A stretch of DNA of 58,670 nt from Bryobacteraceae bacterium. GTDB taxonomy: Bacteria > Acidobacteriota > Terriglobia > Bryobacterales > Bryobacteraceae. A program made the translations under genes and the position numbers. The stretch is taken from positions 1 to 58,670 of the forward strand of contig JAIEPW010000039.1 of the NCBI GenBank assembly GCA_019748195.1, given 5' to 3'. Positions 1-58,670 of the stretch are shown in pieces (the stretch's first letter is position 1; each line of letters starts with the position of its first letter). The notes below the pieces were generated by a model, which did no database searches, was not told the origin of the DNA, and saw nothing but the letters and a program-made list of their open reading frames with translations.

Positions 1-585
1 GGCGACCGCATGGCCGGCTTCTGCCTCGCCTTCCCGGCCATGAAACCGGCCGGCAACATGCCCTACCTGCACTCGCAAATGCTCGGCGTCGTGAAGGAAT
101 ATCGCAATGCCGGAGTGGGCCGCATCCTGAAGCTCGCGCAGCGCGAGGAAGCTCTCTCCCGCGGCCTGACGCTGATGGAATGGACCTTCGATCCGCTCGA
201 GATCAAGAACGCATACTTCAACATGGAGCGCCTGGGATGCGTTGTGCGCCGCTTCAATCCGAACGTCTACGGCTCCGGTTCTTCCAGCTTCCTGCACGGC
301 GCGCTGCCCACCGACCGCTGCGTCGCCGAATGGTGGCTCGGCGGCCCGCGCGCCACCGCCATCACCAGCGGCCATCCTTACCAGCGCGGCCCCATTGAAG
401 CCCGCATCCGCGTCCCCGTGGAAATCGAACACCTTCGCCATGCTGACCCCGCACGCGCCCGCGAAATCCAAAAAGGCGTCAGCGATCAGTTTCAGGAACA
501 CTTAAACCGCGGCCTGGCGGTCATCGGATTCGAAAGATCCGGCGACGCCGGCACGTACCTACTCGGACCATGGGATTCCAACTAG
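1..585 (+). CDS. GNAT-like acyltransferase (COG3375 type), 5' partial
   Basis: The frame is open to the left edge, so the true start probably lies outside; the first ATG is at 10. The visible 191 residues resemble the predicted GNAT-superfamily proteins of the COG3375 type. They include an acetyl-CoA-binding-like stretch (KEYRNAGVGRILKLAQREEA, about residues 29-48) followed by the LTLMEWTFDPL strand and the N-Y-F-N region typical of GNAT C-termini. The 3' end overlaps the next gene by 16 bases, so the two are translationally coupled. In Geobacillus a GNAT of this kind beside an N-succinylamino acid racemase succinylates D-amino acids. That substrate assignment here is inference from context. 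Confidence 0.75.
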   Translation, partial: GDRMAGFCLAFPAMKPAGNMPYLHSQMLGVVKEYRNAGVGRILKLAQREEALSRGLTLMEWTFDPLEIKNAYFNMERLGCVVRRFNPNVYGSGSSSFLHGALPTDRCVAEWWLGGPRATAITSGHPYQRGPIEARIRVPVEIEHLRHADPARAREIQKGVSDQFQEHLNRGLAVIGFERSGDAGTYLLGPWDSN

Positions 586-1685
586 AGAAAATCGTCTTGC
601 GGCAAATCCGCATGCCCCTCGTCAGCTTCTTCGAGACGAGCTTCGGGCGGACTTATGAGCGCGACATCGTGCTGGTGGAGGTCTCCGCCGGCGATGTTTC
701 CGGCTGGGGCGAAGTCACCGCCGGCGAAAATCCGTTCTACAACGAAGAATGGTATGAATCGGCGTGGCTCATCCTGAGGGATTACGTGGCGCCGCGCGTG
801 CTCAAGCACCCCTTTGACTCCGCCTCCAGCGTCGCCGCGCGAACGTCGCACATCCGCGGCCACAAGATGGCCCGGGGCGGACTCGAAGTCGCCTGCTGGG
901 ACCTGGAAGCACGTCTCAATAAGGTCCCGCTCTGGAAGCAAATCGGCGGCGGCGTCCATCAGGAGATCGCCTGCGGAGTCTCCATCGGCATCCAGGACAC
1001 GGTGGCCGACCTGATCCGCAAGATCGAAACGGAGGTGAACGCCGGATACCAGCGCATCAAAGTGAAGATCAAGCCCGGCTGGGATGTCGACGTGATCCGG
1101 GAGATCCGCAGGAACTTCCCAAAAATCCGCCTGATGGCCGACGCCAACTCCGCCTACACCCTCGCGGACGCCGATCGCCTGCGGGCTTTGGACGAATTTG
1201 ACCTGATGATGATCGAGCAGCCTCTCGCCTGGGATGAGATCATCGATCACGTCGAGCTGCAGGCCAGGCTGCGGACGCCGATCTGTCTCGATGAGTGCAT
1301 CAAGACGGCCCATCAGGCCGAGCAGGCCATCCGGCTGAAGGCGTGTGGCATCATCAACATCAAGCTTGGCCGCGTGGCCGGGTTCGCCGAAGCGAAGAAG
1401 GTGCACGATCTCGCCCAAAAAGGCGGAATTCCGGTCTGGTGCGGCGGCATGCTCGAATCCGGCATTGGACGCGCCCACAACATCGCGATGTCCACGCTAC
1501 CCAACTTCGTGCTTCCCGGCGACGTTTCCGCGTCCAAGCGCTATTGGACTCGCGACGTCGTTTCGCCCGCTGTCGAAGTCTCGCCGCGCGGCACCATCGC
1601 CGTTCCGGACGGCCCCGGATTCGGCTTCGACATTGACCACGCATTCCTGAAGCAGGTGACCGTGCGCGAGGAAACCCTGAGTTGA
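570..1685 (+). CDS. N-acylamino acid racemase / o-succinylbenzoate synthase family (enolase superfamily)
   Basis: The 371-aa protein has the muconate-lactonizing subgroup fold. Visible features are an N-terminal capping domain (1-125), the catalytic lysines of the KVK motif at 164-166, metal ligands D191 (MADAN), E216 (MMIEQP) and D241 (CLDE), and the opposing lysine K265 (NIKLGR). These match NSAR/OSBS enzymes. MqnD is encoded at 15.4 kb, so menaquinone is probably made by the futalosine route, which needs no o-succinylbenzoate. With the upstream GNAT this favours N-succinylamino acid racemase over MenC. Dipeptide epimerase is a less likely alternative. The gene overlaps the upstream gene by 16 bases and the downstream gene by 4. 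Confidence 0.85.
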   Translation: MGFQLEKIVLRQIRMPLVSFFETSFGRTYERDIVLVEVSAGDVSGWGEVTAGENPFYNEEWYESAWLILRDYVAPRVLKHPFDSASSVAARTSHIRGHKMARGGLEVACWDLEARLNKVPLWKQIGGGVHQEIACGVSIGIQDTVADLIRKIETEVNAGYQRIKVKIKPGWDVDVIREIRRNFPKIRLMADANSAYTLADADRLRALDEFDLMMIEQPLAWDEIIDHVELQARLRTPICLDECIKTAHQAEQAIRLKACGIINIKLGRVAGFAEAKKVHDLAQKGGIPVWCGGMLESGIGRAHNIAMSTLPNFVLPGDVSASKRYWTRDVVSPAVEVSPRGTIAVPDGPGFGFDIDHAFLKQVTVREETLS

Positions 1686-2572
1686 ACAACCAGAGCCGGC
1701 TCCGGCTCTACCTGCTGATCCTGTGCATGGTCACCTTCTGGGCCGCCAGCTTCCCCGTGGGCAAGTTGGCGCTCCGCGAGATTCCGCCGCTGGTGCTGCC
1801 GGCGATCCGCATCTCCATGGCGGCCGTATTCATGCTGCCCGTATACCTGTGGTGGAGGCGGCGCAACCCCGCGGCGCCGGATTGGACGCGTGCCGACATC
1901 CCGATGCTGGGCCTGCTGGCGATGCTCGGCGTGGCTTTCAATCAGCTTCTTTTCGTGATGGGATTGAACCGCACCAGCGTGGGACACGCGTCCTTGATTA
2001 TTGCCACCAGCCCGGTGATGGTATGGATCGGTTCGGTGGCCAAGGGCTATGAGCGCTTCAAGCCGGCGCGCCTCATCGGTCTGGCGATGGCGATCGCCGG
2101 CGTAGTGGTGCTGCAGGTTCTTCCCGCGCCGCAAACCGGGGCGACGCTGCTCGGCGATTTCCTTGTCTTCGCCTCCATCGTGATGTTCGCCAGTTTCAGC
2201 GTGCTCAGCCGCGCGGTCAGCAAGCGCCTCGGTCCCGTCACCGTGAATACGTTCTACTACGCGGTATCGGCAGTGGTGCTGATCCCGATCGGCGCGGCGC
2301 AGTCCTCCGGCTTCGACATGCGCGGCGTCAGCGCCACGGGCTGGACCAGCGTCGTGTTCCTCGCCGTCTTTCCCTCGGTGCTCTCGTACCTGATCTTCGC
2401 CCACGCCGTAAGCAGGATTCCGCCGTCGCGTGTGTCGCAGTTCTCCTATCTGCAGCCTTTTCTCGCCACGCTGCTGGCGGTCCCGCTGATCCAGGAACCG
2501 CTGACCGGCTCGTTCTTTGCCGGCGGAGCGCTGGTGCTGGGCGGCGTCTTCCTCGCCGACCGGCTCGCATGA
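1682..2572 (+). CDS. EamA/DMT-family inner-membrane transporter
   Basis: The 296-aa, strongly hydrophobic protein shows about ten membrane segments in two EamA-like repeats (about 10-140 and 155-290). The second repeat has the typical PSVLSYLIFAHAV and a proline-rich loop before the last helices. The start is TTG at 1682 inside the TTGA that also ends the racemase gene, so translation is coupled. DMT proteins export or import amino acids, nucleotides or other metabolites. Here an amino acid or N-acylamino acid is the plausible substrate from context only. Confidence 0.85.
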   Translation: MNNQSRLRLYLLILCMVTFWAASFPVGKLALREIPPLVLPAIRISMAAVFMLPVYLWWRRRNPAAPDWTRADIPMLGLLAMLGVAFNQLLFVMGLNRTSVGHASLIIATSPVMVWIGSVAKGYERFKPARLIGLAMAIAGVVVLQVLPAPQTGATLLGDFLVFASIVMFASFSVLSRAVSKRLGPVTVNTFYYAVSAVVLIPIGAAQSSGFDMRGVSATGWTSVVFLAVFPSVLSYLIFAHAVSRIPPSRVSQFSYLQPFLATLLAVPLIQEPLTGSFFAGGALVLGGVFLADRLA

Positions 2573-2600
2573 CCGCGAACCGTTGTCGCACAATGTCACC

Positions 2601-3306
2601 ATGAGTCTCTCCGGCAAAGTGATCGTGGTGACGGGCGCGGCCCGGCGGATCGGCCGCGGAATCGCAATGCACCTGGCTGGCGAGGGGGCGCGGGTGGCCA
2701 TTCATTACTCCTCGTCGCGCCAGGAAGCCGAGCAGACCGCGGCGGAATGCGGCAATGCCCCCACCTTCGCCGCGAATCTGGAAAGCATCCCGGAAATCGA
2801 AGACTTATTCCGCCGCGTGGAGGAGCACTTCGGCAGGATCGACGGGCTGGTGAACAACGCCGCGCGCTTCACGCGGTTTGATCCGCTCGAAGTCACCGAA
2901 GCCGATTGGGATTTCATTCACCGCGTTAATCTGAAGGCCGTGTTCTTCTGCTGCCAGCAGGCGGCGAAGCGGATGAAAGCCAGCGGAGGCGGGCGGATCG
3001 TGAACATCAGTTCCCTGGGCGGCATCCGGCCGTGGGAGGAGCACGTTCACTATTGCGCTTCGAAGGCGGGCGTGATCATGATGACCAAGGCGCTGGCGAA
3101 AGCTCTCGCGCCCTCGATCACGGTGAACTCGGTGGCGCCTGGAGTCATTCCTTTTGAGGAGAATAACGATCCGCGAATCCGCGCGCTGATTCAGGCGACG
3201 CCCGCGCGGCGCGCCGGAGAAGCGGCGGAGATCGCGGAGGCGGTGTCATATTTCTTGAGCGCCACCAACTTCGTTACCGGGCAGATTCTGGCCGTGGACG
3301 GCGGGC

Positions 3307-3320
<14 letters not shown>
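2601..3320 (+). CDS. Short-chain dehydrogenase/reductase (pteridine reductase/FabG-like)
   Basis: A 239-aa classical SDR. The Rossmann motif TGAARRIG lies at about 11-18, NNAA near 86-89, the catalytic Ser in NISSLGG, the YCASK active site (Tyr-x-x-x-Lys), and a C-terminal [11 protein letters not shown]. The ATG at 2601 is chosen because the longer in-frame extension to 2517 overlaps the transporter gene and does not look like SDR sequence. It lies 28 bases after the transporter gene and is probably co-transcribed. The TGAARRIG variant with the double Arg resembles pteridine-reductase-like SDRs that use NADPH; the substrate is not recognisable. Its 3' end overlaps the convergent kinase gene by 14 bases. 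Confidence 0.85.
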
Positions 3321-5091
<1,771 letters not shown>

Positions 5092-5195
5092 CGAACCCGC
5101 ATCCCCGGCCGGCAGCTCGAGGGAACGGACATCCGCGCACGACCGCGCCGCTGCCCGATCCACGAGTCTAGCAGATGCCGCAACCGGGCTTGCTT

Positions 5196-5201
5196 TATTC
5201 T
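5196..5201 (+). promoter_or_regulatory. TANNNT -10 box before a leader ORF
   Basis: TATTCT lies exactly six bases before the ATG at 5208, the spacing expected if transcription starts at that ATG. No clear -35 is visible. Confidence 0.35.
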
Positions 5202-5207
5202 GAGGCT

Positions 5208-5240
5208 ATGGCCATCCATTCCGTCCCCCCTCATGCCTGA
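5208..5240 (+). CDS. Possible leaderless 10-residue leader peptide overlapping the glycosyltransferase start
   Basis: An ATG six bases downstream of a TATTCT box opens a ten-codon frame (MAIHSVPPHA) whose TGA at 5238-5240 overlaps the first codons of the glycosyltransferase gene at 5233. That gene has no Shine-Dalgarno of its own, only a C-rich run before the ATG. Termination-reinitiation coupling is therefore possible. It is too short to judge by coding statistics. Confidence 0.3.
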   Translation: MAIHSVPPHA

Positions 5241-6873
5241 CCGCCCGCATCCTCTCCGCTGGCTTCGATCCGCCGCCTCCCGGCTGGTGCGCCGCCGCCA
5301 GTCCCGTCTGCCCTTCGGCATCGATCCTCTCCCCCACCCGGCTGCCCCCCCCAGCCTGACCGTGCGCGGCTGGGCCACGCACTCCCCAGCGCCGGATCGC
5401 ATTACGATTTCCATCAACAGTCTGCCCTCGATCCAGTGCCGCCTCGGCCTCCCCCGCCCCGACGCCGCCCTCCGCTTCCCTCATCAACCCGGCGCGGAAT
5501 CGTGCGGATGGGCCGGCCGCCTTCCTTTGGAAGGCTTATCGGACGGAACGCACTGGGTTCGAGCGGAAATTTATGCGGGCGGACGGCTCCTTCAATCCCT
5601 CTCCCGCTCTTTCCTCCTCACCCGCGCGCAGTCCGGCCCTGCCCGATACCAGCGCTGGATCGTTCGCCATCCGCTGGATTCCACCGCCGCGCCCCCTCCG
5701 CCCGGCTGGACGATCCTCCTCGATCCGGGAACCCGGCTGCATCCCGCGGCGCTTTCCCGGCTCACCGCCTTCGCCCATCGCCACCCGGACGCCGCCGCCG
5801 TGTACTCCGACGCCGACCACCTCACTCCCTCCGGCGAACGCACCCGGCCTCTGTTCCTGCCCGATTGGTCGCCTGAACTCTTCGATCAGTTTCCCGCGAT
5901 GCCCGGCCTGCTCGCGGTTCGCGATTCGTTGCTCCCCGGCGATGCCGATCCATTGCGCGCATTGCTGGCGCGCGGCATTCAGGCCCATCACCTGCCCGAA
6001 GTCCTGGCCCACCGCACCAGCCCATTCCGGTTGACCCCGCAACCGCAGGCGCCGCCTGGCGCCGCGCCCGCGGTCCAGATCCTGATTTCCTCAGGCGGCC
6101 GGCTGGACATCCTCCAGCGAAATCTGAAGGCGTTGCGCGCCACCGCCGGATACCCGAACTTCGAGATCACCGTCATCGATAACTCCCGGACCGGGGACCT
6201 CGCCGCGATGCTTTCCCATCATGGCGCGGCGCGTTTCGACTGGCGGCGCCGCCCCTTCGACTTCGCCGCGATGAACAACGCCGCCGCTCGCCATTCCTCG
6301 GCCCCGCTGCTTCTGTTCCTGAACGATGACGTGGAGGGCGCGCGGGAGGGCTGGCTCCGCGAACTCGTGCTGCAGGTTACGCGGCCAGGCGTCGGCGCCG
6401 CGGGGGCGAAACTGCTCTACCCCGGCGGGCTGCTGCAGCATGCGGGCATCACCGTCGGCGTTTGCGGCGCCTGCGTGAACGCATTCGCGCGCTGCGAACC
6501 CGATGATCTCGATCTCCGCCCCTGGAATCCCGCCGAAAGCGTGCGCAACGTCGCGGCGGTGACCGGGGCCTGCCTGCTGACGCCTCGCGACCTGTTCCTG
6601 CGCCTGGGCGGATTCGACCAGAAACGCTTTCCAGTCGCATATAACGACGTCGATTACTGCCTGCGCGTCCTGGAGCACGGGCAGCGGATCGTGTATACGC
6701 CGCGGGCCGCGCTGTTTCACCATGAGGCGTACTCGAAGCCGCTCGCGCTGGCGCACGCGCACCCCCGCGAGATCGCCGCCTTCCGCGCGCGCTGGCCCAC
6801 GTTCCTGAGCCACGATCCTTACTACAATCCGAATCTCACCCGCGCCTCTCCCGACTGGGAGGTCGCGGACTGA
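5233..6873 (+). CDS. GT2-family glycosyltransferase with degenerate N-terminal half
   Basis: The 546-aa protein ends in a complete GT2 domain (about 281-545): the nucleotide-binding strand VQILISSGGR, VIDNSR, the metal-binding NDD in LFLNDDVEG, and an acceptor region with GGFDQKRF and NDVDYCLRV. Residues 157-260 (ILLDPGTRL, VYSDADHL, PDWSPELF) look like the second half of another GT2 domain whose nucleotide-binding half is missing, preceded by a beta-rich segment at 40-130. The ATG at 5233 is chosen because earlier in-frame codons run back through the kinase gene. The protein probably adds a sugar to an envelope glycan; the specific substrate is unknown. Confidence 0.85.
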   Translation: MPDRPHPLRWLRSAASRLVRRRQSRLPFGIDPLPHPAAPPSLTVRGWATHSPAPDRITISINSLPSIQCRLGLPRPDAALRFPHQPGAESCGWAGRLPLEGLSDGTHWVRAEIYAGGRLLQSLSRSFLLTRAQSGPARYQRWIVRHPLDSTAAPPPPGWTILLDPGTRLHPAALSRLTAFAHRHPDAAAVYSDADHLTPSGERTRPLFLPDWSPELFDQFPAMPGLLAVRDSLLPGDADPLRALLARGIQAHHLPEVLAHRTSPFRLTPQPQAPPGAAPAVQILISSGGRLDILQRNLKALRATAGYPNFEITVIDNSRTGDLAAMLSHHGAARFDWRRRPFDFAAMNNAAARHSSAPLLLFLNDDVEGAREGWLRELVLQVTRPGVGAAGAKLLYPGGLLQHAGITVGVCGACVNAFARCEPDDLDLRPWNPAESVRNVAAVTGACLLTPRDLFLRLGGFDQKRFPVAYNDVDYCLRVLEHGQRIVYTPRAALFHHEAYSKPLALAHAHPREIAAFRARWPTFLSHDPYYNPNLTRASPDWEVAD

Positions 6874-6876
6874 GGC

Positions 6877-8784
6877 TCAAATCCGGCACCCCTTAAGACC
6901 GACCTTGGCGCATAACGCCTCGAAGCGCGGATCGCCGCGCAGCGGATCGAGGACGGGGGTCACTTTCAGGTAAACGACGTTGCCGTCTCGCGCCGCTACC
7001 GCTTTATGCAACACGCGGAATGCCTGTTCCCTGTCTCCCACCGCCGCCATGGCGCCCGCCGCCGAAATCGAGCTCGCCTTTGCCGCTTGGCTCGCAAGCG
7101 CCTTCGCCTCCGCGATCCTGCCTTCCTTCGCCAGCATCCAAACGCGGAGCGCCGCATATTCCGCGGAAGCGCTCACCGGCTGCAGCGCTTCGGCCTCCCT
7201 CCACGCTTCGGGGTAGCGCCCCAGCATCGCCAGGGTCCGCGCCGCGCTTCGCCGCCCGGAATCATACGACGGATCGAGCACCAACGACTTTCTAAACTGC
7301 GCCAGCGCTTCGTCATAGCGGCGGGCGTAATACAGGCTCTGGCCCAGGGCCCCGGCGATCACCGTGCTCACCGGCGACAGCATGTCGGCGAGCTTCGCTT
7401 CCTGAATGGCCTCGTCGTGCCGTCCCTGGAGCGAGAGCAGGCGCGAATACCGGGCGCGGACAAACGGGTGATTGCGGTTCAGCGCCAGCGCGCGGCCGAA
7501 CATCTCTTCCGCTTCCCGCCACTTCCACTCGTAGTCGACGGCAATGGTTCCCAGCGTACCGTATGGGCCGGCCAGGTTGGGGTTCAGTTCCGTCGCCTTG
7601 CGCGCGCTTTGCCGCGCCTGTTCCAGCAGCGCGGCGGTTTCCTCCCGCGGGCGGAAGTCCGCGTAGCCCAGATAGGCGTCCGCCAGGACCGCGAAGGCCT
7701 GCGCGTAGTCGGGCTTGAACTGGATTGCCTGCCGGGAGTATTCGATGGCGTTCTTCAAGCTCGCTTCCGAACGGCGCTGCATCAGGTGATTAGCCTGCAC
7801 CACCAGGTTGCCGATCCGTTGTTCCTGTTCGTTTAGGGCTGGCCGGAACCCGGAATCGGGGGGCAGGTGAGACGCCAGCCGAAGCTCGATCGTGTCCCCA
7901 ATATGCGCTTCGACGCCCAGCGGATCGCCTTTCGGAAGATCGAACGATTCGCTCCAGGCATGCGAGCCATCCGCCGCCCGCGTAAGCTGCACCGAAATCC
8001 GCAGATTCTGTCCGCCCTCGCGCAGACTCCCTTCCAACGCCGAATCGGCTTGCAACTCGGCCGCGACTTTGCGGACATCGACCGGCTTGCCCTTGTACGC
8101 GAACGCCGAAGATCGCGAGATAACCTTCAGGCCGTCGATCCGCGCCAGCCGGTTCGTCAGCTCGTCCGTCAGGCCGTCGGAGAGCGGATCATACGCCGCA
8201 TTGCCGGTGAGGTTCACGAAGGGCAACACCACGACGGATCGCACGTACGCGACACTCGGAACACCGCGATCCTTACGCCACTGCCAGACCAGGAACAACG
8301 CCAGGGCCGCCATCAGCCCCGCGGCCGCCGTCATGTGTGCCCGGCGAGTGATCCGGTCGCGCGGTCGCGACGGCTGAACGTTTGGCGCAAACTCACGCGC
8401 CGGGTCCGACTCATCCTCGACCGCCGCCGGCGGGTCGCCGGCCCCGGCAAAACGGAACACCGGAACGTACCCCCCTTTGGGAAGGTCGATCCGGACTGGG
8501 TCAGTAGATCCTTCGGAGGCGTAGTACTGCGCGAGCTTGGCTCTCAACCTCCGGGCGTCGACTCGAACGGCGGAGTCGAGCCGCGGATCGAAGTCCGGCC
8601 CTTTGTCGAATACCTCCACCCCGATGGAGTATTCCTTCAGCTCGTCGGCCCCTCCAGCCACGCTACGATCGACCACAAAGGCCAGGAAACGGCACAGCCG
8701 CTCCGACCGGCCTAGGGTTTCGCTTTCCAGCAGCCGGTTCAGGGCGCGTTGCACTTCCTCCGGGTTAGGATTACCATGAGGCAC
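6877..8784 (-). CDS. TolB-like/TPR membrane signalling protein
   Basis: The 635-aa protein has three parts. An N-terminal domain (about 1-110) contains FDPRLDSAVRVDARRLRAKL and GGYVPVF, as in many acidobacterial and planctomycete proteins. A single membrane helix spans about 151-168. A TolB-N/COG5616-like domain (183-290: VVVLPFVNLTG, LSDGLTDELT, LKVISRSS) leads into roughly six TPR units up to the C-terminus. It probably assembles a periplasmic complex or senses envelope state; no enzymatic motif is visible. The start is GTG. A TAAAAT box ten bases upstream and no Shine-Dalgarno suggest a near-leaderless message. Confidence 0.8.
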   Translation of the reverse strand: MPHGNPNPEEVQRALNRLLESETLGRSERLCRFLAFVVDRSVAGGADELKEYSIGVEVFDKGPDFDPRLDSAVRVDARRLRAKLAQYYASEGSTDPVRIDLPKGGYVPVFRFAGAGDPPAAVEDESDPAREFAPNVQPSRPRDRITRRAHMTAAAGLMAALALFLVWQWRKDRGVPSVAYVRSVVVLPFVNLTGNAAYDPLSDGLTDELTNRLARIDGLKVISRSSAFAYKGKPVDVRKVAAELQADSALEGSLREGGQNLRISVQLTRAADGSHAWSESFDLPKGDPLGVEAHIGDTIELRLASHLPPDSGFRPALNEQEQRIGNLVVQANHLMQRRSEASLKNAIEYSRQAIQFKPDYAQAFAVLADAYLGYADFRPREETAALLEQARQSARKATELNPNLAGPYGTLGTIAVDYEWKWREAEEMFGRALALNRNHPFVRARYSRLLSLQGRHDEAIQEAKLADMLSPVSTVIAGALGQSLYYARRYDEALAQFRKSLVLDPSYDSGRRSAARTLAMLGRYPEAWREAEALQPVSASAEYAALRVWMLAKEGRIAEAKALASQAAKASSISAAGAMAAVGDREQAFRVLHKAVAARDGNVVYLKVTPVLDPLRGDPRFEALCAKVGLKGCRI

Positions 8785-8794
8785 GAAAACACCT

Positions 8795-8800
8795 ATTTTA
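8795..8800 (-). promoter_or_regulatory. TAAAAT -10 box of the TolB-like/TPR gene
   Basis: TAAAAT on the minus strand ends ten bases before the GTG start at 8784. No Shine-Dalgarno lies between, so a three- to four-base leader is predicted. No good -35 is apparent. Confidence 0.35.
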
Positions 8801-8891
8801 GCTTGCCTCTGCCACCGTGAACAGGCTGCCCAAGCGGCTGGAAACGATTCGCGGCGCCACGATAACCGACTTCCGCCGTTGCTTTAACACA

Positions 8892-8920
8892 ATTGATAAC
8901 AATGGACTTTCACCGTGAAA
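8892..8920. promoter_or_regulatory. Pair of perfect inverted repeats, operator-like
   Basis: ATTG-ATAA-CAAT (8892-8903) is followed four bases later by TTTCAC-C-GTGAAA (8908-8920). Both are perfect palindromes in the spacer between two divergent genes. No adjacent regulator gene identifies the binding protein. Confidence 0.3.
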
Positions 8921-9157
8921 GCGACGGTGGTACCCTTATCCCCCAGCCCGTCCAACTGCCACAATCAGCAAATGCAGGTGAGTGGTGGAGACTTCTTCGA
9001 TTCCGATCGCATGGTTGCCTGGATGGACCGGCTGGCCGACCGTGCGGAGTTCCGGCGCGGGACTTGGCCTGTCTACAGGCAACCTCCGGCAGCCGCCGCA
9101 GACCCCTTTGGGGATACCACCGGCGAGATTCCTATTCCTATTTTTGGAGATCAGCAC

Positions 9158-9937
9158 ATGACTAATGAACAGACTTGGGCGGCCGGCGATTTTTCGGCCG
9201 TTGCCGCCACGATGGTTGTGGTCGGCGAGACCCTTGTCGAATCCGCCGCGGTCCTCCCCGGTGAGCGCGTCCTGGACGTGGGCACCGGCAGCGGCAACAC
9301 CGCGCTGGCGGCCGCCCGCCGCCACGCCATCGTCACCGGAGTCGACATCGTCCAGGCGTTGCTGGATCGTGCTCGGGAACGGGCGCTGGCTGAGCGGCTT
9401 CCGGTCAGCTTTCAGTTGGGCGACGCGCAGGACCTGCCCTTCGCCAACGGCTCCTTCGACGTGCTCACCAGCAGCTTTGGCGCGATTTTCGCTCCAGACC
9501 CCGAGAAGACCGCGGCGGAAATGATGCGCGTCCTGAAACCCGGCGGCCGGGTGGTGATGGCCAATTGGACCCGCGCCAGTTTCATCGGCGGATTTCTGGG
9601 CGTCCACCGGCAATACGTCCCCGCTCCGCCCGGCGCGCATTCGCCGCTCGAATGGGGCGATCGGCCCGTGATTGAGGAGCGCCTGGGACGCTACTCCCGG
9701 CAAATCTCGATCGCATCGCGCGAGTTCGCCTTCCGCGACCAGAACCCGCGCGCCTTCGTCGAGTTCATGCGCGATCACTACGGTCCCACCCAAACGACGT
9801 TCGAACGCATTCCCGAAGAACGGCGCGAGCGCTTCCTGGCTGACCTAACCGAGGTCGCGATCCGCTTCAACCGCTCGGAGAACGGCTTATGGTGTGCGCC
9901 GAGCGAATACCTCGAAGTGATCGCCGTGAAGCGTTAG
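9158..9937 (+). CDS. Class I SAM-dependent methyltransferase (UbiE/Methyltransf_11 type)
   Basis: The 259-aa enzyme shows SAM motif I (VLDVGTGSGNTALAAA), the acidic end of strand 2 (VTGVDIV), motif II around GDAQDLPFANGSFDVL, and LKPGGRVVMANW as motif III. The ATG at 9158 is used because GGAGA sits seven bases upstream and the frame before it lacks conserved sequence. The C-terminal half (about 140-255) carries the loose helical cap typical of small-molecule methyltransferases. Neither the substrate nor an operon partner is evident. It is transcribed away from the TolB-like gene. Confidence 0.85.
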   Translation: MTNEQTWAAGDFSAVAATMVVVGETLVESAAVLPGERVLDVGTGSGNTALAAARRHAIVTGVDIVQALLDRARERALAERLPVSFQLGDAQDLPFANGSFDVLTSSFGAIFAPDPEKTAAEMMRVLKPGGRVVMANWTRASFIGGFLGVHRQYVPAPPGAHSPLEWGDRPVIEERLGRYSRQISIASREFAFRDQNPRAFVEFMRDHYGPTQTTFERIPEERRERFLADLTEVAIRFNRSENGLWCAPSEYLEVIAVKR

Positions 9938-9951
9938 CTCGCGAGCGCCAC

Positions 9952-9979
9952 TTGTACACGCCGCCGGCGGTGGTAGATT
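9952..9979 (+). promoter_or_regulatory. Promoter placing transcription start at the GTG of the Rid-fold gene
   Basis: TTGTAC (9952-9957), a 16-base spacer and TAGATT (9974-9979) end six bases before the GTG at 9986. No Shine-Dalgarno is present, so the message is predicted to be leaderless. Confidence 0.4.
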
Positions 9980-9985
9980 ATTCTC

Positions 9986-11053
9986 GTGAGAAGACTGATT
10001 CTGCTGGCAGTCGCCGCCGCGCTCGCGGTGGATCTGCTTCCGGCGCAGCGCAAGAAGAAGAAGTCGGAAGAAGAGATCACGCAGACGCTGCCAGCCCTGC
10101 CCGATCCTCCCATCGCGGTTTCGGCGGAGACCAGCAGACTGGAATTCCACGCCGCCGCGCTTTCCGGTAAGGGATTGCTTTCGCGGCAGACCCGCGATGC
10201 GTTGGATGACCTGTTTCGGAAGAATCGCGGCGCCACGATTATCAAGCTGCGCGCCTTCGTTGCCGGAACCGGCGATCTCCGCCGCGTGACCACCATCGTG
10301 TCCGAGGAGTTCTCCCGCCGCAAACTATCTCCGCCCGCGCTCAGCATCGTTCAGGTGGGGGCCCTGCCGATCGAGGGAGCGCAGATCGCCCTGGAATCGG
10401 TTTCCGCGGCCCGGAAGCCGGTGAATCCCGCGGGTGTCGTTTTCTTTTCCGGGAGGGCGGCCCCGACCCCCGGGGAAAGCGTGGACAGACTGTCCCGCAA
10501 CGTCGCGGATTCCGGCGCTACCGTCGTCCGCGTGACCTGTTTTCTCAGCTCTTTGGACTTCTACGATGCCGCCCGCGGCGCTGTTGCCGCCTCTTTCGGG
10601 CCGGCGGACGCCACCTTTGTGCAGTTGCAGCGGTTGCCCCTGGAGCCCATCTGCGAGTGCGAAGCCGTCGGCAGGCTGGAAAAACCTCCGGGCAAGCCTG
10701 TCGAGTTGGTAAACCCTGGCGCGAGCCCGCTTTTTTCGCAATACGCTCTCGTGAACGCGCCCAAGGTAATCCTGACCGGGACCCAGATGATGTTCGGCGC
10801 CGGCGAGAAGGATCTGCGGCTGGGCTTCGACCGCCTTCGTAAAGCGTTGGAATCACAGGGCGGGAGCTTCAGGGATGTAGTTATGTCGAACACTTACCCG
10901 CTGGCCGCCTCGGTGCGGGACCGGATCCGGAGCATCCGGTTCGATTACTACAATTCCGCTAACCCTCCGGCGAGTACGGTTCTTTTGTTTGAAGGACTTC
11001 CGTCGATAGACGCGACGGCCGCGGTGGCCGTGATCGCGGCAGTGCAACCCTGA
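9986..11053 (+). CDS. Secreted protein of three tandem Rid (YjgF/UK114)-fold domains
   Basis: The 355-aa protein begins with a short signal peptide (1-19) and a lysine cluster. Three segments of about 90-105 residues then each repeat the Rid pattern of an amphipathic helix, an F/C-L-S-type strand and a closing P-A-x-S/T-x-V...LP strand: about 44-142, 146-232 and 250-355. RidA is normally a homotrimer of 125-aa chains, so this looks like a single-chain pseudotrimer. By alignment to the closing strand, the catalytic Arg of RidA is replaced in all three units (L119, A209, S330). Enamine/imine deaminase activity is therefore unlikely; binding or a structural role is possible. GTG start. Confidence 0.7.
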   Translation: MRRLILLAVAAALAVDLLPAQRKKKKSEEEITQTLPALPDPPIAVSAETSRLEFHAAALSGKGLLSRQTRDALDDLFRKNRGATIIKLRAFVAGTGDLRRVTTIVSEEFSRRKLSPPALSIVQVGALPIEGAQIALESVSAARKPVNPAGVVFFSGRAAPTPGESVDRLSRNVADSGATVVRVTCFLSSLDFYDAARGAVAASFGPADATFVQLQRLPLEPICECEAVGRLEKPPGKPVELVNPGASPLFSQYALVNAPKVILTGTQMMFGAGEKDLRLGFDRLRKALESQGGSFRDVVMSNTYPLAASVRDRIRSIRFDYYNSANPPASTVLLFEGLPSIDATAAVAVIAAVQP

Positions 11054-11080
11054 ACGCCTGGTTCAACGAAAAAGAACAAC

Positions 11081-11115
11081 GGCGGGCTGCCGGGGACGTA
11101 CCCGGCAAGCCCGCC
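11081..11115 (-). terminator. Rho-independent terminator of the Flp pilin gene
   Basis: GGCGGGCTGCCGGG (11081-11094) pairs with 11101-11115 across a six-base loop, with one bulged A. Read on the minus strand, the stem is followed by a T-rich tail after a short GTTG. It also separates the convergent Rid-fold gene. Confidence 0.75.
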
Positions 11116-11140
11116 GCAAAAACCCATTGAAACGGAAGGT

Positions 11141-11332
11141 TTAGGAACCAGCAGTCGCGGCCGCGCTCATCACCGAAGCGACCTTCGAGAAAATCGTCGA
11201 GATCGATGTGGCAACGCCCGGCATGATCGCGCCGGCGGCAACGGCCACGAAACCAGCCATCAAAGCATATTCGATGAGGTCCTGACCGCGGGTGTCCTTC
11301 CAGATACGAAGCTTCCAAACCAGATTCATCAT
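11141..11332 (-). CDS. flp: Flp/Fap-type pilin (type IVb prepilin)
   Basis: The 63-aa prepilin has a short positively charged leader ending in Gly16 and the Flp signature QDLIEYALMAGFVAVAAGAI. Cleavage by a TadV-type prepilin peptidase would follow Gly16, leaving Glu5 of the mature protein. The remaining 47 residues are one hydrophobic helix and a Ser/Ala-rich tail. A good Shine-Dalgarno (GGAGAGGAGAAG) lies upstream and a strong terminator follows, so it is a monocistronic, probably highly expressed gene. No tad secretion genes lie in the window. Confidence 0.9.
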   Translation of the reverse strand: MMNLVWKLRIWKDTRGQDLIEYALMAGFVAVAAGAIMPGVATSISTIFSKVASVMSAAATAGS

Positions 11333-11538
11333 TGAGTGTCTTCTCCTCTCCCTATTGCGATCACACTGTGTCGCTGTAAGAAAGTTATCACCGGCTGGAT
11401 TTGGAAAGAATCAGCATATCCACTTAAGGTGGGGGTTCAAAACTCCTCAGGTGACTGATTTTATTGGAACTTTTCCGTTGCTAGGACTACTCCGGGTCCC
11501 TCTATGCCCGGCCGCCCGATGTGCCGATTAAGTGATTG
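11333..11538. other. 206-base divergent spacer between pilin and GT39 genes
   Basis: Contains the pilin Shine-Dalgarno (about 11343-11354 on the minus strand) and a relatively AT-rich stretch at 11400-11490. I see no RNA gene. A T-arm-like string near 11434 does not fold into a tRNA. Confidence 0.5.
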
Positions 11539-13167
11539 ATGGCGTTAGACAAGCGCATCTACTACCCCCTGTTCGGGATGGCTATTCTACTCCCCGCTGG
11601 TTGGCTGGCCTACCAGCACCAGGGCCTTCCCCATTTCGGCCTCATCCATGACGATTCGGTGTACTTCTCCTCGGCGCGAAGCTTGTCGAGAGGTGAGTAT
11701 CGAATTGAGAACCTTCCCAGCACGCCTTATCAGACGCGCTACCCGCCTCTTTACCCCTTGTACCTGGCAATCGCCTGGCTGATTCGTCCGGCGCTGCCGG
11801 AGAGTCTTTCCATAGCGCTATTCCTCCAGCTTGCCTTTCTCCCGCTGCTGTTCTGGCTGCTCTGGAAGGTGTTCGAGCGCGCCGGCATCCCGGAGAAACG
11901 GAGGCTGCTGCTGCTCGGAGTCATCGCCTGCAATCCCTATGTGCTGTACATGAGCGTCACATTGCTCTCCGAACTGCCCTTCCTGTGCCTGGTGCTGGCC
12001 GCCCTGCTGCTGAGCGAGCGTTCGCCGGGCAGCGGGTCCATCCGCTGGGCGGCGCTGGCCGGAGTGCTGGCGGGGCTGGCGTTTCTAACGCGTACCGCGG
12101 GGCTGGTGCTGCTGTTCACCACCCCGGCCTACCTGTTGCTCCGGCGGGACCGCCGGGGGGCGGCCGTCTTCGCGTGCGTCCTGGTTCCTTTCCTCGCCGG
12201 CTGGAGCCTGTGGACGCGTGCGCACATGACCGCCGCCACGGATATCGTCTCGCTCTACTACGCCAACTACACGGCCTACTACTGGCTCACATTTGAGAGC
12301 GGGAAAAACCTGCCTCTGATGCTGTGGCGAAATGCAGACGAGTGGTTGTCCGCCCTGGGCGCTCTGGTGGCGCCGAAAATCTACCCTTCTTTCTTCCTGA
12401 AGATCTTCTCGCAAACCATCGCGGTCGGCGGCCTGATCGGGTTGATCCGCCTGCTGCGCTCCGGCGTGGAACTGCGCAACTATTCGTTGTTCGCGCTGGC
12501 CACGTCGGCGATGCTCTGGATCTGGAATTTCCCTCCGAACGAGCGGTTCGTGTTTCCGATGCTGCCGCTGTTCTTCGCTGGCCTGCTGGCGGAAGCGGAC
12601 CACTTCGCGGCGATGCTCCGGAAAGCACGGTCGCACCGTGACCCTGCACAACGCGCGCTTGCGCGGGGGATGCAGTTCGGGTCCGCGGCGCTGGCGGCAG
12701 CCTCCTTCGCGCTGCAATTCTTCGTGATCGCGTTCGCCTGGCCGGCGGAGACGGCCGAGGTCCGGGCGCTGAACCGGGATAGGGATATGGCCTGGGAGTG
12801 GCTGCGGGAGAACACGCCCGCGACCGCGGGGGTCGCCGGATTCGCCGACCCGCTGCTCCACCTCGCCACCGGCCACAAGGCGGTATCCATGCGGATTCCA
12901 CCCATTTACTGGTACCGGTCTGATACGCCTGGCCAGCAGCGGCTGTTTGAGGAAATCTCGAGATTCGCCCGCGCCCAGGGCCTGTCCTATGTCTACTACT
13001 CGGAGGCGGACTTCAGCCGCGACTTCGCGGACTTGGACCGGGCGGCAATCGAGAAAGCGTGGGCGCAAGATCCGGATCTGGAACTGATTTACCAGTTCGG
13101 CCGTTCCCGCATATATCGAGTGCGGGAGGGGAGCAAGTCCGCGATCTCGCTCCCGCGCGGGCCGTGA
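11539..13167 (+). CDS. GT39/ArnT-like integral membrane glycosyltransferase
   Basis: The 542-aa protein has about eleven hydrophobic segments and the GT-C hallmarks of ArnT/PMT-like enzymes. The acidic loop motif HDDSVYF after the first helix carries the likely catalytic Asp, and TRYPPLYPLYLAIAW precedes the next helix. A soluble periplasmic tail occupies about 410-542. Such enzymes transfer sugars from polyprenyl-phosphate to lipids or proteins on the periplasmic face. ATG at 11539 is preferred over the adjacent TTG. The neighbouring pilin could be an acceptor, but nothing in the sequence proves it. Confidence 0.8.
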   Translation: MALDKRIYYPLFGMAILLPAGWLAYQHQGLPHFGLIHDDSVYFSSARSLSRGEYRIENLPSTPYQTRYPPLYPLYLAIAWLIRPALPESLSIALFLQLAFLPLLFWLLWKVFERAGIPEKRRLLLLGVIACNPYVLYMSVTLLSELPFLCLVLAALLLSERSPGSGSIRWAALAGVLAGLAFLTRTAGLVLLFTTPAYLLLRRDRRGAAVFACVLVPFLAGWSLWTRAHMTAATDIVSLYYANYTAYYWLTFESGKNLPLMLWRNADEWLSALGALVAPKIYPSFFLKIFSQTIAVGGLIGLIRLLRSGVELRNYSLFALATSAMLWIWNFPPNERFVFPMLPLFFAGLLAEADHFAAMLRKARSHRDPAQRALARGMQFGSAALAAASFALQFFVIAFAWPAETAEVRALNRDRDMAWEWLRENTPATAGVAGFADPLLHLATGHKAVSMRIPPIYWYRSDTPGQQRLFEEISRFARAQGLSYVYYSEADFSRDFADLDRAAIEKAWAQDPDLELIYQFGRSRIYRVREGSKSAISLPRGP

Positions 13168-13181
13168 CAGCAAGGGACGGC

Positions 13182-13187
13182 TATAAT
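13182..13187 (+). promoter_or_regulatory. TATAAT -10 box of the TPR gene
   Basis: A consensus TATAAT 25 bases upstream of the ATG at 13213. An AAAGGGA Shine-Dalgarno lies between, giving a conventional short leader. No matching -35 at 16-18 bases. Confidence 0.5.
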
Positions 13188-13212
13188 ACCTGCGTAAAGG
13201 GAATACTGCAAT

Positions 13213-13944
13213 ATGACACCGAAGGGCAACAAGCCGGCCGCGCCGCATTCCACCAAGGGCATCAATCCGGAAAGGGTGCAGGCGCGCCAGACCATGATCC
13301 GCATTGTCATGATCGGCGCCGCGATGCTGGCATTGGGCGGCGGGATTGCCGGAATCGGCTGGTACCTGTCACAGAACAAGCAGGAAGCCAAGCAATCGTT
13401 CGAGGAGGCCAAGAAGCTGATGCGGCCTGGTTCCTACGCGGCCGCGATCGCCGCCCTGGATCGAACCATCTCCGAGGACGCCTCGAACAAGGAAGCGCTC
13501 CTGCTGCGGGGGGAGGCCAAGCTCGAAATCAACGACTATGAAGGCGCGGTAAAGGACTTCACCGCGGCGATCGCATTGGATGACCGGGTAGCCAGCGCCT
13601 ACACGCGCCGCGGCGCGGCTTACCGCAAACTGAATCGCGATCCCGAAGCTTTGTCCGACTTTGAGAAAGCCATCGAGTTGCAGCCGTCCACGGAACTGTA
13701 CGCCGAGCGAGCCCTCCTTTACGAATCCACCGGCGACAACCAGAAGGCGCTGGCCGATTGGAACACGGTTGTGGACATGAATCCGCAATGGCCTGCTCCG
13801 TATCGCGGGCGGGCACGCGCCAAGAAAGCACTGGGAGATGAGGCAGGCTCGGCGGAAGACGCAGCCGTGGCAAAGCGGCTGGAGCGCGGGGGACGCCATT
13901 TCGATACCGCGAAAGCGCCCGTGGAGCCCACCTCAAGCAAGTAG
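13213..13944 (+). CDS. Membrane-anchored TPR protein
   Basis: The 243-aa protein has a basic N-terminus, one membrane helix (about 29-51, MIRIVMIGAAMLALGGGIAG onwards) and three to four TPR repeats (about 60-215; for example YEGAVKDFTAAIALD and PEALSDFEKAIELQP). The C-terminal tail is short and charged. It is likely a scaffold facing the periplasm. The start is supported by AAAGGGA about ten bases upstream and a TATAAT box. Its TAG at 13942-13944 directly abuts the stop of the convergent hutH gene, with no base between them. Confidence 0.8.
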   Translation: MTPKGNKPAAPHSTKGINPERVQARQTMIRIVMIGAAMLALGGGIAGIGWYLSQNKQEAKQSFEEAKKLMRPGSYAAAIAALDRTISEDASNKEALLLRGEAKLEINDYEGAVKDFTAAIALDDRVASAYTRRGAAYRKLNRDPEALSDFEKAIELQPSTELYAERALLYESTGDNQKALADWNTVVDMNPQWPAPYRGRARAKKALGDEAGSAEDAAVAKRLERGGRHFDTAKAPVEPTSSK

Positions 13945-15417
13945 CTACATCAAAAGTTTGGCGGCATTCGTAATCTGCTCCGAGAACGGCTGATCTCCGC
14001 TCCAAGGCGGGCAGACACCGCGCAGTTGCCCGCGCCGCGCCTCAATTGCCGGGCTGGATCGCAAGGGCGCCAGCAGGTCCAGGGCGCGGGCCGCCGTCAA
14101 CAGCTCGATCGCGAGCACCGAGCGGGTCAGGTCCACGGCCTGTTCCAGCTTCAGGGCTGACGTCATGCCCATGCTGACGAAATCCTCCTTGTTCCCCGAA
14201 GTGGTGATCGAGCCCGGCGAGGCCGGCGTAGCGAGCACGCGCAGCTCGGCCACCAGCGCCGCGGCGGTCACCTGAATCATCATGAAACCGGACTCCAGAC
14301 CGGGATGGTTTGCCAGAAACGGCGGCAACTCTTCATTCAGGGCGGGATTCACCAGCCGGTCGATACGCCGCTCCGAAATGCCTGCCAGCGCCGCCAGCGC
14401 GGTGCATAGAGAGTCGAGAGCAAAGGCGAGGGGCTGGCCATGAAAGTTGCCGCCCGAAAAAATCTCGCCCTCGATTACCAGGGGGTTGTCGGTAACCGAG
14501 TTCAACTCGATGGTGAATACGCGCCGCGCCTCGGAGGCGACGTCCCGCACCGCGCCGTGGACCTGCGGCGCGCAACGCAACGAGTAGGCGTCCTGCACCC
14601 GGCGGCAGGAAAGGTGGGACTCCCGAATCTCGGAACCTTCCAGCCATCGCGCCAGATTCTCCGCGGATTTCCTCTGTCCGGGGTGCGGACGGATGGAGTG
14701 GATACGCGGATCGAACGCCCGCGGCGTCCCGCGTAGCCCATCCAGCGACATCGCGCAGATCATGTCGGCGTGGTCCGCCAGCAGTTCACAATCGGCGACG
14801 GCCAGCGTCCCGTAGGCGAGCATCGCTTGCGTCCCGTTCAGCAGTGAGATTCCCTCCTTACTGCCGAGGGTCAGCGGCTCGACCGCGGCCCTGCGGAGAG
14901 CCTCGGCGCCCGGAACGCGCTGGGATCCGTGGAAGGCCTCGCCCTCCCCGATGAGGACCAGGGCCATGTGCGCCAGCGGCGCGAGATCACCGGATGCGCC
15001 CACGGAACCTCTCGCCGGGACCACGGGAGTGACCCCGTGGTTCAGAAGATCGCACAGACGGTCGGCGACCACCGGCCGTATTCCCGAGTAGCCCTTGCAC
15101 AATACGTTGGCACGGATCAGCATCATGGCGCGAACCGCGGCCGCCGGCATGGGGGCGCCGACGCCGGCTGCATGGGAGCGGACCACGTTGCGCTGCAGGG
15201 TCTCCAGATCTCCGGAAGAAACGCGGACGTCGGCCAGCAAGCCGACTCCAGTGTTGACCGCGTAGACCGGGTCCTCGCCCGAAGCGAGCCGCTCCACGAC
15301 GGCGCGGGAGGCCAGCATGCGCTCGCGAGCGCTGGCGGCGATGCGGACCGGCTCGCCCGCTTTCGCAACCTGGATTACCTGTTCCGGGGTGAGATGATCT
15401 CCGGTCAGCTCGATCAT
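13945..15417 (-). CDS. hutH: Histidine ammonia-lyase
   Basis: The 490-aa aromatic amino acid lyase deaminates L-histidine to urocanate. The MIO prosthetic group would form from Ala141-Ser142-Gly143 in SVGASGDLAPL. The catalytic Tyr is in VYAVNTG (Y52). Substrate-selectivity residues are Ser81-His82 in the LQRNVVRSHAAGVG context, the histidine-type pair rather than the HL/FL of tyrosine or phenylalanine lyases. SVTDNPL and the C-terminal EQAVDL helices are present. No hutU, hutI or hutG is visible. It follows mqnD by 36 bases on the same strand but has its own TACCCT box six bases before the ATG. Confidence 0.9.
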   Translation of the reverse strand: MIELTGDHLTPEQVIQVAKAGEPVRIAASARERMLASRAVVERLASGEDPVYAVNTGVGLLADVRVSSGDLETLQRNVVRSHAAGVGAPMPAAAVRAMMLIRANVLCKGYSGIRPVVADRLCDLLNHGVTPVVPARGSVGASGDLAPLAHMALVLIGEGEAFHGSQRVPGAEALRRAAVEPLTLGSKEGISLLNGTQAMLAYGTLAVADCELLADHADMICAMSLDGLRGTPRAFDPRIHSIRPHPGQRKSAENLARWLEGSEIRESHLSCRRVQDAYSLRCAPQVHGAVRDVASEARRVFTIELNSVTDNPLVIEGEIFSGGNFHGQPLAFALDSLCTALAALAGISERRIDRLVNPALNEELPPFLANHPGLESGFMMIQVTAAALVAELRVLATPASPGSITTSGNKEDFVSMGMTSALKLEQAVDLTRSVLAIELLTAARALDLLAPLRSSPAIEARRGQLRGVCPPWSGDQPFSEQITNAAKLLM

Positions 15418-15423
15418 GGGTTC

Positions 15424-15429
15424 AGGGTA
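15424..15429 (-). promoter_or_regulatory. TACCCT box six bases before hutH
   Basis: On the minus strand TACCCT is followed by six bases and the ATG at 15417. This fits a leaderless hutH message. No Shine-Dalgarno is seen. Confidence 0.4.
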
Positions 15430-15453
15430 GCGCGAAGGCCCCGGCGGGACGGC

Positions 15454-16296
15454 TCAGCGCACGAATTCCACTTCGACGCGGTGCGGGATCAAGCCCGCTT
15501 CATAGCCCTTGTCGAGCAGCAGTTGCGCCGCCTTGGGGATCACCTCGCCGCAGTCCACCGTGTAGTGGTTGACGTACATGCCCACGAACTTCTCGGCGAG
15601 CGCGGGCTCCATGTCGCGGGCGAACTGCAAGGCGTAGTTCAAGCTCTCTTCGCGGTGATCGAGAGCGTATTGAATGCTCTCTTTCATCAGGCGGCAGCAC
15701 TCGCTCTTGATGTCCCGCGGCAGGGAGCGGAGCAATGCGTTGGCGCCCAGCGGAAGAGGAAGGTCGTACTCCCGCTTCCACCACTTCCCCAGATCGAGCA
15801 CGGTATGGAAGCCGGCCTTGTTGTGGGTCAACTGCGCCTCGTGAATCACGAGCCCGGCATCGGCGCCGCCGGCCTTCAGCGCGTCCAGGATGTGATCGAA
15901 CTGCATCTCCACCGGCTCGAAGTCGGGCTGGAAGAGCTTTAGCGCCAGGTAGGCGGTGGTGAGCTTTCCCGGAATGGCGATCTTCTTGCCCTTGAGCTCG
16001 TCGGGTCCCATGGTCCGAGTGGAGACGATCATGGGGCCGTAGCCGTCGCCGATACTGGACCCGGAGGCCATCAACTGATATTTGTCGGCGACGTAGGGAT
16101 AAGCGTGATAGGAGATCGCCGTCAACTCGTACGCGCCGTCGTGAGCCTTGCGGTTGAGCGTCTGAATGTCCTCGAGCACATGCCGGAACTGCACCAGACT
16201 GGAGCGGATCTTCCGGGTGGCGAGTCCATAGAACATGTACGCGTCATCCGAGTCGGGACTATGGGCGCAGACAATTTCGGCTGGGGCGGAACTCAT
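15454..16296 (-). CDS. mqnD: 1,4-dihydroxy-6-naphthoate synthase (futalosine menaquinone pathway)
   Basis: The 280-aa protein matches MqnD, which releases 1,4-dihydroxy-6-naphthoate from cyclic dehypoxanthine futalosine. It shows the N-terminal HSPDSDDAYMFYGL, the periplasmic-binding-protein-like fold with KGKKIAIPG, and the VIHEAQLTH segment with the active-site His. The ATG at 16296 is preferred because a TATAGT box (16310-16315) lies 13 bases upstream; a GTG at 16311 would overlap that box. Its presence argues that menaquinone here is made through futalosine, so classical MenC chemistry is not required. Confidence 0.9.
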   Translation of the reverse strand: MSSAPAEIVCAHSPDSDDAYMFYGLATRKIRSSLVQFRHVLEDIQTLNRKAHDGAYELTAISYHAYPYVADKYQLMASGSSIGDGYGPMIVSTRTMGPDELKGKKIAIPGKLTTAYLALKLFQPDFEPVEMQFDHILDALKAGGADAGLVIHEAQLTHNKAGFHTVLDLGKWWKREYDLPLPLGANALLRSLPRDIKSECCRLMKESIQYALDHREESLNYALQFARDMEPALAEKFVGMYVNHYTVDCGEVIPKAAQLLLDKGYEAGLIPHRVEVEFVR

Positions 16297-16309
16297 AGAG
16301 GGAAGTTCC

Positions 16310-16315
16310 ACTATA
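16310..16315 (-). promoter_or_regulatory. TATAGT -10 box of mqnD
   Basis: The hexamer lies 13 bases before the ATG at 16296, predicting a leader of about six or seven bases without a Shine-Dalgarno. Confidence 0.4.
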
Positions 16316-16372
16316 GCAGGACCCAGGTACGGTTTCGCGCTGGCCGCCGGCTTCGGCGCCGGTGCCGGGAAG

Positions 16373-16861
16373 TCAGTTTCCGATGTGCTTGCGCGCCTCT
16401 TCAGACTCGTACTCCACCTGCTTGCCGCTCCTGGTTTCCAGGGTGAACACCGTGGCCCGGGTTACATCCTTGCCGAGCTCCAGCACCGCGCCTTGCGGTT
16501 TGCCGTCGTCACCGAGGTAGCCGATGGACAAGTAGTGCTTTCGCTTCTTCGAGAGCAGCATGGGCAGAGCCGCGAGGCCCAGCGTGGTCACTCCCCATCC
16601 GATGGTTGCGCCGATGCGGCGTCCGGCCTTCTGGCCGTATTCCAACGAGGTGATCTTGTCGTACGGAATCTCCACCCGGTCCGCTTTCTTGGAGACGAAC
16701 CTCGCTACCTTCGGATCGCTAACTTCGAACTTCCCTTCCGTTTCCTGCTTCACACTCCAGGTGCCTCCCACGTACTTCGCATCCTTGTTTCCGAGCCCCG
16801 CGAGAAGAGATTGGGTGAAGGCGAGGAGCAGAACGGCCGACGTCAATCGCTGCAGCGTCAT
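16373..16861 (-). CDS. Secreted or membrane-bound hypothetical protein
   Basis: The 162-aa protein has an N-terminal signal peptide (about 1-21, RLTSAVLLLAFTQSLLAG), a beta-rich middle with a VEIPYDKITSLEYGQKAGRR segment, a hydrophobic stretch at about 85-103 and a C-terminal region ending KQVEYESEEARKHIGN. The I-x-Y-x-x-I-x-S-L-E-Y-G pattern recalls small PH-like domains, but I cannot assign a family. The start is fixed by a perfect AAGGAGG six bases upstream. The frame stays open further upstream but overlaps the divergent gene and lacks sense. Confidence 0.7.
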   Translation of the reverse strand: MTLQRLTSAVLLLAFTQSLLAGLGNKDAKYVGGTWSVKQETEGKFEVSDPKVARFVSKKADRVEIPYDKITSLEYGQKAGRRIGATIGWGVTTLGLAALPMLLSKKRKHYLSIGYLGDDGKPQGAVLELGKDVTRATVFTLETRSGKQVEYESEEARKHIGN

Positions 16862-16958
16862 GTGGCCTCCTTGGCCCGGCACGCGACACAACGGTTCGCG
16901 TCCCTGATATAAACTAACGCAATTGTTTTGCTTTTTCCAGGATTGATTTGTCCCAGAG

Positions 16959-17726
16959 ATGGCTAAGCCGAAAGCACCTGCGCGCGCGCCGGCCGGACCT
17001 TCCGGCCTGAAGCAGCGAATCGTGCAGCGGTACTTCCTCCGGTTCCACATGGGCCTGATCCTGGCCGCCACCATCGGCTCGGGAGTAGTTGCCAGCAAGG
17101 TGCTGCTGCTCGCCGGCGTTCATTCGCTGGTGTTCCGCTATCCCCTGGCGGTATTGCTGTCGTTCGGCGCATTTCTGGGGATGATCCGAGTGTGGATCTG
17201 GTACGTTCATGCGCGCCCCTCGTGGAATCCCGGAAGCGCGGCGGACGGACTCAGCGATGTGGCCGTCGATCTGGCGGCGGAGTCCGGCGCACGCGCATTC
17301 GTTCCGGGCGGCGGAGCATCGGGCGGTGGCGGCGCCAGCGATATGTGGGAGGCGGGCCCCACTGCCGGCAACTCCGGGAGTTGGATGCCGGACGTTGATG
17401 TCGACCTGGACTTCGACGGCGAGGGCGCGTTGGTGCTGGCCGTGCTCGCGCTGCTGATGCTGGCCATCTTCGGCGCGGGAGTGTATCTGGTGTGGCTCGC
17501 CCCGGAAATTCTGGCCGAGGCAGCCGTCTCGGTGATTCTAGCCGGATCGCTGGCGAAAACCTCGCGAAGGATGGATCGCGAGGGCTGGATGGGGGGAGTG
17601 CTGCGCCGCACCTGGATTCCCCTGGTGCTGGTCACGATGCTGAGCGGCGTCTTCGGCTGGGTCTGCCGGCAAGCATGTCCCGAAGCCGGCAAACTTGCCG
17701 ATGTACTCGCCTGCATTTCGCAGTAA
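16959..17726 (+). CDS. Multi-pass membrane protein, unknown function
   Basis: The 255-aa protein is Pro/Ala-rich at the N-terminus, then has about two helices (30-80), a Gly-rich loop (GGGASGGGGASD, about 113-124), an acidic patch (DVDVDLDFDGEG), then about three more helices (149-245). The alternation of Gly-rich and Asp-rich loops is unusual and may bind cations. No family is recognised. It reads into the next gene with a gap of only 11 bases, so the two are probably co-transcribed. Confidence 0.65.
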   Translation: MAKPKAPARAPAGPSGLKQRIVQRYFLRFHMGLILAATIGSGVVASKVLLLAGVHSLVFRYPLAVLLSFGAFLGMIRVWIWYVHARPSWNPGSAADGLSDVAVDLAAESGARAFVPGGGASGGGGASDMWEAGPTAGNSGSWMPDVDVDLDFDGEGALVLAVLALLMLAIFGAGVYLVWLAPEILAEAAVSVILAGSLAKTSRRMDREGWMGGVLRRTWIPLVLVTMLSGVFGWVCRQACPEAGKLADVLACISQ

Positions 17727-17737
17727 TCTGGAGGGAA

Positions 17738-18127
17738 ATGGACCGCCGGACTCTCCTTTCCACGCTGCTCGCCTTTCGAGTTCTCGCCGCATCCGAACTC
17801 CAGACGTTGCGGGGGCGTAAGCGAGCGGGGGCGAAGCTGGAATTGCCCGGCGGAGTCGTGATCACGCTGGCGGGCGACGACGAGACGATGTTGGTGTTGG
17901 GCGACGCGCGCCTGGACGGCCTGGACTTCGAAGTAGCGGGTCGCCGCTCAGCTCCCGGAGTGTTTCAGGTGGAGCCCATTCATATCCCGGCGTTGTTCCT
18001 CTATCGAGACGGCAAGCGGTTGCGCGTCAGCTACTGGTGCGACGTGTGCTACATCCGGACCTGGGCGCCCGGCCTCTGCTGGTGCTGCCGCAAGGAAACG
18101 CTCCTGGATCCCCGGGAGGAAAGCTAA
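17738..18127 (+). CDS. Small exported protein with C-terminal cysteine cluster
   Basis: The 129-aa protein starts at an ATG with GGAGGG four bases upstream. A signal-like segment (about 1-18) precedes a beta-rich region and a cysteine cluster near the C-terminus (CDVC, then CWCC about 14 residues later), which could bind a metal or form disulfides. No known family is recognised. It follows the membrane protein gene at 16959-17726 by 11 bases and precedes ppa by 38 bases. A pairing with that membrane protein is suggested only by spacing. Confidence 0.6.
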   Translation: MDRRTLLSTLLAFRVLAASELQTLRGRKRAGAKLELPGGVVITLAGDDETMLVLGDARLDGLDFEVAGRRSAPGVFQVEPIHIPALFLYRDGKRLRVSYWCDVCYIRTWAPGLCWCCRKETLLDPREES

Positions 18128-18153
18128 ACTATACGGCCGGTTGGGCCGAGTGG

Positions 18154-18159
18154 TACGCT
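18154..18159 (+). promoter_or_regulatory. TACGCT box six bases before ppa
   Basis: The hexamer ends six bases before the GTG start at 18166. No Shine-Dalgarno lies between, so a leaderless start is possible. Confidence 0.3.
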
Positions 18160-18165
18160 TAGGCC

Positions 18166-18711
18166 GTGAATCTGCTTGATCTGGACCCGGGCGCGGACAT
18201 TCCGGAGATCGTCCGGCTGATCGTCGAGATCCCCAAGGGCACCGCCAACAAGTACGAGTACGACAAGGAACTGCACGTATTCAAGCTGGATCGGGTATTG
18301 TATTCGCCGATGCACTACCCGGGCGACTACGGCTTCATCCCGGGGACGCTCGCCGGCGATAACGATCCCATGGACGTTTTGGCGCTGACCAACGCTCCCA
18401 CCTTCACCGGGTGCCTCTACGAGGTGCGGCCCGTCGGCGTCCTGAACCTGACGGATCGCAGCGAGACGGACCAGAAGATTCTGGCGGTGCCGAAAGGCGA
18501 TCCCCGGTACGCGGAAATCCACACCATCGATCAGGTCTTCCCGCACGTCCGGCGGGAGATCGAGCATTTCTTTCTGATCTACAAGGAACTACAGGGAGTC
18601 ACCACGGAATCGAGCGGTTGGGAAGGACCGGCCGAAGCCAGACGCGTGATCCTGGAAAGCCGCAAAGCGTATCTGGAGAAGAAAGCCGCGGCGCCAGGCG
18701 CCCTCAGTTAG
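18166..18711 (+). CDS. ppa: Inorganic pyrophosphatase, family I
   Basis: The 181-aa soluble enzyme hydrolyses pyrophosphate and pulls biosynthetic reactions forward. Family-I landmarks are visible: EIPKGTANKYEYDKE near the N-terminus, YPGDYGFIPGTLAGD, and the metal-binding DNDPMD signature (about 66-71), followed by KILAVPKGDPRY. Length is normal. GTG start. The 3' end overlaps the convergent vapC gene by 8 bases. Confidence 0.95.
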   Translation: MNLLDLDPGADIPEIVRLIVEIPKGTANKYEYDKELHVFKLDRVLYSPMHYPGDYGFIPGTLAGDNDPMDVLALTNAPTFTGCLYEVRPVGVLNLTDRSETDQKILAVPKGDPRYAEIHTIDQVFPHVRREIEHFFLIYKELQGVTTESSGWEGPAEARRVILESRKAYLEKKAAAPGALS

Positions 18712-19087
18712 CGCTGTGGATTTCGAGCGCGGTGGCTTTGGCGATCGCCTCGAAGTCGCGATCGCAGTGCCACAGCGGAAGCCTGTGGGCGATCGCGATC
18801 GCGGCGATCAGGCAGTCCGTGGAAGAGCGGACCGTGTAACCCTTGGCGCGGCAGAAGCGGAACAACTCCGCCGCCTCCAGGAACGTGTTCAGAGGAAGCG
18901 GATCAGCCACCCGGGGCATGTTCAGAACCGAATCCTGAAAAGCGGCGTTGTAGGGCCCCGGCCGCAGTCCCTGGAACACTTCCTGCACCACGGGTCCACA
19001 GGTGACTAACGAAAGCCAGTCATCGCCGGTGACAACGACTCGGCCTCGCAGGATCTCGATCCAGATGGAGGTGTCGACCAGGATCAT
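18704..19087 (-). CDS. vapC: VapC-type PIN-domain ribonuclease toxin
   Basis: The 127-aa PIN-domain protein has acidic residues placed as in VapC: Asp5 (MILVDTSIWIE), Glu36 (VVQEVFQG), Asp91 (SSTDCLIAA) and Asp109/111 (CDRDF). VapC proteins are Mg-dependent endoribonucleases, often acting on tRNA or rRNA. The gene starts with an ATGA four-base overlap on vapB, so the pair is co-translated. Its 3' end overlaps ppa by 8 bases. Confidence 0.9.
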   Translation of the reverse strand: MILVDTSIWIEILRGRVVVTGDDWLSLVTCGPVVQEVFQGLRPGPYNAAFQDSVLNMPRVADPLPLNTFLEAAELFRFCRAKGYTVRSSTDCLIAAIAIAHRLPLWHCDRDFEAIAKATALEIHSAN

Positions 19088-19314
19088 GCCGGCGGGTTAG
19101 CGTCCGCCCCGGGCCGAGGCCGGTCCTCGCGCATCTCATTCAGGTCGCCGTCCCAGTGGATCTTGCCGATCAGGTCCGGAATCCGGCGGATCTTGTGAAA
19201 GCGGATGGTCTCTTCCAGGGCCTGATTGATGGCGGCGGAATAGGTTTTCACGCCCAACACCCGGACTGCTTCCTCCAATAACGCATCATCAAGCACAACA
19301 TTCGTGCGTTTCAT
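19084..19314 (-). CDS. vapB: VapB-type antitoxin
   Basis: The 76-aa protein begins MKRTNVVLDDALLEEAVRVL, the ribbon-helix-helix-like pattern of VapB antitoxins that pair with PIN toxins. A C-terminal charged tail (WDGDLNEMREDRP) would wrap VapC. The ATG at 19314 is chosen because the extension to 19356 runs into the LysR gene and lacks the family pattern. VapB-VapC normally represses its own promoter; a TATACA-containing stretch lies immediately upstream. Confidence 0.85.
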   Translation of the reverse strand: MKRTNVVLDDALLEEAVRVLGVKTYSAAINQALEETIRFHKIRRIPDLIGKIHWDGDLNEMREDRPRPGADANPPA

Positions 19315-19345
19315 GTGTATAGTGTGCCAAGCGGAGGAAGAAATG

Positions 19346-20221
19346 TCAAGAGGCATGAACCAGGTCCAGAAACGCCTTGGCGGCGTGACTCAGACCTCGC
19401 CGCGCCGGATAAACCAGGTGGATGGGCCGCTCCATCTGTACTTCAGGAACATGAACTTCGCACAGGCGCCCCTGCTGGACTTCCTGTTCGACACATATTT
19501 TGGGCAGGAACGCGACACCTTCGTTGCGCTGAACCATCTTTCGAATCGACTCCACGGTAGGCATCTCGACCTCCATCTGCAGCGGGACGCGGCTTTGCGT
19601 GAAGGCGCGGATCACGGCCGCGCGGTAGGGGGAAACGACGTTATGGGCGATGAAGGTCTCCATACCGAGCTCGCTAATGGAGACCTCCGAGCGATTCGCG
19701 AAGCGGTGCTGTGGGGACACGACAAAGGCGATGTGATCGGTGTAGATTCGGAGGGCGGTAAGGCGGTCGTCCTCCGGATGGTAGGTGAGCAGGCCCAATT
19801 CCAGTTCTCCATCGATGAGTTGAGCCGGGATTTTGCTGGCCATGCTCCGCCGGATCTGGATCTTCACCTTCGGGTAGCGCCGGCGGTAAGCTTGTATGTG
19901 ACTGAGAAGGTATAGGGTTGTTGATTCGTTGGCGCCGATGGCGAGCCGCCCGGCAGCGTTGTCGCGAAGCTCGGCCAGCGAGTTGGCGAGTTCGTCCTGC
20001 AGATTCGCAAAGCGGCGCGCGAACTCGATCACCACCCGGCCGGCGTCGGTGAGCAGAAGCTCCTTGCCGGAGCGGTCGATCAACTTCTCGCCCAAATCCC
20101 CTTCCAGGCGTTGAACTGCAAGAGAAACAGCAGGTTGCGTGCGGCCCAGCTTCTCAGCGGCGCGCGAAAAGCTCTTTTCCGTGGTGACTGTGAGGAAGAC
20201 GTGCAGGGGATAGAGTTCCAT
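19346..20221 (-). CDS. LysR-type transcriptional regulator
   Basis: The 291-aa protein has an N-terminal winged HTH (about 2-60; FSRAAEKLGRTQPAVSLAVQ) and a LysR substrate-binding domain (about 92-290). It is divergent from leuABCD, separated by about 110-145 bases, the usual layout for a regulator of its neighbour. The effector could be a leucine-pathway intermediate such as 2-isopropylmalate, as for LeuO/LeuR-like proteins; this is inference. An inverted repeat of LysR-box type lies just upstream of its start codon, consistent with autoregulation. Confidence 0.9.
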   Translation of the reverse strand: MELYPLHVFLTVTTEKSFSRAAEKLGRTQPAVSLAVQRLEGDLGEKLIDRSGKELLLTDAGRVVIEFARRFANLQDELANSLAELRDNAAGRLAIGANESTTLYLLSHIQAYRRRYPKVKIQIRRSMASKIPAQLIDGELELGLLTYHPEDDRLTALRIYTDHIAFVVSPQHRFANRSEVSISELGMETFIAHNVVSPYRAAVIRAFTQSRVPLQMEVEMPTVESIRKMVQRNEGVAFLPKICVEQEVQQGRLCEVHVPEVQMERPIHLVYPARRGLSHAAKAFLDLVHAS

Positions 20222-20226
20222 GGCGG

Positions 20227-20241
20227 ATAACGAATAGTTAT
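20227..20241. promoter_or_regulatory. LysR-box-like inverted repeat
   Basis: ATAAC-N5-GTTAT is a perfect inverted repeat of the T-N11-A type six bases from the LysR start codon, in the spacer towards leuA. It is a likely binding site for the regulator encoded next to it. A further GATAGTTAG at 20249-20257 may be a degenerate half site. Confidence 0.55.
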
Positions 20242-20296
20242 CTTACACGATAGTTAGCCTGATGAGAAGCTGTGAACTTATGAGATTACAGAAGAT

Positions 20297-20302
20297 TATA
20301 AA
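20297..20302 (+). promoter_or_regulatory. Possible -10 box of the leu operon
   Basis: TATAAA lies in an AT-rich stretch 34 bases before the leader ORF. The -35 is poor, as is usual for LysR-activated promoters. Confidence 0.35.
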
Positions 20303-20330
20303 TTTGTCAAATCCAGTTCGGAGGCGAATA

Positions 20331-20375
20331 ATGGGCCAGCGGGGTCGTGAGCCCGCCAGAAACCCCCATGGTTAA
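20331..20375 (+). CDS. Possible 14-residue leader ORF overlapping leuA
   Basis: The only strong Shine-Dalgarno of the leu operon (GGAGG, 20320-20324) serves an ATG at 20331 that is out of frame with leuA. It encodes a 14-residue peptide ([14 protein letters not shown]) ending at TAA 20373-20375, overlapping the leuA ATG at 20368. The peptide has no Leu codons, so it is not a classical attenuator peptide. Three Arg and three Pro or Gly-rich pairs could slow ribosomes. Coupled reinitiation at leuA is plausible but unproven. Confidence 0.35.
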
Positions 20376-21537
20376 CCGCGTATACATCTTCGATACGACC
20401 TTGAGAGACGGCGAACAATCGCCAGGGTGCAGCATGACGGTGCCCGAGAAGCTCCAACTCGCCCGCAAGCTGGTCGATTTGGGCGTGGACATCCTGGAGG
20501 CGGGCTTTCCGATCGCCTCGGAGGGCGACTTCGAGGCTGTAATGGCGATCGCGAAGGAATACCCCTGGGCGCAGGTCTGCGGCCTGGCGCGGGCGACAAA
20601 AGGGGATATCGATCGCTGCGCGGAAGCGCTGCGCCCGGCCAAGCGGCCACGAATCCATACGTTTCTGGCCACCAGCGACATCCACCTCAAGTACAAATTC
20701 AAGAAGACGAGGGAGCAGATCCTGGAGGAAGCGGTGGACGCGGTGACGCTGGCGCGGCAGTATTGCGACGATGTCGAATTCTCGGCGGAGGACGCCACGC
20801 GGACGGACTGGGATTACCTGGAGGCGGTGGTCCGGGCGGTGGTGGCAGCCGGCGCGCGCACGGTGAACCTGCCGGATACAACGGGCTACTCGGTGCCGTT
20901 TGAGTACGCGCAGATGATCGGGCGGATGGTGAAGGCGGTGGGGGACTGCGCCACCATCAGCGTTCACTGCCATGACGATCTCGGGCTGGCGGTGGCGAAC
21001 TCGCTGGCCGCGGTGGAGGCGGGCGCGCGGCAGGTGGAGTGCACCATCAACGGGATCGGCGAACGGGCGGGCAACGCATCGCTGGAGGAACTGGTGATGG
21101 CATTCCATGTCCGCCAGGACAAGCTTCCGTATGAGACCAAGATCGTCACCGAGCAGTTGTATCCGGCGTCGCGCATGCTGGCGTCGATGATTCAGTTCGG
21201 GCCTCAACCCAACAAGGCGATCGTGGGCGAAAATGCGTTCGCGCACGAAGCGGGCATCCATCAGGATGGGTATCTGAAGGAACGAACGACGTACGAGATC
21301 ATGCATCCGCGGACCGTCGGTGTGCCGGAGACCAGGCTGGTCCTGGGCAAGCATTCCGGCAAGCACGCGCTGGCGAAGCGAGCCGAGGACCTGGGATTCA
21401 CCCTGACCAAGGACCAGTTGCTGCAAGCCTACGAGCGATTCACGGCGCTGGCCGATCGCTCCAAAGGCGTGCGCAACGAGGATATCGCGAGCATACTGCG
21501 CGAGGTAACGGCGCACGCCCATGCCGCCCGGGCATAA
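20368..21537 (+). CDS. leuA: 2-isopropylmalate synthase, short form lacking the regulatory domain
   Basis: The 389-aa enzyme condenses acetyl-CoA with 2-ketoisovalerate, the first committed step of leucine synthesis. The HMGL-like TIM barrel shows the [12 protein letters not shown] start, [12 protein letters not shown] metal site, [14 protein letters not shown] and the subdomain I/II helices ([14 protein letters not shown]). It ends at about the point where the allosteric leucine-binding domain of standard ~510-aa LeuA would begin. leuB starts 15 bases later, so no hidden remainder exists. ATG 20368 is preferred over GTG 20347 because it gives the usual N-terminus; neither has its own Shine-Dalgarno. 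Confidence 0.9.
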
Positions 21538-21552
21538 AATCGTAGTCTCCTC

Positions 21553-22608
21553 ATGGACTTGAAAATTCTGCTGCTGCCCGGCGACGGGATCGGAGTGGAG
21601 GTCACGCGCGAGGCGCTTCGCGTGCTCACCCGCGTGGCGCACCGCCACGGGCACAAGCTGGAGGTGGCGCAAGGGCTGATCGGGGGCGCCGCCATTCGCA
21701 AGACCGGCTCGGCGCTTCCCGAGGAAACGATCGAGCTGGCGCGCGAGGCGGACGCGACGCTGCTGGGCGCCGTGGGATCGCCTGAGTTCGACAATGCTCC
21801 GCCGGACCAGCGTCCGGAGCGGGGTCTGCTGGGATTGCGCAAGGTGCTGGAGGTGTACGCGAACCTGCGTCCGGTGCGGGCCTGGGACGCCTTGCTCGAT
21901 TCCTCGCCGCTGAAGAACGAGGTGGTGCGCGGGGCGGATCTGATCATCGTGCGCGAGCTGACGGGTGGACTGTATTACGGGACGCCGCGTGGAATCGAGG
22001 GCTCGGGCGCCGAGGAGCGGGCGGTGAATACCATGGCGTACACGCGGCCCGAGATCGAGCGGATCGCGCGCAAGGCGTTCGATCTCGCCCGGCGGCGGCG
22101 GAGGAGGGTTGCCAGCGTGGACAAGTCGAACGTGCTGGAAAATTCGCAGCTTTGGCGGCGCGTGGTGGTGGAGGTGGCGGCCGGCTACCCGGACGTGGAG
22201 TTGGAGCACATCCTGGTGGACAACTGCGCGATGCAACTGGTGCTGCAGCCGAGGCGCTTCGATATCGTGCTGACGGAGAACCTGTTCGGCGATATTCTGA
22301 GCGACGAAGCCGCGGTGCTGGCGGGCTCCATCGGGTTGCTGCCTTCGGCCTCGATCGGGGACAGCAAGGGTTTGTACGAACCGGTGCACGGCTCCGCGCC
22401 GGATCTCGCCGGGAAGAACCAGGCGAACCCGCTGGGGGCGATCGGATCGGCGGCGGCGATGCTGGAGTATAGCTTCGGATTGAAGCGCGAGGCCGATGCG
22501 ATCCACGCGGCGATCGGGCAGGTGCTGAACGAAGGCCTGGTGACCCCGGACTTGAAGGGCTCGCTGGGCACGGAGGAAGCGGGCAAAGCGGTGGCGGAGC
22601 TCTTATGA
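21553..22608 (+). CDS. leuB: 3-isopropylmalate dehydrogenase
   Basis: The 351-aa NAD-dependent oxidative decarboxylase has [20 protein letters not shown] at the N-terminus, [10 protein letters not shown] with the catalytic Tyr, a [12 protein letters not shown] segment, and the metal/substrate signature [20 protein letters not shown] followed by [17 protein letters not shown]. Length is normal. It lies 15 bases after leuA and overlaps leuC by four (ATGA). Confidence 0.95.
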
Positions 22609-24011
22609 AACCGCGGACGATTATCGAAAAGCTATGGGATTCGCACGTGGTGGCCGAGCAGGAAGGCGCACCGGCGATGCTATACATCGATCTGCATCTG
22701 GTGCACGAGGTCACCTCTCCGCAGGCCTTCGCCGGGTTGAGAGCGCGGGGCCTGAAGGTGCGGCGTCCGGACCGGACGTTCGGCACGGCGGATCATTCTA
22801 CGCCCACGGTGGCCGACCGCATGCTGCCGATTCTGGACACGATCGCCGCGACGCAGGTGGAGCAGTTCGAGCGCAACTGCCGCGAGTTCGGCATCCCGTT
22901 CCTCGGATATCGCAATGACCAGCAGGGCATCGTTCATGTGATCGGACCGGAACAGGGCTTGACGCAGCCGGGAATGACGGTCGTCTGCGGGGACAGTCAT
23001 ACGGCGACGCACGGCGCGTTCGGCGCGCTCGCCTTCGGCATCGGGACCAGCGAAGTGGAACAGGTGCTGGCGACCCAATGCCTGCTGCAACGGCGGTCCC
23101 GGACGTTTGAGGTGAGAGTGGACGGCGCGCCGCCGGCGGGCGTCTCGGCCAAGGACATCATCCTCGCGTTGATCGCCGAGATCGGCATCGGAGGCGGCAC
23201 CGGCCACATCCTCGAGTACCGCGGCTCCACGATCCGGGCTCTTTCGATGGAAGAGCGGATGACCGTCTGCAACATGTCGATCGAAGGGGGGGCGCGCGCG
23301 GGGCTGATCGCGCCGGACGATGTGACCTTCGAGTACATGCACGGCCGCCGCTTTGCTCTCAAGGGCGCGGCGTGGGACGCGGCGGTGGCGCGTTGGCGCT
23401 CGCTGGCGACGGACGATGGCGCGGAGTTCGATCGCCGCGTTTCGCTGGACGCTTCCCGGCTGGAGCCGATGATCACGTTCGGCACCAACCCCGGCATGGG
23501 AATGGCCATCACTTCCGCGGTGCCGGATCCGGCTTCGGTTTCCGACCCGACAGAACGGGAGACGCTGGCGAAAGCCCTCCGCTACATGGATCTGGCGCCG
23601 GGCAAGCCGATTCTGGGCCAGCCGGTGAACGTGGTTTTCATCGGCAGTTGCACAAACTCCCGCATCTCGGATCTGCGAACGGCCGCCGCTGTCCTGGAGG
23701 GACGTAAAATAGCGGCGGGCGTGCGCATGATGGTGGTTCCAGGATCGCAGCAGATCAAGGCGCAGGCGGAAGCCGAGGGACTGGACCGGATCTTCCGGGA
23801 GGCGGGGGCGGACTGGCGCGCCGCGGGCTGCTCCATGTGCATCGCCATGAACGGGGATCAGGTTGCGCCGGGCGAATACTGCGTTTCGACATCGAACCGG
23901 AACTTCGAAGGCCGGCAGGGCCAGGGCGCACGAACGTTCCTGGCCAGCCCGCTCACCGCGGCCGCTTCCGCCGTGCACGGTTGCGTCACGGATGCGCGGA
24001 CGATGCTATGA
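22605..24011 (+). CDS. leuC: 3-isopropylmalate dehydratase large subunit
   Basis: The 468-aa aconitase-family subunit isomerises 2- to 3-isopropylmalate with LeuD. Iron-sulfur ligands are in IGSCTNSR (one Cys) and in [11 protein letters not shown] (two Cys) near the C-terminus. [20 protein letters not shown] and the VTFEYMHGR region are family-typical. It is coupled to leuB and to leuD by four-base ATGA overlaps. Confidence 0.95.
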
Positions 24012-24598
24012 CCATTCGCAGCCGCACCGTCGTTTTTCCCGTCGACAACATCGATACGGACCAGATCATCCCCGCGCGATTTCTGAAGACCATTTCCAAG
24101 GACGGGCTGGGAGACCAATTGTTTTATGACTGGCGGTACCTCGCCGATGGCGCCCCGAAGCTGGATTTTGTCTTGAATCAGCCGGAGTCCAAGCTGTGCC
24201 AGATTCTGGTTGCGGGCGACAACTTCGGATGCGGCTCTTCGAGAGAGCATGCCCCCTGGGCTCTGACGCAATACGGGTTTCGAGCGGTGATTTCCACCTC
24301 ATTCGCCGACATCTTCCGGCAGAACGCGTTGAAGAACGGCCTACTGCCGGTTGTTGCGCCTCGCGAGATCCAAAGGGAGCTGCTGCAGGGAAGCGCGGAG
24401 GTCACCATCGAGCTGGAGTCACAAACTCTATCGCTGGCGGACGGGCGGCAGGCTACGTTCCCGATCGATGCCTTCGCCAAGTTCTGCCTGCTGAACGGCG
24501 TGGACGAACTCGGGTATCTGCTGGCTCAGGAGAATGCGATTCGCGCGTACGAGGATTCGCATCCGGCCGCGGTGGATACTTTGCGGGGCGCAGATTGA
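24008..24598 (+). CDS. leuD: 3-isopropylmalate dehydratase small subunit
   Basis: The 196-aa swivel-domain partner of LeuC has [15 protein letters not shown] at the N-terminus and the [17 protein letters not shown] active-site loop. ATG 24008 overlaps the leuC stop and is preferred over the longer in-frame extension inside leuC. It is the last leu gene; the next gene has its own TAAGGT box. Confidence 0.95.
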
Positions 24599-24618
24599 TC
24601 CCCCATGGCCCGGCGTGG

Positions 24619-24624
24619 TAAGGT
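24619..24624 (+). promoter_or_regulatory. TAAGGT box six bases before the DUF1579 gene
   Basis: The hexamer is followed by six bases and the ATG at 24631. No other start signal is visible, so a leaderless message is possible. Confidence 0.35.
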
Positions 24625-24630
24625 GCGCCC

Positions 24631-25086
24631 ATGACCATCCTCGACTTCCTAGGCGGCGCGGCCGGGACATGGCGCGCAACCAGCGTGCTGAAGGATCCGA
24701 TGAACAACCTGGATGAGAAATCGGACTCCACGATGCTCGTTTCCAGCGTACTGGGCGGGAGATTCATGCGACTGGATTATGTTTGGAGCTATCAGGGCAA
24801 GCCGCAGGAAGGCTCGCTGCTGGTGGGCCTGGAATCGAAGGCGGAGAAAGCAAGCGCATGCTGGGTGGACACATGGCATATGGGTCACGCCATGATGTTG
24901 CTGACAGGTCCGGCTGCGCCAGGTCGGGAGCTGTCGCTACTCGGCTCGTATGCCGCGCCGCCGGGGCCCGATTGGGGCTGGAGGATTCGTATCGAGCCGA
25001 AGGAGGACGAACTCAGCTTCATGATGTTCAATATCTGGCCTGAAGGGCGGGAAGATCTCGCCGTGGAGGCCATTTACCGGCGGTAA
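24631..25086 (+). CDS. DUF1579-like protein
   Basis: The 151-aa soluble protein has the DUF1579 pattern: an N-terminal LGGAAGTWRATS, then LGGRFMRLDYVW and a beta-barrel-like series ending in an acidic/aromatic strand (DWGWRIRIEPKEDELSF). These lipocalin-like folds have no assigned function. It has no signal peptide. It lies 32 bases downstream of leuD on the same strand but probably has its own promoter. Confidence 0.75.
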   Translation: MTILDFLGGAAGTWRATSVLKDPMNNLDEKSDSTMLVSSVLGGRFMRLDYVWSYQGKPQEGSLLVGLESKAEKASACWVDTWHMGHAMMLLTGPAAPGRELSLLGSYAAPPGPDWGWRIRIEPKEDELSFMMFNIWPEGREDLAVEAIYRR

Positions 25087-25174
25087 GCGAGCGCTTGGGT
25101 GGTCCGATTTGGCTGGACACCGGGCTTTGGCGGAGTCACAATAAAGCTGGAAATCCGAAAGAGAGGGTAAGCGA

Positions 25175-25645
25175 ATGACACAGACCTCTCGTGGGCCCCG
25201 CATTCGTAAATCGCCGAAGTGGCTGGAGGCAAGGCGCGACGCCTTGCTGGAGCGAAAAGGGGAACTGGAGCACGACCTCGCTCCCGACCCGAGCCTGCAG
25301 CAGCAGCCCGAATATCTCTCCCCGGAAGATCAGGCAGTCCGCGAACGGGAAAACGCGCTCCAAACCCGTGTTTCCGGCATCGAAGCCGAGGAACTGGGCC
25401 TGGTGGAGGAAGCGCTCGGACGCCTGGATCGCGGCGAATATGGTTTTTGCCAGAACTGCCAGAAGCAGATCTCCGATGCGCGGCTCCGCGCCGTTCCCTG
25501 GGCTCGATACTGCACCCGGTGCCAAAGATCGCTGGCGGGCGAAGCGACTGCCCGGGATGGCGGCGGAGGCAAGGACCGGCTGCGCCGGGCGTCGACGAAT
25601 CTCCAGGATCTGCTCGGTGACCGGGAGCACGAACTCGAAGCCTAG
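25175..25645 (+). CDS. DksA/TraR-type zinc-finger protein
   Basis: The 156-aa protein has a coiled-coil-like N-terminal half (about 15-85, rich in E/R/L) and a C4 zinc finger C92-x2-C95-x17-C113-x2-C116, as in the DksA/TraR family. These proteins enter the RNA polymerase secondary channel and adjust transcription in stress. The acidic coiled-coil tip of E. coli DksA (DxxDxA) is not obvious, so the mechanism may differ. An AGAGAGGG Shine-Dalgarno precedes the ATG. The last four bases (CTAG) are shared with the stop codon of the opposite-strand TonB receptor gene. Confidence 0.85.
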   Translation: MTQTSRGPRIRKSPKWLEARRDALLERKGELEHDLAPDPSLQQQPEYLSPEDQAVRERENALQTRVSGIEAEELGLVEEALGRLDRGEYGFCQNCQKQISDARLRAVPWARYCTRCQRSLAGEATARDGGGGKDRLRRASTNLQDLLGDREHELEA

Positions 25646-28278
25646 AAGCGGTAGCGGACGGCGGCAAAGGCATTGATGCCGGCGCTATCGAAGCCGGAGC
25701 CATGCACGCGATAGTTGCGGTCCAACAGGTTCATTAACGCCGCGGTCAGGGTGATGCGCTCGCCGATGCGATAGCCGCCGCGGAGATCGAAGGACGCCCA
25801 TCCGGCTGTGGAGAAGTACAACGGCACGCGGAGCCCGGCATTGCTCACGCCGGGGAGCACCCGATTCTGGATTTGCGCGAGGGTCTCGCCGGTGGGGAGG
25901 AAGACGCCTCCGGCGACGAAGGCCTGCGCCCGCGCTCCGTTGAAGAAGGCGGCGATGTCGTTGCGGCCGCGGGACGCGCCGATGCGTTCGTCATCGAAAT
26001 CGCCTCCGCTGAGGCGGTTCTGCGCGCCGGTCAGGGTTGCCAGGGTTTCCACCCACCAGCGGCGAGCCGGGGCGTAGCGGATGCCCACCGTGCCTTGCTG
26101 TGGAGGGAGCCGGCGGATGTTGCGATTGGGATTCAGCTCGCGGCCGGCGAGGAAGGAGTAGCCGGCGTCGACAAACCAGTGGGCGGCGGGCTCCCATCGC
26201 AGTTGCGATTCCACTCCGTAGTAGCGGGACCGGCCGTCGTTGACGAATGCTTTTACAGCTCTTGGATCCAATGGCGTCGCGACCGGCGACACGCCTTGGG
26301 CAGCCTGAGCCGGCGTAGGCGGAATGGGAGTCACCGGGATGCCGCCCAATTCAGCCGGTAAGGAGCCCGAAGGGAACAGCAAGGTGCGGCGGACGATGGG
26401 ATCGAACAGTTCGCTGGTAAAGACTTGCGCCCGGGCATAGAATCGCCGCGCCCGGAGGGAGAGCCCCGCCTCGTAGTTGAACAGGCGTTCCGCCTTCAAG
26501 CGCTGGATTGGACGGCCCAGCGAAAGCGCGCCTTCGGCGGCGGAAGCGCCCAGGAGCGCTCCGGCGGAAAGCGCGTCCGCGGCGGGGATCTCGTAGCCGA
26601 GATCGTTCAGGCCAACCGCCCCCAGGTCGTTCGCGTTGGGCGCGCGGAATCCGCGCGAGACGAGCCCGTGGAGCGTCACCGGCCCGGCGAGGCGGAAGCT
26701 CAGGCTGGCATGGAAGGTGGCATCGCCGAAGTTCTGCGCGGAGCGCGCGACGCCGAGCGCCGCGTCCGCGGGATTGGTGAACCGGATTCCGGTCAGCCGC
26801 CCTCCGGCGGCCGCGCGCACCTTCCCGCCGAAGTACTCCATCGAATCCTGCAAGAACAGCGCCCAGGTCTGGTAACGCGAACCGTCGGGATACAGAGGCC
26901 GCCGCGGCGCCGGAGCGGCATCGCGAATCAGAGTCCGGCGGGAGGCTATGAGCTCGCGAAACCATTCGCCGCCGAAGCTCAGGAGGTGGCGCCTCCCGGC
27001 GGCCTCGCTGGCATGGACCGCCAGGCCATAGGAGTCCACGCGGCTCGAGTCCTCCGTGACCGGATCAGTGAAACGCAGGCCTTGGCGGACCGAGCCGTCG
27101 GCCTGGGCATTCCAGGAGAAGGTGCCGCTGAGCGAATCGAGCCAGCCGAGCGAGAATCGCTCGTAACGGCCGTACAGGAAGTGCAACCGCTGCGGCGACA
27201 CGTCGCTACGCAGGCGTCCCAGTCCGCCGAGCAGATCCTTGTAGTTACGGACTCCGTCCACGGAACTGAACTGGTAAAAAGCGCTGAAGCTGTCGCGTTC
27301 GGTGGGACGAAGGAGGATTTTCGAATGAGCGCCGGATTGGGTGAACGCCGAATCCTGGGCGCGGTCGCCGGTGAGCTCCCGGATCTGGGAAGCGCTGAGT
27401 CCGAAGAATCCGCGGAACACGTTGCGGGAATCCGTGCCGCCGCCGGCGCGGAGATCGTTGACACGGCGGGCGGCGCCGCCCAGCAGCCAGCCAAACCGGG
27501 GCGTGCCTCCCGAGAAGACGGCGTTGGACCCGGCGGACAGATCCGCGGAAGCGCCGAACAACTGGAGGTCCGCGTGCAGGGGTCCCTCCCTGGGATCGAG
27601 CGTCCGCACGTGGATGGCGCCGCCGAGAGAGTCGCTGCCGTACTGAGAACTCGCCGGGCCGAGCATCGCTTCCACGCGATCCGCCTGACTGGGCTCGAGG
27701 AATGCGAGGTATTGATTGGGGCCGGAGCGGAACGTGGAGTTGTTGAAGCGCACGCCGTCAATCAGGTTCAAGACCTGATATCCGGTAAGCCCGCGAAGGA
27801 ATGGAGAGACCTGGCCGGGGGTCGTCTGCTGGACCAGAACGCCGGGCTGATTCTCAAGCAGGTTGCCGATGGTGTTCACCGGGCGATCGAGGAATCGATC
27901 GCGAGCCACCACCGCGGAGACCGCGGCCGCGGATTCCGTCTCCTCAACGGAACCTCGGCTGGCGGTGACGCTGACGGAACCGCGAGCGCCCGAGACGGCG
28001 AGTTGAATCCGGATCTCTCCCGCGACGGGAATGCGGAGCAGGGATTGATCGACGTCAAAGCCGGGGGCCTCGACCTCCAGCAGGTACGCCCCGCGCTGCA
28101 GGCCGCTGATCTCGAACCTGCCGAGGGCGCCCGTGGTGGTGGAGGCAAGCAACGCGCCGGAGGGTGCGCGGGCCCGGATTCTCGCGCCCGGAACAGCCGC
28201 GCCGCTGGGGTCTACAACCAAGCCTGTTTCGCCCGCGAGAATCGCGCAGGAGAAGACTAACAACAAGCTCCACCGCAT
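25642..28278 (-). CDS. TonB-dependent outer-membrane receptor with N-terminal regulatory domain
   Basis: The 878-aa protein has a signal peptide (MRWSLLLVFSCAILAG) and a carboxypeptidase-D-regulatory-like domain (about 20-95; GLVVDPSGAAVPGARIRARA). The plug domain (about 110-225) contains NLLENQPGVLVQQTTPG and PFLRGLTGYQVLNLIDGVRFNN, and the C-terminal beta barrel ends in Phe. Such receptors import siderophores, cobalamin, glycans or metal chelates. The barrel gives no substrate clue, and no exbBD or transporter is adjacent. ATG 28278 has a TATACT box eight bases upstream and no Shine-Dalgarno. Confidence 0.85.
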   Translation of the reverse strand: MRWSLLLVFSCAILAGETGLVVDPSGAAVPGARIRARAPSGALLASTTTGALGRFEISGLQRGAYLLEVEAPGFDVDQSLLRIPVAGEIRIQLAVSGARGSVSVTASRGSVEETESAAAVSAVVARDRFLDRPVNTIGNLLENQPGVLVQQTTPGQVSPFLRGLTGYQVLNLIDGVRFNNSTFRSGPNQYLAFLEPSQADRVEAMLGPASSQYGSDSLGGAIHVRTLDPREGPLHADLQLFGASADLSAGSNAVFSGGTPRFGWLLGGAARRVNDLRAGGGTDSRNVFRGFFGLSASQIRELTGDRAQDSAFTQSGAHSKILLRPTERDSFSAFYQFSSVDGVRNYKDLLGGLGRLRSDVSPQRLHFLYGRYERFSLGWLDSLSGTFSWNAQADGSVRQGLRFTDPVTEDSSRVDSYGLAVHASEAAGRRHLLSFGGEWFRELIASRRTLIRDAAPAPRRPLYPDGSRYQTWALFLQDSMEYFGGKVRAAAGGRLTGIRFTNPADAALGVARSAQNFGDATFHASLSFRLAGPVTLHGLVSRGFRAPNANDLGAVGLNDLGYEIPAADALSAGALLGASAAEGALSLGRPIQRLKAERLFNYEAGLSLRARRFYARAQVFTSELFDPIVRRTLLFPSGSLPAELGGIPVTPIPPTPAQAAQGVSPVATPLDPRAVKAFVNDGRSRYYGVESQLRWEPAAHWFVDAGYSFLAGRELNPNRNIRRLPPQQGTVGIRYAPARRWWVETLATLTGAQNRLSGGDFDDERIGASRGRNDIAAFFNGARAQAFVAGGVFLPTGETLAQIQNRVLPGVSNAGLRVPLYFSTAGWASFDLRGGYRIGERITLTAALMNLLDRNYRVHGSGFDSAGINAFAAVRYRF

Positions 28279-28286
28279 TACGGGGC

Positions 28287-28292
28287 AGTATA
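28287..28292 (-). promoter_or_regulatory. TATACT -10 box of the TonB receptor gene
   Basis: The hexamer lies eight bases before the ATG at 28278, placing the expected transcript start within one or two bases of the start codon. It lies 38 bases from the divergent TATAAT box. Confidence 0.4.
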
Positions 28293-28330
28293 GCAATAGG
28301 CTGTTGCGAAGCCGTTACCGCCCGGGCGAA

Positions 28331-28336
28331 TATAAT
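28331..28336 (+). promoter_or_regulatory. TATAAT -10 box of the CoA-transferase gene
   Basis: A consensus TATAAT lies ten bases before the ATG at 28347, predicting a leader of a few bases. TTGCGA at 28304-28309 is the best -35 but is 21 bases away. Confidence 0.45.
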
Positions 28337-28346
28337 GGACCGACCG

Positions 28347-29561
28347 ATGAGCGTACTGAAGGGTATTCGCGTGGTGGAATTCGCCACTTACATCGCTGGG
28401 CCCGCGGCGGCGACGGTGATGGCCGATTTCGGGGCGGAGGTGATAAAGATCGAGCGCCTTCCGGGCGGGGATCCGTATCGCTACCTGTCCGCGCTGCCCA
28501 CCATGCCGGAAGCCGATTCAAACTATTGCTGGATTCTGAGCGGCCGCAACAAGAAGAGCATCGGCCTGGACGTGTCGAAGCCCGAAGGCCGGGAAGTGTT
28601 CTTGAAGCTGGTCGAATCGGCGGACATCCTGGTGACCAATGTGCAGCCTGACGCGCTGGCCAAGCTGAAGCTGGGATACGAGGATGTAGCGGGACGGAAT
28701 CCACGGCTGATCTACGCGCAGATGACAGGGTACGGCGAGCGCGGTCCCGATGTGGATCGCCCCGGCTTCGACATGACGGCGTTCTGGGCGCGATCGGGGT
28801 TGATGGACTCCGTGCATAACGCGGACTCCGATCCGGCGCTGTCGGTTGCGGGGCAAGGCGATCATCCCACCTCGATGGCGATGCTCAGCGGCATCCTGCT
28901 GGCGCTGTACGACCGCGAGCGGACGGGCCGGGGGACCAAGGTTTCCAGTTCGCTGATCGCCAACGGGGTGTGGGCGAACGCGTGCAACGTGCAGGCCGCG
29001 CTGTGCGGCGCCGGATACCAGCGCCGCACCCGCAAGACCGTGCTAAACCCGGTGATCAATCATTACGCCACGCGCGACGGGAAACGATTCCTTCTGTGCG
29101 GGGTGCAGACCGCGATCGACTGGCCCAAGCTGTGCCGGGCGGTGGAGCATCCGGAATGGCTGGAGGATCCGCGATTCGCGACGCCGGAAGCGAGGAGCGC
29201 GAACGCGCCGGAACTGGTCTCGCTGCTGGATGAGATCTTCGCGAGCAAGACTTTCGACGAGTGGATCGGGATCTTTCACCAGGTACAGATCCCCTTCGGG
29301 CCGGTGAGCTCGAACGCGGATGTCGCGGCGGACGAGCAGATGCGGGCGGCGGGCGTGATCGTGCCCCTGGACGATCCGCGATACCCTGGACTGGAGACCG
29401 TGAACAGTCCGTTCTGGCTCGCGGGCCGCGAGAAGGCATTGCCCGGACGCGCGCCGGACATCGGAGAACACACACGGGAAGTTCTGGCGGAGATCGGATT
29501 GGATGAGGCGCGCGTCGCCCAGTTGCTGGCGCGCGGCATCGCCGGGTCCGCGATCAAATAG
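28347..29561 (+). CDS. Class III (CaiB/BaiF) CoA-transferase
   Basis: The 404-aa protein has the family-III layout: LKGIRVVEFATYIAGP at the N-terminus, FGAEVIKIE, a central GQGDHP whose Asp is the expected catalytic residue forming the aspartyl-CoA thioester, and the C-terminal PVSSNADVAADEQMRAAG. These enzymes swap CoA between carboxylic acids. An upstream ATG at 28335 lies inside the TATAAT box, so 28347 is preferred. The next gene follows after nine bases and encodes an HSD10-like dehydrogenase, which suggests a role in activating and oxidising a branched or hydroxy-acyl acid. Confidence 0.9.
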   Translation: MSVLKGIRVVEFATYIAGPAAATVMADFGAEVIKIERLPGGDPYRYLSALPTMPEADSNYCWILSGRNKKSIGLDVSKPEGREVFLKLVESADILVTNVQPDALAKLKLGYEDVAGRNPRLIYAQMTGYGERGPDVDRPGFDMTAFWARSGLMDSVHNADSDPALSVAGQGDHPTSMAMLSGILLALYDRERTGRGTKVSSSLIANGVWANACNVQAALCGAGYQRRTRKTVLNPVINHYATRDGKRFLLCGVQTAIDWPKLCRAVEHPEWLEDPRFATPEARSANAPELVSLLDEIFASKTFDEWIGIFHQVQIPFGPVSSNADVAADEQMRAAGVIVPLDDPRYPGLETVNSPFWLAGREKALPGRAPDIGEHTREVLAEIGLDEARVAQLLARGIAGSAIK

Positions 29562-29570
29562 GAGATCGGA

Positions 29571-30329
29571 ATGAATATTCAAGGCAAGACCGCCGTGATC
29601 ACGGGCGGCGCATCGGGACTGGGCGCGGCCTGCGCGCGCATGATCGCGGAAGCAGGCGGGCGTCCGGTGATGATCGACCTGAACGAGGAAGCTGGAAAGG
29701 CGCTGGCGGCGGAGTTGGGCCGAGGCGCGGTGTTTGTGAAGGCGGATGTATCCGACGCGGCGGCGATGGAGACGGCGATGAAGTCGGTGGGGTCGCCGGT
29801 ACACATCGGCATCAACTGCGCGGGCATCGGGCAGTCGATGCGGACGGTCTCGAAGGAGGGTCCCATGCCTCTCGATGTCTATGAGCGGATCATCCGGGTG
29901 AACCTGATCGGCCACTTCAATGCCATCCGCCTGGAAGCGTGGGCGATTTCGCAAAACGAGCCGGATCCTGCCGGCGAGCGCGGAGTGATTATCAACACCG
30001 CCTCGATCGCGGCCTTCGACGGGCAGATCGGACAGGCGGCGTATTCGGCATCCAAGGGTGGAATTGTGGGGATGACGCTACCGGTGGCGCGAGATTTGTC
30101 GCGGCTGGGGATCCGGGTGAATACGATCGCCCCGGGGATTTTCGACACTCCGCTGCTGGGAAGGCTGCCGGAGGATGTACGGCAGTCGCTGGGGGCGCAG
30201 GTGCCCTTCCCGCCCCGGCTGGGGCAGCCGAACGAATTCGCGGCGCTCGCCAGGCAGATCATCGAGAACACGATGCTGAACGGAGAGGTGATCCGCCTGG
30301 ACGGGGCGCTGCGCATGGCGCCCAAGTAG
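29571..30329 (+). CDS. 3-hydroxyacyl-CoA dehydrogenase type II (HSD10-like SDR)
   Basis: The 252-aa SDR has [26 protein letters not shown] and the YSASK catalytic pair. Its C-terminus [16 protein letters not shown] is characteristic of the HSD17B10 / 2-methyl-3-hydroxybutyryl-CoA dehydrogenase group. It is NAD-linked and would oxidise a 3-hydroxyacyl-CoA. An AGGAG Shine-Dalgarno sits in the nine-base gap after the CoA-transferase, so both are one operon. Confidence 0.85.
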
Positions 30330-30332
30330 GGG

Positions 30333-31364
30333 TCAGGCGGGGCGTTCGAACAGGTAGTGGGACACGGTCCATTCGCGACCGTCGCGATAGGCCCACAATT
30401 CCGCGCACGCCATGAAAAACACGCGCCAGCGGACAAACCAGCGCAGTTCCTGGCCCGGTCCGTAGACTTCGCGGAACAGGCTAAGGATTTTGTTCCGGTT
30501 CGCGTCCTGGTTCTTGAGCCAATGCTCCGAGGTGCGCGCGTAGTGCCGGCCGTTGAAGCTCCACTGTTCGCGGATCTTCAGGTGATCCTGGAAGTAAAGC
30601 AGCAGATCCTCGGAGGGCATGATGCCTCCCGTGAAGAAGTACTTCGCCATCCAGTCGCTTGCATCGCGGACCTCGTAGGGATAGGCAAAGCGGCTGTGGG
30701 TGAAGATGTGGACGAACAGGGTGCCGCCGGGCTTCATCCACTGGGAGATGCGGCACAGCAGCGTCCGGTAGTTTCGCATGTGCTCGAACATCTCGACGGA
30801 GACGACGCGGTCGAACTTCTCGCCGCGGGTGTCGAATACGTTCATGTCGCGGGTGCGGATCTCGACGTTGGTCAAACCGCGGCGGCGCGCCTCGGCGGCA
30901 ACGAATTCGCGCTGCGAGTTCGAGTTCGATACGCCGAGAATTCGGGAATTCGGGAAGCGCGCCGCCATGTACAGCGTCAGCGATCCCCAGCCGCAGCCGA
31001 GTTCGAGGATCGAGTCGCCATCGGCGAGGCGAGCGCGCTCCACGGTCAGGGCCAGCATTTTCTCTTCGGCATCGTTCAGCACGGTGACGCCTTCCGGGTA
31101 ATACGCGCACGAGTATTTGCGTTGCCCGCCAAGCGTCATTTCGTAGAACGCGGCGGGCACCTCGTAGTGCTGTTGATTGGCCGCCTGCGTTTCGATGGCG
31201 ACGGGAGACCGGCGGAGCTGGTCCACGAAACGCATCAGGCGGTCCCGGTTGCGCCCTGGATCGCCCTGCTCCTCCTCGGCCAGGCGTTGTTTCAGGAAGC
31301 GCCGGATGCCCAGGCGAATCAGCCAGTCGGGCAGCAGATCGCGGTCAAGCAGTGTTTCGTACAT
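30333..31364 (-). CDS. Cfa-family SAM methyltransferase, short form
   Basis: The 343-aa protein belongs to the cyclopropane-synthase/mycolic-acid methyltransferase superfamily (Methyltransf_21-like core). Visible are [31 protein letters not shown] as SAM motif I, and [11 protein letters not shown]. It lacks the full N-terminal domain of classical Cfa and resembles bacterial relatives of coclaurine N-methyltransferase. The ATG at 31364 lies inside the end of the DUF2062 gene (20-base overlap), so the two are coupled. The acceptor may be a fatty acyl chain or an amine. It lies next to a full lipid-modification operon. Confidence 0.85.
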
Positions 31365-31827
31365 GGGCAATTTGCGCCAGGGCGCGGCGGAGGACGAGGG
31401 CGAGCGTCCCATACAGCAGGGCGGCAACCGGGATGGCGAGCAGGAACCACAAGGCGACCGCACCCACCGTGGCCGACCAGAACGTCTGGATCGTCCCCCA
31501 TAAGTCCGATTGGAGCAAGGAGAACACCCGCGAGATCGTCAGGTCGACAGCGGCGCCACCCGCCAGCCGCGATCCAGCCTTGAGGAACGGGATCAGCAGC
31601 ACCAGTTGTATCGGGTATACGAAGTAGTTCACCAGTTGAATCGCGGGAAGATTCAGCCGTAAGGCCCAGGCCGCCAACCCGCAGAGTATCGTCGTGGCGC
31701 CGAGCATTGGGAAGACACCCAGCACGCATCCGAGGGCGATGCTCAAGGCGATCTTCTCCGGCGTGATCCCCTGCTTCAGCAGGTTGAGGATCGGATCGAT
31801 CAGCCTTGTGCGGAACCAGCGGGCCAC
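31345..31827 (-). CDS. DUF2062 membrane protein
   Basis: The 160-aa protein has three or four hydrophobic helices and the DUF2062 pattern: [20 protein letters not shown] with the invariant P, then [15 protein letters not shown] and a terminal helix. Function is unknown; members often sit beside lipid or glycan genes. GTG start. It overlaps the short Cfa-family gene downstream by 20 bases. Confidence 0.85.
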
Positions 31828-31923
31828 GGAGTCTTGATGATCTCACGCGGCGGCCAGGCGCAAAGAAGTTTACGCCCGAGCGGGCCGGAGCGGCATCAAG
31901 GATCAGAGCCTGCCGATTTCGCC

Positions 31924-32748
31924 ATGTCCTCGCCCAACAGACGGTACGAACCCGGCGCCATCGCGGTGTTCGCCCTGCTGCACGTAGCCGCGCTGGGAGT
32001 CCTTTCTGTTCCCTTTCAGTGGAAACTTGCGGGTTGGCTGGCGCTGACTTATGCGGTACGCATGTTCGGAGTCACCGCGGGATATCATCGGTATTTTTCC
32101 CACCGCTCCTTCAAGTTGGGGCGGACCGCGCAATTTCTGCTGGCGTTTCTGGCGCAGACCTCGGGACAGAAGGGCGCGTTGTGGTGGGCGGCGCATCACC
32201 GGCATCATCATCGGGCCAGCGACCAGGAGAATGACATCCATTCCCCCTGGCGGAGCGGGTTCTGGTGGTCCCACGTGGGATGGGTGATCTCGAACGACTA
32301 CGACGGCTTCGAGCCGGCCCGAATCCCGGACTTCGCTCGCTACCCCGAGTTGTTGTGGCTGAACCGCTTTCATTGGGTTCCGGCAGTGGTTTTCGCGCTG
32401 GCAGTTCTGCTGGCCGGGGGGTGGGAAGCGTTCTTGTGGGGATTCGCGCTGTCCACGGTGCTGCTCTACCATGGGACCTTCACCATCAACTCGCTGTGCC
32501 ATCTGATCGGATCGAAGCGCTTCGCCACCGGCGACGAGAGCCGCAACAATTTCGTGCTGGCTCTGATCACGATGGGCGAAGGCTGGCATAATAACCATCA
32601 CTACTCGCCGGGCGCATGCCGCCAGGGAATCCGGTGGTGGGAGATCGATTTGACGTATTACATTCTGGTCACTTTGAGCTGGCTTGGCATCGCACGGGAT
32701 CTGCGGCCGTTTCGTGAAGGATCGCGGCGGGATTCGAGAGCGGCATGA
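31924..32748 (+). CDS. Acyl-CoA/acyl-lipid delta-9 type fatty acid desaturase
   Basis: The 274-aa di-iron membrane desaturase has three His boxes, HRYFSH, HHRHHH and HNNHH, and a further iron-ligand region in YHGTFTINSLCH. Four membrane helices lie in pairs around them. It introduces a cis double bond into an acyl chain, with electrons from a separate donor. ATG 31924 is chosen because the preceding in-frame residues from 31834 look non-family. It is the first gene of a tightly overlapping operon and overlaps the flavin oxidoreductase by four bases. Confidence 0.9.
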   Translation: MSSPNRRYEPGAIAVFALLHVAALGVLSVPFQWKLAGWLALTYAVRMFGVTAGYHRYFSHRSFKLGRTAQFLLAFLAQTSGQKGALWWAAHHRHHHRASDQENDIHSPWRSGFWWSHVGWVISNDYDGFEPARIPDFARYPELLWLNRFHWVPAVVFALAVLLAGGWEAFLWGFALSTVLLYHGTFTINSLCHLIGSKRFATGDESRNNFVLALITMGEGWHNNHHYSPGACRQGIRWWEIDLTYYILVTLSWLGIARDLRPFREGSRRDSRAA

Positions 32749-33995
32749 GAGCGCGGCGAATCGCGGTGATCGGCTCCGGAATCTCGGGGCTGGCGGCGGC
32801 ATATTATCTGAGCCGCAAGCACGAGGTCTCGCTGTTCGAGAAGGACTCGCGCCTGGGGGGCCACACGCATACGCACATGATCGATGCCGCGGGCCGCAAG
32901 TTCCCGGTGGACACCGGCTTTATCGTGCACAACGAACGGACTTACCCGAATCTGGTGAAGCTGTTTCGCGAAATCGGCGTGGATACGGCGCCGAGCGATA
33001 TGTCGTTTGCCTCCTTCGATCCGGCCACCGGATTCGAGTGGTCCAGCCGCGGGCTGAACGGCTTCTTCGCGCAGCGTTCCAACCTGGCCAGCTTGCGGCA
33101 CTATCTGCTGCTGAAGGAGATTCTTCGGTTCAACCAGCGCGCGCCACAACTGCTGGAACGGGAAGGCGCAGAGGATCTGACCCTCGGCGACTTCCTGAAA
33201 GACGGCAAATACGCCGAGGTCTTCGTGGAACGCTACCTCGTTCCGATGACCGCCGCGATCTGGTCCATGTCGCCGGAGGCGATGCTGAAGTTCCCGGCGG
33301 TAACCATGGTCCGCTTCATGGCCAATCACGGCATGCTGGGCATCCACAGCCACCCGCAATGGAAGACGGTGAAAGGCGGCTGCTCGCAATATATTTCCAA
33401 ACTGGTGGAGCCGTTCAAGAATCGCATAGCCGTGAGCGTGGAAATCCGTTCGGTGAAGCGGGGGGATCTGGGCGTGATGATCGAGTTCGCCAGGCATCCC
33501 TCCCTGTACTTCGATGAAGCGGTGTTCGCCTGCCCGTGCGATCAGGTGCTGCCGATGCTGAAGGACGCCACGGAGCCGGAACGGGAAGTCTTGAAGAGTT
33601 TCACCACCACCCGCAATGAAGCGGTGCTGCATACGGATGCGAGGATGCTACCCTCGCGCGCGGCGGCGCGCGCGTCCTGGAATTACCGCATCGGAGAGAA
33701 TTCCAAGGCGACCTTGACGTATCACATGAATCGCCTGCAGCCGTTGCCCACCAAGGACGACTACTGCGTGACATTGAACGCGACCTCGCTCATCGATCCG
33801 GACAAGATCGTGCGCAAAATGGTGTATCACCATCCGCTCTATACGAGAGAGATGATCCGCGCCCAGGATCGCTGGAAGGAGATTAGCGGCGTGCGGCGGA
33901 TCCACTTCGCGGGGGCCTACTGGTTTTACGGCTTCCACGAGGACGGCTTGAACTCCGCGCAGCGCGTGGCGCGAGCCATGGGAGTCGAGTGCTAG
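32745..33995 (+). CDS. FAD-dependent amine-oxidase-like oxidoreductase (COG2907)
   Basis: The 416-aa flavoprotein begins with a Rossmann dinucleotide-binding motif (VIGSGISGLAAAYYLSRKH and an acidic LFEKD) and GGHTHT. The fold is of amine-oxidase/desaturase-like flavoproteins, and the C-terminal FAGAYWFYGFHEDGLNSA binds the flavin. COG2907 proteins recur beside DUF1365 and Cfa genes, for example in the RpoE/ChrR singlet-oxygen regulon of Rhodobacter, where the precise reaction is not settled. It is translationally coupled on both sides. Confidence 0.85.
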   Translation: MRARRIAVIGSGISGLAAAYYLSRKHEVSLFEKDSRLGGHTHTHMIDAAGRKFPVDTGFIVHNERTYPNLVKLFREIGVDTAPSDMSFASFDPATGFEWSSRGLNGFFAQRSNLASLRHYLLLKEILRFNQRAPQLLEREGAEDLTLGDFLKDGKYAEVFVERYLVPMTAAIWSMSPEAMLKFPAVTMVRFMANHGMLGIHSHPQWKTVKGGCSQYISKLVEPFKNRIAVSVEIRSVKRGDLGVMIEFARHPSLYFDEAVFACPCDQVLPMLKDATEPEREVLKSFTTTRNEAVLHTDARMLPSRAAARASWNYRIGENSKATLTYHMNRLQPLPTKDDYCVTLNATSLIDPDKIVRKMVYHHPLYTREMIRAQDRWKEISGVRRIHFAGAYWFYGFHEDGLNSAQRVARAMGVEC

Positions 33996-34801
33996 TTCCC
34001 GCCGCCGAGGAACGGATCCAGGCCCCGGCGGCCATTTTTCAGCCCCGCGCGGGCCTGTTTACGGGATCGCTGCGGCACCGCCGGTTCCGGCCTCGCAAGC
34101 ACCAGTTCGAGTACAGTATGTTCCTCGCCTTCTTGGATGTCGACCGCATCCCGGAGCAAATGGCGGCGACTCCTTATACACGCTACAACCGTTTCGCCTG
34201 GGCGTCCTTTCACGACCAAGATCACTTCGGCGATCCGGCTCTGCCCCTGCGGGAGAGGTTGCGGCAAAGCGCGCGGCAGAATGGGTTGGAGCTGCCGGAC
34301 GGACCCATCTTTCTGCTGACGCACCTACGCTATCTCGGCTACTGCTTCAATCCCATTTCGATCTTCTATTGCTACGAAAGGGACGGGCGGCTGGGCCTGA
34401 CGCTGGCCGAGGTCAACAGCACCTTCGGCGAAAGCCACAACTACTGGCTGCACGCCGGAAACGCCTCCGGGCGGGAAGGCGGATCCCGCCGGTATGTGAC
34501 GCCCAAGAAGATGCACGTTTCCCCGTTCTTCGGCATGAACATGAACTACGAGTTCGTGTTGACCGATCCAGGCGAGCGGCTGATCGCACACATGAACGTC
34601 GTGGAGCCCGACGGCTGCTTTTTCGACGCCACCCTGAGGCTGGAGCGCGCCGACTGGAATGGCGGCAACTTGCTGAAAGCCTTGGCACGACATCCGTGGA
34701 TGACCGCGAAGGTCACGGCCGGCATCCATTGGCAGGCACTGCAACTCTTTTTAAAGAAAGTCCCCGTCCATAGGCATCCAGGTAGTCAGAACCCGGGATG
34801 A
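33989..34801 (+). CDS. DUF1365 protein
   Basis: The 270-aa protein has the DUF1365 hallmarks: TGSLRHRRFRPRKHQFEY near the N-terminus, FLLTHLRYLGYCFNPISIFYCY, and TPKKMHVSPFFGMNMNYEF. The conserved His/Asn/Phe blocks suggest a metal or acyl-chain site. The fold is often compared with lipid-binding or ligand-binding barrels, but no reaction is assigned. Start at GTG 33989 overlaps the flavoprotein gene by seven bases; the end overlaps cfa by four. Always flanked by the same partners, it probably acts on the same lipid. Confidence 0.85.
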   Translation: MLVPAAEERIQAPAAIFQPRAGLFTGSLRHRRFRPRKHQFEYSMFLAFLDVDRIPEQMAATPYTRYNRFAWASFHDQDHFGDPALPLRERLRQSARQNGLELPDGPIFLLTHLRYLGYCFNPISIFYCYERDGRLGLTLAEVNSTFGESHNYWLHAGNASGREGGSRRYVTPKKMHVSPFFGMNMNYEFVLTDPGERLIAHMNVVEPDGCFFDATLRLERADWNGGNLLKALARHPWMTAKVTAGIHWQALQLFLKKVPVHRHPGSQNPG

Positions 34802-36054
34802 CCACGCCACTTGCCAAGACTATCTTTCTCAAATCGCTGGAGAAGCTGAATCACGGAGCCTTGGAGTTGGTTTGCGGGCGGAGCCGCTATTATTTCGGCG
34901 AATGCAGCCGCAGAGGCGCCTGCGCCACCCTCCGCGTACACAATGACGACTTCTTCCGCAAGGCCGTTTTCGGCGGCGACATCGGCGCCGGCGAGAGCTA
35001 TATGGACGGCGATTGGACATCTCCGGACCTGGTGGCGGTGATCCGGCTGGCGGTGCGCAACCTGGCGGCGCTCGAATCGTCCAGCCGCGTGCTGGGCGCG
35101 GTGAGCTGGCTGAAGAGCCGGCTCGCGCACCGGCTGCGTTCGAACACCATGTCCGGCAGCCGGGCCAACGTTCAGGCGCATTACGACCTGTCGAACGACT
35201 TTTTCCGCCTGTTCCTCGATCACAGCATGATGTACTCCAGCGCTTTTTACGGGTCCGCCCAAGATTCGCTGGAGACGGCGCAGATCCGGAAGATGGATCG
35301 CATCTGCGCGAAGCTGCAGTTATCACCCGGCGATCGCGTCCTGGAGATCGGCACGGGTTGGGGTGGATTCGCGATCCACGCCGCGCGCCACTACGGATGC
35401 CGGGTCACTACAACCACGATCAGCCGGGAGCAGCATGCCTGGGCCGCCGAATGGGTTGCCTCCACCGCCGACGTCCGCGACCGCATCACGCTGCTGCTGG
35501 AGGATTACCGCAACCTGCGGGGCCAATTCGACAAGGTCGTCTCCATTGAGATGTTCGAGGCGGTGGGCCTGGATCACTACGACGATTACTTCAGCGCGTG
35601 CGACCGGCTGCTGAAGCCGGAAGGGTCCATGTTGTTCCAGACCATCACCATGAACGAGCAGAAATTTCCGATGTACCGGCGTCAGACCGACTGGATTCAG
35701 AAGTACATCTTTCCGGGATCGGACCTGGCCAGCCTGAGCGAAGTGCTGAAATCGCTGGCGCGAAGCACGGAACTCACGATGGTGCATCTGGAGGACATCG
35801 GCGGGCATTATGCGCGGACGCTGGCAGACTGGCGGTCGCGGTTCTGGTCGGCGATTCACGAAGTGCGCGCGCAGGGCTTTGACGAGCGATTCATCCGCAT
35901 GTGGGACTACTACCTTGCCTACTGTGAGGGCGCCTTCGCGGAACGGCACATTGGCGATGCCCAGATCCTTCTAACCAAACTGGGCAGCAGCCAGCCGTTG
36001 TGGAACGAGCCGTTCGGAGCGCGTGAGGCGGACGCGATCGCCGCGGGAGCCTAG
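34798..36054 (+). CDS. cfa: Cyclopropane-fatty-acyl-phospholipid synthase
   Basis: The 418-aa enzyme methylenates cis-unsaturated acyl chains of membrane phospholipids using SAM. A N-terminal lipid-contact domain (about 1-110; GGDIGAGESYMDGDW) precedes the SAM core: HYDLSNDFFRLFLD, VLEIGTGWGGFAIHAA, SIEMFEAVGLDHYDDYF. The C-terminal acyl-channel region holds FPGSDLASLSE and GHYARTLADW. It ends with a CTAG shared with the stop of the opposite-strand glutaminyl cyclase gene. It closes the desaturase operon, so the double bond made by the first gene product is a plausible substrate. Confidence 0.9.
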   Translation: MTTPLAKTIFLKSLEKLNHGALELVCGRSRYYFGECSRRGACATLRVHNDDFFRKAVFGGDIGAGESYMDGDWTSPDLVAVIRLAVRNLAALESSSRVLGAVSWLKSRLAHRLRSNTMSGSRANVQAHYDLSNDFFRLFLDHSMMYSSAFYGSAQDSLETAQIRKMDRICAKLQLSPGDRVLEIGTGWGGFAIHAARHYGCRVTTTTISREQHAWAAEWVASTADVRDRITLLLEDYRNLRGQFDKVVSIEMFEAVGLDHYDDYFSACDRLLKPEGSMLFQTITMNEQKFPMYRRQTDWIQKYIFPGSDLASLSEVLKSLARSTELTMVHLEDIGGHYARTLADWRSRFWSAIHEVRAQGFDERFIRMWDYYLAYCEGAFAERHIGDAQILLTKLGSSQPLWNEPFGAREADAIAAGA

Positions 36055-36905
36055 TTCTCCAGCCGTTTCAACGTCTCCAGGAGCACATCGCCGACCACCT
36101 GCAGGCTGCGAGGGCTGACCTTGTCAATCGTGTCCTGGTCGGTGTGCCAGGGAGGGTAGTCAAAATCGATGAGGTCCAAAGCCGGAACTCCAGCGCGCAC
36201 GAACGGCATGTGGTCGTCCTCCAGCGCGCCGGCTTCCTCCAGGAAAAAGCGCCCATAGCCGAGGTCGCGAGCGACGGCCCAGACCAAGCGGAGCAGCCGC
36301 TGGCTGGAACCGGCTTCCGGCAGAATACCCAGATTGGCGTCCCCGATCATGTCTACGTTGATCAGCGCGAGGATGCGGCGCAGGGTTCCGTCCTTTGCCC
36401 ACTTCTCCGCCAGATGCCGCGAGCCGTGGATCCCGTCTGTAGCGGTCCATTCCCCGATCGCTTCCTCGCCGTCGAAGAACACCAGCCAAACGTCATCCTT
36501 CCGGGGTATTCCCGAGAGGGATTGCGCCAGAGCCAGCAGCAAGCCCGTGGAGGAGCCGCCATCGTTGGCGCCCACGAAATTGCGGCCGGGATAGAACTTG
36601 GTGTCGTAGTGTCCGCTGAAGACAATCATGCGGCCGCTCGATCCGGGGAAACGGCAAAGAATGTTGTTCATCGCCATGGGCCCCTTGGGCGTGCGCGCGG
36701 TAAAGGGATCCTCCGTCACCTGGCAGCCGCTCTTCTTCAGTTCGGCGATGATGTAACCCTGCAATTTCTTGTGCGCGGCGGACTGCGGAGGGCGCGGTCC
36801 GAAGGCTGTGACCTTGCGCGTATGCTCCATCGCGGCCACGCCCGAAAATCCGGCGGCGGCGGCGTGAAGGGCCGCCAGCATCAGCAGGGCTTGCGCGCGG
36901 TGCAT
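36051..36905 (-). CDS. Secreted M28-type glutaminyl-peptide cyclotransferase
   Basis: The 284-aa protein has a signal peptide (1-18) and an M28 zinc-peptidase fold with the features of animal-type glutaminyl cyclases. They are D115 in GANDGGSS, E148 in FFDGEEAIGEW, GSRHLAEKW, and the C-terminal EDDHMPFVRAGVPALDLID followed by PPWHT with the Zn ligand H254. Such enzymes convert N-terminal Gln to pyroglutamate. An aminopeptidase is an alternative, but the DGEEA..W and DDHMPF signatures favour the cyclase. It is the last gene of a minus operon and overlaps the methyltransferase gene by 25 bases. Confidence 0.8.
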   Translation of the reverse strand: MHRAQALLMLAALHAAAAGFSGVAAMEHTRKVTAFGPRPPQSAAHKKLQGYIIAELKKSGCQVTEDPFTARTPKGPMAMNNILCRFPGSSGRMIVFSGHYDTKFYPGRNFVGANDGGSSTGLLLALAQSLSGIPRKDDVWLVFFDGEEAIGEWTATDGIHGSRHLAEKWAKDGTLRRILALINVDMIGDANLGILPEAGSSQRLLRLVWAVARDLGYGRFFLEEAGALEDDHMPFVRAGVPALDLIDFDYPPWHTDQDTIDKVSPRSLQVVGDVLLETLKRLEN

Positions 36906-37570
36906 ATGTACCCTAGTGTAAAGTGCTTGCGCCGGTCCAGCCCGTCGAGCAGCGGCAGGAGAAGTCCGGCAGGGACAAAAATCAGGGCCGCCACGAAAAA
37001 CAACGGCCCTGGAAAGAACTGAAGCGCGTTCAGAAACCTTCGTGCCAGAAGACGGAAGAACCCGCCGGCGGGTTGCAGCCGAATGTCGACATATCCGGCC
37101 TTGGTTAGAAGATACTCCAGACCGTAACGGGTATAGCGGAAGTAGTCATGGGGCTGCTGGTGTTCCTCCCACTCGTGGGGCGCGATCAGCAGGAGCTCTC
37201 CGCCCGGCTTCAGGACGCGGCTCAGTTCGGCGAGCACGCGCGCGGGTTCGGGGACATGCTCCAGTGTGACGATGTTTAATTGCAAGTCGAAGGTGCGATC
37301 GGGAAACGGCAATGCGACGAGGTCGGCCAGGACATCGAGGCGGGAGTAATCCCAACTCTTGTCGCCGACGGCGAGGTCGACGCCGGTGTAGCGGTGGCGG
37401 GCAAAGGCGGCCGCGTAGATGCCCTCCCCGGCTCCAGCGTCGAGGACGCGGGATCCGGGCGGGAGCGAGGAGGCCTTCGCGGCGATGGCATTCTCGATCG
37501 CCGATTCGAAATGAAGCACGTAGCGGCGCACGGCATCCGGCAGCAGTTTCTGAATCTTGCGGTAAATCAT
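36881..37570 (-). CDS. Class I SAM methyltransferase with C-terminal membrane tail
   Basis: The 229-aa enzyme has an amphipathic N-terminus, SAM motif I (RVLDAGAGEGIYAAAF), NIVTLEHVPEP and LKPGGELLLIAPHEWEEHQQPHD, as in sugar- or lipid-linked methyltransferases. A C-terminal hydrophobic helix pair (FFPGPLFFVAALIFVPAGLL) could anchor it in the membrane. The ATG at 37570 is chosen since the frame upstream overlaps the preceding gene. It lies 34 bases after the zinc-ribbon methyltransferase gene and overlaps the glutaminyl cyclase gene. Confidence 0.8.
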   Translation of the reverse strand: MIYRKIQKLLPDAVRRYVLHFESAIENAIAAKASSLPPGSRVLDAGAGEGIYAAAFARHRYTGVDLAVGDKSWDYSRLDVLADLVALPFPDRTFDLQLNIVTLEHVPEPARVLAELSRVLKPGGELLLIAPHEWEEHQQPHDYFRYTRYGLEYLLTKAGYVDIRLQPAGGFFRLLARRFLNALQFFPGPLFFVAALIFVPAGLLLPLLDGLDRRKHFTLGYICTARKPC

Positions 37571-37604
37571 CGGCCCGGGCTCCGCCGGAGCGCTCCGATC
37601 GGCA

Positions 37605-38564
37605 TCACTCGTCGATACGGCGCGGCCGCGCCTCCACCATGATGGTGGATCCGGCCAGGCACGCGGCTTCGATCGCCGTAAAGGGGACGGAGGCGGCCAC
37701 CAAGCCAAAGTAGAGCAGGTTCTTGAACAGGCGGGCGCGCGGGGTCTCGTCGACGCCGCGGATGCGCCGGGCCATGGGATCGAGCCCCGGCGCGAGCGTC
37801 GTTGCAAGCCCGGCGGGGTTGTCGCGAAGGGAGAAGTACTTGCGGCGCAGCACCACGAATCCGCAGGATTCCAGCAGCGAACACAGATCACGATCCTTGA
37901 AGTGAAATAAGTGGCGGGGAACATCCACGCCGTTCCATTTTTCGCCGAACAACAGGAACTGCCAGCAGGCGGCGTTCGGCACCTGGACTACCAGGCGGCC
38001 GTCGGGTTTCAGCAGGCGGCGCGCTGCTTCCAGATATGCGGCGGGATCGTACAGATGCTCCAGCACATGGAACATCGTCAGTCCGGCGCAACTTGCGTCG
38101 GCGAACGGCGCCTTCGAGAGCGAAGCACAGGTGGCGGGAACTCCATTGCGCTTCCAGGCGATGTTTGCGGCATCGAGGGAGAAATCCAGGCCCACCACCT
38201 GTCGTCCTTTTTCGGACAGGAGCTTCAGGAATAGTCCGCCGCCGCATCCGGCGTCCAGCACCGGGCCGCTTTCGCTGGAGGAATTGAGGGCTCGTTCGAC
38301 AAAACGGACATGGTCGCCCAGCACGAAGCGGCGATAGGCTTCCTCCAGATAAGCGGCGGTATTCTGCTCCGGCTCAAACCAATAAAGGCTGGGGTAGTAC
38401 TGATGCAATTCGGAGGGTTTGGGCTTGGGGTACAGCCGCATCAAGCGGCAGCCGCAGCATTCCACCACCAGGAATACGCGCCGGGTGGTGCGATAGAGGC
38501 GATCCGTTCCGCGGAACAGTGTGCGGACTTTGCGGCGGCCGCAGGCGGGGCAATCGTCGTCAAT
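37605..38564 (-). CDS. Zinc-ribbon SAM methyltransferase (start uncertain)
   Basis: About 319 residues. An N-terminal cysteine pair CPAC and a second pair CCGC about 30 residues later form a zinc ribbon, followed by a linker and a class I core (VLDAGCGGGLFLKLL, VVGLDFS, FHVLEHLYDPAAYL, PDGRLVVQVPN). The architecture is that of sugar- and lipid-modifying methyltransferases of glycan clusters. No ATG, GTG or TTG lies between the end of the upstream glycosyltransferase gene and the first zinc cysteine. The start is given as ATT at 38564. An in-frame ATG at 38738 would overlap the upstream gene by 166 bases. Confidence 0.75.
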   Translation of the reverse strand: MDDDCPACGRRKVRTLFRGTDRLYRTTRRVFLVVECCGCRLMRLYPKPKPSELHQYYPSLYWFEPEQNTAAYLEEAYRRFVLGDHVRFVERALNSSSESGPVLDAGCGGGLFLKLLSEKGRQVVGLDFSLDAANIAWKRNGVPATCASLSKAPFADASCAGLTMFHVLEHLYDPAAYLEAARRLLKPDGRLVVQVPNAACWQFLLFGEKWNGVDVPRHLFHFKDRDLCSLLESCGFVVLRRKYFSLRDNPAGLATTLAPGLDPMARRIRGVDETPRARLFKNLLYFGLVAASVPFTAIEAACLAGSTIMVEARPRRIDE

Positions 38565-38572
38565 CTCGGTTT

Positions 38573-39628
38573 CTAGGTTGCCTGTTCCGAAATCGCCTTG
38601 AGCGAAATCCGGTGGCGCATCAGCAGAGCCGACACCTCTGGGCCGGTCAGCCTGCGGATCGCCTGAAGGCGGCGGCGTTTGCGGAGCATTCGCGGGAGCA
38701 GCGGCAGCGCCCCCAGGTTGCCCTTGAGCAGCGCCCATCCGATTTTCAGCTTGCCCGCCGCCCCCGGATAGCGGCGTGCTTCGCCCTTCCGCCGGAGGGC
38801 GGCCCAGGTCCCCGCCCCGATTCTCATCGCGTAGTATCCGATGTTGCGCCAAAGCAAATTCCCCGGGAACAGCTTGGCGACGAGCAGAATCCGATTTCGT
38901 TCAATCAGCTCCAGCCGCCGCACCGATCCGGTTCCGAGGGTCGCGCCCCGGTGATGCCGGACCACTGCCCGAGGATTATACATACATCGCCAGCCCGCGA
39001 TGCGGGCTCGCAAGCCGAGTTCCGCATCGTCGGCGTAAGCGAAGAAGTCTTCGTCGAAGCCGCCGACCTCGTCCAGCATCGCGCGGCGGTACATTGCGGC
39101 GCAACCGTCGGGCCACAAGACCTCCTCCACCTGGTCGTATTGGCCGCGGTCGAGCTCGCCGGTGCCCCGCCCCCGGTTTTGACCATCCGGATACATCAGA
39201 TGCCCCGCCTTGTCGATCCGCCCCGGCTCCTCCCAGACCAGGATTTTGGAGGCCGCCATTCCGACATCCGGGCGATCCTCGAACATACGGAGCAGCTCCC
39301 ACAGCCATTCCGGCTCGGCTTCGGCGTCGTTGTTGAGAAGCGCCACAAACTCGGCGGAACTGGCGAAAATCCCCTGGTTGTTGGCGGCGCAAAAGCCTCG
39401 GTTTTCCGTATTCTCGATCAGGGTGAGTTTCCATCCCTGGGGGAGGGATGCGCGGGTGAAGTCTCGCACGGCCGCGCAGGACCCATCCGTTGAGCCGTTG
39501 TCGACGACGATGATTTCCGGGGTCAGGCCGCGCTGGCGGGACAGGCTGGTTAAGGCGGCCAACAGGAGCTTACAACGATTCCAATTGACAACTACGACGG
39601 CAACCCTATGGTCAAATGGCCCGCTCAC
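38573..39628 (-). CDS. GT2-family glycosyltransferase (rhamnosyltransferase-like)
   Basis: The 351-aa enzyme has a GT-A core with VVNWNRCKLL, VVDNGSTDGS, the DXD-equivalent NNDAEAEP, GCAAMYRRAMLDEVGGFDEDFF and YADDAELGLRARIAGW. The C-terminal extension carries basic clusters and may contact the membrane or an acceptor. It leads an operon with two methyltransferases and a glutaminyl cyclase. GTG start with a TATAAT box 12 bases upstream and no Shine-Dalgarno. Rhamnosyl- or other deoxysugar transfer is likely from family; the acceptor is unknown. Confidence 0.85.
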   Translation of the reverse strand: MSGPFDHRVAVVVVNWNRCKLLLAALTSLSRQRGLTPEIIVVDNGSTDGSCAAVRDFTRASLPQGWKLTLIENTENRGFCAANNQGIFASSAEFVALLNNDAEAEPEWLWELLRMFEDRPDVGMAASKILVWEEPGRIDKAGHLMYPDGQNRGRGTGELDRGQYDQVEEVLWPDGCAAMYRRAMLDEVGGFDEDFFAYADDAELGLRARIAGWRCMYNPRAVVRHHRGATLGTGSVRRLELIERNRILLVAKLFPGNLLWRNIGYYAMRIGAGTWAALRRKGEARRYPGAAGKLKIGWALLKGNLGALPLLPRMLRKRRRLQAIRRLTGPEVSALLMRHRISLKAISEQAT

Positions 39629-39639
39629 CTCGATTGTTG

Positions 39640-39646
39640 TATTATA
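39640..39646. promoter_or_regulatory. Overlapping divergent -10 boxes between GT2 and RodZ-like genes
   Basis: TATAAT on the minus strand (39641-39646) ends 12 bases before the GTG at 39628. The same bases read TATTAT on the plus strand (39640-39645), 32 bases before the RodZ-like ATG. One AT-rich core may serve both directions. Confidence 0.45.
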
Positions 39647-39677
39647 GGACAGACCTCCGTGGAGTACTGACTTTACT

Positions 39678-40595
39678 ATGCCGTCTGTGGGTGAAAACCT
39701 GCGCCAGGAGCGGGTCCGCCAGGGACTCGATCTTCAGTCCATCGCAATCGATCTTCGCATTACCCAGCGTTACCTGGAATGTATTGAAAAGGATGACTTT
39801 AAGTCCCTTCCAGGCACTTTCTTCTATAAGTCTTTCGTACGCCAGTACGCATCCCGGCTGGGCATGGACCCGCAGGAAGTACTAGTACAGGCGGATCAGT
39901 TACTGGAAGGCGATCGTCCAGTCGTCCTGCTCAACGAGCAATCTTCCATTACCCCGCGGAGGAGTACCTCGGGCCCACCGGCGATCAGCGATCCCATACT
40001 GGCTGCAACCAACCAGAACATTACTTCGCAGAAGCGTTTCGGATGGTCGGCGATCGTGCTGGGAGTGGTGGTAATCGGATGCACGGGCTTCTACGCATGG
40101 TGGTACCAATCGGGAGCGCAGACCGAGTCCTCGGCGGCTCCCCGGTTGGAAAGCCCGGTGGAGCGCACGGCGGAAACCCCGGTGCGGCGAGAGGCGGCTC
40201 CGGACACGCAAATGCCTCCCACGCAGATCGAAACCAAGCCCGCGGAGGCGGTTACCACCCCGGCGGAGACCCTTCCGCCGATCGCCACCAATGTCAGCGC
40301 GCCGCCGGCGGACGCGAACGGCATCACCGTGAACATTTCCGCCAACGAAGCGACGTGGATTGAGATTGTGTCGGACGGCAAGCGCATCTTCAGCGGCCTG
40401 CTGAACGCCAGCGAATCCAAGACACTGCGCGGCAGCGAGCAGGCTCGCATGGTGGTGGGAAACGCCGGCGGATTGTCGATTCAGTTCAACGGGAAGCCCA
40501 TCAGCCCCATCGGTCCTCGCGGCCAGGTGCGCACCGTGCAGTTCACCAAGGAAAACTACCAGGTGATCGTGCCCGGCCAGATCGTCAATCAATAA
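39678..40595 (+). CDS. RodZ-like cytoskeletal membrane protein (HTH + DUF4115)
   Basis: The 305-aa protein has a cytoplasmic HTH (about 3-70; LRQERVRQGLDLQSIAIDLRI), a membrane helix (about 116-138), a Pro/Thr/Glu-rich periplasmic linker and a C-terminal DUF4115 beta domain (about 212-300). RodZ proteins link MreB filaments to the cell-wall elongation machinery. No mre genes lie nearby. The end abuts the stop of the opposite-strand VWFA gene with no gap. Confidence 0.85.
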   Translation: MPSVGENLRQERVRQGLDLQSIAIDLRITQRYLECIEKDDFKSLPGTFFYKSFVRQYASRLGMDPQEVLVQADQLLEGDRPVVLLNEQSSITPRRSTSGPPAISDPILAATNQNITSQKRFGWSAIVLGVVVIGCTGFYAWWYQSGAQTESSAAPRLESPVERTAETPVRREAAPDTQMPPTQIETKPAEAVTTPAETLPPIATNVSAPPADANGITVNISANEATWIEIVSDGKRIFSGLLNASESKTLRGSEQARMVVGNAGGLSIQFNGKPISPIGPRGQVRTVQFTKENYQVIVPGQIVNQ

Positions 40596-41534
40596 TCAGT
40601 TGGAAGGCGCGTAGTATCCGGTCCGGTGGCTGACCCTTGGCTTGGGCGAACCCGCCGGCGGCGTCACTTTGACCCGGACCTGCCGGTACTTGCCGTCTCG
40701 CCCCCGGTTGGCGGAATGATAGCCAATCACGTATTCGCGGCGGATCTCGTTGCCGATCCGCTCGGCAATCCCGCCGAGATCGTCGCGGCGGGTCACCCGG
40801 TAGTAGCGGCCGCCCGTTTCCTCCGCCAGCCGCTCCAGCATCCGGGCGCCCCAGGTTTCGTGAGCAAATACACCGACGGTGTACACCTGTACGTCGCTTT
40901 CGCGGGCCATCTGGAAGACCTCGGTACGGGAGTAGCGGCTGCAGTTGTCGGCGCCGTCGGAAATCACCAGGATCACCCGGCGGCCGTTGCGGGCGGTGCG
41001 CATCTGGTTCATGGCGAGATAGACGGCGTCGAGGAACGCCGTTCCACCCTCGGCCTTGGCAAAGAACAGCTTGCCGAGGAGGTCGTCGGGCTGGGTGGTA
41101 AAGCGGGAGGCGAGTTCCGGCCTGTCGGCGAACTTGATCAGGAAGTACTCGTCCTGGTCGTTGGAAAACCGAAGGAATTGGCGAACGTAGTCCCGCGATG
41201 TGTCGAGCTGCTTACCGATGCTGCCGCTGGCGTCAAGCACCAGTCCCACCGACACCGGCGAGTCATCCAGGGAGACCTGCGCGATCTCCTGGGGAACGCC
41301 GTCCTCCAGGACCTCGAAGTGACCCCGCGACAGGCCCTCCAACGGCCGGAACAGCGGATCCGTGACGGACACCGGGATCAGGACCAGATTGGAATCGACA
41401 CGGAGGCGGGCCTGGCGCTGTTCTGGAGCGGCGCCGCGGGCACGGACCTCCAGCGCGGGCTTCGCGTTATCGGCGGCGGAAGCGGCGGCGATGAGGGCCA
41501 GGGCGGCGAACGCGAGAGCGCGGGGCTTCACCGG
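40596..41534 (-). CDS. VWFA-related acidobacterial-domain protein
   Basis: The 312-aa exported protein has a signal peptide (MKPRALAFAALALIAAAS), a beta-rich lead-in with HFEVLEDGVPQEI, and a von Willebrand factor A domain with a complete MIDAS (DASGSIG, the Thr in GGTAFLD, and the Asp in ISDGAD). The C-terminal YVIGYHSANRGRDGKYRQVRV is typical of the VWFA-related family described from Acidobacteria (TIGR03436). It likely binds protein or matrix in a metal-dependent way. GTG 41534 is chosen over TTG 41570 because GGAGG lies nine bases upstream. Confidence 0.9.
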   Translation of the reverse strand, partial: PVKPRALAFAALALIAAASAADNAKPALEVRARGAAPEQRQARLRVDSNLVLIPVSVTDPLFRPLEGLSRGHFEVLEDGVPQEIAQVSLDDSPVSVGLVLDASGSIGKQLDTSRDYVRQFLRFSNDQDEYFLIKFADRPELASRFTTQPDDLLGKLFFAKAEGGTAFLDAVYLAMNQMRTARNGRRVILVISDGADNCSRYSRTEVFQMARESDVQVYTVGVFAHETWGARMLERLAEETGGRYYRVTRRDDLGGIAERIGNEIRREYVIGYHSANRGRDGKYRQVRVKVTPPAGSPKPRVSHRTGYYAPSN

Positions 41535-41558
41535 AATACGCCTCCGAATCAGGAGATC

Positions 41559-41587
41559 ACTATGTTGCAATCCGCGCCCGCTGTCAA
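41559..41587 (-). promoter_or_regulatory. Sigma70-like promoter of the VWFA gene
   Basis: TTGACA (41582-41587), a 17-base spacer and CATAGT (41559-41564) on the minus strand. Transcription would start about 18 bases before the GTG, leaving room for the GGAGG ribosome site. Confidence 0.7.
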
Positions 41588-41633
41588 GACCAGCCGGGTA
41601 CTATGCCGGTACAGGGCGGCCCGACCGCCGTGC

Positions 41634-41639
41634 TACCAT
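41634..41639 (+). promoter_or_regulatory. TACCAT box five bases before kdsB
   Basis: TACCAT is followed by five bases and the GTG at 41645. It supports that GTG, rather than the ATG at 41603, as a leaderless start of kdsB. Confidence 0.35.
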
Positions 41640-41644
41640 CGAAT

Positions 41645-42388
41645 GTGCCAACGCGAATCCTCGGTGTGATTCCCGCACGGTACGAGTCTTCGCGATTCCC
41701 TGGCAAGCCTCTCGCCCAATTCGCGGGCAAATCCATGATCGAGCATGTGTGGGAGCGGGCCAGCCAGGCGCGGTATCTCACCAGCCTGACGATCGCCACC
41801 GACGACGAACGGATCGCGGCGGAGGCTCGCCGGTTCCGCGCGCGCGTGACCATGACCCGGACGGATCATCTCTCGGGCACCGACCGCGCCGCCGAAGTTG
41901 CTTCGGCCAGCGACGCGCACTGGGTGATCAACATCCAGGGAGACGAACCCCTGATCGACCCCGGCGCGATCGACGCGCTGGTTCTGGCGATGATCGAGGA
42001 ACCGGAGATCCCCATGGGAACGCTCTGCAAGCGAATGGCGCCGGGGGACCCGGAGGCGGCCAATCCCAACGTGGTGAAGGTGGTGCGCGATCTGCGCGGG
42101 AACGCCGTGTACTTCTCCCGGTCCCCGATCCCGTTTGTCCGCGACGGCGGCACGGCGCGCCTCTTCCGGCATGTGGGACTGTATGCCTATCAGCGCGATT
42201 TCCTGCTGGGCTACCCCGATCTCCCGGTCGGCCCGCTGGAGACCGCGGAGAAGCTGGAGCAATTGCGCGCGATCGAGAACGGTTACAAGATCCGGGTAGT
42301 GGAGACCGAGTATGAATCCATCGGCGTGGACACGCCGCAGGATCTGGAGCGGGTGGCGAAACTGTTTGCAATGACGTGGAGCGAGTGA
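41645..42388 (+). CDS. kdsB: 3-deoxy-manno-octulosonate cytidylyltransferase
   Basis: The 247-aa enzyme activates KDO as CMP-KDO for lipopolysaccharide inner core synthesis. Signatures are [28 protein letters not shown], the metal-binding NIQGDEPLI, and [14 protein letters not shown] 41645 gives an N-terminus like other KdsB proteins; an ATG at 41603 would add 14 unconserved residues. pyrG follows after seven bases, and CTP from PyrG is a KdsB substrate. Confidence 0.9.
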
Positions 42389-42395
42389 GGCGATC

Positions 42396-44048
42396 ATGGC
42401 GAAATACATATTCGTAACGGGTGGCGTGGTGAGTTCGCTGGGGAAAGGGATCGCCGCGGCAAGCATCGGCTGCCTGCTCGAATCCCGAGGGCTGCGCGTG
42501 ACACTGCAGAAGTTCGACCCCTACCTGAACGTGGATCCGGGAACGATGAGCCCGTTCCAGCACGGGGAGGTTTTTGTCACCGACGACGGCGCCGAGACCG
42601 ACCTGGACCTGGGCCACTACGAGCGCTTTACCCACGCCCGGCTGACGCAAGCCAATAATCTGACCAGCGGACGCATCTACGAACAAATCATTTCGCGGGA
42701 GCGGCGGGGCGACTACCTCGGCAAGACCGTGCAGGTGATCCCGCACGTAACCAACGAGATCAAGGCGGCGGCGCGCAAGGTGGCGGCCGACGTGGACATC
42801 GTGATCGTCGAGATCGGCGGCACGGTGGGCGACATCGAATCTCTCCCCTTCATTGAGGCCATCCGGCAGTTGCGCCACGAACTGGGGCGCGACAACACGT
42901 TATTCGTGCATGTGACTTTGGTTCCCTGGATCGCGGCGGCCCAGGAACTGAAGACCAAGCCGACGCAGCACAGCGTGAAAGAGCTGCGCGCCATTGGTAT
43001 CCAACCCGATATCCTGTTGTGCCGCAGCGAGCGCGAGATCCCCGAGGATGTGAAGGAGAAAATCGCGCTGTTCTGCGACGTGGATGCCAGCGCGGTGGTG
43101 GCCGCTCGCGACGTGAACAGCGTCTACGAGGTACCGCTGGTGTTCGCCGAGCAGGGCGTGGACGAAATCGTGCTGAAGCTGCTGCGCATGGACGCGAGAT
43201 CCCGCGATCTGGATCGTTGGAGGCGCATGGTGGAGCGCTTGAAGCACCCCACCCAGCAGGTGTCGATCGGCGTGGTGGGCAAGTACGTGGAATATGAGGA
43301 TTCCTACAAGAGCTTGAAGGAAGCCCTCCTGCACGGCGGGCTGGCGCACAGCGCGATGGTCAACATCACCTGGGTCGAGTCCGAGCAGCTTACCTGGCCG
43401 GATTGCGTGCCGCAACTGGAGAAGTTCGACGCGATTCTGGTCCCTGGCGGCTTCGGGAAACGCGGTATCGAAGGCATGCTGCACGCGATCCGTTACGCGC
43501 GCGAGTTCAAGGTCCCCTACTTCGGAATCTGCCTGGGCATGCAGACCATGGTGATCGAGTTCGCGCGCAATGTTTGCGGCCTGGAGAAGGCCAACTCGAC
43601 CGAATTCGATCCCGCGACGCCGGATCGCGTGATTTACAAGCTGCGCGAGTTGAAGGGCGTGGACGAACTCGGCGGCACCATGCGTCTGGGTGCGTATCCT
43701 TGCCTTTTGGCGGACGGCAGTTTCGCGCATCGCGCCTATGGCGAAACGCAGATCAGCGAACGTCACCGCCATCGCTACGAATTTAACCGGGACTACGAAA
43801 CCATCCTCACGGCGGGCGGATTGCGGTTAGCCGGACAAACGCCCGACGGCGTTTACGTCGAGATCTGCGAGATCCCCAACCATCCTTGGTTCCTGGGCTG
43901 CCAGTTTCATCCCGAGTTCAAGTCCAAACCTCTGGAGCCGCATCCGCTCTTCCAGGCGTTCGTGAGCGCAGCCTTGGAGCACAAGAAGACGCGGCTGCAG
44001 CGGGAAGGTTCCAGCAAGCGTCCCAGCACCGTGGAGTCGCCGGCGTAG
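42396..44048 (+). CDS. pyrG: CTP synthase
   Basis: The 550-aa enzyme aminates UTP to CTP using glutamine. The N-terminal synthetase domain has [21 protein letters not shown] and [15 protein letters not shown]. The C-terminal class I glutaminase has [10 protein letters not shown], the nucleophile Cys in FGICLGMQ and CQFHPEF. GAGG lies seven bases upstream of the ATG. The kdsB-pyrG pairing joins CTP supply to CMP-KDO synthesis. Confidence 0.95.
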
Positions 44049-44067
44049 CCGCGCGCCAGGCCTGCGA

Positions 44068-44073
44068 TACGAT
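44068..44073 (+). promoter_or_regulatory. TACGAT box before the lactate permease gene
   Basis: TACGAT lies ten bases before the ATG at 44084 and no Shine-Dalgarno is present. The gene is 35 bases after pyrG, so this may be a separate promoter. Confidence 0.3.
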
Positions 44074-44083
44074 GTGAAGCTTC

Positions 44084-45676
44084 ATGTGGCTTCACAATTA
44101 TTCGCCGGTGGGCGCCTTCTCGCCCTGGCTGGCCGCGGGGCCGATCTTCGTTCTGCTGCTTCTGCTGGGAGTCCTGCGAAAGCCCAGCTATAGCGCGGCG
44201 CTGTGCGGGCTGGCGGCCGCGCTGCTGGTAGCCACCGTGGTGTACGGGATGCCCGTCCCCCTGGCTGTCTCCGCGACTTTGTACGGCGCGGCCTTCGGGC
44301 TCTTCCCCATCGGCTGGATCGTGTTCTGGGCCATCGTCCTGTACCGCCTGACCGTGGAGACGGGACAAATGGAAACGATCAAGAACTCCATCGGATCCCT
44401 GACCACGGATCAGCGGCTTCAGGCCCTGCTGATCGCCTTCGCATTCGGCGCGTTCGTGGAAGGCGCCGCCGGATTCGGCACTCCCGTGGCGGTGGCCGCC
44501 GCGATGCTCGCCGGCCTCGGGTTCTCGCCGTTTTACGCGGCTGCCATCTGCCTGCTGGCTAACACCGCGCCCGTCGCGTTCGGCTCCATCGGAATCCCGC
44601 TGATCACCTTGCAGGGGATCACCGGGCTGCCGCTCGACGCATTAAGCGCGAACGTGGGCCGGATTTGCGCGCCGGTGTCGTTGATCATCCCCGCCTATCT
44701 GGTATTCACCATGGGCGGCTGGCGCGCGCTGCGCGAGACGCTGCCCGCCGTGGCCGCCTGCGGCATGGCATTTGCCGGCGCGCAGTTTTATGTCTCCAAC
44801 TACCTGGGCCCGTACTTGACAGACATCCTGGGCTCGCTGGCGACCTTCGCGGTGCTCATCCTTCTGCTTCGCTTCTGGCGGCCCGCGGGCGAGAAGCCTC
44901 GTCCGCCTTCTCTTGCGGACACCCGAACCACGATACTGGCATGGGCGCCCTACGGCCTGCTGGTGATCTTCGTGTTGCTTTGGGGCATGGACGGCGTGAA
45001 AGCCATGCTGAACCGCGCCACGTTCGGGATGGAATGGCCGGGGCTGCATAACGCCATCCAGCGGGTCGCGCCCGCGGTGTCGTCCCCTTCCCCCTATGCC
45101 GCGATCTACGCCTTCAACCTGCTGGCGGCGTCTGGAACGGCTTGCATGTTGGCGGCGCTGAGTTCGGCGCTGCTGCTGCGCGTAAGTGGCGGGAGGCTGT
45201 CGGGCGTGATCGCCGGGTCGGCGCGTTCGCTGGCGTTGCCCATGCTGACCATCGCCAGCGTGCTGGGGCTCGCGTTTCTGATGAACTACTGCGGCGCTAC
45301 CGCGACGCTGGGCATGGCGTTCGCCCGCACCGGCGTCGCGTTTCCGTTCTTCAGCGCGATGCTCGGCTGGTTGGGCGTGTTCCTCACCGGCAGCGACACC
45401 TCGGCGAACGCGTTGTTCGGCAACCTGCAGGTGATCACCGCGAACTCGCTGGGCTTGAGCCCGGCACTGATGGCCGCGGCGAACTCGTCGGGCGGGGTGA
45501 TGGGGAAAATGATCAGCCTCCAGTCCATCGCCGTGGCGGCGGCAGCCACCGGCATGAAAGCGGAAGACGAGTCCCGCCTGTTCCGCTTCACCCTGCGGCA
45601 CAGTATCATTCTGGCCAGCGCGATCGGGCTGGTGGTGCTGTTCTATGCCTACGTCAAACCGGACTGGATCCGGTGA
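44084..45676 (+). CDS. lldP: L-lactate permease
   Basis: The 530-aa protein has about twelve to fourteen membrane helices with the lactate permease pattern: an N-terminal WLHNYSPVGAFSPWLAAGP, FALGAFVEGAAGFGTPVAVAAA-like helix (FAFGAFVEGAAGFGTPVAVA), and the C-terminal FLTGSDTSANALFGNLQ and SSGGVMGKMIS. It imports lactate or glycolate by proton symport. No lactate dehydrogenase gene is adjacent. Its last 23 bases overlap the convergent pncA gene. Confidence 0.9.
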   Translation: MWLHNYSPVGAFSPWLAAGPIFVLLLLLGVLRKPSYSAALCGLAAALLVATVVYGMPVPLAVSATLYGAAFGLFPIGWIVFWAIVLYRLTVETGQMETIKNSIGSLTTDQRLQALLIAFAFGAFVEGAAGFGTPVAVAAAMLAGLGFSPFYAAAICLLANTAPVAFGSIGIPLITLQGITGLPLDALSANVGRICAPVSLIIPAYLVFTMGGWRALRETLPAVAACGMAFAGAQFYVSNYLGPYLTDILGSLATFAVLILLLRFWRPAGEKPRPPSLADTRTTILAWAPYGLLVIFVLLWGMDGVKAMLNRATFGMEWPGLHNAIQRVAPAVSSPSPYAAIYAFNLLAASGTACMLAALSSALLLRVSGGRLSGVIAGSARSLALPMLTIASVLGLAFLMNYCGATATLGMAFARTGVAFPFFSAMLGWLGVFLTGSDTSANALFGNLQVITANSLGLSPALMAAANSSGGVMGKMISLQSIAVAAAATGMKAEDESRLFRFTLRHSIILASAIGLVVLFYAYVKPDWIR

Positions 45677-46196
45677 TCCGCGACACCGTGGAAAGATGCG
45701 CGCCCGCCGCGCGGAGCTCGTCGAGCGTGGCGGAACCCGATTGGAGGGACAGGGCGCGGGTCGCATCCTCCACGAGGATCACCTGCGCGCCCATTTCGAG
45801 CAGCCCCCGCGCGGCGATGCCGACGCAAACCTCCGTGGCCACTCCGTACACGATGTAACGCTCCGCCTTCAGCGAATCGAGCAGGGGCTTCCATCGCGGG
45901 CTGGCAAGGACGTCGACGGTCTGCTTCTCCAAGATGATCTGCCCGGCGACCAGCGTCGCCTCCGCTTTTCGCTGTCCCACTGCTCCTTTCACGCAATGAT
46001 GCGGCCATTGCCGGAATTCGATGTCGTCCTCCGCGTGCGCGTCCATGGACGAAATGAGCGGGAGTGAAGCGGCGGTTGCGTAACGGTTGAGCCGGGCGAC
46101 CGCGGGCAGGATCGCCTCCGCGCCTGGGACGTACAGCGCGCCGGCGGGAAATACGAAGTCGAGCTGCGTGTCGATGTCGAAAAAGACCGTTCTCAA
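45654..46196 (-). CDS. pncA: Nicotinamidase
   Basis: The 180-aa cysteine hydrolase has the catalytic triad Asp9 (FFDIDTQLDF), Lys70 (HCVKG) and Cys124 (ATEVCV), plus metal ligands near Asp52/His54 (MDAHAEDD) and His66/67. It deamidates nicotinamide to nicotinate, the substrate of the pncB product encoded directly upstream. Start TTG overlaps the pncB stop (TTGA). This confirms a two-step NAD salvage module. Confidence 0.85.
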   Translation of the reverse strand: MRTVFFDIDTQLDFVFPAGALYVPGAEAILPAVARLNRYATAASLPLISSMDAHAEDDIEFRQWPHHCVKGAVGQRKAEATLVAGQIILEKQTVDVLASPRWKPLLDSLKAERYIVYGVATEVCVGIAARGLLEMGAQVILVEDATRALSLQSGSATLDELRAAGAHLSTVSRITGSSPV

Positions 46197-47482
46197 GCAA
46201 GGCTCCTCTCAACATCCGCCGAGAGCTGCCGAAGGCTTTTCGAGTATTCCACCGGACGCTGCCGCGAGACTTCCTTGCGGGACGCGGCACAGCGGTCCCG
46301 CGCTTCCGCCGCGCCGGGCAGCGGCCGCACCAGCTTGCCGCCGCGGATCACCGGTTGGAGGAGTGCCTCGGGAGCACCTTCTGGAAGTTCCGCGGCGCGG
46401 CCGATGACGTCTCGATCCGCGAACCGGAACACCTGCTTGCGTCCGGGATACGTTTTCTTGCCCTCGCTGAGCTTCACCGTGTATCGCAGTTCGCCGTGAT
46501 ACTCGGCCTCCACCATCTTGTAGATGACGCCCAGGGCGGGCGCATCGAAGGAAGTGGCGAGCTCGGTTCCCACGCCGAAAACATCAATGGGCGCTCCGGC
46601 GGCGGCCAGCCCGGCGATCTTAACCTCATTCAGGTCGCCGGTGGCGAAGATCCTCGCGTCCGGCAGCCCGGCGGCATCCAGAATGCGACGGGATTCGGCG
46701 GCCAGGGCTCCCAGGTCGCCGCTGTCCAGGCGGATGCCCCATAGCGGACGTCCCAGCGAAGCCGCCAGTCGAACGCCCTCCAGGGTGTCGTAGGTATCCA
46801 CCAGGTACACGGTGCCCGCCCCCAGCAGACTCTGCAACCGTTCGTACGCCATCCGCTCCCGGGGAAACGACATGACCCAGGAATGGGCGGCGGTTCCGTA
46901 AACTGGAATTCCATAGCGGAAGCCCGTGAGCGTGTTGCTGGTTCCGATGCACCCTCCAATGTAAGCGGCGCGTGCGGCCAATGTTCCAGCCTCCGGGCCG
47001 TGGGCGCGGCGCGTGCCGAACTCGACGACAGGGCGATCTCGCGCCGCTTCCACGATGCGAGCCGCCTTGGACGCGATCATCGATTCGAAGCCGATGCATG
47101 CAAGCAACACGGTCTCCACCAACTGCGCTTCGACGATCGGAGCCTGAACGAACAAAAACGGCTCGGGCGGGAACAGCAGGGCCCCTTCTGGCACGGCGTC
47201 CACGTCGCCGGTGAACCGGAAGTTGCGCAGCATCTCGAAGAACGCCGGGGACGCCTGAGAGAACTGGGGAAGGCCACGCAAGTAGTCGACGTGCTCGGGC
47301 TCGAAACGCAGGTTAAGCAGGTAGTCCGCTGCGCTGTGCAACCCTGCCGCGATCAGGAAGTCGCGGTTCGGCGGCAACTTTCGGGCAAACAACTCGAACG
47401 CCGCCCGATCTCCGCTCCGGCCGGCCTCGAAGTACCCCGCGGCCATGGTGAGCTGATAGAGATCGGTCAGCAGCGCGTTCAT
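46193..47482 (-). CDS. pncB: Nicotinate phosphoribosyltransferase
   Basis: The 429-aa enzyme makes nicotinate mononucleotide from nicotinate and PRPP. It has LLTDLYQLTMAAGYFEAG at the N-terminus, EFGTRRAHGPEAG with the expected catalytic region, GIPVYGTAAHSWVMSF with the phospho-acceptor-type His, and GIRLDSGDLGALA with the phosphoribosyl loop. The last 40 residues are an Arg/Lys-rich extension. The start overlaps the DUF4340 stop by four bases, tying NAD salvage to the ABC exporter operon. pncA follows by a four-base overlap. Confidence 0.9.
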   Translation of the reverse strand: MNALLTDLYQLTMAAGYFEAGRSGDRAAFELFARKLPPNRDFLIAAGLHSAADYLLNLRFEPEHVDYLRGLPQFSQASPAFFEMLRNFRFTGDVDAVPEGALLFPPEPFLFVQAPIVEAQLVETVLLACIGFESMIASKAARIVEAARDRPVVEFGTRRAHGPEAGTLAARAAYIGGCIGTSNTLTGFRYGIPVYGTAAHSWVMSFPRERMAYERLQSLLGAGTVYLVDTYDTLEGVRLAASLGRPLWGIRLDSGDLGALAAESRRILDAAGLPDARIFATGDLNEVKIAGLAAAGAPIDVFGVGTELATSFDAPALGVIYKMVEAEYHGELRYTVKLSEGKKTYPGRKQVFRFADRDVIGRAAELPEGAPEALLQPVIRGGKLVRPLPGAAEARDRCAASRKEVSRQRPVEYSKSLRQLSADVERSLA

Positions 47483-48792
47483 TTCTTCGGTGGCGGCGGC
47501 GCTTCCTTGACGTCCGCGTGAGCTTTCAACAGCTCATCCACGATTTTCGCATCCAGCTCGTACAAAGCCGGTTCGCCCGCGCGCTGGCCGATCCACTTGC
47601 CGCCCTGCTGGCCGAGCGTAACCCGCTCCGTACGCTTTCCGTCGCCGCTCGTCACGGCAAGTTCCACGGCCGGCGGCGGCGCGGCGCCCTCGCGGAAGGC
47701 GGCGGCGGATAGATCGCGAAGCTTGTCGATCAGGTTGGCCACGGACGCCGTATCCTGCTTCTTTCCGGCGGCCATCCAGCCGTCTGGCCCTTTTTCGCGA
47801 ACGGTGGCCGCGCCGTCCCTGCGGATCTCGACCCTGGTGGGCTCGCTGAAGCCGAAATCGAACAGCTTGCGATTTCGGAAAGATTCGAAGTCGCGCGCGG
47901 CGGCTTCGCCCGTTTCCTTCGACAGCTTGTGAACACCCTCCACCTGAGAGCTCCGCGCGTAGAAGTCATCCTTGATCTTGCGCACCTCCAGCTTCTGGGT
48001 CCCCGCGGGGCCCGTGAGCTGGATGGTCGCAACGGGAGCCGCCGCGGCGAATCTCTTCTCGGCATCCGGTTCGCTTTCCGCGGACATCGTCGCCCCGGTG
48101 ATCTTGGACACGAAATCGGCAACCTGGAAGCTGTCGGCGCGGGCAGGGCGGGGCTTCAGAATTTGCCACTCGCTGGTGTTAATCCGTCCGAGCTCGGTGG
48201 CCTGACCCTTGGCGGCCACTTCCACCCGGCTCAACTTGTCCCCATCCACGGTCAACAGGCGCTTGTCCCGTAGATCTTTCCAGCTCTTGTCGAGGGTCGC
48301 CTTGGTGTAGTTCGCCAGCGAGAAGACACGGGCGTCGCCTTCCATTTTTACGAAGAATGCCGTGCCGCTGGGAGTTTCGTCGCCGAAAAGGAGCCTGACA
48401 GTCTTGCCATCCTTCTTGAGAATTTCGAGTTGGTATGACGGCGTGGCCAGGCCGAACGGAGCCAGATCCGCGGCCTGCTCTTCCACAATACGATCCGATG
48501 CCAGGTCCGCCAACGCGGTGGTCACCTGCTGCAGAGTGGTGATATCGACTTCCAGCGGCCTTGGCTCGAGAATCGCCCATTTAGCCTGCTGGACCTGCTT
48601 GACCACGGTGACCTCCGGGCCCTTGCGAAAGCGCAATTCCGAAATCTGATCCTCGGGGACTTTCAAGATCGACGGCGGAGCGTCCTTGGGGCGGTCGGCC
48701 GCGGACGCATCCTGCCGGCGGTTGGAATACCACACGCCCGCGCCCAGCGCAGCGAGCATCACAGCCGCGATCAGCAAGCCTCGTATACGCAT
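47479..48792 (-). CDS. DUF4340 envelope protein
   Basis: The 437-aa protein has one N-terminal membrane helix (about 4-22) and a long periplasmic region with two DUF4340 repeats (about 70-190 and 210-370). Each has a strand-loop pattern around LRDKRLLTVDGDK and FRNRKLFDFGFSEP. It is the standard companion of GldG-type ABC accessory proteins, but has no assigned reaction. It lies three bases after the GldG-like gene and overlaps pncB by four. Confidence 0.8.
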   Translation of the reverse strand: MRIRGLLIAAVMLAALGAGVWYSNRRQDASAADRPKDAPPSILKVPEDQISELRFRKGPEVTVVKQVQQAKWAILEPRPLEVDITTLQQVTTALADLASDRIVEEQAADLAPFGLATPSYQLEILKKDGKTVRLLFGDETPSGTAFFVKMEGDARVFSLANYTKATLDKSWKDLRDKRLLTVDGDKLSRVEVAAKGQATELGRINTSEWQILKPRPARADSFQVADFVSKITGATMSAESEPDAEKRFAAAAPVATIQLTGPAGTQKLEVRKIKDDFYARSSQVEGVHKLSKETGEAAARDFESFRNRKLFDFGFSEPTRVEIRRDGAATVREKGPDGWMAAGKKQDTASVANLIDKLRDLSAAAFREGAAPPPAVELAVTSGDGKRTERVTLGQQGGKWIGQRAGEPALYELDAKIVDELLKAHADVKEAPPPPKK

Positions 48793-48795
48793 CCC

Positions 48796-50241
48796 CTACC
48801 TCCGCCGCCACCACACGCTGACGCCGGCAAGCAGGATCATCACCGGGAAGCCTACCACGCTGGCCCAGAAGATTCCGTTCATCTGGCTGCGGGTCAGGTT
48901 CAGGCGGCGATCCTCGGGGTCCTTGGGGCGGATCGAAATCAGGTCCTCGTCGGACGAAAGCCAGTTCATCGCGTTCAGAAACAGGTCGCGATTGCCGTTG
49001 AAGCGCAGGATGTTATTGCCCGCGAAGCCGGAAGATCCGACAACGACGAAGCGGCCCTCCGAGTTCTCCTTGCCGGTTTTGATGGTTCCGGCGGCGCCGA
49101 TGGTCAGCGGACCGCGCTTGTCCTTATTGGGGTCCACCATGAGTTCGGCCGAATCCAGCTTGCTGGTGGCGATGCTGTTCTTTGAGGTGGAGAACAACTT
49201 CTCAACCGTCGCCTTGCCTGCCTTCACTTCCAGCGTGCGGGCATACGGGAACGCCGCGGACGCGTCTTTCATCTCGCGAACGACGGGGTGCGATTCCCAG
49301 TTGGTGACCAGGGGCACAACCTCGCTGAGGCCAAACAACTGGCCCACGCCGGACAAATCCACCGCGAGGTCCTTGTTCACGGTGATTCCCCACCCCTCGA
49401 TGACCTGCGCCAGGGCGGCGTTCTCGGCGATGGCGTCGCCGATCTTCAGCGGCGGGTCCAACAGGAACATCGCGCGGCCGCCGTTTTCCACGTGAGCCTT
49501 CAGCGCGTCGACCTCGGGCTGGCTGAGATCGAAGCGAGGGCCGGCCACGACCACCGCCGTGCAGTCGCCCGGGATCTCCACCTTGCCGGCGGGTGCCTGC
49601 GGCGTCTCGGTCTTGGTGATGTCGGTCCGGGTGGGAGCCGCCGACGCCTCCGCGCGTTCTCCGAAGCGGATGGTTTTTGTCGCGTAGTTGTTGCGCTCCA
49701 CCGTTTCCTTCAAGCCGGAGTATCCGGTCGGCTTGGTCTCGTCGATCGATTTCTCGCCATGTCCGGCCACAAAGCAGACGGTCCGCTGGCCGCCCTTCAA
49801 CGCGCGGATCAGCGCGCCGGTGACCTCTTCCTCGGTCATCGACTTGGCTTCTTCCTTGCGTCCGTTCGCCTCGACAAAGATCGAGCCGAAGTTCTTCACC
49901 CCGGCCGCCTTGGCCTGTTGCGGCTTCTTATCGGGATCGATATAGGCTACGTTAAGCTGCGCGGAGAGATTGTCGTACCGGTCCAGCAGGTCGCGAGCCT
50001 GGGTAAAGCTGCCGGTCTTGTCCCAATACGTGATGGTCGCCGGCGCTTTCAGGTTCTTCACCACCTTTTCGGTCTGATCGGAAAGACTGAAGCGCTTGTT
50101 CGTGGTAGCGTCGAAACTCTTGTTGTAGCGATTCGCCAGGAAGTTGCCGAGACCCAGTACCGCCAGGATGATGACGGTATACACGGCGGCGTAGGCGGTG
50201 AAACGGGTCTGCCGGGAGCTCATCCAGTTCTTTTGCGCCAT
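48796..50241 (-). CDS. GldG-like ABC accessory protein
   Basis: The 481-aa protein has a membrane helix near each end (about 17-37 and 456-476) and a large extracytoplasmic GldG/ABC-type-uncharacterised domain. Its N-terminal half includes SLSDQTEKVVKNLKAPATITYWD and FVAGHGEKSIDETKPTG, and a later segment FLLDPPLKIGD. GldG partners the GldA/GldF ABC transporter first linked to Bacteroidetes gliding. Here it lies with a DUF4340 protein in an envelope ABC operon, where substrate export is unknown. Confidence 0.8.
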   Translation of the reverse strand: MAQKNWMSSRQTRFTAYAAVYTVIILAVLGLGNFLANRYNKSFDATTNKRFSLSDQTEKVVKNLKAPATITYWDKTGSFTQARDLLDRYDNLSAQLNVAYIDPDKKPQQAKAAGVKNFGSIFVEANGRKEEAKSMTEEEVTGALIRALKGGQRTVCFVAGHGEKSIDETKPTGYSGLKETVERNNYATKTIRFGERAEASAAPTRTDITKTETPQAPAGKVEIPGDCTAVVVAGPRFDLSQPEVDALKAHVENGGRAMFLLDPPLKIGDAIAENAALAQVIEGWGITVNKDLAVDLSGVGQLFGLSEVVPLVTNWESHPVVREMKDASAAFPYARTLEVKAGKATVEKLFSTSKNSIATSKLDSAELMVDPNKDKRGPLTIGAAGTIKTGKENSEGRFVVVGSSGFAGNNILRFNGNRDLFLNAMNWLSSDEDLISIRPKDPEDRRLNLTRSQMNGIFWASVVGFPVMILLAGVSVWWRRR

Positions 50242-50244
50242 TGC

Positions 50245-51012
50245 TTACGACCTCCACCGCAGGGACTCAAGCGACCTTGCGGTCAGGAACAAACCGAGGA
50301 AGATAAGTGACAGGTAGAAGACGACGTCCTTGGTATCGATGACTCCCTTGGAGAAGGGTTCGAAGTGCGTGAGCACGGACATATAACCGACCACCTTGGC
50401 CCAGGCCGCCGTTTCAAACGATGTCACCCAATCCAGCACCCACAGCAGCAGGCAGATGGCGAACGTCGCCACGCCGGCGACAATCTGATTTCGTGTGGTG
50501 TTGGAGATGAAGGTGCCCAGCGCCAGCAGCGCGCCGCCCTGTAACAGCAGGCCCAGGTAGCCGATCAGCATGGGTTTCCAGTCGGGTGAGCCGTAGGCGA
50601 ACAGGATCAGCATGTTCACCAGCGCAACGGCAAGAATCGCGGCGTACATCAGCAGCGCCGCCAGCCACTTGCCCAGGATGATCTCCCAGTCGCGGATGGG
50701 GGACGTCACCAGCAATTCGATGGTGCCGGAGCGCTTCTCTTCCGCGAACAGCCTCATGGTGATCATCGGAATCAGGAACAAGCCGATGACGCTGATGTTG
50801 GAGAGCACCGGACGGATCACCCACTCGTTCACGTCCATCGGAAAACTGCGCCCCGTCATCTGGCTTTCCATCCCGCGCTGCACGAAGAACGCTGTGGAAA
50901 ACCAGAAGAAGTACCCCGCGATCAGCGCGAAAAACGCCATCAAGCCGTAGGCGATGGGGGAACGGAAATAACTGTTGATCTCCTTGGCCGCGATCACCAG
51001 GATGTTTTTCAT
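50245..51012 (-). CDS. GldF-like ABC-2 permease
   Basis: The 255-aa protein has about six membrane helices: KEINSYFRSPIAYGLMAFFALI, a helix with SVIGLFLIPMITMRLFAEEKRSGT (the conserved cytoplasmic loop of this permease class), and three more up to the C-terminus. It forms the channel of an ABC exporter with the ATPase encoded upstream. The start overlaps that gene by four bases and the GldG-like gene follows after three. Confidence 0.85.
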   Translation of the reverse strand: MKNILVIAAKEINSYFRSPIAYGLMAFFALIAGYFFWFSTAFFVQRGMESQMTGRSFPMDVNEWVIRPVLSNISVIGLFLIPMITMRLFAEEKRSGTIELLVTSPIRDWEIILGKWLAALLMYAAILAVALVNMLILFAYGSPDWKPMLIGYLGLLLQGGALLALGTFISNTTRNQIVAGVATFAICLLLWVLDWVTSFETAAWAKVVGYMSVLTHFEPFSKGVIDTKDVVFYLSLIFLGLFLTARSLESLRWRS

Positions 51013-51977
51013 TGCTTCGCCTCTTTCGCGGCGTCGACCGACGTGAGCTGAAGGAAGATCTCTTCCAGGCTGATCGCCGCCGTGTGAAGTTCGTTCAGAT
51101 TCCAGCCGGATTCCACCACCGCTCGCGCGATCTCGGGTCGAATCACGCGGCCCTGCAGGCTTTCCACTTCGAACGTCAGCCGGGAGTCGCGCGTTTCCTT
51201 ATGCAACACGCGGCTGACCCCCGCCACCTGCTCCAGCCGCTGCTGCACGGAGGTGAGTTCCAGGGGACCGTTTCGCGATTCGACTTCCACGTTGACGGTC
51301 TCGGAACCGCGCATCCGGTTGGTCAGGTTGTGCACGCTGTCGGTGGCGACTACCTTGCCCTGAGCGATGATGATCACTTTCTGGCAGATTTGTTCCACCT
51401 CGGGCAGGATGTGCGTGGAGAGAATGATCGTGTGATCTCCGGAGAGCTGCTGAATCAGCTCCCGCGTCTCAATGATCTGCTTGGGGTCCAGCCCGGAGGT
51501 CGGCTCATCGAGAATCAGAACCTCGGGATTATGCAGGATCGCCTGCGCGAGTCCGACGCGCTGCCGGTAGCCCTTGGAAAGCTTGCTGATTAACTTGTTG
51601 CGGACATCGCCCACGGCGCAGCGGCCCGCGACGTCATCCACGCGCCGCTTCAGTTCGTTACCGCCAAGGCCCTTCAGCTTGCCCACGAACAGGAGGTATT
51701 CGCTCACCTCCATTTCGGGGTAAAGCGGCGGGGTTTCGGGCAGGTATCCGACTCGCCTCTTGACTTCCATCGGGCTTTGGATGACGTCGAAACCGGCCAC
51801 CTGGGCGGAGCCGTCGCTGGGGGGCATGAAGCACGTCAGGATGCGCATGGTGGTGGTTTTCCCGGCGCCGTTAGGACCTAGAAAACCGACGATTTGCCCC
51901 TTCTCCACCTCGAACGAAATGTCATTGACGGCGACATTGCGAGCGTATCGCTTGGTGAGGTGTTCAACCTTGATCAT
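51009..51977 (-). CDS. ABC exporter ATPase (GldA-like)
   Basis: The 322-aa ATPase has Walker A GFLGPNGAGKTTTMR, Q-loop LPETPPLYPEM, signature LSKGYRQRVGLAQAI, Walker B EVLILDEPTSGLDP and the H-loop STHILPEVEQ. A C-terminal domain (about 225-310) is typical for GldA-type ATPases. It is first in the operon, with a strong promoter and a GGAAGGGAA Shine-Dalgarno about seven bases upstream. Confidence 0.9.
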   Translation of the reverse strand: MIKVEHLTKRYARNVAVNDISFEVEKGQIVGFLGPNGAGKTTTMRILTCFMPPSDGSAQVAGFDVIQSPMEVKRRVGYLPETPPLYPEMEVSEYLLFVGKLKGLGGNELKRRVDDVAGRCAVGDVRNKLISKLSKGYRQRVGLAQAILHNPEVLILDEPTSGLDPKQIIETRELIQQLSGDHTIILSTHILPEVEQICQKVIIIAQGKVVATDSVHNLTNRMRGSETVNVEVESRNGPLELTSVQQRLEQVAGVSRVLHKETRDSRLTFEVESLQGRVIRPEIARAVVESGWNLNELHTAAISLEEIFLQLTSVDAAKEAKQ

Positions 51978-52033
51978 AAAGAGTTCCCTTCCCGGAGAAG
52001 AGCGACAGGAATGTCGAGTTGCTTGAAAACACT

Positions 52034-52062
52034 ATGATAGAGACGATGCCCGGCACTGTCAA
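52034..52062 (-). promoter_or_regulatory. Sigma70-like promoter of the ABC exporter operon
   Basis: TTGACA (52057-52062), a 17-base spacer and TATCAT (52034-52039) on the minus strand. It gives a leader of about 50 bases before the ATPase gene. It is the best-matching promoter in the window. Confidence 0.75.
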
Positions 52063-52215
52063 ACGAGGGTGCTTAGGTATGGCTTACGGCACTTAGACGC
52101 ACATTTCCCCGCTTCGTTTCGGCCGTTTAGCGGCAACTGGCGGCCGCTAAGGGGCGTCTATCTGACAGAGAAACCGCCGCCCGACCACGGATCGGGGCGT
52201 CTGGGAGAGGACAAG

Positions 52216-52986
52216 ATGACGCGACAACTATTGACGGGATTGACGGCTGCCATGCTGCTGGCAGCGTGGGGATGCGCACCCAGAGAGACCTCCAAGTCGG
52301 CTCAGGATGCGGCCAGGGACGCGGTGGAAGCTGCTGATAAGGCGGCAGTTGCGGCCAAGGAGGCGGCGGATAACGCACGCCAGGCCCTGGACGCCGCGGC
52401 CTCCGAGAAGGCCCCACTGACGGAAACCGGCAGGACGGCGCCCGCGGGGAGGACGGTGCGCAATACCGCCCGCCCCGCCGTGCGGGGAGCCACTTCGGCG
52501 GTGATTCCATCGGGCACGACGCTGGTGGTGAGAACCACCTCCACACTGAGCACCAAGACCGCGCAAGCGGGCGAGACTTTCGTGGCCACTCTGGAACAGC
52601 CTCTGACCGCGGGTGGGCGAGTGCTCGCGCCGCGCGGCTCGCAGGTGACCGGCCGGGTAACCGGCGTGGATCCGGGCGGGCGCGTCAAGGGCCTGGCGAC
52701 CCTTAGCGTCGCGCTGGTAAGCCTGGACCTGCCCTCCGGCGGAGACCTGAAACTCTCCACCAGCACATACACCGCGCAAGCGAATGCGTCGAAAAAGAAA
52801 GACGCGGCTAAAATCGGCATCGGCGCAGGCGTCGGTGCGGCGATCGGAGCCATAGCCGGGGGCGGCAAGGGCGCGGCGATCGGCGCCGGCAGCGGAGCGG
52901 GCGCCGGTACCGGAGTGGTGCTGGCCACTCGCGGAGATCCGGCCGTCATCCCGGCCGAATCCGTCCTGCGCTTCCAGGTCCGCTAG
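52216..52986 (+). CDS. Lipoprotein with glycine-zipper domain
   Basis: The 256-aa protein has a lipoprotein signal peptide (lipobox AAWGC, Cys20). It then has an Ala-rich amphipathic segment (about 27-65, many AAD/AAK heptads), a beta domain (about 95-200; [36 protein letters not shown]) and a Gly-rich zipper ([17 protein letters not shown] onwards, about 210-240). Gly zippers insert into or span membranes. GGGAGAGG lies five bases before the ATG. The in-frame region upstream of 52216 has no signal-peptide character. Confidence 0.75.
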
Positions 52987-53089
52987 GTTCCTGGCACTAA
53001 GGTCCGATTCCAAACGCGGCGACTTTGAGATACATTCATCCGCACGCGAGCGCGCGCCGGCCTCCGGCGCCGTTCGCGATGGAGGAAAA

Positions 53090-53827
53090 ATGTCTCTCAC
53101 CCAACGGGCGGTTGCCGAGATGCTTGGAACCTTTTGGCTTGTTTTCGGTGGATGCGGCAGCGCCGTTCTGGCCGCGGCGTTCCCGAACGTCGGTATCGGA
53201 CTTCTGGGGGTTTCGTTCGCCTTCGGGCTCACGGTGATGACCATGGCATATGCCATTGGGCATGTCTCGGGATGCCACCTGAATCCCGCCGTCAGCGTCG
53301 GGCTGGTGGTGGGGAAGCGGTTTGCGGCGCGGGAACTGCCGGCGTATATCGCCGCGCAGGTAGCCGGAGCCATCGCGGGCGCGGGCGTTCTCTATTTCAT
53401 CGCCAGTGGGAAGGCCGGTTTCGATCTCTCCGCTGGATTCGCTTCCAACGGTTACGATCTTCACTCTCCCGGCGGCTACTCGATGATGGCGGCGCTGGTT
53501 GCGGAAGTCGTACTGACCTTCATGTTCCTGATGATCATCCTCGGCTCGACAGATCGCCGCGCTCCGGCGGGCTTCGCGCCGATTCCGATCGGACTCGGGC
53601 TGACACTGATTCACCTGATCGGGATTCCGGTTACGAACCTCTCGGTGAACCCCGCCCGCTCCACCGGGCCCGCGCTCTTCGTGGGTGGCTGGGCCGTCGA
53701 GCAGTTGTGGCTGTTCTGGCTGGCGCCCATCGTCGGGGCAGCGATCGCCGGCATCGTGTACCCGATCGTAGCGGGCGAACCGCGGGCGGAGGTCACCAAG
53801 ACCGCCGCCGCGGCTTCGGCGCGGTAG
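53090..53827 (+). CDS. aqpZ: Aquaporin Z
   Basis: The 245-aa protein has six helices and two NPA loops: [11 protein letters not shown] (about 63-73) and [14 protein letters not shown]. The selectivity-filter residues around the second loop (an Arg after NPA) fit a water-selective AqpZ rather than a glycerol facilitator. A GGAGG lies about eight bases upstream of the ATG. The stop is followed by a hairpin shared with the convergent gene. Confidence 0.9.
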
Positions 53828-53850
53828 GGCAAGTTGATCCCTGCGAGGAG

Positions 53851-53874
53851 GGGCGGTCCTAAGAGAGACCGCCC
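53851..53874. terminator. Bidirectional hairpin between aqpZ and the thioredoxin-fold gene
   Basis: GGGCGGTC (53851-53858) pairs with GACCGCCC (53867-53874) over an eight-base loop. The following bases are only moderately T-rich. It sits between two convergent stop codons and may terminate both. Confidence 0.6.
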
Positions 53875-53877
53875 ATT

Positions 53878-54384
53878 CTATTGCCCAAGCATCTCGATTG
53901 CGAGGTTGCGGATGTTTTTTTCGGCTTCCGTCTTGAAGAAGGCGTGATTGCCGGGAAACTGATGCCGCACCATTCCCGTGCGGTCGATGAACATCAGGAT
54001 GGGAACGAATGGGCGCTCGCCCTGCTTGATATCGCCGTACTTGTAAAACAGGTCCTCGGTCAGATTACCCACGGAGAAGGCGGGTCGGTAGCGGGAGACG
54101 AAAGCGTCGATGTTACTCTCCGGCTCCTCGATGGTGGCTGCCACCACAACCAGGCCTTTCTCCGCGAACTCCCGCTGCACGCGGGTGAGCATTTGCACGG
54201 CACTTTCGCAGTGTTTGCAAGTAGTTGCGATCATGCAGAACAGCACGACCTTGCCTTTCTGCTTCACCATCTCGAACTTCCGGCCCTTGGGCAGCGGGAT
54301 CACATAGCTGTCGGCCTTGCGGATGGTGGCTGCCGGCAGAAAAAGGCTGGCGGCGGCAAGAAGGAGCAGGGTGCGTCGAATCAT
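53878..54384 (-). CDS. Secreted thioredoxin-fold (TlpA/AhpC-TSA-like) protein
   Basis: The 168-aa protein has a signal peptide (MIRRTLLLLAAASLFLPA), then a thioredoxin fold with the redox pair Cys56-Cys59 (ATTCKHCES) and the cis-Pro-type loop in RPFVPILMFID. An extra Cys50 precedes the motif. A role in reducing or oxidising periplasmic thiols is likely. The ATG at 54384 is used; the extension upstream to 54471 reads into non-coding sequence. No cytochrome c maturation genes are adjacent. Confidence 0.8.
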   Translation of the reverse strand: MIRRTLLLLAAASLFLPAATIRKADSYVIPLPKGRKFEMVKQKGKVVLFCMIATTCKHCESAVQMLTRVQREFAEKGLVVVAATIEEPESNIDAFVSRYRPAFSVGNLTEDLFYKYGDIKQGERPFVPILMFIDRTGMVRHQFPGNHAFFKTEAEKNIRNLAIEMLGQ

Positions 54385-54559
54385 GTGTGAGCTGTCTTTT
54401 ATTTTAGCGTGGTGGCCGTGACTGCGAAATTTCGATGAGAAAAATTGCCCTTCGCGGCCACTATTAAGCAATCAGTAGAGTTCGTCCTCCGAACCACCGG
54501 GGCAGCCTGCGCTACGGCACTGCGGACGCGCAGAGAACAGGGTGCAGGCTGCCGCCGGA

Positions 54560-55627
54560 CTACTTGGGCTGAACTCGCGCGCCGGGCCGGATTTCGTCGG
54601 TCGCGCGAGCCACCAGAAGGTCGCCTTCGGCCAGCGCTCCCTGCACCTCCAGCCGGTCTCCGGCGGGTCCCACCTTGCGAACGTCCACCCATTCGGCGAT
54701 CCCGCCGCGAATCCGGATGACGAAAACGCGTTCCGTGGTGGTGACAACGGCGGAGGCAGGCACCGCGAAACCCGGGGGGCGGCGGCTGGGCCACTGCACC
54801 TCGGGGTACATTCCAGGGGCCAGCTTGCGATCGGCGTTGGCGACATCCAGTTCCACCGGCATGGTCCGCGTCCGCGGATCCACCACCGCCGGGTTGCGGG
54901 CCACGACGCCCTGAAAGTTCTGTCCAGGATAAGCAGGCACCGTGAAGCTCACCGCCGTACCCAGACGAACGCTGGCGGCCAGGGTCTCGGGGACGGCCAC
55001 CGCGAGCCGAAGCCGCTGGACTTGTTCCAGTCGCAGCAGGGGCGGTTCGCCGGGACCGGCCAGCGTTCCGGGATGCGCCATCCGGCGGGTGATCACGCCA
55101 TCAAACGGCGCGCGGATACCCAGGAAGGAGGCGAGCTCTTCCAGAGACTTGCGGCGCGCGCGCTCCGCCTCGATCGAGCGCTGCGAGGCCCCCAGTGCAG
55201 CTTTGGCGGCATCCACCGATTTCGCGGAGAGTTCGATTTCCGTGCGGGCAACCGCCCCGGGAGTAGCCGCGGCCTCGCGTAAGCGGGCAAGGGTCAGTTC
55301 CGCGGCCGCAAGCTTCGCCTCCGCCTCCGCCCTTCGAGCCTCCGCGGTCTCGATCTGCGATTGCGCCTGAGCAAGTTGCGCCTGCAATTCCGGCGCGGAC
55401 AACTCCACCAGAAGCTGGCCCTTGCGCACCACCGATCCCGTGTCGCAGTTCACGCTCTCGACAAATCCGCTGACGCGCGCCCGCAGATCCACCGTCTCAT
55501 ACGGGGCGATCTCTCCGGGGAGCGGAGTTTTCGCCGCGGCAGTCCGCGATTCCACCCGGACGACATCAACGGGAAGCTGCGCCCAGGCAGCGCCGCAGAG
55601 GAGCAACAGTGTAAGGATTCGAATCAC
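54560..55627 (-). CDS. RND efflux membrane-fusion (adaptor) protein
   Basis: The 355-aa protein has a signal peptide, an N-terminal lipoyl half-motif (YETVDLRARVSGFVESVNCDTGSVVRKGQLLVEL region), a long coiled-coil hairpin (about 75-170, Ala/Glu/Arg-rich), the second lipoyl half around IRAPFDGVITRRMAHPG, and beta-barrel and membrane-proximal domains (FTVPAYPGQNFQG onwards). It would couple the inner-membrane pump to an outer-membrane channel. The pump gene precedes it with a four-base overlap. No outer-membrane factor gene is seen within the window. Confidence 0.9.
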   Translation of the reverse strand: MIRILTLLLLCGAAWAQLPVDVVRVESRTAAAKTPLPGEIAPYETVDLRARVSGFVESVNCDTGSVVRKGQLLVELSAPELQAQLAQAQSQIETAEARRAEAEAKLAAAELTLARLREAAATPGAVARTEIELSAKSVDAAKAALGASQRSIEAERARRKSLEELASFLGIRAPFDGVITRRMAHPGTLAGPGEPPLLRLEQVQRLRLAVAVPETLAASVRLGTAVSFTVPAYPGQNFQGVVARNPAVVDPRTRTMPVELDVANADRKLAPGMYPEVQWPSRRPPGFAVPASAVVTTTERVFVIRIRGGIAEWVDVRKVGPAGDRLEVQGALAEGDLLVARATDEIRPGARVQPK

Positions 55628-58600
55628 GCCCGCACTCCCTCGTAATAGCGGCTCTCCGGATCGCGCGGATCGAGCGAGGGCGACCCCGCTCCGGCGTTTT
55701 GCCGCAGCAATGCGTACAGCGCAGGCACGATCGCCAGCGTGGCTACCGTCGCCAGGCTCAACCCGCCCAGTACCGCGCGTCCCAGCGGCGCCACCTGTTC
55801 GGTCCCCACAGCGATGGGCAGCATGCCTGCGAGCATCGCGAAAGCGGTCATCAGTACGGCGCGCACGCGCCCCCGGGCGCCGTTTGCCGCCGCATCCGCC
55901 GCCGGCGCCCCTTCCTTTCGCGATCGCTCAGCGAAGGAGACCAGAAGAATGGAATTCGCCACGCCGATTCCGATGGCCATGATCGCGCCCAGAAACGACT
56001 GCACGTTGAGCGTGGTTCCGGATAGCGCCAAGACCATCGCGGATCCGGCCAGCGCCGCCGGGACCGGCGCGAGAATCAGAACCGCCAGCCGGATTGACTG
56101 GAAATAGGCCGCCAGCAGCAACAACATGGCCGCCGTCGAAATCAAAACGCCCGTTCGAAGCTCGGCCAGCGTCAATTCGAGCGCCGGCGCCTGACCTCGG
56201 ATGGCGACAGTGGCTCCTCGCGGCGGCGCGCCGGCGGCATGAATCGCCGCGCGGATGGCCGGCACGACGTCGCCCAGAGGGCTCCCGTGGACATTCGCGG
56301 TAAGACTCACCACCCGCTGCATGTTGTAGCGCTCCACCGCGCCGGGGACCGTGCCTTCCCGGATCTCGGCGACTTCGCCGAGCAGCGGGTTCGTGGCGCC
56401 GCTTTTCATCACCGGCAACCCGGCGACATCCTCCGCGCTGGCCATCAGGTGCTGCGGGATCTCCACTTGAATCTGGAAGCCGTTGCCGCTGCCCGGATCG
56501 CGCCAGTAGTTGGGATCCAGGAACCGGCTGGAGGAAGTCGCCGCCACCAGGCTCCTGGCGACCTCGGCCGAAGTCAGGCCGTATTGCCCGGCGCGCTCGC
56601 GATCGATCCGCACATCCAATGCGGGGTAATCCAGAGGTTGGCTGTACGCCAAATCCCGAAGCTCCGCGATCTTGCGGAGCTCATGCTCCACCTTCGCCGC
56701 ATGCGCACGATTGTTGGCCATGTTCGGGCCCTGCACCGCGACCTCCACCGGCGTCGGTGAGCCGAAACTCATCACCTGGCTGATGATGTCGCCGGCCTCG
56801 AAACTGGCCTGAACGGCCGGCAGTTTCTCCGGAAGCCTCCGCCGGAGCTCTTCCCGCAGCGCTTCCCCGCGCAGCCGCGCCCCCGGCTTGACGGCGACCA
56901 GCAGGACCGCTTCCTGCGGACCGCTGGTCCACAGGTAGATGGTGTTGATGGGATAGCTGGCGGGCTGGACGCCGATGAAGGCCGTGCTGATCTCCACCTG
57001 GTCCTTGCCGGCGGTTTCCTCGATCACCTCCAGAGCCTTCCAGGCCATCAGTTCGGTCCGCTCGATTCGGGTTCCCGCGGGGCCTCGAAGCCGGAGCCGG
57101 AACTGGCCGCTGTCGCTGAGCGGGAAAAGTTCCACGCCCAGGCGCGGCAGCAGCAACAACAGAAGAGCGCCGCAGCCGAACACGTACAGACCCGCGGTGA
57201 CCCAGCGCCAGCGGATCGCGGCATTCAGATAACGCCCGTACAGCCCGATCATGCGCCCTTCGCCTCGCTGCCGGCCGTGGCGCATCAGCCACACGGAAAG
57301 AACCGGGACCAGCGTGCTCGATAGGACATAGGAGGAGATCATCGCGAAGCCCACCGCGAGTGACAGGGGCACGAACAACTGCCGCGCCGCGCCGGTCATG
57401 AAGAATCCAGGAAGAAAGACGGCCAGGACGGAAGTCATGGCGAGCAGCCGTGGCACGGCTGTCGTAGCCGCCGCGTCCAGGACGGCGCGAGCCCGGACCA
57501 CGCCCGCCGCCAGGTGGCTTTCGATGTTTTCGATCTCCACGGTCGCTTCGTCGACGAGCACGCCCACGGCCAGCGCGAGGCCGCCCAGGGTCATGATATT
57601 GATCGACTGGCCCGCGGCGTACAACCAGACCACCGCCGACAGCAGCGAGAACGGAATGGTGAGGATGACGATCAGCGCGCCGCGCCAATCCCGCAGGAAC
57701 AGGACCACCATCAGTCCGGTAAGAAGCGCGCTGAGCGCGGCTTCGTTGAGCAGCGATCGCAAGGCGGCCGTCACATACTTCGACTGATCGAAGGCGAGCG
57801 AGACCGTGACATCCTCCGGGCAAACCGCCTGCATCGCGGGCAGCGCCTGCCGGACGCGATGGATGACGTCCAGGGTGGAGGCGTCGGAACGCTTGGTCAC
57901 TTCGATGTACACCGTTCGCTTGCCGTTCACGTGCGCGTATCCGGTGACGATATCGGTTCCGATTTCCGCGGTAGCGATGTCGCGCAGGTATACCGAGGCT
58001 CCGCTGCCGGGACGCACCGGAGCTTCCAGCAATTCCGCGGGGTTCGCCGACACGGAGGCGTTCGTGGAAGCGATACGCGTAAGGTCACCGGTCCGCACAT
58101 TTCCGGAAGGAAGCACGGCGCTGGCGCGATTGACGGCGGCGATGGCCTCGTCGGGGGAAACGCGGTACTGGCGTAGCTTTGCGGGGTCCAAACGCACCAC
58201 CAGGGTCCGCTGGTTGCCTCCGAAGGGAGGCGGAGCGGATACGCCGGGCAGCGTGGCGAAAAGCGGGCGCACCTGATTGAGCGCGATGTTCTGCATCTCG
58301 CTGGGGCTCCGGCCGGCGGATGAGCTGAAGATCAACTGCCCCACCGGCACGGAACCCGCGTCATAACGCACGATAAACGGCGGCACGGCGCCGGGTGGCA
58401 TGAAGGCGCGGGAACGGTTGACGTAGCCCACCACTTGAGCCATCGCCTGGTTCATGTCGGCGCCCTCATGGAACACGAGCTTCATCAGCGACACGCCCTG
58501 GATGCTCTTCGACTCTACGTGCTCAATGCCTGTGATGTAGAGGAAGTGATACTCGTAGTAGTACGTGATGAATCCTTCCATCTGCGAGGGATCCATGCCG

Positions 58601-58670
58601 CCGTACGGCTGCGCCACATAGATCGCGGGCGAGCCGAGTTGCGGGAAAATGTCCACCGGAATACGGCGCA
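55624..58670 (-). CDS. RND-family efflux pump, 5' partial
   Basis: A pump of at least 1015 residues; the frame stays open to the right edge and reads RRIPVDIFPQLGSP at the visible start, so roughly 25-35 N-terminal residues lie outside. The twelve-helix RND pattern is clear, with two porter blocks (about 70-290 and 560-840), proton-relay region VLVDEATVEIENIESH in TM4 and PVPAALAGSAMVLALSG near the C-terminal helices. It resembles the HAE1/CzcA-like pumps that export hydrophobic compounds or metals; the TM4 DE..E pattern does not settle which. It is coupled to the adaptor gene by an ATGA overlap. Confidence 0.9.
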   Translation of the reverse strand, partial: RRIPVDIFPQLGSPAIYVAQPYGGMDPSQMEGFITYYYEYHFLYITGIEHVESKSIQGVSLMKLVFHEGADMNQAMAQVVGYVNRSRAFMPPGAVPPFIVRYDAGSVPVGQLIFSSSAGRSPSEMQNIALNQVRPLFATLPGVSAPPPFGGNQRTLVVRLDPAKLRQYRVSPDEAIAAVNRASAVLPSGNVRTGDLTRIASTNASVSANPAELLEAPVRPGSGASVYLRDIATAEIGTDIVTGYAHVNGKRTVYIEVTKRSDASTLDVIHRVRQALPAMQAVCPEDVTVSLAFDQSKYVTAALRSLLNEAALSALLTGLMVVLFLRDWRGALIVILTIPFSLLSAVVWLYAAGQSINIMTLGGLALAVGVLVDEATVEIENIESHLAAGVVRARAVLDAAATTAVPRLLAMTSVLAVFLPGFFMTGAARQLFVPLSLAVGFAMISSYVLSSTLVPVLSVWLMRHGRQRGEGRMIGLYGRYLNAAIRWRWVTAGLYVFGCGALLLLLLPRLGVELFPLSDSGQFRLRLRGPAGTRIERTELMAWKALEVIEETAGKDQVEISTAFIGVQPASYPINTIYLWTSGPQEAVLLVAVKPGARLRGEALREELRRRLPEKLPAVQASFEAGDIISQVMSFGSPTPVEVAVQGPNMANNRAHAAKVEHELRKIAELRDLAYSQPLDYPALDVRIDRERAGQYGLTSAEVARSLVAATSSSRFLDPNYWRDPGSGNGFQIQVEIPQHLMASAEDVAGLPVMKSGATNPLLGEVAEIREGTVPGAVERYNMQRVVSLTANVHGSPLGDVVPAIRAAIHAAGAPPRGATVAIRGQAPALELTLAELRTGVLISTAAMLLLLAAYFQSIRLAVLILAPVPAALAGSAMVLALSGTTLNVQSFLGAIMAIGIGVANSILLVSFAERSRKEGAPAADAAANGARGRVRAVLMTAFAMLAGMLPIAVGTEQVAPLGRAVLGGLSLATVATLAIVPALYALLRQNAGAGSPSLDPRDPESRYYEGVRA

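Follow-up and report, generated by a model that had tools for sequence, protein, structure and literature searches.

A predicted exported protein with three Rid modules and no catalytic arginine, widespread in its Acidobacteriota family

Rid proteins are guards of PLP enzymes, and the gene described here raises the question of what such a protein would do with three Rid modules in one chain, no catalytic arginine in any of them and an N-terminus of the export type. It lies in a stretch of 58,670 nt from the genome of a soil bacterium of the Bryobacteraceae (GCA_019748195.1, contig JAIEPW010000039.1), referred to throughout as the window. A first-pass annotation of this DNA had stated that no secreted three-in-one Rid protein was known. 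The three-in-one part of this statement did not stand, as passages of Niehaus et al. (2015; PMC4433059) describe 3x-RidA (example EF_0115), a subset of the RidA subfamily having three Rid modules in one chain and presumed to be a covalent trimer; the term "signal peptide" is absent from the main text of that paper. The same passages describe Rid4–Rid7, groups of unknown function in which the arginine is lost and an acidic residue is kept, with Trp in place of the arginine in Rid4 and Rid7. The exported part of the statement held, since an exported triple Rid protein, including an arginine-less form kept across a family, was not encountered in the open-access papers searched. Triple Rid proteins and arginine-less Rid proteins are both already known, and it is the exported arginine-less triple form, which was not found in print, that is apparently new.

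Three Rid modules in one chain

The gene is a single open frame on the forward strand, encoding 355 aa from a GTG start, and as the frame has just 358 codons the N-terminus of the protein is pinned to within three codons. The N-terminal sequence is MRRLILLAVAAALAVDLLPAQRKKKKSEEE, followed by an arm reading TQTLxxPxDPP across the family. The family alignment used here (A1) comprises 96 sequences, namely the window protein and one homologue each from 95 of 96 other genomes, these 97 genomes being part of the 111 matching genomes of the family, of which 14 were not included. Also outside A1 are L107 (G050), a number of second copies or paralogues (L050, L110, L113–L116), and L111 and L112, which gave no match in the search for homologues. 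The features of the gene are as follows, with fractions referring to A1.

9986..11053, + strand: entire gene (355 aa) for a triple Rid protein of the exported type that lacks the catalytic Arg
9986..10045, + strand: signal-peptide-like N-terminus, residues 1–20, MRR and a hydrophobic stretch, from hydropathy and by eye; putative cleavage point
10046..10114, + strand: K/E-rich arm and TQTLxxPxDPP segment, residues 21–43, from the A1 alignment
10115..10411, + strand: Rid module 1, residues 44–142, the best-conserved third (Pfam, outside-family HMM, AlphaFold2)
10421..10678, + strand: Rid module 2, residues 146–231 (A1 profile against solved Rid chains, homologues, AlphaFold2; weak by HMM)
10733..11044, + strand: Rid module 3, residues 250–353 (HMM, homologue thirds, AlphaFold2)
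10340..10342, + strand: Leu119 at the RidA Arg position of module 1, by alignment; Arg in 0/96
10610..10612, + strand: Ala209 at the RidA Arg position of module 2, by alignment; Arg in 3/96
10973..10975, + strand: Ser330 at the RidA Arg position of module 3, by alignment; Arg in 1/96
10274..10285, + strand: D97-x-R99-R100 of module 1, D97, R99 and R100 each 96/96
10538..10540, + strand: Cys185 of module 2, 96/96
10658..10660, + strand: Cys225 of module 2, 95/96, candidate disulfide partner of Cys185
11027..11029, + strand: Ala348 at the acidic position of module 3, Ala in the window protein only (1/96)

When the whole protein was searched against Pfam, PF01042 was matched at 43 bits (cut-off 27.3) in two stretches, the best being residues 83–136. 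This score places the protein in the Rid superfamily, and no family besides PF01042 was found by the Pfam search. The same family was matched at E 0.01 by 94 of the 96 A1 sequences, the window protein included. Searched singly, the thirds of the window protein each fell under the cut-off (23.8 bits, no match and 16.9 bits), while every third of homologue L009 alone exceeds it (34.5, 31.0 and 29.9 bits) and those of homologue L014 gave 40.5, 22.8 and 29.1 bits. An HMM was also built from Rid sequences outside the family (three single Rid proteins of the window's genome and triple Rid proteins of other families, with zero A1 members). At a lax domain threshold of E 1, this model found three stretches in 85 of the 96 A1 sequences, while 9 sequences had two and 2 had a single one, and at more than 5 bits per stretch all three thirds were recovered in 76 of the 96; in the window protein it found three stretches, that of module 2 being weak (3.7 bits).

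The A1 profile matched solved Rid chains, most strongly through module 2 (best E 9.5e-7), and other solved chains through modules 1 and 3. Profile comparison of the modules with one another gave weak matches for modules 1 and 2 (E 2.7e-5, probability 48.6), modules 2 and 3 (E 2.9e-6, probability 75.7) and modules 1 and 3 (E 0.0026, probability 4.7), and the AlphaFold2 secondary-structure list for A1 has the Rid helices and strands three times over when read by eye. Taken together, the Pfam, HMM, A1 profile and AlphaFold2 results confirm the three consecutive Rid modules that the first-pass annotation had described, and the anatomy of the protein is well supported. The P-A-x-S/T ending it had assigned to each of them is present in module 1 (PALS) and module 3 (PAST) but not in module 2 (ADAT). 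Like 3x-RidA, the window family is a tandem fusion; unlike 3x-RidA, it falls outside the RidA subfamily, has lost the arginine from all three modules and has an export-type start.

The window's genome has six further Rid matches above the Pfam cut-off. One protein of this genome, L004 (G000:C152), is a single-module Rid whose start looks hydrophobic by eye and which retains the arginine (PTRTTV), so that an ordinary Rid protein may also be exported by this organism.

Arginine positions, N-terminus and conserved residues

In an alignment with four Rid proteins of the same genome, the column of the RidA arginine is occupied in the window protein by L119, A209 and S330. The Leu, Ala and Ser reported earlier at these positions were thus confirmed, and the loss is common to nearly all homologues, an arginine being found at the three columns in 0, 3 and 1 of the 96 A1 sequences. 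The acidic residue (E/D) of the RidA-type site is kept in 94, 95 and 95 of the 96 in modules 1, 2 and 3, respectively. In these two respects the family resembles Rid4–Rid7, although the window protein itself is without the acidic residue of module 3; unlike those groups it has three fused modules and an export-type start, and unlike Rid4 and Rid7 it does not usually have Trp in place of the arginine. The only NCBIfam match to the window protein was TIGR00004, at 25.7 bits against a cut-off of 106.25, and without the conserved arginine the protein lies outside RidA and the imine-hydrolysing groups Rid1–3. According to passages of two published studies, replacement of the RidA arginine by Ala nearly abolishes activity and the arginine-less Rid4–7 have so far shown none (PMC4433059, PMC8113886). 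As there is no arginine in any of the three modules, imine hydrolysis by the RidA route is not expected of the window protein.

A strongly hydrophobic start, judged on hydropathy alone, was found in 93 of 95 homologues, as against 3 of 29 neighbouring PdxR, PdxT, kinase and phosphatase ORFs, so the secreted-type N-terminus proposed at first pass is supported across the family. The likely −1 position, column 20 of A1, is Ala in 61 of 96 sequences. Predicted export of the window protein across the inner membrane is, from these sequence features, fairly well supported, and its signal peptide is a candidate cleavable one.

The positions invariant in all 96 sequences are P42, G63, L65, Q68, D97, R99, R100, P117, G125, G150, C185 and R216, with Q33 and L35 of the arm segment and R283 near-invariant. 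Columns conserved at 90% or more number 24 of 99 in module 1, 7 of 86 in module 2 and 14 of 104 in module 3. The proposal that three interface pockets had all been repurposed for binding is not borne out by these counts, since conservation this lopsided toward module 1 fits one dominant site better than three equivalent pockets. Exactly two Cys occur past residue 25 in 77 of the 96 A1 proteins. The strands bearing Cys185 and Cys225 in module 2 are presumably sheet neighbours in the Rid topology, and a disulfide between these residues is probably the natural reading of the conserved pair and would be compatible with export. Both Cys are also retained, by eye, in L050, L107 and L110.

Distribution, related triple Rid proteins and gene neighbourhood

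A homologue, mostly full-length, was found in 111 of the 121 sampled genomes of the window's Acidobacteriota family, covering 73 of 76 genera. A profile search of a contig collection confirmed 153 relatives, and all 80 that were listed bear titles of Acidobacteriota groups, most often Bryobacterales, Bryobacteraceae or names of the Solibacter type; zero relatives were confirmed when the same collection was searched with the window protein alone. Across the phylum, 12 of 297 sampled genomes gave a match at 1e-10 (3 within the window's family and 9 partial matches), and as the phylum searches scored no more than six candidates in each genome, absences there carry little weight.

Triple Rid proteins of the exported type also occur elsewhere in the phylum. 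A further one, P0002 (L113:2591-3802), is encoded at another locus in a genome of the same family and has a hydrophobic start and three modules, with the arginine in all three. From 30 loci examined, 16 were inspected further, and 14 of these together with P0002 make up a set (A3) of 15 exported-type triple Rid proteins from ten Acidobacteriota families. Not in A3 are several cases of the same gene reached twice, L216–L218, which belong to the sister type described below (A2), and L219 and L223/L243, whose starts are less hydrophobic (1.07 and 1.57). The arginine is kept in A3 in 14, 14 and 13 of the 15 proteins by module, and in all three modules in 13 of the 15 (L222, L229, L231, L233, L236, L238, L240, L244, L246, L247, L221, L228 and L113:2591-3802). 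Export and the triple form are therefore independent of arginine loss. Homologues that retain the arginine and are cytosolic had been named at first pass as the case that would speak against an exported protein of this kind; arginine-bearing relatives do exist, but those found are of the export type.

The sister family A2, also arginine-less and of the exported type, is co-linear with A1 over 325 columns (E 5.8e-24), while A3 matches the A1 profile over 218 columns with one module out of step. Proteins of A2 and A3 resemble the window family in their three Rid modules, their length of about 355–430 aa and their start, which is hydrophobic or twin-arginine-like. They differ from it in having no conserved Cys (none past residue 30 in 4 of 5 A2 and 10 of 15 A3 proteins), and A3 differs further in keeping the arginine in nearly all modules. 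In two genomes of the window's family an arginine-bearing triple Rid gene is immediately followed by an arginine-less triple of the sister type (L248 (L113) and L249 (L114)).

Genes for SelA-like PLP enzymes were found near three genes for Rid proteins of the exported type:

L238:182-1426, − strand: SelA-like PLP enzyme immediately following the Rid gene (L238/L252), its start twin-arginine-like by eye
L228:2786-4180, + strand: SelA-like PLP enzyme immediately following the Rid gene (L228/L250), its start twin-arginine-like by eye
L253:12574-12999, + strand: start of a SelA-like PLP enzyme, by tblastn alone, about 5.7 kb from the Rid gene and running to the end of the stretch

The Rid protein of the last locus (L230/L253) has the arginine in modules 1 and 3, and its module 2 is weak. 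A tblastn search with the SelA-like enzymes against the remaining loci, most of them short, gave no further genome. Pfam analysis of ten neighbours returned PLP enzymes, amidases and PQQ dehydrogenases, two of each, a MacB-like and a sortilin-like protein, and two proteins without a match. Genes of the PQQ-dehydrogenase type adjoin triple Rid genes in L220 and L239 (Pfam) and in L121 and L127 (by eye).

The neighbourhood of the window family itself was surveyed by tblastn at 95 loci with a homologue; the sequence reached at least 1 kb upstream in 93 of them and at least 600 nt downstream in 94. A divergent PdxR-type regulator lies upstream in 35 of the 95, at an estimated 54–304 nt in 32 of these 35, and a co-directional sugar kinase lies downstream in 40 of the 95, nearly always at an estimated distance of less than 50 nt past the Rid stop; an adjacent pdxR is absent in 60 of the 95 loci and the kinase in 55. 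In a set of named loci that overlaps the 95, the figures are 23 of 80 for pdxR and 27 of 80 for the sugar kinase, and pdxR, pdxS and pdxT occur together in 18 of the 59 named loci having 4 kb upstream. An example of PdxR, one of PdxS and one of PdxT each passed the respective NCBIfam cut-off. The kinase example is 2-keto-3-deoxygluconate (KDG) kinase-like and passed no NCBIfam cut-off. A comparable neighbourhood is described in passages on the chitin-oxidation (ong) cluster, where the gene for OngD, a RidA-family protein of unknown role, lies beside those for a KDG kinase and a PLP enzyme (PMC9537276); unlike the window protein, OngD is a single module of 127 aa, and no export is mentioned in those passages.

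At the window locus neither pdxR nor a KDG-kinase-like gene adjoins the Rid gene. The window's genome has its PdxS and its best PdxR match on contigs other than that of the Rid gene, and the kinase query gave no match in it, so the link to vitamin B6 is not obligatory. Nor is it general to exported triples, as 0 of 42 A2/A3 loci, most with about 1.5 kb per side, have a pdx, sugar-kinase or phosphatase neighbour. Upstream of the window gene lies a methyltransferase gene, and downstream are genes for a mannosyltransferase-like membrane protein and a TPR protein; when the neighbours were sought near homologues none was found, except for window 3307, a distant gene that was matched in two loci. 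A 63-aa ORF at 11141..11332 on the − strand, RGQDLIEYALMAGF, is Flp-type pilin-like by eye and has no Pfam match at 1e-5.

Predicted structure and candidate role

AlphaFold2, run on the 96-row alignment, gave a model of the window protein with pLDDT 94.2 and pTM 0.88. Its best whole-chain structural neighbours are the chorismatases 5ag3 and 5a3k (Z 12.8 and 12.7, 193 and 190 residues aligned, 3.9 and 3.6 Å), the match covering 193 of the 332 residues of 5ag3_B. Cyclic amide hydrolases of the Toblerone fold were among the top Foldseek matches (E 3.5e-10), and for both groups the Foldseek superposition of the window model is poor (TM about 0.25, rmsd about 18–20 Å). Whole-chain Foldseek matches to FBXO22 and PurL were taken to reflect a shared module arrangement only. 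Chorismatases and cyclic amide hydrolases are single chains of three related modules, and the chorismatases, among them FkbO (4bps) and Hyg5 (5a3k/5ag3), resemble the window family in having three Rid-like modules in a single chain. We know of no exported chorismatase. Sequence searches of solved structures found no chorismatase among the matches listed (60 of 74 in the A1 profile search), which does not count against such a kinship. The arginine-bearing A3 protein L231, modelled with pLDDT 91.9 and pTM 0.89, matches chorismatase 5a3k_B as a whole chain (Z 27.0, 284 residues, 3.1 Å). The pseudo-threefold ring that had been proposed for the window protein is thus clean in this arginine-bearing relative and partial in the window model, with its Z of 12.8 over 193 residues.

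The aligned ranges of the single-Rid matches also bear on the ring, as 47 of 48 span residues 31–42 to 353–355 of the window model. In the model the N-terminal hairpin appears to complete module 3, which hints at either exchanged hairpins or a mis-assembled ring. Covariation between the first and last strands was higher within the same module than in the exchanged arrangement for all three modules (2.62 against 2.54, 3.26 against 1.84 and 3.80 against 3.20), a weak signal from 130 sequences (Neff 95) taken without a control. Hairpins that stay in their own modules are on this measure slightly favoured, narrowly so in two of the three.

In the reading that we prefer, and to which we would give an even chance, the window protein is an exported, ligand-binding pseudotrimer of three Rid modules in one chain that does not hydrolyse imines. 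The three modules would act as a covalent Rid trimer, perhaps ring-shaped, and a disulfide in module 2 would hold the exported protein. A small anionic metabolite would be bound at one dominant inter-module site round module 1 (Q68, R89, D97, R99 and R100), and may come from vitamin B6/PLP or 2-keto-3-deoxy-sugar metabolism, to which the neighbourhoods of the relatives point.

The invariant and near-invariant charged residues may instead belong to an enzyme. An exported protein with non-imine chemistry in the style of the chorismatases and cyclic amide hydrolases, one inter-module cleft having become a new active site, would agree with these being the best whole-chain neighbours of the model and with the concentration of D97, R99, R100, R216 and R283; we nevertheless consider it unlikely, as Pfam and NCBIfam return only PF01042 and the sub-threshold TIGR00004 and the global superposition is poor. 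That the protein does deaminate imines, by way of a different residue, is very improbable. The acidic residue is retained in nearly all A1 members in all three modules, and Arg is frequent at 197 (70/96) and 315 (71/96), columns matching RidA Asn88 when the alignments are read by eye, but the published Arg-to-Ala RidA is nearly inactive and Rid4–7 have shown no activity so far in the passages cited above.

Location is the other point on which the readings divide. A Lys-rich stretch straight after a hydrophobic segment is unusual in Sec substrates, and the strong positive charge directly behind the hydrophobic stretch of the window protein, together with common neighbours that are enzymes of cytosolic type, would suit an uncleaved N-terminal helix with the KKKK holding the Rid modules in the cytoplasm by PLP synthase and the sugar kinase. 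We regard such a membrane-anchored form as improbable given the Ala at column 20 in most of the family, the two near-invariant Cys with few others, and the twin-arginine-like starts, by eye, of the sister triples L113 and L114. Less probable again is a silent pseudo-enzyme subunit pairing with arginine-bearing exported Rid proteins. The tandem genes of L113/L248 and L249 would suit such a pairing, but that case concerns the sister type and not the window's family, a second Rid-cluster ORF was found in one locus only (L063) of 21 larger loci, and a covalent trimer would have little need for a partner. A wider and frankly speculative proposal, which we hold to be improbable as it stands, places the exported binding pseudotrimer in an extracytoplasmic imine/PLP economy of the Acidobacteriota, made up of TAT-exported SelA-like enzymes and exported Rid pseudotrimers; the Bryobacterales family of the window would then be a non-catalytic periplasmic binder of a B6 vitamer or a PLP-derived carbonyl, its gene lying beside pdxR–pdxST in many relatives.

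As most genomes of the family keep the arginine-less triple Rid protein, it probably has a job different from imine breakdown, and a protein of this type so widely kept is a concrete case for a role of the Rid fold without imine hydrolysis. The broader set of exported-type triple Rid proteins is arguably more interesting than the window family itself. A few of these share a locus with PLP enzymes that have TAT-like starts, which suggests that imine/enamine chemistry may be managed outside the cytoplasm.
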